From Sipunculus nudus (taxonomy: Eukaryota; Annelida; Sipuncula; Golfingiida; Sipunculidae): 64,000 bases of DNA. Below the pieces are notes generated by a model, which saw nothing but the letters and a program-made list of their open reading frames with translations, was not told the DNA's origin and ran no database searches. Shown piece by piece: positions 1-64,000 of the stretch. The stretch's first letter is position 1. The number at the start of each line of letters is the position of its first letter. Location: NCBI GenBank assembly GCA_026874595.1, contig CM049308.1:81514124-81578123 (forward strand). The letters run 5' to 3'. The position numbers were made by a program, and so were the translations under genes.

Positions 1-469
1 TACAACACAAAATCTAAAATGTAGCATGTCCAAGAATAAGAATGAATCAAATACAGAAAATTATAACATTCATCTAGTTTATGCACCATCTGGGAGGGGG
101 TGTGCAGGGCAGAGGGGAATCCTGTTGGCATATTGCATCAATTTGTCATTGAATGTTTCTGATATCCTATGATTTCATTAAATGTACGCCTAATTTGAAA
201 TAGGCTACATAAATTTGATTTAAATCAATTTCAAAACAGCTTATATATGCACTTGCAATTTATAAAATATAATATTTAAAATAAAGAAAGACAAACATCA
301 GCTAGGCTTCGCAAACTAATCTTGGCAGTCTCAATTCGACTTACCATGCTTCATCTTCTAAGCCAGTTGCAGTTCATGGATGGTTGCACTAGGCATATTC
401 AAGATTGATTATTGACAGCATCCAGACAGCGTGATCATTTGTTAAAGGCTATATTCACCACGCATTCAA
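1..469. other. AT-rich stretch without recognisable features
   Basis: Stop-rich in all frames. A short G-rich run lies near 90-118. Nothing assignable was seen. Confidence 0.6.
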
Positions 470-2053
470 GTGGTAGGTGGGGCCACCTGTCTGGTCTACC
501 AGAAATTTTCCATGATGAATAGACATGCCAAATTTAAGGCCAATACCTTGTGCCACTCCGGAGATATGCGCAATTTTCACCGAATGTACATATATTAATG
601 GACACCACGGCAAAATGATTGCAGATTGCACCACCAGTCTTATGTACAAGATGGAGGAGTCCAAGATCTATGGATATGCACAATTTCAGGCCAATAGGCC
701 GAATCACTCCTGATAAAAGGGCATTAATTTATTTTACAAATAGGGAAGGTAGGTGGCGTTACCGGTCTGGTCTACGAGAATATTTTCAACAATGAATGAA
801 CATGCCAAATTTCAGACAAATACCCTGATTCACTCCAGAGATAAAAGCAATTTTCACTGAAAGCACATATACAAATCGACGCAATGGCAAAAAAATTGCA
901 GATGGCACCACCAGTCTTATGTACGAGATGGAGGAGTCCCAAGATCTATGGATATGCACAATTTCAGGTCAATAGGGCAAATCATTCATGAGAAAAGGGC
1001 ATTAATTTATTCTATAAAAACAGGAAGGTAGGTGGCGCCACCTGCCTGGTTTTTGAGAAAACTTTCTAAGATCAATAGACATGTCAAATTTCAGATCAAT
1101 ACCTTGAACCACTCCAGAGATATGAACAATTTTTTACCCAAAGCACTTGTACAGATTTATAGACGCCACGGCAAACAACTGCAGATGTCGCCATCAGTCT
1201 TGAATACAAAATGGAGGTATTCAAGATCAATGTACATGCATAATTTCAGCCCAATCTGTCCATAAGTTTTAGACTTTTAATGCTCACAGTACTGTCAAGT
1301 GGCAATGATAGGGTATTAAAAGGCAAAAAAAAAATAGAAAGACAGAAGGTGGTGCCACCTGTCTTCTGCAAAAGACAAAGCTATCCAAGATCTTTGGTCA
1401 ATTTGATTTTTGAACCAATCCATGCATCCCTCATTTAGACATATTTATGATTTTGTGTGATTTTCACTATATATCATCATATGGCAACATTCATGGTCAA
1501 GGCTACTCTAATAGGAAAGGCCATGACCCCAATTTAAATATACAGCATCATCCCAAGTGACCCCATGTCTATGTATATGCATAATATGAAAGAAATCTGT
1601 CCATTAGTTTTTGATTTAAAATGCTCACAGTATTGTTAAGTGGCAATGAAGGGGGTATTAAACGGCACAAAAACAAGTAAAGGATACTAGGTTGCGCTAC
1701 CAGTTTCCATTACATGACAACACTATCCAAGATCTTCGGTTGAGTTGATTTTTGGATCAATCCATGCAAGATTTCTTGAGATATTTAGCAATTTGTGTGA
1801 TTTTCCCCCAAAATGGACCTATTCAAGGTCAAGGTCACTCACCTAGTGAAGGTCATGACCCTATTTTAAATAGGCTTCATCCTCTCACCCATATCCATGC
1901 ACGTGTCAGGCTTGGTAAAGATCCGTAAATATTTTTTGAGTTATCGCGTCCAAACAAAATCTCTGTGGCAGCAGCGGCCACGGTGGAGGCGGCAGTCACG
2001 GCACAACCATGCCTAAACTATAGTATCTCCAGACCTTGTCTGGTCATACAATT
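470..2053 (+). mobile_element. Old palindrome-type tandem-repeat element (copy E) with 3' hairpin end
   Basis: Degenerate GGTGGCGCCACC boxes recur at 476, 752 and 1031 with weaker half-period boxes at about 624 and 902, a period of about 277 bp made of ~148 and ~129 bp halves. From about 1345 the repeat is more diverged (second half-copies near 1349 and 1690). The 3' end is preceded by GGTCAAGGTCACT, a GGC/GGA-rich run (about 1968-1998) and a terminal hairpin at 2023-2049 (CCAGAC/GTCTGG stem inside GTAT/ATAC), then ACAATT. This order matches the 3' end of the element at 2216-3402, although the stem sequence differs. No left end was recognised. No protein is encoded. Confidence 0.65.
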
Positions 2054-2215
2054 ATTGGTCTGGGACTACTCAACAGGTTCTTAAAGCTGAAACTTCATGT
2101 CTGCTCAGTGTGGTCCATGACAACTTTGAAATACCAGCTGGATTTAAAAGAATATTATTGATTTTATATATTTTAACTTTAAATTGCTCTTAAATCTCCC
2201 ACAAGTTCATATCTC

Positions 2216-3402
2216 AACTAGAATACGGGTAGTCGACAAGCGACTACGTGTATCCGCCAAAATCAGAGAAGGAGGGGTGAAGTGAGGCATGGATTGAGTG
2301 GCAAGGGGATATAGAGTTACATGTGTTAAATATTAGAATGGATCTCTGTCACATAAACATGATTGTAGGTGGCGCCACCTGTTATTTGAACGAGAAACTA
2401 TCCAAGATATATACACATGCAAAATTTCATGTGGAAAAGTCAAACCACTGCAGAGATATGAGTGATTTTATCCCACTGCAGACAAACAGATGGACGCTGT
2501 GCAAAAATGGCTGCAGGTGGCGCCACCATTTTTGTTCATGTTATAAAGCTATCCAAGGGCTACATTTGTGTAAATTTTTTTTCCTGATTGGTCAAACGGT
2601 TCCCGAGATATGAGCTTGGATGTCTGCAGTGTTAACGTGAATGTAGGTGGCGCCACCTGTCATAAAATCAAGAAAGCTATCTAGGATGTATAGGCATGCC
2701 AATTTTAGGTGAATTAGTCAAACCACTGCAGAGATATGAGTGAAATTAACCCCAGGCAGATTAACAAATGGACACTGTGCAAACATGGTTGCAGGTGGCG
2801 CCACCTTTTGTTGTTTATGTTATAAAGCTATCCCAGGGCTACATTTGTGTAAAATTTTTTTCCGGATCGGTCAAACGGTTCCCGAGATATATGGGTTTAT
2901 GTGTGGAGCGTTAACGTGAATGTAGGTGGTGCCACCTGTCATAAAATCAAGAAAGCTATGTAGGATGTATATGCATGCCGATTTTTAGGTGAATTAGTCA
3001 AACCACTGCAGAGATATGAGTGATTTTAACCCCAGGCAGATGAACAAATGGACACTGTGCAAACATGGTTGCAGGTGGCGCCACCTTTTGTTGTGTATGT
3101 TATAAAGCTATCCCAGGGCTACATTTGTGTGAAATTTTTTTCCAGATCGGTCAAACGGTTCCCGAGATATATGGGTTTATGTGTGGAAACAGACACACAA
3201 ACGGACGCTGGGCAGAGACGAAAGGTCAGAGGTCAAGGTCACTTGGTTAGGCACCAGTTCACATGTGACCCGATAATTTGTGTAAGTTTCGGGAAAATCT
3301 GTCCATTAGTCTCAGAGGAGTTCTCCGGAAACGAACGCGGCGGCGGCGGTGGAACCCGGTCAAAAACATAGTATCCGCAAAACTTCGTTTGGCGGATACA
3401 AT
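2216..3402 (+). mobile_element. Palindrome-type tandem-repeat element (copy A), complete
   Basis: Begins AACTAGAATACGGG, then a perfect hairpin at 2229-2247 (GTAGTCG/CGACTAC) and TGTATCCGCC. The core has GGTGGCGCCACC boxes at 2368, 2516, 2646, 2794, 2925 and 3074, spaced alternately 148 and ~130 bp. The 3' part carries a GGTCAAGGTCACTTGG stretch, a (GGC)n run near 3340-3350 and a terminal hairpin at 3371-3399 (GTATCCGC/GCGGATAC), then AAT. The ends match copy B at 55653-57238 (opposite orientation), so the limits are supported by two copies. No transposase is present. The modular tandem core and terminal hairpins recall non-autonomous Helentron-like elements; that assignment is inference. Confidence 0.75.
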
Positions 3403-6400
3403 AAATGGAGTTTCAAACATACGCCCTTTAAGTTTTTTTTATATTTGCAAATAGTTTTTGGAAAGCCTCTTTTTGAAAATTTAAAGAATAATTTTATTCA
3501 TGTACAGTTCAAACTTTAACATCCTATAAAATCATAATTTTGAAACACAGAAAATAAGTCTGGAGAAATTTACTTATATTCCAGCATGATGCAAAGAGGT
3601 TATCAGTATGTTCCAGGTATGCTGAACAAATGATATTTTAAATAAATATAGAAAATTAGTTAATATATTTTAAAATCTAAATAGTATCAAAAAGTATTGG
3701 AAAACTCAAAGTTTCTGTATTTACAATATGTAGAGCTTTTATATTCACAGCTTTAAGTATAAGAAGCCTACATATCAAAGAGTCTCATAGCAGCGGTTTG
3801 TAAATTATGAAGGGAAATTGAAACAATGTTACCGATGCTCATGAGACAATTCTGAGATATAATATACCCAAGGTGGATGCTCTCCAAGAATATGGCCATT
3901 TGAACGAAGAATTAAGTGATAGGGCACATGGACAGAGTGTCAAGATGATATTTATTAGCACAATTAGAGGTGAGAATTAGTGGAGGAGGAAAAGACACAC
4001 CCCTCCACATCACTAATTATCACCCAGCTGGACACCTGCGTGAGCTGCTCTTTTAGTACTTGACAGATTTAACAGGCTCAAATAGAAAGGAGGACTCTCA
4101 TATAATTTAATACAGGAATACACAATCTGTATACAAGGTTCCCACAATTTTTTGTATCAGATTTTTAAGGTCTCTTCAAGGGTTTTCCCCATGTACACAC
4201 ATTTAAATATTTGACACAGAGATTTTTCTGGTATGGTCTGCTTTGCTTAATCACCATATTCATCATGTCTGGTTTACAATAAATGAGTACATCAAATTAA
4301 AACATGCCTTACACCTTCAGGTCCGTCATAGCCAATATTAGAGTGAAATCCAAGGTCTTATTCAAAGTTAGTAAAAATTCAAGCACCTCTTAGGCCTTGA
4401 ATGTACATAAACTTTTCAAATTATTTTTAAGGTTTTGAATCTTGTGGAAACACTGGTATATATCACCATACCTTACCATTGCATATAAAAATGCAGTCAG
4501 TTAAAAATGTACTGGAGTGGCACAGACATGATATTTAATTTAATTTTTATTTTGTTATTTTCATTTAAAGACAGAAGTTTGGGTGTATAAATAATTAGGA
4601 AAGCTTAAGAAAAAAAAAACACTGCTGCTAATCCTGCACACAAAATAAGCATGGATAAGTTTATAAACTGTGAGAGACTAAGAGATATATATATAACTAA
4701 AATTATACTTGTGCCATTTAAAGGCAAATCCACATTTGTTGTTATGGTTCTGTGTGTGAGTGAAGTGTATTTATGATTACCTAACAAAACTGCGTGACAA
4801 GAGGTCCAATCTTGTGCATGCATGACAACTCATGAAGAAATATGAAAGAAGATACACAGAAAAAAACACTGGTTGGAAATTTGAAAAAGCTTGATTTAGA
4901 AAGATGTATATGGCTACCTGGTGTCATGCACAAAATATTTGTTTTGTGTCACAAAACATACCCAATGCAAGCTTATTTCCACTTGTATACAGGAGAAAAG
5001 CAAAATTTTTCACAATGAAGTAATGGCAGATATCATAATATTTTATAAAAGAACACCATACTTCATGCATATTAAACATGCCTGGTATGTGAATGGGTCC
5101 CATTAAATGTATGGAGACATGTTTAGGTGTTGAAAGGGGTACATGGATGAATGCAGGGACAGACAGAAAGACAGATATATAAATAGATAAATAGGAGACT
5201 GAACAGATATGTTTCACAATTTAATATTAAGAGGTACAGGTAATTACATATTAGCAAATTGATATATCAGTTGACACACAGAATAACTACCAATACACCA
5301 AAATATAATGAAAGAAATAAAGGTTTAATATGAATATGAAAGTGTAGAAAACTGTAAATGGTTATCACAGACAACAAGAATGACTTCCCTCTGATATAAT
5401 TATAAAATTACAGAAGATGATTCACTTAAGCATTAGACATGGTTTACTATGGGCCTGTACACATTATAATTTTCAGGTACATAAATTACACATGATAAGC
5501 CTGTGACCATTATCATCAAGCAAAGATTCAGGTTTCTTGCTAGCTGAATAAAAAACATTTTACATGTACAATCATTCCCATAAAAGAAGAAACAAATTAT
5601 TTGCATGGTTAGAACAGGGCAGCTCTAACTTTATAGGAATAATCATGCAAGATCTGCTTTGTTGTAGAGGTTTCTTAGTTTTAACGCTAACATGTGCAAG
5701 CTCAGTATGTTGTTCAGGTACTGATCTCATGACAGTGGGGCTTACTGGAAATGAGGGAGTTATGCAGGCACTCATAATTACGATTTAAATAGAAAATATT
5801 ATAATCAAGTTTACAATGGTTGTATATAATATGTTATGCCATTATGCCAAGAGCTTTTGAATACAGGGTGTAACAGTTGATGACTATTAAAGACTAAGCC
5901 ACATAAATATAAACATGTTAAAATTATTGTACAATGTAAGGAAAAATCTTAAATGGTTTGCTGAAACCTCTAGTGCACAAGGCATCTGTTAGGGTTTGCA
6001 CTGGTACATCAGTACAGTAACAGTCAGCATATAAAAGTATTACTACAAGTGATGTAAGATGTGTAATAAAATATATATAATGAAAATCTCTAGATGATTA
6101 AGTATAATGTCAATTTTGGTGAATGTGAATATGAAAGAGAATTGTGAAGCAGGGCAAGAGCCTGACAGTTAACACATTGCATGTTCATATGTTAAAAGTC
6201 ATCAACACCAGTGCAGGGACCATTGATCAATTATAAATGATGATCAGTCAGCTGATGCAAATGATCCGATGATTGATGCAAACAAACATTAGAACAATCT
6301 GTGTTTACTGGTAAATTCATGCCTAAATTTACTGTACAGGCTATAGACTACAGTGTTATTAGATATATTAGCAAATATAAGGCCTATTTATCAACAAAGA

Positions 6401-7016
6401 GAATGTACAGGTCTATATTTTATCAGAAATTTCATACAACTAGAGCTCAACCAATTGTTATTGATGACTGGTCGTGAAATTACAACTGATCCCCAACATT
6501 TCTCAAAAGTGACCAATATTCGATCATCAGTTGCTGATATTCTGCTGATGGTCGATCATGACCAAGGAAGTGACTCAAAACACTAATCAACACTATATTA
6601 TTCACCTTCTTGTGTTAACAGTTTGACACAACGCCATCTTTTATCCCTCAGTGACAAAGCCATTAGGCCTATGGGTCCGTTATAAATTCAAGCCCTGTTA
6701 ACAAGTAAGGCCCATTGACTGTGAGACACCTTACTGGTTCTATCTAGAGGTAACAGCCAATCAGCCCACCTCACGCAATGTCGAAAGCCACACCCATATC
6801 TTAATACAGGCGGCATCACAGTGGCAGCTAATCAGGGCTGTTCCACAAAAATAATCAGGCTAACTTAGAACCCCCGGGGGCATGAGTACATTGTTATGCC
6901 AGTTTAATGAGCTCACACTCGATATTCTGTCCAGCAAGGCACTTATGTATGACATTTAATCATGCAAAAGGCATATCATGAATCAATAGACATGACACAC
7001 ATGCACGCATATTTTA
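3403..7016. other. AT-rich intergenic stretch, nothing recognised
   Basis: Only short stop-bounded frames, none with recognisable domains. It lies downstream of KLHDC3 and could hold its last exon or 3' UTR, but no BC-box or conserved C-terminal motif was found. Confidence 0.5.
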
Positions 7017-8933
<1,917 letters not shown>

Positions 8934-9219
8934 CTTATTTATGAATGGCTGATGAATATAATAGTATTGTGTATCTTGAGGTTACAAGCGGGACTTTTTG
9001 GTGGGCATGGTCTGTGCTATGGTGCCTGCTAATGGATGTACCGGTTTCTGCATTGTACCTGAGAATGCTGTTGCTCTCCTGTCTTCTCATATTCTTCTCC
9101 TTTTTGCCCCCCTCCCCCCTCGGCACGCTGGTGGCTGAAATGACTCTCTGCTTGGCTTGGTGGCATCTTGTCTTCGACTCCAAGTAAAATTTTACACCTA
9201 GGGAGTGTCCAAGGAAAGG
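8934..9219 (-). other. Weak candidate for an alternative KLHDC3 terminal exon
   Basis: A CCCTAG acceptor-like site after a pyrimidine-rich stretch (about 9220-9243) opens a frame that joins exon 8 in phase and runs about 90 codons to a TAA near 8934. The stretch is more GC-rich than its surroundings. The encoded tail is basic and serine-rich and does not resemble the KLHDC3 C-terminus; in particular it has no BC-box (SLxxLC in human). It may be a coincidental open frame, since the plus strand is open here too. Confidence 0.2.
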
Positions 9220-9513
9220 GTCTAAGACCCTTCCAACATGAACGCTCGGAGGGTTTAATTCATCTTCAGTCAGTCAGTCTTATTTCTAAAAGGAGATTTA
9301 ACCCCAACCAGTCAGAATGTAAATTAAGGCATTAACAATTATGATTCCTGCCCTGAGAATACATGCCCATCACTAAAGCTCAGCACAAATGAAAGTCAGC
9401 TGAGTCGATATCCACAACTGTAGAAGGGGCCCACTGGAAATTGTTTGGTTTATCCTGTCTCCAACTAGACACAACAGAAAATGAAGAATTTCATCTAGGA
9501 AATGTGTACTTAC

Positions 9514-9593
9514 ACAGATCAAGCACGTGGAGATCATGGTGATCCAAAAGCTCATGGTCCAACATTCCCATTCCAATCATACCTGGGCGTGGA
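9514..9593 (-). CDS. KLHDC3: KLHDC3 exon 8 (last exon recognised)
   Basis: 80 nt, acceptor TTTGCAG|TCCACG, donor CTGT|GTAAGT. Encodes LLDHHDLHVLDL, matching human FDLIDHSDLHILDF. Ends in phase 1, so at least one further exon is required. Confidence 0.9.
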
Positions 9594-12500
9594 CTGCAAA
9601 TTTAAAAGTTTTTTTTATCTTGAAGAAAAATATTGAAAAATATTCTTATACTCTCTCTATATTATATCTAACTTTGCAAAGCAAACAGTACACAATATGA
9701 AGGTAAATTCTGTATACAAACATTTAATACTAGGGACCCATGGATCTCGACACTCAGCTGAATTTGTCTATAATGATATGTTCAAGAGTTTTTTTTTACA
9801 AAATAGGGGTCCTGTGATCAGTTCGAAGCCAACCAGTCTACCCAAATTGGAGTCATCATCCATAAACTAACTGTGAATGGACTTGCCCTGTGACCTTGAC
9901 CTTAGACCGTATGACCCAAAACGCTTACATTATTGGTGGTCCATATATAAGTCAAGTTTGAAACCAATATGTCAATCCAAACTGGAGTTATATTCTGGAC
10001 CCTAAAATCAATCAAGTTCTTCCCCTATCAGGTCAGCTATATGTGCATGATGGAAGGTTGAGGATGAAATTTTTGGCTTGCAATGCATCCACAATTCTTT
10101 CTAAGTAAGTAAGTCCTGTGACCTTGACCTCTGACATCATGAACCAAAAATCAACAGAGTTCTTACATTATTGGTGGAACTTATAAGATCAAGTTTGAAA
10201 CCAATATGTCAATCAAAACTGGAGTTATCTTCCGGGAACAATAATGTGGAAAGAAGGCCCCTGTGATTTTGACTTTTGACCCCAAAATCCATCAGGTTCT
10301 TTCCCTATCAGGTCAGCAATATGTGCATGATGGAAGGTTGAGGATGAAATTTTTGGCTTAAAATGCATCCACAATCTTTCAAAATAAGTGGATTCTGTGA
10401 CCTTGACCTCTGACCTTATGACCCCAAAATCATTAGAATTCTTGGGTTAGAGGTGGGCCATATATAAGTCAAGTTTGAAATCCATATCTCTGGTCATGTC
10501 TGTCTCAATGTACACCCTGAACCTAAAGCCACATCGGTCAGATTACTCCTTTACTTCCTTGACCTGATTAGTCTCACTTTCAGCTGATTAGCAGATTATG
10601 ACTGAAAAGATTTTAACCAGCAACACATCTCAGTAGTCTGATGGCTTGTGATTAGCCAATATTATTCCTAAGGGTAACTTTGGGTACACATACTTTGAAA
10701 AATCTAATTTTTTTATTTCCTTTTTTTTTTAAATTTAAGTAGAAACAGATATTATAAACCAAAGGTTTATGTAAAATATGAAAACATATTTAAGGTGTGT
10801 TAAATTATTATGTATTTATTAAATCCATTTAACCAATCAAACATGTCTTTAAAAATATTTCATGAATTATAATTTGAATGATTGCAAAACATATTAAAAC
10901 TAGATTAGGTCGGACATTGGTCCTCAGAGGGCCCCGCTTTTCTGCTAGTGCTGGACTAGTTTACATATGGATGAAAAAATTAAGTTAAATTTGAAAAATA
11001 TCACAAACAGAAACAGGTTTTTATCAATATGCATGAGGGAAAAAATCATACTGGATTAAAGAAGATATGTCTGAAATAATGTGTGCAATAGAAAATCACC
11101 AAATGTAGTCTGTTAGCCATATTTGATTTTGAGCAAGTCTGTTATTCAATAGGTCTGGAGCCCTCATAGAGACCAATGATCCCTGTAAATTTGGAAAAGC
11201 TGCAGGAGGTTGTTTTTGTGTTATTGCTCATGAAAGAAAATCAGCCATCTGGCTGTGGAGGCCATATTGGAATTCAGACGTGTCTGTTATTCAATAGGTC
11301 TGGAGCCCTCATAGGTACTAATCATCCCTGTGAATTTGGAGAAGATGCAGTTGGTTGTTGTTGAATTATCGCGTGTGAAAGAAAATCAGGACGGAAGGGT
11401 TGGACTGCGGGCCGGAAACTTGAATAATGCGGGGCGGGACGGGTGCAGGCTGAAAGAAAATTTTGCGGGGCAGGTGCGGGCTGAAAGAATCATAGTAACT
11501 GAGAGGTGGGGCGGGCTAAATTTTTTTCTTTGATTGCGGGGCAGGCTGACAGGGCATGAGTGCACAGAACCTTATACCTATGTTTTAAAGAATACCAATA
11601 GCTTTACTTGCAATTTTTATTATATGGTTTAATTGTATTGTTTATCATCACTATTGCATCATTTGTTATCATAGCAGATGCTTTTGGTGCATTATAAATC
11701 TTGGTAATGGGTTTATACTGACTTAACTAAAGGTATAAAGAATGCACAACTGGATGGCTTATAAATCTAAGGTGCTGCCTGCTACTTATTTAATCCATTT
11801 CTTAAAGAATAAAAATTTCCATATGTTACATGTCAAAATGTCTGACAAAATTAAATTTCATTCTTACATATATTATACTATATTTAAAGTATTTGCTAAT
11901 TAATAAAATGTAATAAAAATACAACATTTAAATGAAGAATTTTTAGGAAAAAGCACATTACCTGGTTCCTCCGAAGAAAAAGACTTTATCTCGTAATATA
12001 CAACAACACTGTCGCCTTCTTGGGCAAGGTGGGACACCAAACATTTTGAGGTGTTTCCATTCATAAGACACTAAAAACAGAAAGCATAGACATTTATGGA
12101 GATTGTGTCAAAGACATTTATGGAGATTTAGTCACTACTGTACTGTGATGGGTAATAATTCATTACATCTTTAAATAAACTTAAGGAGGTTAAGTAATTT
12201 CCTGTGTCTGTTTGTGTCAATTTGTATGTTTGTCTTAGTACTAGATATTTCAGAATTTTAATGAGTGATATAACAAGAGCACCACAACTTGCATAATATG
12301 CCCATCTTATGTCTTGTGACCTCTGACTGCATTAAATATGCATGAATTTTGTCGAGAATTAAGTTCAGGTGAGATACTGAATAGATTAATATTCATACTG
12401 AGTTTCATGAATATCCATAAGAATTTTGTGAAGTAACCTTGGTGGCACCAAATCTGGTGACCTCTGACCTCATCAAATATGCATGAATTTTGCTGGAAAT

Positions 12501-15500
12501 CGAACTTAGGCGAGATCTTATATTGATTATAATGGGACTTAACATGTGGAATATGTTGTGTACTTTCAATGGAGATGGTGATCAATTTAAACTATTACAC
12601 CACAAGACAGGAATACAGTATTTATGTTAATGTTCTGCGTGGTGTATACCTTACCTGGGTTAAACTTGTACATATCACCAAAGTGTTCAAAATATCTGCC
12701 ATTAAAACCACCAAAAATGTACAGCTCTCCTTTGTAAACAACTGAAACAGAAAAGAAAATTACACATAGCTATTGGACTACATATAAATTAATACTACAT
12801 GGATAAAACAGATAATGAAATAATCTAACACTACATTACACTTATTTAAAGAGGGACCATTTGATAATCAGTATTATATACTTAATGTTTTCATGGATCT
12901 TTTAATAAACATATAGCATAAGAGATGAAAGATATTAAATCAAATCAACTATGTTTGAACTTTCAGAGTAGCTAAAATGATGTAAATTATCCAAAAATAC
13001 AGGACTGTGTGACATTTTGGCTGTGGACATTAAGTCATTTTGTATCGGGATAATTCATCCCGGGTTGTATATCCTAAAATGCAGAACTAGAGATTTGACC
13101 AAGGCATATTGTAATGGCACTGATCATATTTTCACTAATAGCTACTGTAAGGGCTGAAATATGTTTGTGACATTGGTACTGCATAATGACATCTTCATGA
13201 TACTTTGTTAATCGTAACATTACAGAAACAAATCAAAGCTTCTCAGGTCCCACACATGATCTGACATGGATTTATGGTAGTTACATTTTTTTGTAACCTC
13301 CGGGTACTTATTGTCATATTTTACTGAATTTAATATGTTCACTAACAATATAAATCTGAAACCCACACTCTTTTTCTTACTTATTTCTTATTACAGTGAT
13401 GTGCACTCACAATAACATATTACATTTTGTACACATAAAGTCATCAATATTTATAACTTAAGGGTAATGTAATATAAAGACAAAACTTACATGCTGAGTG
13501 ACTCCTCCTGCCAACTGGTAGGTCACCTTCAGTAGCTGGAGTATCCCACTTCCTCGTGCGCGTGTTGTATACTTGGATTTTATTGCAGTAAATTTCGTTG
13601 TTGGTGAATACGGGGCCCCCTCGATCGCTACGGCCCCCAAAAACATACATGTTCTCTCCAATCACGGAAGCTGAGTGAAAGTCCCTCCATAGGAGGCCCT
13701 CTCTACCCTGAAACATAACATAAACATACACTCAGTGATAGTCCCTCCATAGTAGGTCCTCTCTACCCTGTTACATCACATAAACATACACTCAGTGAAA
13801 GTCCTTCCATTGTAGGCCCTCTCTGACCTGAAACATCACATAAACATACACTCAGTGATAGTCCCTCCATAGTAGGCCCTCTCTACCCTGTTACATCACA
13901 TAAACATACACTCAGTGAAAGTCCCTTGATAGTAGGTCCTCTCAACCCTGTTACATCACATAATCATACACTCAGTGATAGTCCCTCCATAGTAGGTCCT
14001 CTCTACCCTGTTACATCACATAATCATACACTCAGTGATAGTCCCTCCATAGTAGGTCCTCTCGACCCTGTTACATAACATAAACATACACTCAGTGATA
14101 GTCCCTCCATAGTAGGTCCTCTCTACCCTGTTACATAACATAAACATACACTCAGTGAAAGTCCCTCCATAGTAGGTCCTCTCTACCCTGTTACATCACA
14201 TAATCATACACTCAGTGAAAGTCCTTCCATTGTAGGCCCTCTCTGACCTGAAACATCACATAAACATACACTCAGTGATAGTCCCTCCATAGTCGGCCCT
14301 CTCTACCCTGTTACATCACATAAACATACACTCAGTGAAAGTCCCTCCATAGTAGGTCCTCTCGACCCTGTTACATCACATAATCATACACTCAGTGATA
14401 GTCCCTCCATAGTAGGTCCTCTCTACCCTGTTACATCACATAATCATACACTCAGTGATAGTCCCTCCATAGTAGGTCCTCTCGACCCTGTTACATCACA
14501 TAATCATACACTCAGTGATAGTCCCTCCATAGTAGGTCCTCTCTACCCTGTTCGTCACATAATCATACGGGCACTTTCACACTAAAGGTTGGATATGAAA
14601 AATTGTTAAACAATGGTTCACAGGTAAGTTTTGTGGCTGAAAATATGATACATATAATCATATTTGTAAAGGCCACACCAGCCACTATAAACACAGAAAA
14701 TTTTTAAGTCTAAGCCAATTTTTTAAGAAGTTCTGGCCATTTAAGTGTAATTTTCACCAAATTTTGGAGTCTCACTCACAAAAATGGAAGAATTTAATGT
14801 AAATATGACTGAAATTTGTTTACCAGAACAGAAATATTCTAATCACAGCACATGCTGTAACATGTAAACTACAAGTCCTCAAAGTTTCATGACTTTCATA
14901 GTGGTGGTTTAAATTATCCAATCAATATCCTTCAGTATAATAATTGGTTAAAAATTTTTTCTGGGACCTGTCCTCTCCAGTACATTGCATCCTCACAAGA
15001 AATGTAATTCTCATGTTGCAAAACAAAATCCTGCTTTAAACAGCCAGTATTATATCTAATCATGTTTTGGTAACTATGGGCTGGGTATGCGTGTTCTGAC
15101 CCGAATGATTTGGCACTTGTTTTACCTGGTATATGCCTGTTAAAAAAATTGTCCTCTCCAGTACATACAGATAAAATTAACTTTAATGTAGAAAATGAAA
15201 GCCTATTTTAGTTTATATGTAACAGGTAGCTAGGAAGATAAATTCCCTGGTGTTTGCATTGCAACCCATCTAAAATTTTGTGGCCAGTTTAGCAATGAGA
15301 GTATCTGTTAAAATGTCCTCTCCAGTACAATTATTTTTAACATGAGGCAGGCTAGAGGAATACTTCTCCAAGTAAGCTTAATATTTACTTAAAGTTTGTC
15401 CTAGTGACAAATATAAATAGACTGACTGGTTTAGGGAAATATTTTGGCTCATTATATAAATTAATTAGCATGTAACTCCATTCATTGTCAGTGCTCATGT

Positions 15501-16637
15501 TTAGATTGATGAATCTTCATTGATGAATTCATGATAAAGCCTTTCTTGTACATGTTCCTTCTTTGTACAGAAGTGAGAGCAGACAAAAAGCATACCTGCA
15601 ATAACTGCATGTAAATTGTGACAGTAGCAGACTTTAATTTTAGGTTACTTAAATGTACTGGAGAGGACATTTTTTTAACACGGGATAAAAGTCTCAAAAG
15701 TACAACCCTCCAGTCTTTCAGATTTGCACAGAAGTTCTTGAGGCTTTCAATCACTTTGGATACCTAACCTGCTTAATTTTAATTTTAATAAATACCATGC
15801 AGTTTACTACAAAGACCCCTTCATCTATTACTTTGGTAATTATAAGAAATGTGTAATTGTATCTGTTTTTAACCAGAACCACATACATGTTAAGATTCTT
15901 TACCAAATTAGACCCGGTAGAAATAGTCAATCAGCCCAAATTTTCATTTTTACCAAAATCTAACATTTCATTATCTGGATCATTTACTCTCTTCATGTCT
16001 CATATTTTATGTAACTTTGCCATATTGATGATTGCTGACGAATCAGCCCAAATTGTTTTAGCCAAAGATAATTTATATGAAAATACCAGTGCTTTCTGTT
16101 CCCTTGCCATCACACCAGCCATGAATACATTACTTCATGAGAGAAACCAATCAAATTTGCCAATACTTTTGCCTCAAGAGAAAGTCAACAACTTGTGAAA
16201 CCAAATGGTTTGGTAAAACAACTTTTGAAACTATAGTCTCCCGATTTGCTGGTACACATTTTATATGACACAGTTATCAGTGTTGGGCCAGGGGTGGTGA
16301 GGGTGGAGGCATCATGTGAACTTTGGTCTTTGAAAACGTGCTTGTCTTTCCCATCCATTTTACCAATCTCACAGCAAAGTCTATGAAAACAATGATATCA
16401 ACATTGTCTTCTTGTAAAAGCTTAATTTTCTGGTTCCACCTTATCTAAGTCTCAGAAAAGTCGTATTTTTATGTTTAAAATTCAAATTCAATGGTAATAT
16501 CCTCACAAGTAAAAAGCCAAAAGCAACTGAAATGTCCATTTCCACAACTGTTGTGTCACAATGTAAAGTACAACTAGCAGGACCCATATTGTAGTTATCA
16601 TATAATACAAAAATGTATGTCCCAAATTTTGAATAAA

Positions 16638-16702
<65 letters not shown>

Positions 16703-19700
16703 ATATTTTCCCCAGGTCTACAATAAACATTTTGTTTATGTTACATTCAGGTGAGCTATGTTGTCTGTGAACCAATTGTTTAATGTATGCTGTAAAATAA
16801 GTTGAGAGATGTGAATATTTAAAGTAAATGTGTTGGAAATAAAACATGAGTGCAAAAAAACACATAATATTTGCATTATGGATTGTGAACAAAACTGCTT
16901 CTGAACAAAATTCTGTGAAATATTCATTTTCAAGATGACCGTTTCTCCAAATTTTTGTTCAAAATATGTTGTCTGGAGTATAATTTATTTCAACAAAACA
17001 AAAGGTACAAGCCATCCAATATTTATTATCTCGCTTTATGTGTCATTTAATATCATGGAGTCATAATTGACTTACATTATACTTAATAACTGAAACTTGG
17101 GTATGTCTATTTTGTGCTCCTTTAACCATAAGGTCCAAATAGTTGCAGATAAACTTGCCTCTGGAAAATGAGGTGGACTTTGGTTCATTTTATGTTCAAT
17201 AGGACCATGAACAATACAAGAGAGAGAGGGAACAAAAACATTCCTATGAATTCTTCCACAGTGCATGTTAAAATAATGTCCTCTCCAGTACAAATGTCAG
17301 TAAAACCCGTTATCATAAAAATCAAGTGACCACAGACTAAGGCATCAACATGTTTCCTGATTTCTTGAACTCTGTACAGCTGAACAACTTCTCTCACCAT
17401 TTCTGTTGCTGATTGAGCAGAGCAGAGTCAGAATAAAGACTGAGAGCATACTTCCTTTCATCAAAATTAAAATGCATTGTTAAATTTTTTATAAAAATAT
17501 GAAAATTTCATAAAAAAACAAATGTGATTGCAGATTTTTTTACCATGCACTTAGGGCATGATCAAATACATAAGATAAAGACATTAGGACAGACCAATGA
17601 GCAAAAATTTAAATTATGTAGAGCTGTGAAGAGAAAAAGATTATTGTAAAAACATGGGAAGTTTGAATTACTGAATTCAAGGTAACTTTTATTAGTTCAC
17701 AGGTAAAATGGTATACTAAACAGTTTCCTTTAGCTAAGATATATACCTTTTGAGGGGTTAACTTAATTTTGCTCTGTTAGGTATTCAGTTTTTACTCCCC
17801 AGTGAGACTAATCACTCAACCTTTTGTGTAAAAGTGCCCATACACTCAGTGATAGTCCCTCCATAGTAGGTCCTCTCTACCCTGTTACATCACATAATCA
17901 TACACTCAGTGATAGTCCCTCCATAGTAGGTCCTCTCTACCCTGTTACATCACATAAACATACACTCAGTGAAAGTCCCTCAATAGTAGGTCCTGTCTAC
18001 CCTGTAACATCACATATAAACATACATTCAGTGAAAGGCCCTCCATAGTAGGCCCTCTCTACCCTGTAACATTACATAAACATACACTCAGTAAAAGTCC
18101 CTCCATAGTAGGTACTCTCTACCCTGGAACATCACATAACCATACACTCAGTGAAAGTCCCGCCATAGTAGGCCCTCTCTGCCCTGTAACATCACATAAA
18201 CATACACTCAGTGAAAGTCCCTCCATAGTAGACCCTCTCTACCCTGTAACTTCACATAAACATACACTCAGTGAAAGTCCCGCCATAGTAGGCCCTCTCT
18301 GCCCTGTAACATCACATAAACATACATTCAGTGAAAGTCCCTCAATAGTAGGCCCTCTCTACCCTGTTACATCACATAATCATACACTCAGTGAAAGTCC
18401 CTCCATAGTAGGCCCTCTCTACCCTGAAACATCACATCAACATACACTCAGTGAAAGTCCCTCCATAGTAGGCCCTCTCTACCCTGAAACATCACATCAA
18501 CATACATTCAGTGATAGTCCCTCCATAGTAGGCCCTCTCTGCCCTGTAACATCACATAAACATACACTCAGTGAAAGTCCCTCCATAGTAGGCCCTCTCT
18601 ACCCTGTAACATCTCATAAACATACACTCAGTGAAAGTACCTCCATAGTAGGCCCTCTCTACCCTGAAACATCACATCAACATACACTCAGTGAAAGTCC
18701 CTCCATAGTAGGCCCTCTCTGCCCGAAAAAAATAACAACATACACTCAGTGAAAGTCCCTCCATAGTAGGCCCTCTCTACCCTGTAACATCACATAATCA
18801 TACACTTGGATTATTTCTTAGCTCCTGCAATGGAAATAATTAATTATCAAATTATGTCCACACTTCTTCTGCAGACTATATGTAATACAAGCCACTGTCT
18901 TTACCTTAAAACAAATCAGTAAATAAATTTTAATGATCAGCATTTCCATGGTCTCACATTGCCTACAATATTTTTAATCATATTTTTGTGTAACAGAGGT
19001 ATGGCAAAACCCTGAGATAAAACTCTTTTTCATTCATTCTAAAACATAAGATTCATAAGACAGAACTTGTCCTTACCTCTATATGAAGTGATGACCATGT
19101 CATTGTCGTGAAATCAAAACGCAAAATATCATTGCAGAATTTATCAATCTGAAACAAATAAGGAATTAAAAGTAAAACACAATATTCAGACAATGTGAAA
19201 TGACTTGCCATGGTGAAATCCATTCATTTTTATATTCAATGACTAAGATAAATCTTGAATGTTATAGAAATACTATTTATGCAAAATCAAAACATGGGAA
19301 TTAATCATAATTAACATAGACATACTAGATGCCATTAAATTCTTGTGGATACACTATAACAAATGTTCTCAAAATACCCCAATTTTGTATATTCTACACG
19401 GACAAACTGATTCAATCTTCATAACTCTTCCGTAACAGGGAAACATATGGGCATAAACTGACAATTTATAAAACATGACAGAAACTTGTTTATCAAAGAT
19501 TCTTAAGATCATGAATCTTAGCTGAGTTGAACTTTACTTCCATATTAGCTGTCTAATTCTACTTTTGCACCTCTATACCAGGCCACAGTGCATAGGTCTC
19601 TGTGGGCCAACACTCAATGGCTTTTAATCTCTGCGACTTACTGAAAATATTTCAAAGGCTGTTCCTTAAATCCTCATGATCCCTTATGGATAACAAAATA

Positions 19701-22700
19701 TATTTACAAATGATGAGTAAGTTTGAAATAATGGTGTTGGCTTAAAAGAACCTTTATTGTATGATACTGTTAGTAATTTTTTACAATTCTAACACGATCC
19801 ATTTCATTAATGCTTGGTTGCTTTGGCTTAATAATGTATATGACACCTAGGGATCTGGCATAGGGCCAAGAATATTCAACCAATGAGAGGAGTTCTTCTG
19901 AATCATTTTCAACTCTCTTATTATCCAAAGAACGTTCTGCATCATTGTGCTCAAACCAAACCTGGAAATGTCATCAAAATATAAGCTGCCCTAATTTTGT
20001 CAAAGGTTTCATGCACTGTCAAATTGTAACAAAAGTTCTGACTCTTAAATGATGGCAAGGTGCCAAAAATACTACGGAATAAAGATATTATTAGGGGTTC
20101 AAAATTTTGTGGTTTTTATGCAAAACACATATCATGGGGTTTTGAATTTGTCGTAAGAGGATGAAATGATAGTAATTAATGGTTTATTAATCAAAACAAA
20201 AATGCAATACAGATGGGTGCATAATACAACCATGGCTCAACTGAGGTGCTTACCACATGGTGTACCAGGATAGCTGTAATCAGGTCAGTGTTAAACAAAC
20301 AAGCCTCCCCTGCCGTGAGCCTGTTGGTCATATTTAGCAAAGATGGCCAATCAAAGCAGTGGGAAAGTGGAATGTGAGAGAACAAATGTAGAAGGACCAA
20401 TTTGCAAGGAGTTTATACAGTGGTTGGCTTCATATTCTCGATATTAAATTTTGTGATTTTTAATTTTTCATTGTTTCATGAGGGTCTCTTTTTCATTATG
20501 TCACTATACAATAATCTTCAGAGATTTTTCATTTTATATGAATTAATTTATATTTAACAATATGCATGCAAAATCATAACAACTGGACTGGGATCCCTGT
20601 TAAATCTATTATTCATTACTCCAGATAATCTGAAAAAGCTTATATTATTTATACTAGCAATCTTTGATTTACAGGTATCATACATGATCCATTATTTTTT
20701 CAATCATTTTCATCTTTTACCTTTTGACTTGCTTTTGAAAATGAGGTAACCGGTTTCTTAATCACAGGGTTCTATTTTCGTGATTATTTTCCTCTTTCCA
20801 ATACCTCAAATTTGACACCCTTGTGAACAATCAGACAACCACAGTATATTGGGTCATGTATGATGTAGCTGTTCTTCTTTTACTTACATCTTCCTCATAT
20901 CCCCCAAATATATACATGATGTTGTTGATGACACAGGCTGAGTGGCCATCTCTCCCTCCAGGCGTTGGGCCATGTGTGACTGGGTGGGACCACTGTTCTG
21001 TATCTACAAAATTTGTAAACTAAAGTAAACAAAATATTATTGATTAACCACAGTTTTTACCTCAAGTTCTGTTGTTCAAATCACATACATTCTGTTACAA
21101 GTCTGAAGCAAAGATGGTCTATCAGTATCAGCTAAATGACATTTTCTCCTATTTACACCATGAAGTCGCAAATCTGATAAAATTATTCCCATTAATTATC
21201 ATGTTACTGCCACGCACAAGGACATAAAGATGTGTTGTGAACAGGTGAATAGCGTCGACATTTGATTCATCTCCACATGCAAAGCTTTTTTAATCATAGC
21301 AAAAATTATGGTTCATACGGACCGCTGGCAACAGCTAATATAGGCAGAGTATGTAGGTGTACAAATTCATATATGTATTATAAACAAGGGACCCATGGGT
21401 CACGGCGCTCAGCTGAAGTTTGAAATTTTTGCAAATGCAAAATATGCAAAATATTCTATTGTAATGTTTTTCATTTATATAAGCATATGAGAAGCTAAGA
21501 GGAAAGGGGCCCTCCTACTTGGTTATAGTAAAGTTCTAAATGTATAATTGCAAACTAATACTCTGACAAGACTGTCATGAAGAAAAACAGTAACAGTTTT
21601 GAGACACTGTGATGCATATGAAAAATTTACAGATGGACAGGCAAGTGGACAGAATGGACTAATATTTTTATTTCACTTTCAAGAGAATAATGCATTTAAG
21701 TTTATATATAAGCCTATTTTTTTAGCATATCAACTTTTTCCATTAATAGTTTTTATCTGATTAGTTTTTTTTATTTACAAGTTTTATAAATTTGCAATAC
21801 AAAAACTGAAAATATAAGTTAAAATATTAGAATTCTAAGTTGCAATCATTATATATCCAGAGTGTAGCTCATATTGGGTCATATTATGTATACACATATA
21901 TTTTATTATTTTTAAATCACAAATGTTTAAACTGAATCTAAAATAAAATAATGCCACAACATGGCATCTACAAGATTATTCCTTGAATCACTATTAAAAA
22001 GTTTTGCACATTGGAGTTTTCAGTACATGCTTAATTTTATTCACTGAAATGAAATAAAAGATTCATTAAATTTGATAAAATAAAATATCTTTTCAAATAA
22101 AGTATACACACTGTTGGTTGAATGAGGGAATATCATTGTGCTAATTACTATCTCAGCTATAATTTATTACTGGAATTAATTGTCAATTTCACACCCGGTG
22201 AAGTTTTTACTCTCCTAAAGTAAGGAATTACTTATCTGATGAACATCCACACTTTCATACCAATATTAATACCAAGTTTTTCCTTAATATCTAGAAGGAA
22301 CGAAGTCCTAATGACCCAATTTTCGGTAAGGTAGGAGATTTTGGGGACATCTTATGGTATGCAAAGTTTTGGATCTGTAGGTCTAACGGTTTTAAAACGT
22401 GCCCTGTTAAAGGACAGACGGACGACGGACAAAGGACCACGACTATAGCTCAGATGACTTACAGTCAGCTGAGCTAAAAATGTTTCAGGAAATTTAAAGG
22501 ATACAAACTAATGAAGGATATGAACTGATGTAGACATTACGGTAGCTGTTGAATCATTATTTTATACTGGTATGAAGTGCTGGAACTGTCAATTAGTATG
22601 TGATGACCTAAGCATATTATAACATTCACAAACAGAAGTATAGCTGAGCTTTGACATGATAATGTATATGCGAGTCTCTAATTTATCCAAATCATGGTAT

Positions 22701-23861
22701 TTAAGTGCTGCCACCTGTCAGCCATCTTGTAAACACCAAACTGAGAAAATGTTGTTTTGAATAAAATTATGTTGTGGTACAACAGCTAATTGATCACTAA
22801 CTAAACTTAAAGAAGACTTGTTTTATTGTGTAATAACCTCTAAACAGGATTAAGAGAGGTGTCAGAGGCAGTTGCATGTTACGCAAACTGAAAGACGAAT
22901 GACAAATGTCATTATGAAAAAAGGTCATAATCATTTTTATTACCTCTGTGCTGCATGCAGCTAATCTCATCATTGTACTGTATTGTTTAAATTCAACATA
23001 AACTCTGACATTCTGAGCTATCAGAGTGACAGGTATAAACACACAGACAGGAAGGCAGACACAGGTAGAAACATAACCTCCATAAAAAAAGTACCATACC
23101 TGTATTAAAACACCAGATTTGATTGCATGCTCCTTCTCTGTCATTCCGTCCCCCCCAGATGTAAGCACAGCTCTGGTACTCGACAGCGGAGTGTCCGTAT
23201 CGTTGGTACGGTGTGACGTCATACTGCGGGTCCTTCTTCTTTGGTACTGGTAGGGCCTTCCATTGGTAGGTAACTGCAATGAGGTAATCTTAATACAGTA
23301 GAGCCCCATTTATACAAACAATATTTACCTGAAAACTGTTTAATCAAAATTGGAAACTGAGACCAAAAAATTGGATCAATTATCTGAAATTCAAACAAAT
23401 TACAAAAATTGTGACTAGTTCTATACAAATATACCGAGATTACAGGAATATGTAATGCAGATTAATTTTCCAGGGCCAATTAGCAATAGTTTCAATGTAT
23501 TTTAAATAATAAATTGATTGTATTGATGGAAAACATAACAAAAGTTTTGTTGAAAAGAATTCTGGACTGTCGGTATCTGAAAATGTCCAGTATTTCGCTA
23601 TTAGTATGGAATAATTATAATATATTCACATGACATTTATTAAACTGATGGAGAACCTGTGTGTGAGTGATGGACAAAAAAACTGTATCAAAGACATAGA
23701 CACAAACCTGTGTTTAAAATGTGGACGTCCATAGGTCTTGTTGTTTCATAATCTTCCCCTGTGCAGTAGCCACCAAAACTGTATATACGATTACGGTCAG
23801 GCACCACGATGGCCGCATGGTTGACCCTGCGTGGCCCTCCTTCTAAATGCACTGTCCACAT
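9514..23861 (-). CDS. KLHDC3: KLHDC3, kelch-domain C-degron receptor (8 exons found, 3' end missing)
   Basis: Recognised by near-identity of the N-terminus to vertebrate KLHDC3 (WTVHLEGGPRRVNHAA) and collinearity over 336 codons. CDS is complement(join(9514..9593, 11962..12070, 12655..12741, 13491..13707, 19077..19148, 20888..21003, 23100..23273, 23708..23861)); all introns are GT-AG and all phases agree. Six kelch blades are marked by YSFGGYC, YIWGGRN, MYIFGGYE, MYVFGGRS, LYIFGGFN and FFFGGTS. Family knowledge: KLHDC3 binds cullin-2/elongin B/C through a C-terminal BC-box and recruits proteins ending in glycine-type C-degrons for ubiquitination. That C-terminal part (about 45 residues in human) was not found, so this model is incomplete. 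The ATG at 23861 has an in-frame stop ten codons upstream. It lacks two residues after the Met relative to human (MLRWTV). Introns are 0.5-5.4 kb and repeat-filled; intron 4 holds the splice-site-derived minisatellite. Confidence 0.95.
9730..10560. repeat. CTTGACCT-type tandem repeat, ~140/280-bp modules
   Basis: Starts with AGGGACCCATGG, the same opening as the element at 21386. CTGTGACCTTGACCT-like boxes occur near 9888, 10112, 10255 (degenerate) and 10395. A 38-bp segment beginning ATGTGCATGATGGAAGG recurs at about 10040 and 10320 (280 bp apart), and ACCAATATGTCAAT recurs at about 9962 and 10200. It lies between the last recognised KLHDC3 exons, in intron 7. Confidence 0.7.
10895..11575. 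repeat. AACTAGATTAGGTCGG-type repeat with 145-bp duplication and G-rich 3' part
   Basis: Opens AACTAGATTAGGTCGGACA followed by a GGGCCCC stretch and a second CTAGT. GTCTGTTATTCAATAGGTCT occurs at 11137 and 11282, 145 bp apart, each followed by GGAGCCCTCATA. From 11395 to 11570 the sequence becomes strongly G-rich (GCGGGGCGGG, GCGGGGCAGG), unusual here. KLHDC3 intron 7. Confidence 0.6.
11962..12070 (-). CDS. KLHDC3: KLHDC3 exon 7
   Basis: 109 nt, acceptor TTTTTAG|TGTCTT, donor ACCAG|GTAATG. Encodes YEWKHL, PCPRRRQCCCI and DKVFFFGGTS (sixth blade). CPRRRQCCCI is a KLHDC3 signature. Confidence 0.94.
12270..12590. repeat. GTGACCTCTGAC-type repeat, two 141-bp modules
   Basis: Opens AACAAGAGCACCACAACTTG. 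GTGACCTCTGAC begins at 12316 and 12457 (141 bp apart), each followed by ATCAAATATGCATGAATTTT or a near copy. KLHDC3 intron 6. Confidence 0.65.
12655..12741 (-). CDS. KLHDC3: KLHDC3 exon 6
   Basis: 87 nt, acceptor TTTCAG|TTGTTT, donor CCCAG|GTAAGG. Encodes GELYIFGGFNGRYFEHFGDM then YKFNP (fifth blade), collinear with human GELYIFGGYNARLNRHFHDL. Confidence 0.93.
13491..13707 (-). CDS. KLHDC3: KLHDC3 exon 5 (parent of the intronic minisatellite)
   Basis: 217 nt, acceptor TTTCAG|GGTAGAG, donor GCAT|GTAAGT. Encodes WRDFHSASVIGENMYVFGGR, NNEIYCNKIQVYNTRTRKW and GRRSHSA (fourth blade to start of fifth). The first ~36 nt of this exon plus its acceptor are the source of the ~60-bp tandem array beginning immediately at 13708. 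Confidence 0.95.
13708..14568 (-). repeat. Exon-derived 60-bp minisatellite, downstream block
   Basis: About 14 head-to-tail copies of a 60-bp unit. On the minus strand each unit reads as a 3' splice site (GTAACAG or GTTTCAG) followed by GGTAGAGAGGGCCTAC and GGAGGGACTTTCACT, which is the acceptor and first ~36 nt of KLHDC3 exon 5. The array abuts the real exon at 13707/13708. Copies differ by a few substitutions, for example ATAATCATAC/ATAAACATAC and GTGATAG/GTGAAAG. Confidence 0.95.
14569..17839. mobile_element. 3.27-kb terminal-inverted-repeat element inserted in the minisatellite
   Basis: Ends are inverted repeats: GGGCACTTTCACACTAAAGG on the left, and GGGCACTTTTACACAAAAGG when the right end is read inward. 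It interrupts one repeat unit and is flanked by ATAC on both sides (14565-14568 and 17840-17843), a 4-bp target duplication. It contains five copies of TGTCCTCTCCAGTACA and an (AT)n at 16640-16700. The longest frame (113 codons, 15857-16198, plus) has no recognisable domain, so it looks non-autonomous. A 4-bp duplication is compatible with Sola1- or Chapaev-type elements, but the superfamily is not established. Confidence 0.85.
16639..16700. repeat. (AT)n microsatellite
   Basis: Uninterrupted AT dinucleotides of about 60 bp inside the 3.27-kb element. Confidence 0.95.
17840..18808 (-). repeat. Exon-derived 60-bp minisatellite, upstream block
   Basis: About 16 more copies of the same 60-bp splice-acceptor/exon-5 unit, continuing the array split by the insertion. 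Near 18721-18735 one unit is damaged (CCCGAAAAAAATAAC). Confidence 0.95.
18809..20887. other. KLHDC3 intron 4 end, exon 4 and intron 3: no further features
   Basis: Apart from exon 4 (19077-19148) this is AT-rich unique-looking sequence without recognisable coding or repeat structure. Confidence 0.5.
19077..19148 (-). CDS. KLHDC3: KLHDC3 exon 4
   Basis: 72 nt (24 codons), acceptor TTTCAG|ATTGAT, donor GAG|GTAAGG. Encodes the strand after the third Gly-Gly motif, including CNDILRFDFTTMTW, which aligns with human FSNDIHKLDTSTMTW. The 5.4-kb intron that follows contains the minisatellite. Confidence 0.92.
20888..21003 (-). CDS. KLHDC3: KLHDC3 exon 3
   Basis: 116 nt, acceptor TTTGTAG|ATACAG, donor GAT|GTAAGTA. 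Encodes TPGGRDGHSACV and IMYIFGGYEED (third blade). Ends in phase 0. Confidence 0.93.
21386..22480 (+). mobile_element. 1.1-kb AGGGACCCATGG...TGAGCTAAAAA element
   Basis: Opens AAGGGACCCATGGG followed by GCGCTCAGCTGA. Ends in a run of GACGGAC-type repeats (about 22412-22432) and a terminal hairpin at 22446-22476 (TAGCTCAG/CTGAGCTA), then AAAAA. I recall this pairing of ends as common in mollusc genomes. No reading frame of note. It lies in KLHDC3 intron 2. Confidence 0.65.
23100..23273 (-). CDS. KLHDC3: KLHDC3 exon 2
   Basis: 174 nt, acceptor TTGCAG|TTACC, donor ACAG|GTATGG, phase 1 to phase 1. Encodes YQWKALPVP, the conserved RYGHSAV blade opening and AYIWGGRNDREGACN (second blade). A 170-residue open frame over the same bases is an unrelated frame. 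Confidence 0.93.
23708..23861 (-). CDS. KLHDC3: KLHDC3 exon 1 (coding part)
   Basis: 154 nt, start codon at 23861, donor CACAG|GTTTGT. Encodes the closing strand and first blade: WTVHLEGGPRRVNHAA, then YSFGGYCTGEDYETTRPMDV, all highly conserved. Ends in phase 1. The 5' UTR may continue upstream; an in-frame TAG lies at 23889-23891. Confidence 0.93.
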
Positions 23862-23999
23862 TGAAACCAGTCTGTGTACTCCTTTCTTCTATATATCTGA
23901 AAGATGATAACAATCAACATAGGACACTGGATCTTTTGTTATGTAGTTACCCTGGAGGGTGTGAAATACCAAACAATGCACACATTACCAGTATGTGTA

Positions 24000-24167
24000 C
24001 TTGTGTTGGGAATCGGTTGTAATTTTATGATCGATCATCAATGAGCATGAAACTACACACTGCAAACCAGACCAGTAGACTAACTTGTGTTGGGAATCGG
24101 TTGTAATTTTATGATCAATCATCAATGAGCATGAAACTACACACTGCAAACCAGACCAGTAGACTAA
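24000..24167. repeat. 84-bp recent tandem duplication
   Basis: Two head-to-tail copies (24000-24083, 24084-24167), apparently differing at one base (GATCGATC versus GATCAATC), plus the first bases of a third. Confidence 0.9.
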
Positions 24168-24302
24168 CTTGTGTTTAAGACCATCATGTTAAAGTCAACC
24201 AAATTAACCAGACTCCATTTTTTTATGGTCTTTCATATACTGAGCCTGATGACCATACAGTGCAAGTTTCAACAATGTATGGGTACATGCAACAGATCCA
24301 TA

Positions 24303-26650
24303 AGGCCATCCTTAAAAATTTCTGTGTTGGGGCTAACATTGGTCCAAAAAAAGTCATCAGGTAGGGAGGAAAAAAATATTTTTTTTTAAAGGAGGATCTG
24401 GAGTTTACTACACCTTTTTTTACCGGATATTAGCATATGCGAGGTTTATGTCAAATTACATACCCGTACTCCATTCATTCCTTGCCTCAATACCATTGAA
24501 ACATGCACAACAAGGTATCTCTGAACAGATTTTGTGTTTTATTACAGGCTTAAAATCCTGTACTTGGGTTTAAAATGTTTTAGTACATGCTTTGAACATG
24601 TACATGTCAAACATTCACATATTTGAAAAGTTATCAAGTACTTTTCCAATAATGGTCAAGCATGTTATCATGGAAGCATTATAACTGATGTATATCCCAT
24701 TGCACAGGTTCGCATCAGGCCTGTAAGCCTTGTTCTGGATCTCACATGAATTTGCAGACAATTTTATTTTGTGTTGTACGCGAGTGCCAGCATTGTAGGA
24801 ATGAGTGCAGTTTGAGATTTCCTTTGCAAGTGAAGAGGTATAATTAAGAAGGACGGTAATAAATGAACTCTTTAGTAATAGTCAATGCCTAATAAGGTAG
24901 TAGAATATATAAAATGTTTATATAAATATATGTAAAACTGTACTTTTTGAAAGATGAAACCATATATTGGATGTCGGTACCCTGATTAGGAATTTTATTT
25001 CTTTGGTGTTGATGTATTTACAAACAAAATCTTGGTCAAGTTCAAAGATGGGTGACTTTGACTTATTTCTCGACATTTTAGAGCGAATTATAGAAAATAA
25101 TATAGGTGTTAGTTAACATTTACCATGTGAGGAGGATATCTCCAAAAGTATTCAACACAGAAATCTCATTTCTTTGGTGCTGATACATATCAACAAAATC
25201 TCGGTCAAGTTCCACGATGGATAACCCAAGGTCACAGAGCTTATAATAGAAAAAAACTTAGGAGCTTATTTCTAAGGAACCACTGCATGGATTGTTTTGG
25301 AATATGGAATGGTCATTGGCCTTGATGATCTCTTAAGTGCTGCATGACTCACAAAGACTGGGGCCAGACTTACAAAGTTCATACCTCTCTAGTTCCAATT
25401 CACAACTTGAACAAAAGACATATGTACAGATATACATCCATGTGAGAACAAATATTACATGAATACTTGTTACTGTTACCACCCATAAATACTGCTCTTT
25501 TGGCTGAGGGCTTTTGTCAGCTTTTGCTGATATTCTAGTATTTTTCTGTAATTAATGACTGAGCGAGCAATGTTGATCTCTATCTTGTCTACATCTAAAC
25601 AAGAAATGCCGTACGGTCAGGAAATATCTGTTTATTATAAAAGCTATTAATAAAATTAAATAAATTTACAAAGGCAGTTAAAAAGAAACACAACCAAAAA
25701 AAAGACAGTCGCTTATATGTTATGCCTGTTCTGATCAGCTGTGGTCGGTAGAAACGATGCGTCAGACACCTCGCAAAACCCTGTCATGATCACCACAGAA
25801 CTGACGAAATCACGCAATTCTTGTAATACCAAACATCTGATTTGTGGAGATCGTGCGTTACACATCGTCAGTTGCAGATTCCATTAAATAGGCCCGCTTC
25901 ATTTGCTTGGTATAGGCCTACTCACGGTGCCACCGTGAGTGATGCTGAAAAATTATAACCAGCGTAAGCGACACAATGTCAGTGAACATTTTCCCGCCAA
26001 AATAGTGATGAATGAAGTCATATGGGGTGAACTTTTACTACAGACCTCTTATTGGCTCTCTGGTATAACGCGTGACCGCTCCGCCAATCACAAGAACGTT
26101 TGCGTGGGCCAGGCACGTGTTTATGCAAATCAACGTGTCACATGGTTTAAATGCCAACATTGGTCAGTTGACAGTATGAATGTCGAGAGAACTTTCATTT
26201 AATCAGTTAATGTGACAGCATTAAGCTTCCGCTTTATTTGAAATCAAATAAGAACCATTTCTAATTGCTCAATATTTTTTTTTCAGCCTGTTTCGCCAGA
26301 ACAACGAAATTTGATGGCGGTTTCCCGGCAGTTTTTCTACTCTTGCGCACGAGTGTAGCGATCGTTCCACTTGTATATATATAGGCACAACCTGACTAAT
26401 TGTTAGGGCTCAAATTAAACGATCGGCGACGTTTGGTAATACCTTTCATTATGGAAATCAAGTGCATCTAAAAATGTAATAGAAGGACTATTTTTCTAGC
26501 ACATGAAGGCAGATTTTTACGGGCCCAGGTACTTGCGGCAGATCATATAAAAATATTAATTTGCAGATATGTCAAAAAAAAATTCCAGCCGCAGCTAAAA
26601 AACATGACCGGCCGGGTTAGCCCCAACACAGAACTTTTTAAGGATGGCCT
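24303..26650. mobile_element. Block bounded by 35-bp inverted repeats upstream of KLHDC3
   Basis: AGGCCATCCTTAAAAATTTC continuing to GGGGCTAAC at 24303-24337 is repeated in inverted orientation at 26616-26650 with about one mismatch. The 2.35-kb interval holds CG-richer sequence near 25730-26400 and no recognisable transposase. No convincing target duplication is seen at the edges. It starts about 440 bp upstream of the KLHDC3 start codon, so it may contain or displace that promoter. Confidence 0.5.
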
Positions 26651-28970
26651 AATGTGTACTCTGACTGCCTACTTACTTTGTTACAACAAGACAACTGATT
26701 ACCCCCATAAGACAACTATAACTATATATATATCATAGTGTGATGTATTATGAACATGTGGCAGATATACTACTAGGAGCCATGCTGACTCAAGGGAGTG
26801 AGCCAGAATTGTGTTAAATTTATTTTACCAGGAAACTCTGAAGAGTGAGGCGCTGGTTAGGATTAATCGTGACACCTGTTCACATTGCCCTAGCTCCTGT
26901 GCTCTCTTCCTGGTTGTCTCAAGACATTTTATTCCGACTCTGCTCCTCTCCATCACATCTTGAGAATGAAACATCTAGAAAAATGTTTAGCAGGCGCCAA
27001 AGTGCTACCCTATCCTTGGTGCAATGTGCTTGACTTGGGTTTATGCATTATCTGAGCAACATCTGTCACTTCCAGATGACTTCCGAGAGGCTTCCAAAGC
27101 ATTAAAATTAAATATGCTTGAATTTCATATATGGGAATATGTATTTGTGAAGCTTTCTGGTATGGTCAATGGAGTCTACATCTTCCCTTTTAACATGAAA
27201 AGGTGTTCATTTGTTAGTTATTTAAAAAAAAGCAGATAATCAGTTGACCGCTGTGTACTCAGCATTTGGGGTCTGGCACTAGCCCCAGACACACTAATTA
27301 CCCTGGTAGTCCTGCTCCTCATTTGCCCCCCCCCCCCCCCCCCCCCCCGTCAGGCATAAATCCCCATGATTGGCCAGATTAGGGGTAGCACACAGCCTAC
27401 TGTCCTGTAGTAGTGCAATAGTGCAAATCTACTACAAGGCAGGGAAGCACTGTACTGTTGGGAGAATGATAAGCCCCATGATTAGCCAGATCAAGGAGTT
27501 TATAGGACTGGAATATAAACTGTCAGAAGCCCCACCAGGCCCCGGGTGTCAGTCCTGCGCTAATTGCAATTAAGACCTGATAAGCCCATTGACTCTATTG
27601 TGCGTCTATTGTGCGGCGGTGTCACACGCAGCAGCTGCACTGCCTATGATAAAGCGTGTCTGCTAGATGTTTCTTCCGCGGTCCGCTGTAGCTCGCTGAA
27701 GCGGAGAGGGATATATCCAGTAACTGAGCACTAAATCACTGGAATAACATTGACCAGAATTATGAATGCGCAAATGGTTTGTTTTGTCAAGAATTATGCG
27801 CAAGAAATATATCTAGAGAGGTCTCGTGTTGAGGAATCAGTGGATCAATTTTGGGATAGATGTGGTCATTCTGCATCAACTTCTATCGAAATTCATGACG
27901 GACGACTGGTGAAAGTAAACCTTACTTTCCTTGAAAACTTCGAAATTAGAAAATTTTGGGTATCTTTTCACACTCATATTAATAATTAGCCTTGTGTTAT
28001 AGTATTCCGTTGATCATATTCTGAAGCGCATGACCGGATGACGTTAATTTTAATTGATAACAGTGAGCCATTGCCCACTCTGTCACTGACGGCGTTGTTC
28101 TCCTATTATCGCCCATATTTACCGCAGCCCAGCTATAGCTGAAGCGTCATTAGCAACGACACCTACACACAATTTTCACACACATAAGAAAATATGGTGT
28201 ACAATCTTATGATTGTTCTAATATTTACATTAAATACATTAAGTACTACCAGTGAAAAATCAGACATTAGAAACGATGGGGGTCTCCAGGAACTAACGAG
28301 CTGTTCTGAAGTCACCCCGAGGGAAGTCTCTTGTGCTGTATCAATTAGCGCCAGGCTTATCAACGGCATCTCTTTGTGCCTTAGAGCAGCGAGTTTTATG
28401 ACCCCCTGTCAGCAACATCCGACATGATACTGCAGCCCTGTAAACTCCTTGGCCAGATTATAGTTAGCAAATTGGCCTATACTGGTACAGCACAGTGTAC
28501 TGTAGTAGTAAAAATGTACAACTACAGCCTACAGGATTGGGTAGCACTTCGGCAAGTTCGGTTACTGCTGGCAATGTTGAAGTTGTCATGGTTAATGAAA
28601 GTTAAATTTTGTAAAGATAACACTGTGATAAAAGTCGTGGCACTTACATTCAGATTTAAGTAGTTTATGAGGCCGATAAACGTCTACAGTTGTAAGTTCA
28701 GCTCAGATTCTGACAGTTGTGCACTGTCATGTAGTCATATAAAAACAGCTGACCCTGGGCTAGATTCTGGGTCAGCTTGTTTTGTGTCGTCAAACTTCAA
28801 GTTTAAGTTTCACAGTTAATGGAAGGACTGCAGTGAATGGGATATAAAAAAAACATGTTGATAACAATAAATCTCAAGTCCTCTTATATGAGGCTCTATT
28901 TGATATTTAAATATTATTTGTTATGAAGGTTTTATTTTATTTTTAATCAATGCTGAGGGTGGATTCGAGA
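26651..28970. other. Intergenic region, mixed composition
   Basis: Contains the C23 run. A 77-codon plus frame at 28194-28427 begins with a hydrophobic signal-like segment (MVYNLMIVLIFTLNTLS) but nothing else supports it as a gene. Confidence 0.45.
27326..27348. repeat. (C)23 homopolymer
   Basis: 23 consecutive C residues; length is likely unstable or subject to sequencing error. Confidence 0.95.
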
Positions 28971-29119
28971 AAAAGGAAGTGTGAAAGGTGGCGACATCTA
29001 TAGTTCACTACCGATAAAGTGTATAGACTGGTACTGATTGTAAAATGTTCGATAGTTGCGTCTCAGTCACGTGTTACGAAATATATATTCCCGCGTGTAA
29101 AATGTTCCCTGTGCCGCAT

Positions 29120-29208
29120 AGACTGGTACCATGCTCTATAATGGCCCTCAGCCAAGCATAGATGATTGGCCTAGAGCAGCGGTGTCATAATAGAGCGGGG
29201 TACCAGTC
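29120..29208. repeat. 89-bp imperfect inverted repeat
   Basis: GACTGGTACCATGCTCTATA at 29121-29140 pairs with TAGAGCGGGGTACCAGTC at 29191-29208. GACTGGTAC also occurs alone near 29026. Confidence 0.7.
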
Positions 29209-29222
29209 CGGTCGGACTTTTT

Positions 29223-29263
29223 GGTCACGTGGTCCTATTTGTTTACATGACCTGGGGTCGCCA
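29223..29263. repeat. 41-bp perfect direct repeat, copy 1
   Basis: Begins GGTCACGTGGTCC and ends TGACCTGGGGTCGCCA; identical to 30156-30196, with unrelated sequence on both sides of each copy. Confidence 0.95.
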
Positions 29264-30155
29264 TATAGGTTACACCGACACATTAATTTTCCCTCTTTGT
29301 AATGTTTAACATATCTGCATATTGCTCATATACAGACCGAGATTCTTGTCATTCCTGTTTCAGTTCCAGGTCGCAAGTCTCCCGCTCTATCTATTTTTGG
29401 CCAGAAAATGCTACCATGTGTACCTCGATTTCGAGTTATAATGCAGTTCACGTCGACGCCACCAGGTGGCGTCACCGGCCGATGCGGTGGCCACGAAAAT
29501 AGGTCCCTCTGTCGGCCACCCTCTCAGTCTGGCTCTCTATTTAAGCGTTCTAAATAATCTGATGTATTTTCAGATCCAGAAACTCCTTTTCTAAATGTCG
29601 GGTGAAGATCAACAGTGACTGAGTTCAGAATTGCTGTTCAGAAATGAAGACAGTCATCCGGCAACAATATTGACTACAGACTCTTGTTTCATCAATTTCC
29701 TAGAGTCAGGTATCCATGACACTGTACTTCCAGAGTACTTTTCAGCATATTTTATTATAAACCTGACTGTCCAGGTTGGATGGACCCAGACACCAGAACT
29801 ATATTGAAAATCATGCTTTTTTTCTAAGTCTGACATAATCAGTGCATATCAGATATGTCTCCCACACAATTTGGTCTTTAATAACATATCAGGGGTATTA
29901 GATATTAGCACTTAGTAATTAGAGTGCCTCACATGTAGGAAAGTGAGATAAATTTAGAATAATTCAGAATGATATTTAATTTTTCACAGTGGCCACTGTC
30001 ATGTATACCGCACTGGATAATGGGATAGTTATAGGGCTCTAAAATATTATTTTTTAGTGATAGGGTCCTGTAACTTTGAATTCTGATAGTGCTTTCATGC
30101 CATTATAGTTTGCTTTCATGTATATAGGGGGCCCAAAAAAAAATGTGTATCTTAA

Positions 30156-30196
30156 GGTCACGTGGTCCTATTTGTTTACATGACCTGGGGTCGCCA
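30156..30196. repeat. 41-bp perfect direct repeat, copy 2
   Basis: Exact second copy of 29223-29263, 933 bp downstream in the same orientation. It contains the CACGTG E-box and a TGACCT half-site. Confidence 0.95.
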
Positions 30197-30630
30197 AGCC
30201 TGAAGGAGAGTAGTGAATGGTCTGGCTTTCTCTGGTTGGCTCTAGCCATCATGTGGTGGAGCATCAAAAACATCCCATTGTTTGATTTTTAAGTATGTTA
30301 AGCATAATTTCCAATAAAATTGACAGTATTGGTCAATAACTTTTTAAATCTATGGCCAATCAAAGAGATGTTGTCCAAATGCTTGTTTGGGACTGCTTGG
30401 TGGGGTATTTTGGGCTTCACTGCATTCGGGCCAGGATGGTTAAAAAAGGAGATACACAAGCCCCCTTTTTCTTGGTCTAGTTTGACTGAAGAAACAACAA
30501 ATTCTTAGGTAAAAAAAAGTTTAATATCAGAATTTATTTTGAAAATTATTTAAAAGAGGCCCAAACCTCAGGTGTTTTATAGATTTAATATAGGGAAAAT
30601 AAATACAGCCACGTGTCCTTTTACCGTCCG

Positions 30631-32336
30631 ATAGTCTCTCCAACAGACGCCAGGTGCCGCTACCGCTCTGCACCAGTAAAGTCTGTCACACTGCGCAGAC
30701 TCGGACTCCTCAAGAGTACGACACTGCTGTCTGGGGATTGTTGGAGTCAAAATCTGACTTCAATAATGCACCGCGCGGCATCAACATGTACACTGACAGC
30801 GGAAATACACAAGTGGTGAAAAGGAGCCAATGTAGTCCGTTAAAATGCGTTGAATTTTGTGTAAAGTAGTTCTGTCATGTAAAACGATTTTACTTTGCGA
30901 CTCTTTTGCCTTATTTATGCTGAAATACCGTGGTTGGCGTCTGATCGGCACTGCTGGACAGTACATTCCTCCATGGTACACTTTCAGTGTCTATGGCTGC
31001 GTTTGGTGTTCGTTAGACAACACTGACGTCACAAAGACGTCACAATGTTCGGTCGCGCGTCACCTTCAACTGACTGACGTCATATGTTTGACTGGCTTTT
31101 TTATTATCAGTTCTCACACAAAGAATAATTCGTAAACGCTGTAATCTGTTTTGTCATATTTTAGATTGTCTCATACAAAATCAAAACAAGGTAAGGCATT
31201 ACTTTTTACGAAGGTAGTCGGCGGAATAGCTCCTTCAACCTTTGGACAAGAAAGGTTTACACTGCTTTACACGTATGAAAAATTATCCCAGAAAAACATG
31301 TTGACACGGCTACTGGGACGTACTATAGTATATAGGTGCATAATATATACGGGGCTGAACTTCGGCAAGTTAAGGGAACCCACAATTTTAGCTCAGCTGA
31401 CGTCTGACTATTAGCTGATAAGTAACCCGGTATATATGTGCTGTAGTTATGGTTAATCGTCCGTCCGTTAATTTCGTCTTAAGAGAATTTGGTACCAGGC
31501 TATAGACACTGGTCAAGTAGTTCGGTCCTTCCCACAGTGCCCAAACAGAAGAGATTCGTTTTGAGTAGAAACGACCTCTGGCGGAAGGGTGTAGGTTACA
31601 CTGACGTAGCGGCGTGCCTGGAGATTCTGTGTAGGGATTTGACAGGACAGAGCCGAATGCAATACCGCACTTCAAGACTCTCGTAAATATTGCAGAATGC
31701 AACAGGGCAGTTACCCATTATGGTATCTGGTAATGAATCTTTTCAGCTATTTTATGACACCTGTTTTGTAAATTTAGAGCGACTATAAGCGCAACAGTGA
31801 CACGGCCAGTAAATGATGTTAAAATTCTATGAATTGTTCAGCGCAGTGCTGCCATCTGGAGCTCCCAATGAAAACAAGTTAATAACTCGAAAACCAATCA
31901 CACATGATATGTATTTCTGGGTTGAATTAAATAGTGTATTGTCCTAGGAGCTAGGAAAATATCATAATTGTGCCGGAAACAGGGTAGATATATTTTTAAA
32001 TGGACAGAGTGTTAAACATCACAAAGTGGGCTGCAGAATAGGTCGGTCTAGCCTGTATGTCTGTTATTGGACGCCATTTTTCTTAGGAACGGAAGTGTTA
32101 TTTGGCATGCGCAAGGAATCCCCCTTCTATCCCACCCTTGCAATAGACAAGCAAAAGTGGATTATTTTTGTCATAAAAACAAACAATATTGCTTACTTGT
32201 CTTTATTGGGGTATGCCGGGTCTTTGACAGGGCGATATCCATTCTGATTCACCTCAAGATGCTATAGGGAAGTTTCCAATAACAGACGTACTGGTGCAGA
32301 GCGGTAGCGGCACATGGCGTCTGTTGGAGAGACTAT
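30631..32336. mobile_element. 1.7-kb block with 55-bp inverted-repeat ends
   Basis: Left arm 30631-30686 begins ATAGTCTCTCCAACAGACGC and includes CCGCTACCGCTCTGCACCAG. The right arm 32282-32336 is its inverted copy with a few differences. TTTTACCG lies just outside both ends (30619 and 32337), possibly a target duplication or shared CCGACGG-block sequence. No transposase recognised. It contains the CRE cluster. Confidence 0.6.
31024..31082. promoter_or_regulatory. Cluster of three CRE-like sites
   Basis: Perfect TGACGTCA at 31024-31031 and 31075-31082 and AGACGTCA at 31035-31042, all within 59 bp. TGACGTCA is the CREB/ATF consensus. No gene start is recognised next to it. Confidence 0.5.
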
Positions 32337-32540
32337 TTTTACCGACGGCCAACAGGTGTTCCCGACGGCTAAACCGAAAAACCGACGGCCACCTTATTTT
32401 AACCGTTTTATTGCAATATTGAAATACCAAGGCCAAAAAGGATACCGACGGCCACCTTATGTACGTGCATCCAATACATGCTTCATGTGTTGAAAACAGA
32501 TCTAGGTCACGAGCCACACAAAATTACCGACGGTTAGGTA
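32337..32540 (+). repeat. CCGACGG repeat block, left (inverted partner at 34038-34200)
   Basis: CCGACGG occurs about five times; the segment ACCGACGGCCAACAGGTGTT at 32341-32360 is followed by CCGACGGCT and a CCACCTTATTTT box. The same order is found inverted at 34038-34200. Confidence 0.75.
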
Positions 32541-32866
32541 TAGGGATACCTCTACTAGGAAATTTATATTACAGGGCTGTAAATAGTCATTTGTGATTAA
32601 GAAATCTGAATATGCTCCATTTTAGTTTAAAGCTATATATATTTTTAAACTCCTTAATTTCGATGACAGGCTCACTAAAATGAATTTATCACCCCTGCAC
32701 ACACACCTTATCCCTGCATTTGCCACATAACACGCTTATTTAATAAGAAATGCAATTAAAGCAATAATTAATGAAAACATACAGAATATATAATGTTTAT
32801 TTTAATGAAAATAGAACATAAAATTTATAACTGACTCACATTCAACAGAAAGGATTTAAAATATCA

Positions 32867-32904
32867 TGCATGCATGCATGCATGCATGCATGCATGCATG
32901 CATG
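32867..32904. repeat. (GCAT)n microsatellite
   Basis: About nine CATG/GCAT units; the tract is fully self-complementary. Confidence 0.95.
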
Positions 32905-32934
32905 CTCAAAATGTTTCGCATTCTAGTATCGTTT

Positions 32935-32936
<2 letters not shown>

Positions 32937-32982
<46 letters not shown>
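32937..32982. repeat. (AT)n microsatellite
   Basis: About 22 TA/AT dinucleotides, 33 bp after the (GCAT)n tract. Confidence 0.95.
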
Positions 32983-32985
<3 letters not shown>

Positions 32986-33611
32986 AAAAATTAGCAATTT
33001 TACGAACTAATAATAATATCATATGAGTCCAACAGGTGCCTCGCTCATGATTTTCAGAGCCACCAAGTTTGATGCATGTGCAGTGTCCATTCTAATTAAT
33101 TACATGTAAAAATTCATATACTACGGCCTTTGATCGACTATTTTGTCTTTTTTTTAGAAAGGCCTTATTCGTAGAAGGCAGAAGCCGATAGTCAGATAAT
33201 TTTCTACTCTCTTAATATGTTTTATAATTTAAAAAGTAATTAGTTTAAGTCTACAATTTAGCTTAGCCTAATGCTACATCATGGCATATGTAATATATTT
33301 TAAGTAATATTATATTATATTTTATTGTACTTTATATGTAATTAAAATGTCCAGGGCGGAACCATAAATATATCATAAAATTAACGGTTTGGTGAAGTAG
33401 TTCTCAGCTTGCATATCATTCATGCCGCTAAAATCGGCGCGACTGTCGACGCGCTTTCATGGCGGGATATCCAACTATCGACATGGTATGTATAACGCAG
33501 GGACATCAGCAGTGGAGACAGAGGAATCTGTATATGATCTGACAATATCGACACGATATGTTCACATATACAATGCACACGCTACACCATATCACGCACT
33601 CACAAATTTTA

Positions 33612-34010
33612 TTTATTTATTTAATTTTTTGCTGCGGTCTCTGCTGTTCGGGACCTCTCTGCGTGTTTTCTTTTTTCTTTGGAGTGGTTTCTTCTCGCCG
33701 CTTGGCGTCGGGACAACGCGGGACCCATATGATGTGTGACAGAATTTACCTTTCAAACCGAAGCGGCTGTCTTTAAGAAAATGCAAGAACCGTTTTTCCT
33801 GTTCTGCTGGCGTTTTATTCTCCCACACCACTGGGCTAACGTAATGGTCTATTTATTGTTCACTCAGCACATAGTTCCCTCGGCCATAGAGGGCTCTCTT
33901 GAGATCACTGTACTGTGCTTCTAAGGTTTCGTACAGTTTCATTGTCAGTTCATACAAATTCCTCGGTTTCAACTGCAGATCGAGCTTTAGCAAGTGATTT
34001 CCGTGTGATC
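33612..34010 (-). pseudogene. Broken reading frame of unknown origin
   Basis: On the minus strand an open stretch from about 34000 reads SAVETEEFV; with a one-base shift it continues ELTMKLYETLEAQYSDLKRA and GRGNYVLSEQ, then an in-frame TAA, then VVWENKTPAEQEKRFLHFLK and a Lys/Arg-rich tail (KKPLQRKKKTRRE) ending at 33613. An inverted partial copy on the plus strand near 33510-33545 reads TSAVETEESVYDL, which supports the frame and locates the frameshift. I do not recognise the protein; a decayed transposon protein is a reasonable guess because it lies between inverted CCGACGG blocks. Confidence 0.45.
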
Positions 34011-34037
34011 CCTAGCCTGGATTCACAGCATGCAAAA

Positions 34038-34200
34038 ACCATGTAAACGGTGAAAATAAGGTGGCCGTCGGTATTTCGGTTTGGCCGTCGGTAACTCCTG
34101 GTGAAGATAAGGTGGCCGTTGGTATTTCGGTTTGACCGTCGGTAACACCTGTTGGCCGTCGGTTGCCGTCGATAGCCGTCGGTGGTCGTCGGTAAAAAGT
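34038..34200 (-). repeat. CCGACGG repeat block, right
   Basis: Read on the minus strand it repeats ACCGACGGCCAA, CAAACCGAAATACC and GGCCACCTTAT twice. It mirrors 32337-32410. One frame gives the peptide TDGQTEIPTATL twice, probably a by-product of the repeat. Confidence 0.75.
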
Positions 34201-34529
34201 CCGACCCCCGCATTGCGAGGAGACCTGCCGTTCCTGAATACACCAATTATCGACGTTGTAGGCATATGATATGAACAGTGTGAATCTATAAAGGGCATTC
34301 ACATAGCTTGAATAAGAATTATTCCAATGAGAAATTACATGCAAATAGATATTTTTTTAGAAAAGTTCGGAGCCACAAAAGAACGCGGGCTTCGCTTCTA
34401 TTGAAGAAAATATAAATCAAACTGTCTCCTTTCATTCCCTATTCTAACTCCCACTTTTCCCTATAGATGTCCCTACACCCAATTCTTCTAACATAAACAA
34501 CTACCAAGAATCAGAAGTCGCCTGGATCT

Positions 34530-34597
34530 GATATCGAACCTACGATCTCAAGAGTAGGAACCCTGCACGCTACTAAGTGAGCCGTGAAGACTAGCCG
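34530..34597 (-). repeat. tRNA-like sequence with A and B boxes (possible SINE head)
   Basis: On the minus strand ACGGCTCACTTAGTAGCGTG resembles a tRNA D-arm/A box and GTAGGTTCGATATC resembles the T-arm/B box at the normal distance. The acceptor stem is not convincing. Adjacent GTTGCGTCG/CGACGTCGACGCAAC sequence (34598-34640) forms an inverted repeat. Confidence 0.35.
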
Positions 34598-34639
34598 CCG
34601 ACGTCGACGCAACAGGTTTCAGGTTTCTGTTGCGTCGCC

Positions 34640-36077
34640 GGCCCACCAAAGGGCTAACTGGGGTTATAGCACTATACGATCTGTTACTCTTAGAAAGAAA
34701 TTAAAAAAAAAAAAATATTTCCTATGGTTTTAGCAAACCAATGTTCACATAATGTTGTATGTCGAAAGGCCTGTAATAAAAAATAACCATTCTGGAAAGC
34801 ATGAAGCACCTGTAACATCTACAACTGATAGTATTTTTCCAGAGAGAATTGAAGCATTAACAGCCCCGGTAGACATCTTGCATTTGGTGGCAGTCCTGTA
34901 TAAGGCTTTAGGCCTGTGTACTATTATGTTCATATTTTAACTTCCTTGGTGCAAAATAGGGCTGAGAAGAGAACAGTAATGTTTTCTAGTGGTCAAATAT
35001 ACAATACACATAGAACAGTGATAGGCCTAGATGTACTGAACATTAATCAATGGATATATGTTAAATCTCACAGTTGTGTATGGAGTGTTATAATCACAGT
35101 TAACTTCAGGTGCAATCTATGGACTCCACAATGCGTCAGTTGCTGAAAAAAAGCAATTTAGGAGTTCATTCTTATGGGCTACGTGAAGACGAGATATCAG
35201 CAAGAGCGAATTTTGTTCATTGATATCTGCGATTGAAGCGCCATCTATCGCGAAAATGGGAAACCATTTACTATTTGAACAGAAAAAAATTAAGCGTTAG
35301 GTGGGGGCTCCGCCCCCACACCCCCGTTCAGACGGGGAACCCAGGTTCCCCGGACCCCTCCTCCTCTAATATAATAAACTCCAGTTATGAGCAAAATTAA
35401 ATACGGGAATTCTCAGGAAAGTGATATGTATCGGTCTTTTTCAGGAAACAATTTATTATGCGACACCCGTTGTGCATAAGGTACCGGCGGTAGGCTGAAG
35501 CCCGGTTTCTATAGTTCTGCCAAAAGTGGTGAGTGGAAGGGGGAGGCCTGTGTGACTGTGTTCTCTGGGTACTCTAATGATCATGAAACATGTACTCGTA
35601 TAAAAAAAACTTTCTGTTTGTTAATTAATCCATTAATAGTTCGAAGTTTAATGTTGGAAATTTTTTTTTAGAAATAAAAACGTAATTTATTCTCCACGTA
35701 TTAATTTTTATTGGTTACCGGTATACTATATTTTGCATGTAGGTCAAGAGATTTAATTTTATTCAAGCTTGTGAAAGTTCCACATGAGTACATTCATAAA
35801 AAAATATATAGGCATTCACCTTAAGGTAAAAAAAGTATGGTTCTTAGGCACTTTTTTCATAAATCAGTGGAGGCAAGTGAATTTTTTACTTGTTTTTATG
35901 TTTGTTTCGATAAAAATGTTATGTGATCGGGAACGATTGCCAGTACCTTTCTAGCCCTGCCTGGGCTTTAGTGTATTTACGTTTACTACTAAAATGCTTA
36001 AAATAAAACGTTGTTCCATCTACCGATAGACGTAACACAGTACCAGCTCTTATCAGTAAGCCCTGTAAAGTCCGTAT
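34640..36077. other. Intergenic stretch, mostly unassigned
   Basis: Apart from the GC-rich hairpin cluster at 35301-35351 nothing is recognised. Confidence 0.5.
35301..35351. repeat. GC-rich cluster of three hairpins
   Basis: GTGGGGGC/GCCCCCAC (35301-35319), CCCCGT/ACGGGG (35322-35337) and GGGGAACC/GGTTCCCC (35334-35351). The second and third share GGGG at 35334-35337 and so exclude one another. Surroundings are AT-rich. Confidence 0.85.
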
Positions 36078-39000
36078 TAGTCCATGGGCCCAGAGCTATT
36101 TTTTTACATATTGGTACAACCCAGGGTGGCAAAACTTAAGTAGGTTTTTCTTAAAGGTCTATACCTATAGATTTTATTTTAGTATGATAATTGATCCAGA
36201 GTGGAAGTTTAGTCTTAGTTATCTGCTACTTAATGTAATGATCCAGATGGAAATTTAAACTTTGAGCTGCATCGCCTTTTCCACAGTATTTAGTTTATAA
36301 CTTCATGAATACAAAAGATATCACAACAAATTTGGTCTCAATAGATAGCAAGACCCAGGGCATTCTGAGAGTTTGTCAGATGTGGCAGTTATATACATTT
36401 ATCATCAATGGCAGCTACTGATAATTATCCCTATCTCTTAAAAATTGCTGAAAATTCGTTATCTATATTCATTTAACTAAATATTGCAGGAACTGACAAG
36501 AGTTTCGTTATTTTCTTTTATTCTTTGATACCAGTTTTTCTTAGTCTTTGTTTAATTTTTTAATTTGGCTGTGAGAGTGAGTCGTAGGTTTAATGGTAAG
36601 AGTGGGTCACACAGCTGTATTTCTGTCACAAACGACTTCGTCTATGGAGATTCCTCTGTGTTATGTAATGGGGTTGATTACATACCTAGGAGACGCAGGT
36701 GAGGTAGACACAAGGCATGGGAGACCACAGGATACAAAATAACATGCTACCACCTTGTCACGTAGGCCCAATACTAATAACATAAGACATAATAAACAAA
36801 GCCTTCAGGCCCAATGTGAACCTGTGAAATGGAATATACATAAGGTATAATGCTTACATGATAATATGCATGGCTATTTTAAACCTGAGATTAAAACCAA
36901 AAAATCACTCCTGAAATACTGGCTTGGATGTATATACAACACAAAAATGATTGCATGTGGTGCTTTCAGTCTTGTGTATGAGGAATTCATTGAGGATGTA
37001 TAGAGATGCCAAATTTCAGGCAGATATTTCAAACCACTTTCGAGCTTAGTGCACAGATGAATAAACAACAACAACAACAAAACTGCAGGTGGCACATAAG
37101 TCTTGTTTACGACGAAGCTATCCGAGATGTATAAATACGCCCAATTTCAGGCATATATAAATCAAATCAATTCTGTGAATAAGTAGGGACATTTACTGTG
37201 CAAAAATTATTGCTGGTGGCGCCATTAGTCTTGTATATGACTTGGCTATCCGAGGTGTACAAATACCAACTTATCCATAAAAATACAATAAAGCATAATG
37301 TCAGGGTGATTTATAACAAATCCTGAGAAATGAGCATGTACATACACTGTGCAAAATCATTGTAGGTTGCGACACCAGTCTTGTGTACAAGAAAGCCTAT
37401 AAATATACATGGACAGGCCAAATTTCATGTAGATACATCAAACTTTTCTTGAGCAAGGTGCACTGGGTAGACCAACTTCGCCGAAGGGAGGCAGTTGTCA
37501 ACCAAGTCAAGCTAAGTGCCACGTGCAATTCTTGCAATTACTGAACTCTTGACCTATACGTAGCCTTCGCTGACGTTTCTCTTGACCTGTTGCCTAATAT
37601 GATACAGTTGGCCGTCTGCGGAAGCTGTAATTGTCACAAACTGAAACTTGGCCTGTAGCAAACTCTGAAATAGTTGGCAGTCTGCAAAGCTATTTATAGA
37701 TATAAAATCTTGGCCTGTTGCCAAATTTGTCTATACATACTGAAAGACCTTGACTATAATGCTTTTTTTAAGCTGACATATTCATAAGATTTTTTTTAAA
37801 TCAAAATGTTTAGGATAAAAATAGAAGCCTATTGAAAGCTACATCAGAATACAGATATATTTTATTCATGGATTTATCTCAAACATAAGTTGAACATGAA
37901 CACCAATTATTTATGTTGCCTGTACAGCTTTTTTTATTAACCCACACAGTTCAGTCTGTTAATAAAATTAATCTATTAAGTTTTGTCTCACAGTCCTTTA
38001 ACTGTTAAAGGTTCAATAATTCAGGCAAAATCATTTAAGTAAACTTGAACAAGGCCACATTAAAGTAATGTTTTGCTATGAATTTGAAACAACAGTTTTA
38101 AAAAAACTGTTGCATCCCCTCAATCTTGTGGCCGACTAGGCCTATATCAGATCAACTTCAGCTTTCTATGACTCAAAAAATCAATGAACCAGTTCTATTC
38201 TTAAGCAACTGAGAGACCCCTGCAATAAGAGAACTTTTCGAAGAATTTAACCATTCGTCGGACAGTTTAATTACAAAACATTTCTAAAGTAGTGACTGAA
38301 AGAGGCTAAAATTAAAGTTTTTTTCCCCGTTAAAAAAAAACAGCTTAATATAGGTGGCGCCATAATAACCTCAATTTTAAATATGACCCATGTGACCAAC
38401 ATTTGCATTAAATCTGGTGTTGATAGCTCCTGTAATTTTAATATGCTTATTTGGCTAAATGACGAAGTTTAGCTTTCTGTAACTTCAAATAATTTCAATT
38501 CGATAACATTTGAAATCTGACTGATTCTAAATGAATAAATGAATAAAAATACCAATTTTCCGACAAATTATATGGGGTAGGGGTAGACATTAGTATCTGC
38601 CACTGATGAAAATTGTATATAACTGCCAAATTTTTCATACTGTCAGAAAGCCCTGGGTCTTAGCTATCTGTTGAGACCATATTTCTTATGATATATTTTG
38701 TATTCATGACGTTATAAACTAAATACTGTGGAAAAGTCGATGCAGCTCAAAGGTTAAATTTTACATAGGGTCACTCATACTTCATTAAAGTGTGAGCCTG
38801 AATGTCCAAAAATATTAAAAAGGGTCAAGGAAAACCAAGCTGGTAACTAAGATTAAATCAAAGAATAAATGACAATAGCGAAAATGTCATAAGTTCCTGA
38901 AATCTTGAAATAAATGAATAAAAATACCAATTTTTCAGCAAATTATATGGGGTAGGGGTAAATATTTGTATCTGCCACTGATGACAGTTGTATATTACTG

Positions 39001-39287
39001 CCAAATTTGAAAGCCCTGGGTCTTAGCAATTTGTTGAGACCATATTTGTTATGATATCTTTTGTATTCATGAAGTTATTAAATACATACTGTGGAAAAGG
39101 CGATGCAGCTCAAAGTTTAAGTTTTCATCTGGATCATTACATTCAATAAAGGATAATTAAGACTAAGCTACCACTCTGGATCAGTTATCATACTAAAATA
39201 TTATCTACAGGCATAGACCTTTAAGAAAAACCTGCTTAAGTTTTGCTACCATGGGTGGTACCAATATCTGCTCTGGCCCATGGACTA
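36078..39287. mobile_element. 3.2-kb element with ~450-bp inverted-repeat arms
   Basis: Left arm 36078-36545 and right arm 38834-39287 are inverted copies; both ends start TAGTCCATGGGCC and share AAAACTTAAG, GGTTTTTCTTAAAGGTCTAT and GATCCAGAGTGG. A further partial copy of the arm lies at about 38520-38770 in the orientation of the right arm. TAT flanks both ends, a possible 3-bp duplication. The interior carries a decayed palindrome-type element (about 36940-37760). No transposase seen. Confidence 0.7.
36940..37760 (+). repeat. Decayed palindrome-type element (copy D) with the alternative 3' tail
   Basis: Contains CAGTCTTGT-type modules and TGGCGCCA (about 37217) as in copy E. The tail (about 37440-37700) has GTGCACTGGG, CTTGACCTGTTGC and TTGGCAGTCTGCAAAGCTAT, the tail of copy C at 50200-50560 in opposite orientation. 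It lacks the GGC-rich run and GTATCCGC hairpin of copies A and B. Confidence 0.55.
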
Positions 39288-41228
39288 TATGGTGAATCCC
39301 TAATATTTGCATATTAGGGCGTCACAAGGCTCCTGACAATCCCCTCGCATTTACATAGTCACGCCTCCTGTGAATGGCATCGTTGCTATGTAGACGCCAG
39401 CAGCGGGCTCAATGGCAATAGACAGCTCAACCCGCTTGGTAACATTCACACTGAAATCATGTTTTCAAAAAGTCCATACATGGACCTTTGTGTCTTATGA
39501 TATGTCTCTGCTGTCGAACACTACAGTTCATGGGCCAAATGAAAGTGCATTGTAGACACTGTCGCATCGATTTTTATACGGTGTATTTGTTAGTGTTAAA
39601 GTTACACTTGAAAGTTTTGCCCCTGTTAAGTTGCCAACATGCTGATCGCCGTGATCGTTTAAGCCAAGCTGGTACATGACTGCGTTCGTCGCGTGTGGAC
39701 CTGATATTCTCACGCTGATTGGCTGAGCTAGAGATATATTTTCAAACCGGCTTGCCTTGAAAAGCGATGGTCTGATAAACGGTGACACACTGATTCACTG
39801 AGGCTGAGGATTATATATAGTGTTGAAAGTATTGCCCGTACTCAGATCAGCCGAGGATCTTAAAATATTAAGACAGATTAAATGGGTATATAAATAGCAA
39901 GCTAGAAGCCCACATAAGGCGGTTAAAAAAGATTCTGGAAAGACCACTGTAATTACTCCCTACGTCACTGGGAATTAAAGACCTTAGTTCAGCTAGGCGG
40001 TGATGTATGGCGCTGACAGTCCGGTACGGCCCATGTTTACCAGTCGATGAAATAAGAGGGTCAGAGAGTGGTAATTAGTTATAGTAGTTATAGAAATAAC
40101 CGAGAGATGGCAGTACCGACACTACGTGCAATACAGTGAGAGAACGTTTGGTTTCTTTGTCAGAGCCAACAATTAAGAGCCATTTCATAAACTGGGCCAG
40201 TCTAGTACCTTTCCATAGTTTCATCATTTACCCCCTGGGCCAGTCTAAGATATTCATGATATATCCCATTAATTATTAATTTGTATCTCTACAGAGTTCT
40301 CAAAATAAAAAGATATTTTTACGGGTATGGGAACATGTTCAGATGCTGAAACATTTTTATATCAATACCCAGCCATTATTACACAGTAAAACTTAAACTG
40401 CAAACGCAAGCGTCAATTGGCGTTTGTTTCTCTTCACTATATAGAAGAATTAAGACTTTTCAATTGGTTTTGAGATTAAACTGTACACATTAATTTTTGC
40501 CATGAATCAATCGTTCCTGTTTCAAAAAGTAGTATTGTATGATTTAAATTATGCTCGATCTTCGATCTTATTTTTCTGACAATAAATAAATTAAAATATA
40601 TGTAAGGTAATATTTCTTAAGTTAAAATTCAAAAATATTACAACTATGTAACCTTTAATTTTTAAAATATATCATTTTTTTTTAGATATGACAACCTCAT
40701 CTGTCAAAATAATGTAAAAGATTTACAGATAACACATTAACAAACATAAAACAAAAGGTTTTGTAATGAAAATGCAACTATACTTACAATACGCACACCT
40801 TTGGCAAATATATAGACACTTGATATAGACACTTGATTTGTCCAGTTAAAGACTTAATTACTTTTAAATAGTGTATGTCATTTACATTACTGATATTGCA
40901 TGTCTTTAATAGCAACATTTCGCCTTTATATGGAAAACTTAACAAACACTATTTTCATAGTATCAAGATAATTGGTCCTTTAATTACATGACTGTTGATA
41001 TTTAATTTTAGTATCTGACATTTTCATAATGTCGATTTATATGATGTTGTATTGCAAAACATTTAAAGTACATAACTATTTAATGTAAGATTAATATTCC
41101 GACAGTATTCCAAACTTGTATTATAAATATATTGTAAACTGATCATCATCACTGTAATCTTTATGTCTCTCCATATTCCTTAATGGGGTACAGATAGTTT
41201 CTTCACTGACTCATAAATTAAAGTATCT
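39288..41228. other. Intergenic stretch with a dispersed repeat fragment
   Basis: About 39470-39585 (AGTCCATACATGGACCTT and GTGCATTGTAGACACTGTCG) is a diverged copy of 53361-53490 in WDR74 intron 3. The rest is AT-rich without recognised features. Confidence 0.5.
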
Positions 41229-42892
41229 CATAAAGTATCCGTGATAGAAACTAACTATAAAGAAATCCATAGTAAAATTAAAACTATTATAAATATCTTG
41301 AGACACAGAATTATGTCCTTGTCTGGAAGGATAACCATTGTGAAAACATGTATTATTTCACAACTCATATATTTATTCCTTGTACTTCCTAAGCCATCAC
41401 AAACTTATATTAAAGAAGTGGAAAGATTAATATTTAAATTTATATGGAATAACCAACCAGACAAGGTTAAGAGAAACACTGTAATAGCACCGAGAGATAA
41501 AGGAGGGTTAAATATGATTAATCTCCAAGCTAAGTTACAATCTTTAAAAATCTCAAGGGTTAAACGTTTTCTTAGTGGTTCCACTGAAAATGGTTGGAGA
41601 CAGATTATTAATGTACAGTTAATAAGTCTAGTACCTATATATTTAAATGTTACTTAAGAGTGAACGACTTAAAAGATTTGAGTGTCTCTTGTGATCCATT
41701 CTGGAAAGAAGTACTCCAATACTGGTGCAATTACAATTACACTTAGATGGTTTCTACAAATGAAATTCAGTCACAAACTTTGTGGTTTAACTCTCACATA
41801 AAAATAACACAGTAATATTTTATAATAAATTATATAAGGCAGGGGTCAAAACAATTTCAGACATTACTAAAAATGTGGGAAACAATGTAACATTTCTGAC
41901 CTTTGAAGAATTAATAAGCAGAAACAAAGTCACTATAAACTTTATGCATTACACAGGATTGCTGCATGCAGTCCCAGGAACTTGGAAAAAAGATATAAAG
42001 AATAACCCAAGGGTCCAACTGCAAGAACATAGGGTTGAAAAAAAATTTAAGAATGAAAAATACTTCACGTTTCATCTACAGCGATTTAATCAATAACCTC
42101 TATATTTTGCCAGTCAAACCAATGGAAAAGTGGACCAGAGAGTTAGAATTACAAAACAACGAAATCATACTTAAAGCCGTCAAAAATATAACCAGTATTA
42201 CCATTTCTGAGAAGCTAAGAACCTTTCAGTTTAAACTACTACATAGGACTCTACCTTTGAACGCCTTCCTCTATAAATTGAAAAAGAGTGACACAGAAAT
42301 GTGCACATTTAGCAAAAAAGATAGAGAGACATATTCTCATATATTTTATCACTGTGAAATAACATACAGCCTAATATCTGATTTTAAAAAATGGTTGAGA
42401 GACATAGGTTCATACATACACCTGAGCAATTTCACAAAAACCTTTCAAATTATGAACACTACTAACGACACCCTTCTAGATATTTTAATACTACTCTTTA
42501 AACATATATACATGTAAATGTAAAGAAAAAATTCCTACGTTCTGTATGTATACAAACTACGTATTACAGATATATAAAATAGAAGAAAATATAGCTAGAG
42601 CAAAAGGTAAAATAGTAATACATGACCAGAAATGGAAACAATTTAAAAATAAATATTTAAAAAAAAACATTGCTGAAATAATACCTATCTTAAAGCAAAA
42701 ACAAAATAAAATATTTACTATGATTATTTCAATATGTTTATAATGTACCCTTTCTGTGTTTGTTGTTTATGTACATCCGGTTAGTGTGTATCAACCTTAG
42801 TGTGAATGTACACATGTTTGCATGTTTATGTTTTTATGTACTTTGTATGATGATGTAAAATCAAGTGTACTGTTAAATAAAAAAAAAACACG
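41229..42892 (+). mobile_element. 5'-truncated L1/Tx1-like LINE, decayed
   Basis: Plus-strand frames 41241-41657, 41875-42096 and 42035-42517 together follow the C-terminal part of an L1-type reverse transcriptase protein. The first has GRITIVKTCIISQLIYLFLV and FKFIWNNQPDKVKRNT, just downstream of the catalytic domain. The last has FQFKLLHRTLPLNAFLY and a degenerate zinc knuckle, CTFSKKDRETYSHIFYHC, where the second Cys is Ser. Frameshifts separate them. A 3' UTR-like tail ends in poly(A) at about 42877-42889. The endonuclease and catalytic YADD regions are absent, so it cannot be active. Confidence 0.85.
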
Positions 42893-43482
42893 TGTCTGTG
42901 TTGACACTGGCTGCTGGTTAAGAATGCCCATGGCCAACCATTTCACTTATACAGAAAATTATATGAGAGATTATTTTTGTCTTTTCTGATGAAAATATTT
43001 TTTTTTAAACATTTTGTCAACTTGATAACCATGTTAAGGGAGTTATTATGTTCATGAACATCAGACATGCGTGATAGTTTATTACATTTGCCGTGATAAA
43101 TCTTTTTTTATTACACCCAGGAAAAATTATGAGGTTGAACCAATCTACACAAGGAATAGACTTGTTCTTTGCCAAATATGTGGTGGTAACCCCGTTAGAG
43201 CGCTTACGAGTAGTTTAATAGCAGATAACCAGTCTAATATTAGTCCACGAGAGCTTTGGTATTCTCCCAACAGTTACAAAATACACAGTAATCACGTATA
43301 GAAATATTTATAGTATTGCATGTTTTCTTAATGTTTGTATTTTCCGTTGTATTCTGTGAAAGTTTAGACTCATTTAAAATAAATCAAACAAATGTTACCT
43401 GATATTTAATACAATGATTCAATAGGCACCTTGCCTGGAGTTTGCTTAATCTTTTGTGAATGAGGTAAAATTGCGTGTAAAC

Positions 43483-43543
43483 ATGGCGACAAATCGGCAA
43501 CACGTGAATTTATTTGTGGGAGCTGAAACTGGACTTGTTAAAG
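43483..43543 (+). CDS. WDR74: WDR74 exon 1
   Basis: 61 nt from ATGGCGACAAAT to donor AAAG|GTAAAT. Encodes NLFVGAETGLVKG across the junction, matching human VWVGTETGILKG. The ATG context (AAACATGGCG) fits a good animal start. Confidence 0.93.
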
Positions 43544-44435
43544 GTAAATGTGCAGATTTACTTCAGACAAAATTGTCATCTGAAATTTCATATCGAATTG
43601 TTACCATGGAGGATCCCCTGCTGACCTAAGACAAAGCCTGTATTATGATGTGGCAGTGGGGTAAAATTGTAATCCCAGTTGGACGACATCCACTGAGTCG
43701 TGATGTAAAAGGGGCACTCGGTAAAACCCGGAATTTCCGCGGAATTTCCGAGGATATTCCGAGATTCCTCGGAATAAAAGTTTGAGCCATTTCCCTCAGC
43801 AGAAGATCCTTGAAAGTAGGAAAAAAGTTCACATACATATAAAATGAATAATTATCTTCCTATTTCTTTGGGGTTTCGTTCTAATCCTCGACTTTTAAAG
43901 GCGTATTCTACGGTTTTCCGAGCCAGATCTGACCGGCCCGGGACGGCCTTGTTTATGGTAGATCATACCTAAATCCGGTGGTTTCATGAGAATTCGTGGA
44001 GAGTATAAACAGCTGACAGGCCTGGATAAAAAGGATATAGCCAGTAAAGAGAGTGAATTGTAGATTTATCAGATATACTCCTCTTACTGATAATAAGATC
44101 ATGAAATATTGTGGAAGGCCACAACTAAAGAAAGGGGCAGGGCATGGAGAGAGATTCTACAATTAATGGAAGTGGCATGACATTTGGACAGGGAGGCTAC
44201 AGCAGTATCAGTGTCTACAAGTGTCTTCATTTACCACTGGCATTATTAAAATTCTATTTTTTATTAGTCCAATGAACAAAGGAACACATTTGAAAACAAA
44301 ATCATTTATTAACAACTGAACCATAACAATCAAATGAAATATGTACAAATTGAAAGTAAATTAAGCCTCATGAAATACACCTGATACCACAATGAAATAT
44401 TGAATTTAAAATACCAATGTAATGATTTTAAATAT

Positions 44436-44473
<38 letters not shown>

Positions 44474-45668
44474 ACATTTTATTACTATTAATTTACTATC
44501 TATAGACCTAATATATGAAATCATAATGTAATTAAAGCGCTATAGAAGAATTAAACGAATAAACGATGTAACCCAACAGGTAATAATTAATTTGTCAACA
44601 GGAATGCAGAAAGCTGCAGTTTTTTTATGTGGTTTTGAGTGGGCCCGGTCGCCGTGAGTCTGGATTTTCCGGGAATTCTCCAGGCGCTTCCAAAATATTA
44701 GTAAACATGGCAGTCGTGCAGGGCTGTTTGAAAAGATGTTAAAAAAATCGTACGCTGTACCTTAATAAGTCGAGGATTAGAACAGAACCCTGAATAAATG
44801 GGAAGATAATTGTTAATTCTTCAGGTATGGGTACTTTTTTCTACTGTCAAGGATCCTCTGCCGAGGGAAATGGCTCAAACTTTTATTCCGAGGGATCTCG
44901 GAAATTCCGAGGAAATTCCGGGTTTTACCGAGTGCCTGTAAAAGGGTATATCTAAAACCCGGAGATCTCTGACCGGAGATCAAAATAAACCCGGAGATCG
45001 CGATATCTTAATTAATAAGGCAGCAATAAGTATTAAACGTTCCCCTTGACATTTCTAAATGACATCCGCATCGAATATGATACTTAATTTGCAAGTGCAC
45101 AAAGTATTTATTCAGTTATCCACGGAAACCTCACCTGGAGACGACCCGGAGACTGCCATCTTGCCAGGGCACTCGGTAAAACCCGGAATATCCAAGGAAT
45201 ATCCTCGGAAATTCCGAGATATTTCGGAATAAATGTTTAAGTGATTTTCCTCGTCGGACGACTCGAGAAAGTCGGAAAAAGTACCCATAGCTAAAGAATG
45301 AATAATGATATTCCCATTTCTTTTGGATTCAGTTCTAATCTTTGCCTTATTAAGGTACAGCGGACGATTTTATGAACATCTTTTTAAAAAGCCATGGACG
45401 AGCGCCATGGTTGCTAGGCCTAATATTTTGGAAGCGTCAGGAGAATTTCTGGAGAATCGAGCCCCACGTCAACTTGGCCTGCCCACTAAAAATCCCATAA
45501 GTAAAAACTTGTTCTCCATTTCTGTTGACAAATTAATTTGTACCTGTTGCATAACATCGTTTAATTCTTTTACAGCACATTATTTTTATTATTATTTCAT
45601 ATATAAGGTCTATAGATTATAATGTTAAATGGTATAGTAAAATGTACAAGTATGCAGATAATCGAATA

Positions 45669-45710
<42 letters not shown>

Positions 45711-48700
45711 ATATTTATGATTACTTAAAATCATGTACTAATATTCAGAATTGTGTCAAATAGTAAATGTACGAGTATTCATTTACTTTATCTGAATGTT
45801 TCATTTGTAAATTGTTCATACACAGACACAAGGTATAACGTGTATTTCATGATTTCACTTTTCATTTTTAAATATTTAAAAAATTGTCAATAGGTATAAC
45901 ATGTATTTGACATGATGACCATTTCACTTTTCATTATGTAAATATTTCATTTCTTGACACCTGGTGTAACATGTACTTCATTATCAATTTACTTTTCATT
46001 TGTAAATATTTCCTACATTGTGTCTACAATAGTTTATTGTGTCTCAAATTCATCAATAAGGATAGGAAAACAGGACACAGCCCTATATTAATTCCTCTCC
46101 TCTCTTTCATACATTGTCACCTGGTAATTAACGTACATATTGTATTTCAAGCTGAAGATTTCACTTTTCATTTGTAAATATAATACAAACATTAACACTT
46201 AGTAAAGCGAGTGCATTACATGATCATTTTACTTTTCATTTGTACATAATGCATAAACTGACACCTGGTAATAACTTGTATTTCATCTTTTTACTTGTCA
46301 TTTGTAAATATTTCATACATTGATAACTGATATCTGGTGTATTTCATGAGGCTAAATTTACTTTTAATATGTAAATGTTTCATTTGATTATTATTGGTCA
46401 GTTGTTTTCTTTGTTCTTAACTAAAACAATATAGAATTTTTAATAATTCCAGCGGTAAATGTAGACACAGATATACTGTTGAAGCCTCCATGTCCCGCCC
46501 CTTTCTTTAGTTGTGGCCTTCCACAATATTCCATAATCTTATTATCAGTAAGAGGAGTATATATGATAAATCTCAAATATACTCGCTTTACTGGCGATTT
46601 GGCCATATCAACGACAAATTTGGCCGATCAATTTGCAAGTCAACGACAAATTCCTGGAACTGAAGGCTAATAAATGTTATCTTATCTTACCTTATCTTAT
46701 CTTATATCCATTTTAACTGAACCTGTCAGCTGTTTATAATCTCCCAGAATTCTACTAAAACCGCCAGATTTAGGTATGATCCACCATAAACTTTGCCTTC
46801 TTCCCGGGAAGGTCAGATCTGGCTCAGAAAAACGTAGAATACACATTAATAAGTAGAAGATTAGAACTGAACCCTGAAGAAATAGGAAGATTATTATTCA
46901 ATTTATAGGTTGAGGTACCTTTTTCTAACTGTCATGGGTCCTCCGACGAGGGAAATCGCTTAAACTTTTATTCCGAGATATCTCGGAATTTCCGAGGATT
47001 TTCTGCGGATATTCCGGGTTTTACCGAGTGCCTCTTGCCAGGACGATCTCCGGGTCGTCTCCGGGTGAGGTTTCCGTGGATAACTGAATAAATACTTTGT
47101 GCACTTGCAAATTAAGTATCATATTCGATGCGGATGTCATTTAGAAATGTCAAGGGGAACGTTTAATACTTATTGCTGCCTTATTAATTAAGATATCTCG
47201 ATCTCCGGGTTTATTTTGATCTCCGGCCGGAGATCTCCGGGTTTTAGATACACCTGATGTAAAAGTGGTCGTTCGATGAGTCACACACCCGTTAGCCGCC
47301 TGAAGCGACGAAACGTCTTGCACGGTTAACAGCCAACAGTTTTGTCGCCTCTCCATATATAGAGATAAGTGGGATTTGACCACAATACAATCATATTTTC
47401 CGGAAAATGTAGTTTATTTTCAGTTTCACGGATGGGGTGACATTTAAGTTTAAACTTCTTCACCATGGCAAAAGTATCTTATTTTCAATACAGGGGCAAC
47501 ATATTGGCAACTGTAAGTGCATTTTATTTTAGTTATTGTGTATTTTGGTCTAAGAAGACACAGGTCATACTGCTCATGACCGCCATGACAGAAGCAGCAA
47601 GAATTTTTATGTAGCAGTGATAATTCTTGGTGAACTGGTCCAGTTTTATAAGAGATATAGACTTAATTAAGCAGGGAATTTACGCAATTAGCTTATCATA
47701 ACAGAATTTTGTCTTTAAAAATGAGATACAAGAGTTACTGAGGTTTTTTCTTTTTATAGGCACAAATAATATTGAGCTAAGAATCCCACCCAAGTGCATA
47801 TGTGGGGTGGTGACTATAAAATGTACTCTCAGATATATCTAATTAACATTTTATAGTCACCCTTGATGGCTACACACCCATTAGACAGATTATCACTATA
47901 GCCCACCAAGCCTTGTGTCAGACAATAAAAACATATCTTGGGAGAGTATATTATCTTCAGTGTACTGAGGCCATTCAGTCATACCATTTACACTGACATG
48001 CCAAATTTATCAATGGACACGGTTGTCTCTGGGGAATTGACCCCACAGACTCAGGATCTTGAATCCAACACACTACAGTCCGATTACTCCTGTTAGCCTG
48101 ATTTTTCACAATTATCCCAAGGAAAGACACACTTGCCAAACAAAAATGGTAGCCACGATGGGTGACTAAAATGTTAATATACCTGAGAATACATTTAGTC
48201 ACTACCCTATGTATTCACTAGGGTGAGATTCAAAGCTCAGTATAATCTGTGTCTATATAAGGGAGTAAACCCATCAGTATATCAGGTAACTCATTTTTTA
48301 AAGACAAAATTCAGTTATGCATAAATTCCTAATTTAAATATGTCTATTACCCGTAAATAATGGGTCCAGAACACAAAGCATTGTCACGTCTAGATATAAA
48401 TTATTACTACTTCTGTCATGGCAGTTATAAGCAGTACAACCTGTGTCTTCTTGGACCAAAATACACAATAACTCAAGTAAAATGCAGTTACAGTTGCCAA
48501 TATGTTGCAGTTGTATAGAATATAAGATACTTTTGTTATGCCGAAGTTGTTCTAATGTTACCCCATCCATGAAACTGATAAGAAAACTGCATTTTACATC
48601 TATTATGTTGTCTTCACTGTTCTCTACCACGTCAATTTCATAGGTTGGTGATAAGATTTCTTTACAAAATAGACTAGTTTCTCAAAAAATGTTTAAAAAA

Positions 48701-51700
48701 TTGTTTACAGGCAAATGAGGTAAGCTATGATTAAAAAAAAATTAATGACATATTTTCCTCTTTCTGTCACAGAGTCAGTAAGTTTTTCCTATTTTAGCGA
48801 ACCTTTGGGCTTATGCGATGGTGCAGTGTTGTCCATTGTGCGTCATCTATATGTTAACCATAGCTATCTCAAAAATGGCCGGAGCTAGCATCACCAAATT
48901 TTTTGCAAATAATCAGTCATCCAAAAAACTACATCAGATTTTTTTATTTTTTTCTAACTGCATTTTCTTAGATTTTATAGGGAAAAAGCTAAAAAGCTTT
49001 AAAAATCTTCTCCTCAGAAACTGTCCAGCCAAATTGTCCAATATGTCAGAGAAATGATCCCTGGAACAATCTCTCTCAAGTTTGTTTGAATGTTTCCAGT
49101 TTGGAGATTTTTGGCTGAGTTACAAGAGGTTGAACTTTGTCATCTGTCCAAAAAAGCATATTAAAATTTAAATCTCAGAAACGGCTGGAACTATCATCAC
49201 CAAATTTGGCGCCACCTGCTTCAGCCTTTTTTGTACGGGGTCATCAGTGCCTGTATTAAACACTGAGGGCTACAAAAAACTTCTTCTCTGAAACCATATG
49301 GCCAAAATGTTTAATATGGCATAGAAATGATCCTAGGGTAGTGCTTTCTGAAGTTTGTTCAAATGGTCTCTGTTCAGTGACTTTTGGCTAAGTTATGGGA
49401 AGCTGAATTTAGTCATATGCCGTAACAGCCCATTTGAGCTCAGTGACTACAAAGATCTTCTTCTCAGAAACCACTGGGTCAATTTCTTAAATCTCACACA
49501 TTAATTATTCTCAGATGTTGATAATTCAAGTTTGTTCAAATGGTTTTTGGTTCAGTGCTTTTTGGCTGAGTTACAGGAAGCTGAACTTAGCCAGTTTGCT
49601 GTATCTTCCTATATGAGTTATAAACCTGCAACACTTTTTTCGACTGATGCCACTGAAGCCAGTTTGTTAAATATTTTACAAGAATAATCCCTACAATAAT
49701 TCTTATAATAATTGTCATAAATGGTTCCTCATGAATGATTTTTGGCTGAATTATGGAGATTGAATTGAGTAATTTTACCATATATGTTAGCTGTGTGATG
49801 CTGTTACATCTAGCCTGGCACCAGTTTATCAGCATCTATTACATCATGCCACTAGACATTTAGATTTCAGGTTATCTTTGGTTAATATTGACAAGAAAGT
49901 TTTTTTTAAAAGCTTTTAAAAAATATTAGATTTATGATTTAAGTTATTCATCAAACCAGGCTATGTTACAATTATGGATATATAGCTCTCTGTGGCTATA
50001 TAAAGACAACTCTACATGGATTATAAATTATTGGTATCCCTACTCCACTTAATTCAAGAATTTGCCATCAGTGAGATATATCTGTATTTTAATTTTGCAT
50101 TCAGTATGCATCTGTAATAATTTTACATATATTCCTGATTTCTTTTTTTATTAAAAGTCAGCTGATAAGCATTTTGTATTGGAAAAATAAATTTCAAAGT
50201 TTTTTCAAGTAGGGGCCGCTTTTGTGTACAGATGGCAGCACTTGGTTAACCATTGGCAGATTGCCAGTGCCTTGATGTTGGCCGTTAGCCAAGATGATGT
50301 CAGCTCAGTTCACTCAGTGCAGTAGCTGCATTCTATTTATAGCTTTGGCAGACTGCCAACTGTGTCAGATTATGCAACAGGTCAAGAGACTTAGTGCAGC
50401 TAAGTACAGGTCAAAAGTTCACTCAGTCTAGCCAGGTGCAGGTCACGAGTTCACTCAGTGAAGTAGCTTGAAGCAGCAATTTGTCACAGTTCACTCATGG
50501 GCAACTGCCTTACTCACCTAAGCCTCGTCAGCCCAGTGCATCAAACTCAAGGGAAGGTTGATAAGGGATAAAATTACTTATATCTCGGCAGTGGTTTGAC
50601 ATATCTGCTTAAAATTATGCAGGTTTATACATCTTGGATAGCTTTCTGGATTTTGTGGCAGGTGGTGCCACCTACATTTATGTATACGCTGCAGACATTC
50701 AGGCCTATATCTCAGGACTGGTTTGACATATCCTCCTGAAATTTTGCATGTGTATAGATCTAACATAGCTCTTGATCATAGGCAAAACTGGGGGCGCCAC
50801 CTGCAACCATTTTTTCACAGTGTCCATTTGTTCATCTACCTTGGGATAAAATCACTAAAATCTCGGCAGTGGTTTGACTTATCAGCTTAAAATTTTGCAT
50901 GTTTATACATCTTGGATAGCTTTCTTCATTTTGTTGCAGGTGGCACCACCTACATTTATGTGTTCGCTGCAGACATTCAGGCTTATATCTCAGGACTGGT
51001 TTGACATATCCCCCTGAAATTTTGCATGTGTATAGATCTTACATAGCTCTTTATCATACACAAATTTTGTGGCGCCACCTGCCACCATTTTTGCACAGCG
51101 TCCTTCTGTTTGTCTGTTGTGGGATAAAATCACTCGTATATAAACAAGTAGTGGTTTGACTTATCTGCCAAAAATTGTGCATATGTATACAACTTGGACA
51201 GTTTTCTGGATTTTGTGGTAGGTGGCACAACCTACGAACACATTTCAGCTGCAGACATCCAGGCTATTATGCAACACACCTCACTCTATTTCCCCTTGCA
51301 ACTCAATCCATGCCTCACTTCACCCGCCCCACTCTGATTTTGGCAGATACACGTAGTCCCTTTGTGGACTACCTGTATTCTAGTTTTTGTATTGTGTGCA
51401 CCCATGCAAAAATTTCAGCAGTGATGTTTGTTTAATTGTTTCTTGTTCTAAGTGTTTAGTACTTGTATTGTTCATATACATGTTACACATGTTCTTGAAA
51501 AGAAATGGTCCAGCATTAAAGCATTATACCTGGTGTAATCTCATCAGGTTTGCATTAGGCCTGTAGGCCTTGTTTTACTTGCCAAAAAAATAATTGTGAA
51601 AAAACAGGTGGACAGGGGTGATGGAGTGTGTAGTAACTGAGTCATGGAGGACCGAATTCCTGCTCCTTTTGGTGTATTTCAGGGGTAGATTTCAAAACAG

Positions 51701-54700
51701 GGGGATTTTAAAATAGCGGGATTCACTAGGAAGGATACTGGGGTACTCATGCCAACATCAGTATCAGTATTATATTATAATTTATAATTGGAAATTATAA
51801 GAAAAAAAGCAAATGTTTAAAATAATTCAGTAACTAGCTGTCATATGGAAAGTATAAACTGTGTTCTATGCTATTGCTTCAAGGGCTGCACATGATAAAA
51901 ATCTGCACATAAGAGAAATTTATTGGAAAGAGCTAAGGGGTCAGCTGTTAACAATACCTGCCAGTCATGGTCATGGCAAAGAATTTCACAGATTTTCAAT
52001 ACAAAACATTAAAGTAGAAACATTCATTAATATACACTTGGTGGATAATACATGGAATGTGGTAGGAATTGTCCTTGCAAGGCTTTTCAGATTCCTCCTG
52101 AACCAGTGGAATGTCACCTTGATTGGTGTGGTTGCAACAGTTGCATAAACATAAATATTTATATATATAACTAAGTCTAACAAATATTTTATTAATATCT
52201 AGTTATTTTAAAACCCACTATGAATTTCCATATCAGTATTGGTAGTTTCAGTCATAATATGTTTGCTGTGTTCCAGGTGTAAACCTGCATAAGAGGACAT
52301 GGAGCAACCTGAACAAGGTGGACCAGGTAGACAAGAGCAGAGAAATCAGGGCCATGACATGGGGTGATGACCAACAGTCTCAGGTGCACATACACACAAA
52401 CCAACACACTTTTCCTATGACCATTTCACAAAAGACAAGCCTAAATTAAGCAGAATCTCATATAACCGTACATTATTTAACAGAAACTTGTTTATCAGTT
52501 TAGAAAATTAAATTTTCCTTGAACGAACCAAATGTAAGTGGAACCTGTACCATGAGTAATATAAATGTCTGTACCCTGTACAATATCCTAGTACATAAAT
52601 GTATGAATTTTTATCTGATTGATGCTTTGTTTCATTGACTTGTTTTGTCAACCTGTTAGGCCTAGATCTCAGAGGTAATATCAAATATGGTCATATACTA
52701 AACATACATGTACTTCAATACAAATCATTTCATAGAAAAATTGACAAAGATCTGACTTACACATATCGTGATATCAGATTATAGCTAAAATGTTTTAGAC
52801 CATCAGTTATGAAGTCCAATGACAGACATCCATCATTTATCAGTTACCAGTTTTCTTCATCAAGCCTTGATATAATTTTCATGTTTTAACTGATAAGTGT
52901 GACTAGTTGCACCATTCATTAAATCCTGTATGAATTTAAACCTAAACATGTTACAGATTTGCTGTGGTTTGCGAGACAGAACAGTTTTGACGTATGGAAT
53001 AGAAGAGGAGGAAGTCCTAGCTACAGACAGATTCCTGGGAGGCGAGGGATCCTTCACAGGCCTCGCTAAACATGAAGGGTAAGGATTAACATACGTCAGA
53101 TGGATTAAAGGGACATAATCAGGAGCAATATTATGCTTATTCTTTCAAACTATCAGTTCACTTTTGCTTTATTCCAAAGTTTCCAGGCAAAACCATCCCA
53201 GCACATGGTCTCATTACTTCCTTTTGAGCTGTTTAACACCTTGTTATGGTTTTGCATTTTAGAAAACACAGTGCACATGTCTTGTTTACAATAAAAAGGC
53301 CAATTGACCTTAGGTCTGTTTTTGTGCATGCATGACAGATCCAAAACAAAGAGTAGTCCAAACTAGTCCATACATGAACCTTCCTGTCTACTGATATATG
53401 TCTGCTGGATGGACATTATGGTCCATCTGCCAAATGTAAATTCATTGTAGAATCTGTCGTAACAGATTTGTACGATAGGTCCAGGGGCTTCACTGCAAAT
53501 GGCACAGGTAGCACAGGTTGTGTATCGAGTCCCAGGCCTGAGTCACTGCAACATGATGTTTCAACCAGCAGGAATGTGAATTACATGTTTGGAGCCAAGT
53601 CAGTCTGGGCATCTCCTGATTGACAGGTGTTGTGGCCCAGGCGCTGCGCTTTTTTTATGCCTGTGACAAACCTGGTCCACTCTTTTCAAATCTCATGTAC
53701 AGGAGTAACCCAATGGTTTCAGTGTATTATTTTGGCAGGTACCAGTTTATTTAAAAGAGAAGACTTTTTTCATGTTAATTTGACATGCTTTACAGGTGAT
53801 TAGACCCCTTATAATCTTCTGTATCCCTGTAATAAATAAAGCAATTTATTAGGTGGCAGATGCTCATACTGCTCCATTACCCCAAACAAGGTCTGGTATT
53901 TTTTCTCATGTTTGTATGTTTGTTTGTTTCCTGATCACTGGAAACATAATAGGGTTTCATGCATGTCCTAATATGTTATTGATTCAAGCTATTTTTCCCC
54001 CTGTCCATGAGGGTCTCCTGTCTCCTCCCTCTCTGTCAAACACAAACTCCATGCCATCAATAGACCTTTACCATTTCACTAGCCACACCTGTCGGCAATA
54101 TTTAACATCTATGGTTCAAGGTTGTGTTATTGGCCCTGTTTCAATAAAGTTAACTTAACACCAATATCACCCATTATTGACGTAAGCCCACCATGAAAAG
54201 ACAAAATTATGTTGCAATATAAGATAAATTAAAGAGGGGGCATTATTTTTAAGCTTTACATATTATAAGACAAGTGAAAAAAGGCGTACATATAAACAGA
54301 CTACTAGTGAAACTGACATGAATCAACAGTTACACAGACGCAGGTAGCTAACAAAATTGGTAACGTCTTTGACAACTGTGAGAACCTTAACAAAACAACT
54401 TGTTCATGAAGAAAAGCTGCTTTTACATCTGACAATCCATGCTTAGTGTGTTAAATAAAATGAAGTTAATAAGGCTGCTTAAAAGCAAAGGAGATGTTCA
54501 TGAACTTTTTATTCATGATATATGAATGTCCCACATATAACCAGATAGCACGAAACCAGGGTTGGGTTTTAGGCTGCCCAAAACCTGTTTTCGGCAGGGC
54601 AGAGCCTAAAACCTGCCTTTAACTGCCTAAAATAGGTTATAACCTGCCTAAAACTGCCTTTAACTGCCTAAAACCTTATTTACCCTCACCTATGACTTGT

Positions 54701-57700
54701 AGTTTAACTATGTTTTATTGATAAACAACTAAATGCATTAAAGAAATATGCTCAACAAATTAAAAATTTAGGATCACTTTATTCAAACTAAACAAATTAA
54801 ACCATGATATAAAAAAAGCAACAAATGAATACAACACTACTACAGGATTTCCTTATGAACACAGTTCTCTGACTCTCCTACCTCCATTACTGCCAATTTA
54901 TAAAAGAATGCTCTTACTTTAAGCTTATAACCAGATACTTTTATTGTTTTTTTGATCACAAGGGATTAAATTTTGTGATAAATGCAAAAGAAGTTTTCCC
55001 GAATTTAAAATTTTGTTCCATTTACACTGATGAATAGTCCTTTATACTGTAGTTTCACTAACATATCATGTATGTTTTGTATGCCTGTAGCTTCAAATGG
55101 CAAAAAGCAATGGATTGATTTTATAAATTATTACAGATCTTTTATGCTAGCCATAAACTAAAAATATGATAATATCCTTTACATTATCTGATAATGAACA
55201 AGAATTTCCACTGTTTGTTTATTCCCTTAGCTAGGTCATCCCTTGTCAAATTTTAAGATTTTGTGCACATACTTATCTTCTCTATAATGATGGATATACT
55301 CTGTTAATTGTATGATGAGATTGTGAAAATGGAATCCTCATGAAACACTATAATAAGTGTAAAACTGAAAATGTGAAAATAGATTACAATGAATATGTTG
55401 CAAACCACAGAATATTCATAATTACTGTTGGGCTGTGTTAAAACCTGAAGGCCTGAGAAACCTACATGTCATGTTCAGGGGTCCTGACTGCATCACTCAG
55501 TAAAAAGTTTGACTCATGAACAGTCTTCAGGGCAAGGGCTTTGATTGCATTTTCCTAGTCATGTATGAAAGTTGACATGAACATCTACTAGGACACAGCA
55601 GTAGGACTTATGACTATTGGGTCTTATGACCCCATCACCCTGATAAATTGTAATTGTATCCGCCAAAACAGAGTTTTGCGGATACTATGTTTTCAGCTGG
55701 CCGCCGCCGCCGCCGCCGCGTAGGTGTCCGGAGAACTCCTCCGTAACCGCTGGGCGGAATTTTCCGAAACCCGGGATTATGTTCGGGTCACATGTGAACT
55801 GCTGCGCCCCGATTTTGTTTTGACCTCTGACCTTTCCTTTGCGCTCTGCGTCCGTTTGTGCGTCTGTTTCCACACATAAACCCACATATCTCGGGAACTG
55901 TTTGACCGATCAGGAAAATTTTTTTGCACAAATGTAGCCCTTGGAGAGCTTTATAACATACACCAAAAATGGTGGCGCCACCTGCAACCATGTTTGCACA
56001 GTGTCCATCTGTTCGTCTGCCTTGGGTTAAAATCACTCATATCTCTGCAGTGACTTGACTAATTCACCTGAAATTGGGCATGCGTAAACATCCTGGATAG
56101 CTTTTCTGATTTTATGACAGGTGGCGCCACCTACATTCACGTTTACGCTGCAGACATCCAAGCTCATATCTCGGGAACCGTTTGACCGATCAGGAAAATT
56201 CTTTTGCACAAATGTAGCCCTTGGAGAGCTTTATAACATACACCAAAAAAGGTGGCGCCACCTGCAACCATGTTTGCACAGTGTCCATTTGTTCGTCTGC
56301 CTTGGGTTAAAATCACTCATATCTCTGCAGTGACTTGACTAATTCACCTGAAATTGGGCATGCGTATACATCCTGGATAGCTTTTCTGATTTTATGACAG
56401 GTGGCGCCACCTACATTCACGTTTACGCTGCAGACATCAAAAGTCATATCTCGGGAACCGTTTGACCGATCAGGAAAATTCTTTTGCACAAATGTAGCCC
56501 TTGGAGAGCTTTATAACATACACCAAAAATGGTGGCGCTACCTGCAACCATGTTTGCACAGTGTCCATCTGTTTGTCTGCCTTGGGTTAAAATCACTCAT
56601 ATCTCTGCAGTGACTTGACTAATTCACCTGAAATTTAGCATGCGTTTACATCCTGGATAGCTTTTCTGATTTTATGACAGGTTGCGCCACCTACATTCAC
56701 GTTTACGCTGCAGACATCCAAGCTCATATCTCAGGAACCGTTTGACCGATCAGGAAAATTTTTTTGCACAAATGTAGCCCTTGGAGAGCTTTATAACATA
56801 CACCGAAAATGGTGGCACCACCTGCAACCATGTTTGCACAGTGTCCATCTGTTCGTCTGCCTTGGGTTAAAATCACTCATATTTCTGCAGTGGTTTGACT
56901 AATTCACCTGAAATTCGGCATGCTTATACATCCTGGATAGCTTTTCTGATTTTATGACAGGTGGCGCCACCTACAATCAAGTTTACGCTGCAGACATCCA
57001 AGCTCATATCTAGGGAACCGTTTGACCGATTGGGCCAAAATTTTGCATGAGTATAAATCTCACATAGCTCTTTATCATACGCAAAACTGGTGGCGCCACC
57101 TGCAGCCATGTTTGCACAGCTCCCATCTGTTTGTCTGCCATGGGATAAAATATCCATGCTAATATGCAACACTTCACCCGTTCCACTCTGATTTAGGCGG
57201 ATACAAGTAGTCGCTTGTCGACTACCCGTATTCTAGTTAGCTTGTCTAATCAGGCATGGCCTCCCCTCTGATAGTGATACCGGGCCTGCCTTACAAGAGG
57301 CATACTGGAGGCTCTATTACATCATTCCAGGTAGCAGGGCACTCATCAGGAAACCCATAGGGGCCTGATAATGACATTACCTTGGCCAATGAAACTATGT
57401 GCCACACAAACATGGTTTTATGCTCCAGACACCTATACAGGCTCTGTGAAGACTGCATGGTGCCAGCCAACAGGAAATCATTACTAATACTTGAAAGCTT
57501 CCAGAAGCCCAGCAAAGCCTTGTGACTGCATCACCCCAGCCTGTTTGGTGCTTTTATAGATCTTTAAGTAAAAAATTTAAACAAATATAGGTTTTGGGCA
57601 CATTTGGTGCATTTGGGGCAGTTTTAACCAGGTTATAACCTACGGTTAAAACCTTCATGCCTAAAACTTGCCAACCCTGCACGAAACAGTTTGTTCTAAA

Positions 57701-60700
57701 ATGTTAAAACAACATGGTTATAAAAATGTTTTGAACACTTTTCTAAATGTTTCCTTATGCTGTTATACTATGTCAGAAAATTAAGTGGTACATTTTGAAA
57801 ATTTTGTGAAAAAATGTCATAATATTCTTAGAATGTAATAGAATGTTTCTTTCATACATACATTATTTTGATAGACCTGTAAGTATAATTAAAACCTAAA
57901 GATACGGTTATTATATATTACCATTTGTCAACATTACATTAAAAGTTTAAATAAATTTGTCACATTTTAAAGATGCCAAATTTTTTTTTATCCATGAAAT
58001 TTTATAAATGTTTGTGATTTTTAAAATGGTATGTGCAACTTATTGAAAGTGTTTGTAAAATGTTTTGTATTGTATGGGTATATTCACAGGTTAAATTACC
58101 AATTACAGTAAAATATTATGATTAACAAATACACAATGCTGTGTCACTGGGGTATACTTACATTCTGTTTATTATTTATTAGTCACCTGAACACTCAAGA
58201 CTATAAATCAAATGAATGAAATATCCTCGTGTCCCTTGTACACTTGTGTTCACATGCTGGGAATCAGCTGACCTGAACACAGTAAGCATTCTTGTGGTAA
58301 AGGTCTATTAAATTGATTAAATCAATAGTTTCTTCAGTAGTTTTGGTATTCCTTATTAAGAGCTAGTTCAGAATGTAATATCAGGTGATGTTCATGAGCA
58401 ACGCAGGATTTTTTAGTTAGCTGTGTATGCTAACCATTAACTTGTCTGCTATAATAATATGTCTGTTATTTGGGTGCATGACATATGAATGGCTGAAAAC
58501 AACGAAGCATATTAAATAATAGGGTGAAATAATTTCCCTCAAATTGTCTATGAAATCTACAGTCTCTACACCCCAAGCTACAAATTGGAAATTAGGTATG
58601 AGTGGAAAAAAATTTAATTAATGTTAAAAGAAGTTGTAAGTACAGGTGTACCAACTTTTCTTATATGCAGATGCCCAATTTTTTAAAGGGTCAGTAAAAT
58701 GATTTTTCTATTTTTAACACAATTTTTTGTGTTGAATGTGAAAACCAGTCATTTTCCTTGTTGCAGGAATTTTCTGACGTGTGTGGAGTCTGGACTGATG
58801 AAGCTGTGGAAACCTGAGGAAGACGACTCTGTAAGTAATACATGGACTTATGATGCTTTTACCAGATAAGAATATGAGAAAGTTGAAGATGGCAGTTTTT
58901 AAAATACAGAATCCATAGGTAGAACAGGCCTTACTAGGCTATAGTTTTGTATGGCATTAAAAAAAATCATGCTTCTGTAAATCTGTTTATTCCCAATATT
59001 TGCTATTTATAAAAGGCTTAATTCGGGTTAAAAAAAATTGTTGACTTGAGCACTCAAAAAGGCTTTCATTTGATTTTGGCTTGAGTTAATATTTCTGTAA
59101 GAGCCCCTTAAAGACAATATTTACTGACTTACAGGTGTAATTTTACTCTGCATTCCATGGTTTATCTACAATGTTATATTGTAGTAATTAAGCACAGCTT
59201 TAAACCTGTACTAACAGATAGCCAGCCCCATTTTCAGAGCACCATTGCATACAATCTCACTTTTGAACAGACTGTACTTTCCATCATTTCACATACACAA
59301 TTTTACATTATTTTTTCTGTTCATATGCATTTAATTTTGTTATTTCCTTTGATGCAGATTGAAATAAATGTGGGTCCAGGGGTGTCACGAATGAGACAGA
59401 ACTCACAGCAGCCCCATCTAGTGGCAACAGGAGGCAAAGAGAATGATTTAAAGATCTGGGACCTCAACAAACCAGATGAAGCAATATTTAAAGCCAAAAA
59501 TGTAAGCTGATATTAACCAGGTATAAATAATGTGCCTATATATCAAACATGTGGTCTGTCCATCTTCAGCCATGTAATTAATCCAAGCTTATTTGAACAA
59601 CAGTGCTATAAAGTGTATGATCTATAAAAGATTAATTTTTTACATATATTGTTAAAAGATGATTAAATTACAAATATAAAATAAAAACTACATGATGCAG
59701 ACCTAAGATGCACAGTCATACATAAAATAACATCTAAGGAACCAACTAATTTGACCCTTTTTTGTTTATTTGAATGTCCCCTAACTAAAGTTTTCATAAT
59801 ATGCTCTGGATGCAGAAACCAGAAATGTGGCCTTTGAAGGGAAAGTAAAATTAAACTGCTTTATTTGGTTGTGTAAAAGTCTTAAAATAAGGACTACTGT
59901 AATTGAATATACATCAAAAGATGTAGTGTTAAATTTTAAATGTGTGATTTTAAACATCCAGATATATGCCCACAGTGGCGGCACCAAGCAAGTCATTGGG
60001 GGAGTCAAAACCTTTGTCTGCCCCCCCCCCCCCACACACACACACTCACACACACTCAGGCTTTGTGTGAAAATATTTTTGCCTCATCCCCTGACATATT
60101 CTGTTGCCTGCCATTTGAAACCCCCCCCCCCCCTCACACACACACACACACACTTTTAAAATCCTGGTGCTGCAACTGGTTGCACACAGGCATACTAGTA
60201 TTTATTGCTACTTATTTATGGTTAATTGTAGCGTAAGTCATATACAGGCAGTTTTTTACTTAGTTACAGAACTGAATACTAGCATTCTTGAATATGTGAA
60301 TGCTGTGGTATTATGTGAATGTGTGATTTTTAACAGGTGAGACCAGACTTCTTACAGCTGAGAGTTCCAGTTTGGGTCACAGATATGTGTTTTATACCTG
60401 ACACTCAGAAGATCATCACTTGCACAGGCCATCACCAGGTGTGTATGTTTGGGTCTCTTTTGGAAAATATAACAATCAGCTGTTTACATACACTGTGATC
60501 TCCTAACAGACAATGTCTTCTTTACCAAAAGAAGAAAGAAACTTGTGCTCTTTATCACAGTAATGGCCACTTTCCTAGTAACGGTATAATAGTCACAAAC
60601 CAGTAATTAAACACATTGTTTATGATTAACCTGGATTGAAAATAAAATTCTTAGTTATGGCCACTAACTTAATGAATATAATAGTATAATAATCACAAAA

Positions 60701-63700
60701 TAGCAGTTCCACCTGGATTTAAACCTGGATTAATCTGGATTAAAACAAAATTAGTTAGTCTTACTTTGCATTTTGTTTTTCTGGCCATGTTAAACTACTT
60801 GAAAAAAATACAAAGTTATAGTCTGAGCCTGAGGTCACAACCTACACCAGGACCCTGATAAACAACTACACAGCAACACAGGAAATGTTTGTCACAGTTC
60901 AAGGACTCCATTTACTGATTAGTTCTATAACAGTACCTTGGACCTGACATGGGAAAATTAAAAAGCTGTATGTCATAATGGAAAGGAAGCTTTTGAATGA
61001 AAAAGTAATGAACAGATGATGGTGATCCAGATCATATCAAATATTTTATTTATTTCAATGAGAAGATGATATTTTATGGTGTAATTTCAACATGCTTTTC
61101 AGGTGATTAGGCCCCTGTAATGGCTTCTTCCCTGGGTTTTATCCTAGCCCACCACTAATTTTCAACAAATTCTGTGTAAAAATGCTAACTGACAAACCAC
61201 ATAACCAAAAGTAAAACACGAGACCTCTTGCTGCCTGGTGGAGGTATAATCAAACGTCAGAGCTCTCTGTATGTCCCCTGAGGTTATAACCACACAGCCA
61301 GTCACAGTTAGCAAAAGCATTTACTGCAGGGGAATACATATACTGCTATTGACCTCTATGAATATTCATAAGAACCTGTTTCTGTACTAGGATGCTTCAG
61401 TAATTTCCAACATGATTAGATTACAAGAGGTGGACATACAAGAAATCTTATATGTTCATGTGTGTTTCTACAGATGTTTTATTTCTGCACAGGTTTGCTG
61501 TGAAGATGTATTTACACACAGCTGTATCCCTTTCAGGTTAGGATATATGACCCCAGCACACCTCAGAGAAGACCAGTGTTTGATACCAGTTTTGATGACT
61601 ATCCAATCACTGCCATGTCACTGGTACCAGGAGCAAAGTAAGTCCTGTTAACATTGTATTAAAGGTGCCCATTCTTCTACCTTTAAAACAGGTAAAAATT
61701 TGTGATACATAAACACCTTGAAATTAATAAAACCAGCAGCCTGTGTGTGGTGATATCCAAGTTTTCCGGCTTGCTTGTTTAAAAACTCCAAGGGACTACC
61801 TTTAGTTTATAAAGGTCAGATAGGTGATTGGGCCGCTCTAAGGTAACCAATCCCTGTTATTATACTTTAGCAACAGCTTTGCCTGTGGTAAATATTGAGA
61901 GTATTCTATGTTTTGAGGTCCAAGTCACTTTCAATATTCTTGGTGTGACAACCAGCAGAACAAGTCCTATCAGTGTGACTGTGGTTGTATCAGATCACTG
62001 CCATGATCCATAAGCTAAGTATATCTCTGGTCATTTTTGGATCACTCCCTTGCACATCTTTTCTTCTCTATAATACTATATTTATGGTATTGTTTTCCAA
62101 CTTGGCAGGTGAAAATGCCTATTTAAAAAAAAAGTCAAGATTGAGAGGACCTACCTCAAAATCCCTCACACGGTTAGACTTTGGTCACTGCAACTGCAAC
62201 TCTTCACTTTGGGTATTTGGTTATGTTATCCAAACTGCAAGACTTTAGGTATATGGTAATATTATGCATATATGAAGAGAATTCTGGCTTTTGGTGAGCA
62301 ATCATTAAATATACATGCCACAGAGGCACAGATATCAATGTCTCTTTATTTATACTGATGATATAAAATTATTATTATTTAAATTTTGCAGGCAGGTCAT
62401 TGTTGGAAACACACATGGGAAAATGGCGATGCTTGATCTACGAAAAGGTAAGATTCGTACTGCAGTTAGAAAGAAACTATTATTATGTTTTCAATACATC
62501 TTGTATAATCTGTAATTATCCCCTCCCAAGATGTGGAAAAAGTTATCATAGTTGAACAATATCAAGCAGTTCACTAAAGAACCACAATTGTAAACTTCAA
62601 TGAAAGGCAGACACCTGTATGTACCTGTTTTCATATATGCATGAGTTGAATTTGAATTACTGTAAACCTTATGTATTTTGAGATCCTTATATTCTTAAGC
62701 CAAGATGATTTGAATTTAGAAGTTTATTATGCAGTTTTAAAACAATGTCTCCTACATGACAGTTTACACTTTTATCGGAAGCATAACTTAGAAGAAGGAA
62801 ATCGTACTGTTTGAGCTTGTGGATCCAATGTTTTTGTAAATGAAAGCTCCCTTAATATACTCAGGTTGGATATGGAGTGTTTTATTGAAATTGATTTAGA
62901 GGACCTGTTCTTAACTGATTCAATAATCCTCTTAATAATTATAATTTAGAAATTTAATTTCATGTTGCTTTGTTAGATCTAGTGAGCAATATAGACAAAC
63001 ATAGACAAAAAAATGTGTATTAATTATTACCCTGTGTTCTTCTGCAGGTGGAGTTGTTCAGGTATATAAAGGGTTTGCTGGTGGCATACGATGTATTGAG
63101 TGTCACGCTGATAAACCTGTAGTGGCCTCCTGTGGACTTGATCGCTTCCTCAGGGTGCATGATATCCACTCAAACAAACTCCTGTTTAAGGTGAGTTCAC
63201 AGCGTGTCTCTGTTAAAATTGATGGTGGTGCCACCAAACCTTTGACATGCAACTCTTCTGTGGCAATGCCTTTGAAATGCCCAATTATGGGCATCAACTC
63301 TGAGGAACCATGCCAAGTGGGTCCTAAGGGGGCCATTTCCCCCTCAATGCTACCAAAATGCCATCTGTTAGAAACTACATGAACTATACATGAACTTGTA
63401 GTATACTAGTGTATTTAATAAAAAAAAACCCTCTTCAGATGAGCATCTCATTGTTATAATAAAAAGTAAACCACTAGAACTGTGACCTCTTTATTATCTG
63501 CACCTCTCGGTAATAAACAAAATCCCAGGTCCTGTAATTAAGAGGACTGCTGCATTACATTTTAGTTTGACCTTGTTTTATCCATTATATTTAAGTCAAA
63601 TCATATAAATTATTTTTGTAAGACATAAACAGAAACAAATTTGTACAGAATTATTTTATAATTTAGCCATACTTTGAATTATACTATTGCATTAAATATG

Positions 63701-64000
63701 TAATTCACTGCCTGAAAAAGTTAGATACCAGACACCAATTTATTTGGATAGGGCAATTATTATCTTCACATTTTAATTTTCAGATGTATTTGAAATCGCG
63801 ACTGAACTGTCTGCTGTTTGCATCTGACTGGGGAGACTCAGAGGATGAGGTTGATGAAAGTGAAGGCAAAGCAGCTGATGGGGAAGCCCAAAATGAAGAT
63901 GAAGAAGATGATGATAATGATGAAATTTGGGATTCTATGGATGTTGTGAAAGTGAAGTCAAGCAAATCAGAGGATGAAATTCCTGTGAAAAAAGCACGGA
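43483..64000 (+). CDS. WDR74: WDR74 / Nsa1-family WD40 ribosome-assembly factor (10 exons, 3' end beyond window)
   Basis: CDS join(43483..43543, 52277..52383, 52957..53078, 58767..58830, 59358..59501, 60337..60438, 61537..61637, 62392..62447, 63048..63190, 63784..>64000). Every intron is GT-AG and phases agree; 372 codons are in the window against about 385 in human WDR74. Diagnostic stretches are FVGAETGLVKGVNL, GPGVSRMRQ, VATGGKENDLKIWDL, CTGHHQVRVYDP, IVGNTHGKMAMLDLRKG, ASCGLDRFLRVHD and YLKSRLNCLL. The tail is a long acidic run followed by Lys-rich sequence (VKKAR), as expected for a nucleolar protein. Family knowledge: WDR74/Nsa1 forms a seven-bladed propeller on early pre-60S particles, linked to the NVL/Rix7 ATPase and to MTR4 in pre-rRNA processing. 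Intron 1 (8.7 kb) and intron 3 (5.7 kb) are loaded with transposons. Confidence 0.96.
43713..44936 (+). mobile_element. 1.22-kb GGCACTCGG element, copy 1
   Basis: Terminal inverted repeats start GGCACTCGGTAAAACCCGG and continue as TTCCGAGG-rich sequence for about 100 bp. Flanked by TGTAAAAGG on both sides (43704-43712 and 44937-44945). The interior is an inverted relative of copy 2. A 9-bp duplication with long inverted repeats suits a Mutator-like element; no transposase was found. Confidence 0.85.
44439..44468. repeat. (AT)n microsatellite
   Basis: About 30 bp of AT repeats inside copy 1 of the GGCACTCGG element. Confidence 0.9.
45668..45710. repeat. (AT)n(GT)n microsatellite
   Basis: About 20 bp AT followed by about 22 bp GT inside copy 2. 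Confidence 0.9.
45780..46380. repeat. ~75-bp diverged minisatellite
   Basis: Boxes CACTTTTCATTTGTAAATAT and ACACCTGGTATAACATGTAT, or near copies, recur about seven times. Absent from copy 1 of the host element. Confidence 0.75.
47805..48207. mobile_element. 403-bp MITE with foldback ends
   Basis: Ends 47805-47874 and 48149-48207 are inverted copies (GGGTGGTGACTATAAAATGT versus GGGTAGTGACTAAATGTATT). Each arm is itself a hairpin of GTGACT...AGTCAC. TATGT occurs just outside both ends, a possible 5-bp duplication with one extra G on the left. Confidence 0.75.
48010..48108 (-). repeat. tRNA-Leu-like sequence inside the MITE
   Basis: On the minus strand TTGGATTCAAGATCCTG resembles the anticodon arm of tRNA-Leu(CAA), followed by a long variable region and GTGGGGTCAATTCCCC as T-arm/B box. 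The D-arm region is degenerate. Probably a pseudo-tRNA or SINE head, not a functional gene. Confidence 0.4.
48820..49800. repeat. Diverged ~180-bp tandem repeat
   Basis: TTTTGGCTGAGTTACAGGAA-like boxes recur at about 49109, 49382, 49559 and 49738, and CTTCTTCTCAGAAACCA-like boxes at about 49007, 49278, 49458 and 49637. The spacing is ~180 bp after a first interval of ~272. ATCACCAAATTT precedes two of them, and GGCGCCACCTG occurs at about 49208. Confidence 0.7.
50200..51385 (-). mobile_element. Palindrome-type element (copy C), alternative 3' tail
   Basis: Minus-strand orientation. The left end TAGAATACAGGTAGTCC is at 51385 inward with a hairpin at 51353-51372 (GTAGTCC/GGACTAC). The core has GGTGGCGCCACC-like boxes at 50661, 50790, 50939, 51070 and 51221, spaced 129/149/131/151. 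The tail (50200-50560) is the type shared with copy D and lacks the GGC run and GTATCCGC hairpin. Confidence 0.65.
51386..52276. other. 3' end of WDR74 intron 1, unassigned
   Basis: A short dispersed repeat near 51540-51570 (GCATTAGGCCTGTAGGCCTTG) matches 24710-24733. The 95-codon plus frame at 51861 has no recognisable domain. Confidence 0.45.
52277..52383 (+). CDS. WDR74: WDR74 exon 2
   Basis: 107 nt, acceptor TTCCAG|GTGTAA, donor TCTCAG|GTGCAC. Encodes GVNLHKRTWSNLN and EIRAMTWGDD (first blade). Intron 1 before it is 8733 bp. Confidence 0.92.
52957..53078 (+). CDS. WDR74: WDR74 exon 3
   Basis: 122 nt, acceptor TTACAG|ATTTGC, donor GAAGG|GTAAGG. Encodes CGLRDRTVLTY and GGEGSFTGLAKHEG, matching human CADRTVKHF and GGEGMFRGLAQADG. 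Confidence 0.92.
53361..54160. repeat. Dispersed repeat fragments in WDR74 intron 3
   Basis: 53361-53490 resembles 39470-39585. The GGTGATTAGACCCCTTATAA box near 53794 resembles GGTGATTAGGCCCCTGTAAT at about 61101 and GGTGATTGGGCCGCTCTAA near 61825. Confidence 0.5.
54557..57679. mobile_element. hAT-type non-autonomous element, 3.1 kb with a nested insertion
   Basis: Begins CAGGGTTGGGTTTTAGGC and ends in the inverse of CAGGGTTGGCAAGTTTTAGG. Flanked by CACGAAAC on both sides (54549-54556 and 57680-57687), a perfect 8-bp duplication. CAGGG termini and 8-bp duplications define hAT elements. AACTGCCT/CCTAAAACC motifs crowd both ends. No transposase is present. Without the nested copy B the element would be about 1.5 kb. 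Confidence 0.85.
55653..57238 (-). mobile_element. Palindrome-type element (copy B), complete, nested in the hAT element
   Basis: Minus-strand orientation. 3' hairpin at 55656-55685 (GTATCCGC/GCGGATAC), a (GCC)n run at about 55701-55718, core boxes at 55971, 56120, 56251, 56400, 56531, 56680, 56811, 56960 and 57089 (149/131 alternation), and 5' hairpin at 57207-57225 (GTAGTCG/CGACTAC). It has 4.5 core periods against 3 in copy A. The units look very alike, so the core expanded recently. Confidence 0.75.
58767..58830 (+). CDS. WDR74: WDR74 exon 4
   Basis: 64 nt, acceptor TTGCAG|GAATTT, donor GACTCT|GTAAGT. Encodes NFLTCVESGLMKLWKPEEDD (human TLITCVDSGILRVW). Confidence 0.93.
59358..59501 (+). 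CDS. WDR74: WDR74 exon 5
   Basis: 144 nt (48 codons), acceptor GATGCAG|ATTGAA, donor AAAAAT|GTAAGC. Encodes VGPGVSRMRQ, the near-invariant VATGGKENDLKIWDL and FKAKN. Confidence 0.95.
60021..60055. repeat. (C)13(CA)n tract
   Basis: Run of C then CA/CACT repeats in WDR74 intron 5; a near-copy follows at 60121. Confidence 0.9.
60121..60152. repeat. (C)13T(CA)n tract
   Basis: Second poly-C/CA tract, 100 bp after the first. Confidence 0.9.
60337..60438 (+). CDS. WDR74: WDR74 exon 6
   Basis: 102 nt, acceptor TAACAG|GTGAGA, donor CACCAG|GTGTGT. Encodes VRPDFLQLRVPVWVTDM and TCTGHHQ (human VRNDWLDLRVPIWDQDI). Confidence 0.94.
60439..61536. other. WDR74 intron 6, one repeat fragment
   Basis: A GGTGATTAGGCCCCTGTAAT box near 61101 is shared with intron 3. 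Otherwise no recognised features. Confidence 0.45.
61537..61637 (+). CDS. WDR74: WDR74 exon 7
   Basis: 101 nt, acceptor TTTCAG|GTTAGG, donor GCAAA|GTAAGT. Encodes VRIYDPSTPQRRPVFDTSFD and YPITAM, collinear with human VRVYDPASPQRRPVLETTYG. Confidence 0.94.
62392..62447 (+). CDS. WDR74: WDR74 exon 8
   Basis: 56 nt, acceptor TTGCAG|GCAGGT, donor AAAAG|GTAAGA. Encodes VIVGNTHGKMAMLDLRK (human VIVGNTHGQLAEIDLRQ). A second CAG four bases downstream (GCAG|GTC) is possible but would shift the frame. Confidence 0.93.
63048..63190 (+). CDS. WDR74: WDR74 exon 9
   Basis: 143 nt, acceptor TCTGCAG|GTGGAG, donor TTTAAG|GTGAGT. Encodes GFAGGIRCIECH, KPVVASCGLDRFLRVHDI and NKLLFK (last blade). If intron 9 were retained the frame would stay open to 63382. 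Confidence 0.94.
63784..64000 (+). CDS. WDR74: WDR74 exon 10 (runs off the right edge)
   Basis: Acceptor TTTTCAG|ATGTAT. Encodes YLKSRLNCLLF, then a long Asp/Glu-rich segment containing DDDNDEIWDSM, then a Lys-rich stretch. Human WDR74 has the same order: YLKSQLNCLLLS, an acidic DELW segment, then a basic nucleolar tail. No stop codon is reached. Confidence 0.92.
   Translation, partial: MYLKSRLNCLLFASDWGDSEDEVDESEGKAADGEAQNEDEEDDDNDEIWDSMDVVKVKSSKSEDEIPVKKAR

Follow-up and report, generated by a model that had tools for sequence, protein, structure and literature searches.

How does a minisatellite come to be built from a gene's own splice site, and what becomes of the real site when some 30 copies of it stand in the same intron? 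This question is raised by the gene for KLHDC3, presumably a ubiquitin-ligase receptor, on the minus strand of the DNA analysed here, a stretch of 64,000 nucleotides that we call the window. Six of its coding exons can be joined into a 273-residue open frame; later exons were left out of this model. Residues 2-273 match PDB entry 9d1i ('Kelch domain-containing protein 3', E 2.4e-107 in phmmer), which we take to be the human KLHDC3 protein. With exons numbered from the one that carries the ATG, the repeats lie at intron 4 and exon 5 of KLHDC3, which is where an earlier note on this DNA had placed them. The features discussed below are collected in Table 1.

Table 1. Coordinates of the array, the transposon and the KLHDC3 exons, numbered from the first base of the window.
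Feature	Position	Strand	Comment
KLHDC3 coding exons joined	23708-23861, 23100-23273, 20888-21003, 19077-19148, 13491-13707, 12655-12741	-	
KLHDC3 coding exon 4	19077..19148	-	donor GAG/GTAAGG
Rest of intron 4 outside array and transposon	18807..19076	-	270 bp
Exon-distal block	17840..18806	-	16 units and 8 bases of the transposon-cut unit
DNA transposon, 3271 bp	14569..17839		inverted ends, target duplication, inserted in a unit
Exon-proximal block	13734..14568	-	14 further units, the last one (u14514) cut by the transposon
Terminal unit u13674	13674..13733	-	spans the real intron-exon border (13707/13708)
AG of the putative true 3' splice site (TTTCAG/GGTAGA)	13708..13709	-	predicted acceptor of exon 5
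KLHDC3 coding exon 5	13491..13707	-	phase 0 from exon 4; PDB KLHDC3 aligns across the junction

TRF reports a period-60 array in two parts, 13674-14568 (14.9 copies) and 17839-18806 (16.1 copies). A scan without gaps, in which 36/60 was the lowest match accepted, recovers 31 units of 60 bp, the real exon border included, that match the consensus at 37-59 of 60 positions; the best match in three shuffled windows was 32/60, and nothing on the opposite strand reached that value. The proposal of a 60-bp minisatellite of about 30 copies in KLHDC3 intron 4 is therefore well founded. The units are far from uniform, with 27 different sequences among the 31. In minus-strand orientation the consensus begins with 26 intronic nt that close with CAG; its remaining 34 nt are a copy of the first part of exon 5.

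The boundaries of the array needed more revision. The earlier note had it merely touching the exon at 13708, with an exon-derived part of about 36 nt. The array in fact starts at 13674 and so reaches 34 nt into the exon; these opening bases of exon 5 (13674-13707) form the exonic half of the terminal unit. An exon-derived part is thus present, if slightly shorter than proposed, and the suggestion that the terminal unit is the true splice site probably stands. The description of one continuous array over 13708-18808 does not, as it is broken by the transposon at 14569-17839. The note mentions neither this transposon nor the in-frame stops of the upstream units nor the amphioxus arrays described below. 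Intron 4 measures 5369 bp, made up of 861 and 967 bp of array (1828 bp in total), the transposon (3271 bp) and a remainder of 270 bp. Provided that nothing else changed, the intron would have measured about 300 bp before the duplication.

The similarity of the units to exon 5 is not in doubt. Outside the terminal unit, all 30 exon-derived parts agree with exon 5 at 29-33 of 34 positions (mean 31.2); among 2000 shuffled versions of one unit, the highest score was 22/34. Chance similarity is thereby ruled out, and the match claimed in the earlier note lies well outside what shuffled sequence gives. A 180-bp query of three units was also searched against the genome (1.43 Gb, 153 contigs), in a search that scores the best candidates only and so gives a lower bound; among the matches listed, 15 of 15 fall in this array. 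The unit is not, on these matches, abundant elsewhere without similarity to the exon, and a dispersed or genome-wide satellite DNA occupying many loci was rejected as an explanation. Exon 5 itself has one match in the genome at 100% and seven other protein matches at no more than 53% identity; this search revealed no second, array-free copy of KLHDC3 that could represent the ancestral state.

In which direction was the sequence copied? The unit contains the codons for WRDFH, a stretch common to PDB KLHDC3, and therefore at least that part went from exon to array. The opposite order would make the array older than the present exon start, with array sequence entering the exon by gene conversion or by a shift of the acceptor. 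The start of exon 5 (13690-13707) does hold one codon more than PDB KLHDC3 (GREGLLW versus GSPARW), as this order might produce. However, the half of the unit that holds WRDFH must then still be exon-derived, and among the matches listed the unit is seen at no other locus, so we regard an array-first origin as very improbable. The extra codon may instead mean that the exon 5 border was itself altered through exchange with the array, as judged from these alignments.

The edges of the array point to an origin from the exon border in a single step. At both ends the array stops at a limit of one and the same 60-bp segment (26 nt of intron and 34 nt of exon). On the exon side GCTG is followed by AGTGAAAG; on the intron side, where the exon-distal block closes at the intronic end of the founder segment, CATACACT is followed by TGG. 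Inner unit junctions read CATACACT-C-AGTGAAAG or near variants of this. The simplest origin is therefore one tandem duplication across the acceptor, followed by repeated expansion; a shared CT could be microhomology. At one exon site all 30 other units carry A where exon 5 has C, a synonymous difference that would suit a single founder. Local duplication across an exon border, as the earlier note had it, is hence supported, although its phrase 'satellite birth' is too strong for a minisatellite at a single locus.

The insert that divides the array is a terminal-inverted-repeat DNA transposon. Its ends are inverted (GGGCACTTT.../...AAAGTGCCC) and agree at 21 of the 23 outermost positions, as counted from the alignment; it is flanked by a 4-bp target duplication, ATAC, at 14565-14568 and 17840-17843. 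It is also present in multiple copies. With its first 332 bp as the query, the best 40 of 91 candidates in the genome are 96-100% identical, the element's own copy included. Seven other copies were fetched, six of them with a readable far end. Three of these have perfect 4-bp duplications, one has a duplication matching at 3/4 positions and two have none; the two without have identical flanks. On these sequences the element looks recently active. Among the minus-strand frames listed, none within it exceeds 106 aa. The element also holds five exact copies of TGTCCTCTCCAGTAC, four on one strand and one on the other.

Growth of the array has left a trace in the exon-proximal block. Compared with itself at a shift of seven units, the block is identical at 391 of 400 positions (97.8%), whereas eight other shifts give 91.5-93.6%, so that a 420-bp block was duplicated. 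The ungapped comparison of the whole block gives 393/415, a lower value that is due to a deletion in the cut unit u14514. A repeat of 97.8% over 400 compared bases is also what one might see if a short, real duplication had been inflated or rearranged by the assembler. Against such an error stand the distinctness of the units (27 different of 31) and the transposon seated inside a unit with its 4-bp target duplication; it strikes us as scarcely credible.

The relationships among the units are harder to read. The terminal unit lies at a mean distance of 0.093 from the distal units and 0.110 from the proximal ones, and the spread within the blocks is 0.098 (distal) and 0.074 (proximal). It is slightly nearer to the distal units, which suggests that the distal block retains an older type of unit; the unit tree, with one of 24 inner branches starred and little resolved, is too weak to serve as proof. 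Even with an exon site that sets it apart from 30/30 others, the terminal unit appears not to lie clearly outside the array's own spread, its distance to the distal units being no greater than the spread among them.

What do the copied splice signals imply for the gene? A CAG is kept at the acceptor in 29 of the 30 upstream units, and in 30/31 with the terminal unit, the exception being u18690; TTTCAG, as in the true site, occurs in 5/30 upstream units. If exon 4 is joined in turn to every one of the 30 upstream acceptor places, an in-frame stop always follows within 12 codons: residue 183 is the last one before it in 29 joins and residue 173 in the other. For the 29, this stop is a TGA after CAC or TAC, at the duplication junction. 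The terminal unit is the only one of the 31 whose exon part continues into an open frame. With some 30 upstream acceptor copies that lead into stops, correct splicing would have to skip about 30 decoys. Codon positions 1, 2 and 3 in the exon part of these 30 units carry 7, 9 and 3 variant alleles respectively, and there is thus no sign that upstream units are read as protein. Coding or exonised upstream units were judged unlikely, given the stops in 30/30 and the lack of a codon-position signal.

These same features invite the idea that the array is a working control of KLHDC3. About 30 decoys would compete with the real acceptor, stop-bearing transcripts would be destroyed and copy number would set output. 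The array would then be a heritable, copy-number-variable splicing brake, its decoys diverting transcripts into decay and its expansion or contraction tuning KLHDC3 output. The kept CAG and TTTCAG and the premature stop in every upstream unit are as this idea would have them. The junctions might contribute further signals: CTGA is present in all 30, with the next AG some 24 nt further on by a count made by eye, and 26/30 read CACTGAGTGTATG, which contains GTATG. We take the CTGA to be a candidate branch point and the GTATG a candidate donor. Furthermore, diversity appears somewhat lower in the exon-derived part than in the intron-derived part (0.083 over 34 columns versus 0.110 over 26 columns), which pure neutrality does not predict. 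However, homogenisation alone would preserve such features, and no codon-position signal is seen. Related arrays in amphioxus, to which we return below, are reported apparently to leave splicing undisturbed (PMC3087553, PMC3902484). In our view such a control function is improbable.

The best explanation overall, and very probably the right one, is a single duplication across the border, later growth, a split by the transposon, and persistence as a neutral or mildly harmful by-product. We infer the following order of events. A 60-bp segment over the border of KLHDC3 intron 4 and exon 5 would have been duplicated once in tandem. Unequal exchange or replication slippage, one duplication of a seven-unit block included, would then have brought the array to 31 units, and a DNA transposon would subsequently have split it. 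The array would have been a neutral or mildly harmful by-product throughout. The terminal unit would be kept by selection, as it is the real exon start, and the remaining units would be decoy acceptors that normal splicing has to avoid. This proposed origin is read from the anatomy of the array itself. Speaking against it are the additional codon at the border, the poorly supported unit tree, the lack of a clear separation of the terminal unit from the array's own spread and the somewhat lower diversity of the exon-derived part.

Are arrays of this kind common at exon borders in this genome? We scanned 58 exon loci, KLHDC3 (L009) and 57 others (L010-L016, L037-L066 and L074-L093). In a coarse scan of TRF coordinates against the borders of the matched stretches, no border-spanning array was found at any of the 57. 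The sample is small. Because match ends only approximate exon ends, and long single frames hold many of L037-L066, the number of effective borders is below 57. At one locus, L074 (G000:C9:48357759-48359443), an array of 15 copies of a 40-bp unit, at 90-696, follows the donor of a kinase exon; it begins about 8 bp inside the intron (by eye) and so adjoins the border without spanning it. At L043 and L085 an array comes within 60 bp of the match and stops short of it (L085 being inspected by eye). A self-match scan was positive in 6/58 loci: L009, L074 and L085, which hold arrays, and L011, L075 and L092. The self-matches of L011 step by 2 bp, like a simple repeat.

Other tandem repeats were seen along the way. 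Two copies of a 24-bp unit occupy 12088-12134, immediately upstream of a KLHDC3 exon whose start is near 12073; this duplication is smaller, intronic and close to a splice site. The window also contains tandem arrays of 278-280 bp units at 2356-3187, 50565-51235 and 55885-57151. In the printed units the motif GGTGGCGCCACCT occurs in the arrays at 2356 and 55885, with a near-match in the array at 50565. Arrays of 279 and 287 bp units are found in the kinase loci L060 and L055.

What gives the locus its value is that the minisatellite has stayed joined to its parent sequence and that the founder segment is still legible. The real splice site is the last of 31 closely similar acceptors, and the gene thus offers a natural test of how an acceptor is chosen among copies. 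The array and the transposon also illustrate how an intron of probably about 300 bp can grow approximately eighteen-fold, since together they make up 5099 of the 5369 bp of intron 4. In an organism other than a lancelet, the array would extend splice-site minisatellites beyond the group from which the consulted papers describe them.

Several known systems resemble parts of this picture. The Helentrons of the Pacific oyster carry satellite-like arrays (PMC7492417). These and the KLHDC3 array are alike in being short tandem arrays outside the classical satellites, but those of the oyster are dispersed, whereas the KLHDC3 array lies at one locus, among the matches listed, and derives from an exon border. 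Intron gain by tandem duplication of AG/GT segments (Rogers 1989, Zhuo 2007, Gao and Lynch 2009, as cited in PMC3087553) shares with our case an internal tandem duplication that copies splice signals. It differs in its outcome, as no new intron is evident here and the copies lie inside an existing one.

The closest parallel is found in the 'mirages' of amphioxus, minisatellite-like tandem duplications over an intron-exon border that have been described in Adh3, BflGb6, BflGb9, PGBD5 and TnC (PMC3087553, PMC3902484). In the open-licence literature that we searched, mostly titles and the openings of abstracts, minisatellites spanning such a border appear in amphioxus only (PMC3087553, PMC3902484), and a further case may exist. 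The name comes from Adh3, for which somatic instability was reported (PMC3087553); the original amphioxus Adh paper is Canestro 2002, as cited in PMC3087553 and PMC3902484. In PGBD5, repeats of 60 and 108 bp lie over splice sites (PMC3902484). In BflGb6 the repeat takes in the 3' end of an intron and the 5' part of exon 2, with six and three units in two haplotypes and 81-100% identity between units (PMC3087553). The KLHDC3 array likewise repeats an intron 3' end and an exon 5' part in tandem, and its terminal unit (13674-13733) spans the border. Many but not all BflGb6 units keep their splice signals (PMC3087553), as do 30 of our 31 with CAG, and it was pointed out that mirage copies could act as cryptic sites (PMC3087553). 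Mirages are further characterised by copy-number instability and by homogenisation that leaves out the boundary unit; on the latter point, the KLHDC3 terminal unit differs from 30/30 others at one exon site, but is no further from the distal units than these are from one another.

The KLHDC3 array has 31 units against six and three in BflGb6, and its unit of 60 bp compares with 150-160 bp in BflGb6 and 10-72 bp in Adh3 (PMC3087553). It lies in a different gene and, unlike BflGb6, is split by a transposon. The genome that holds it measures 1.43 Gb and amphioxus genomes are much smaller, which speaks against an amphioxus source on size. Each of its upstream units brings an in-frame stop, a feature that the consulted parts of the amphioxus papers do not report for mirages. 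The KLHDC3 array is nonetheless of the same kind as the amphioxus mirages, with more units than BflGb6.
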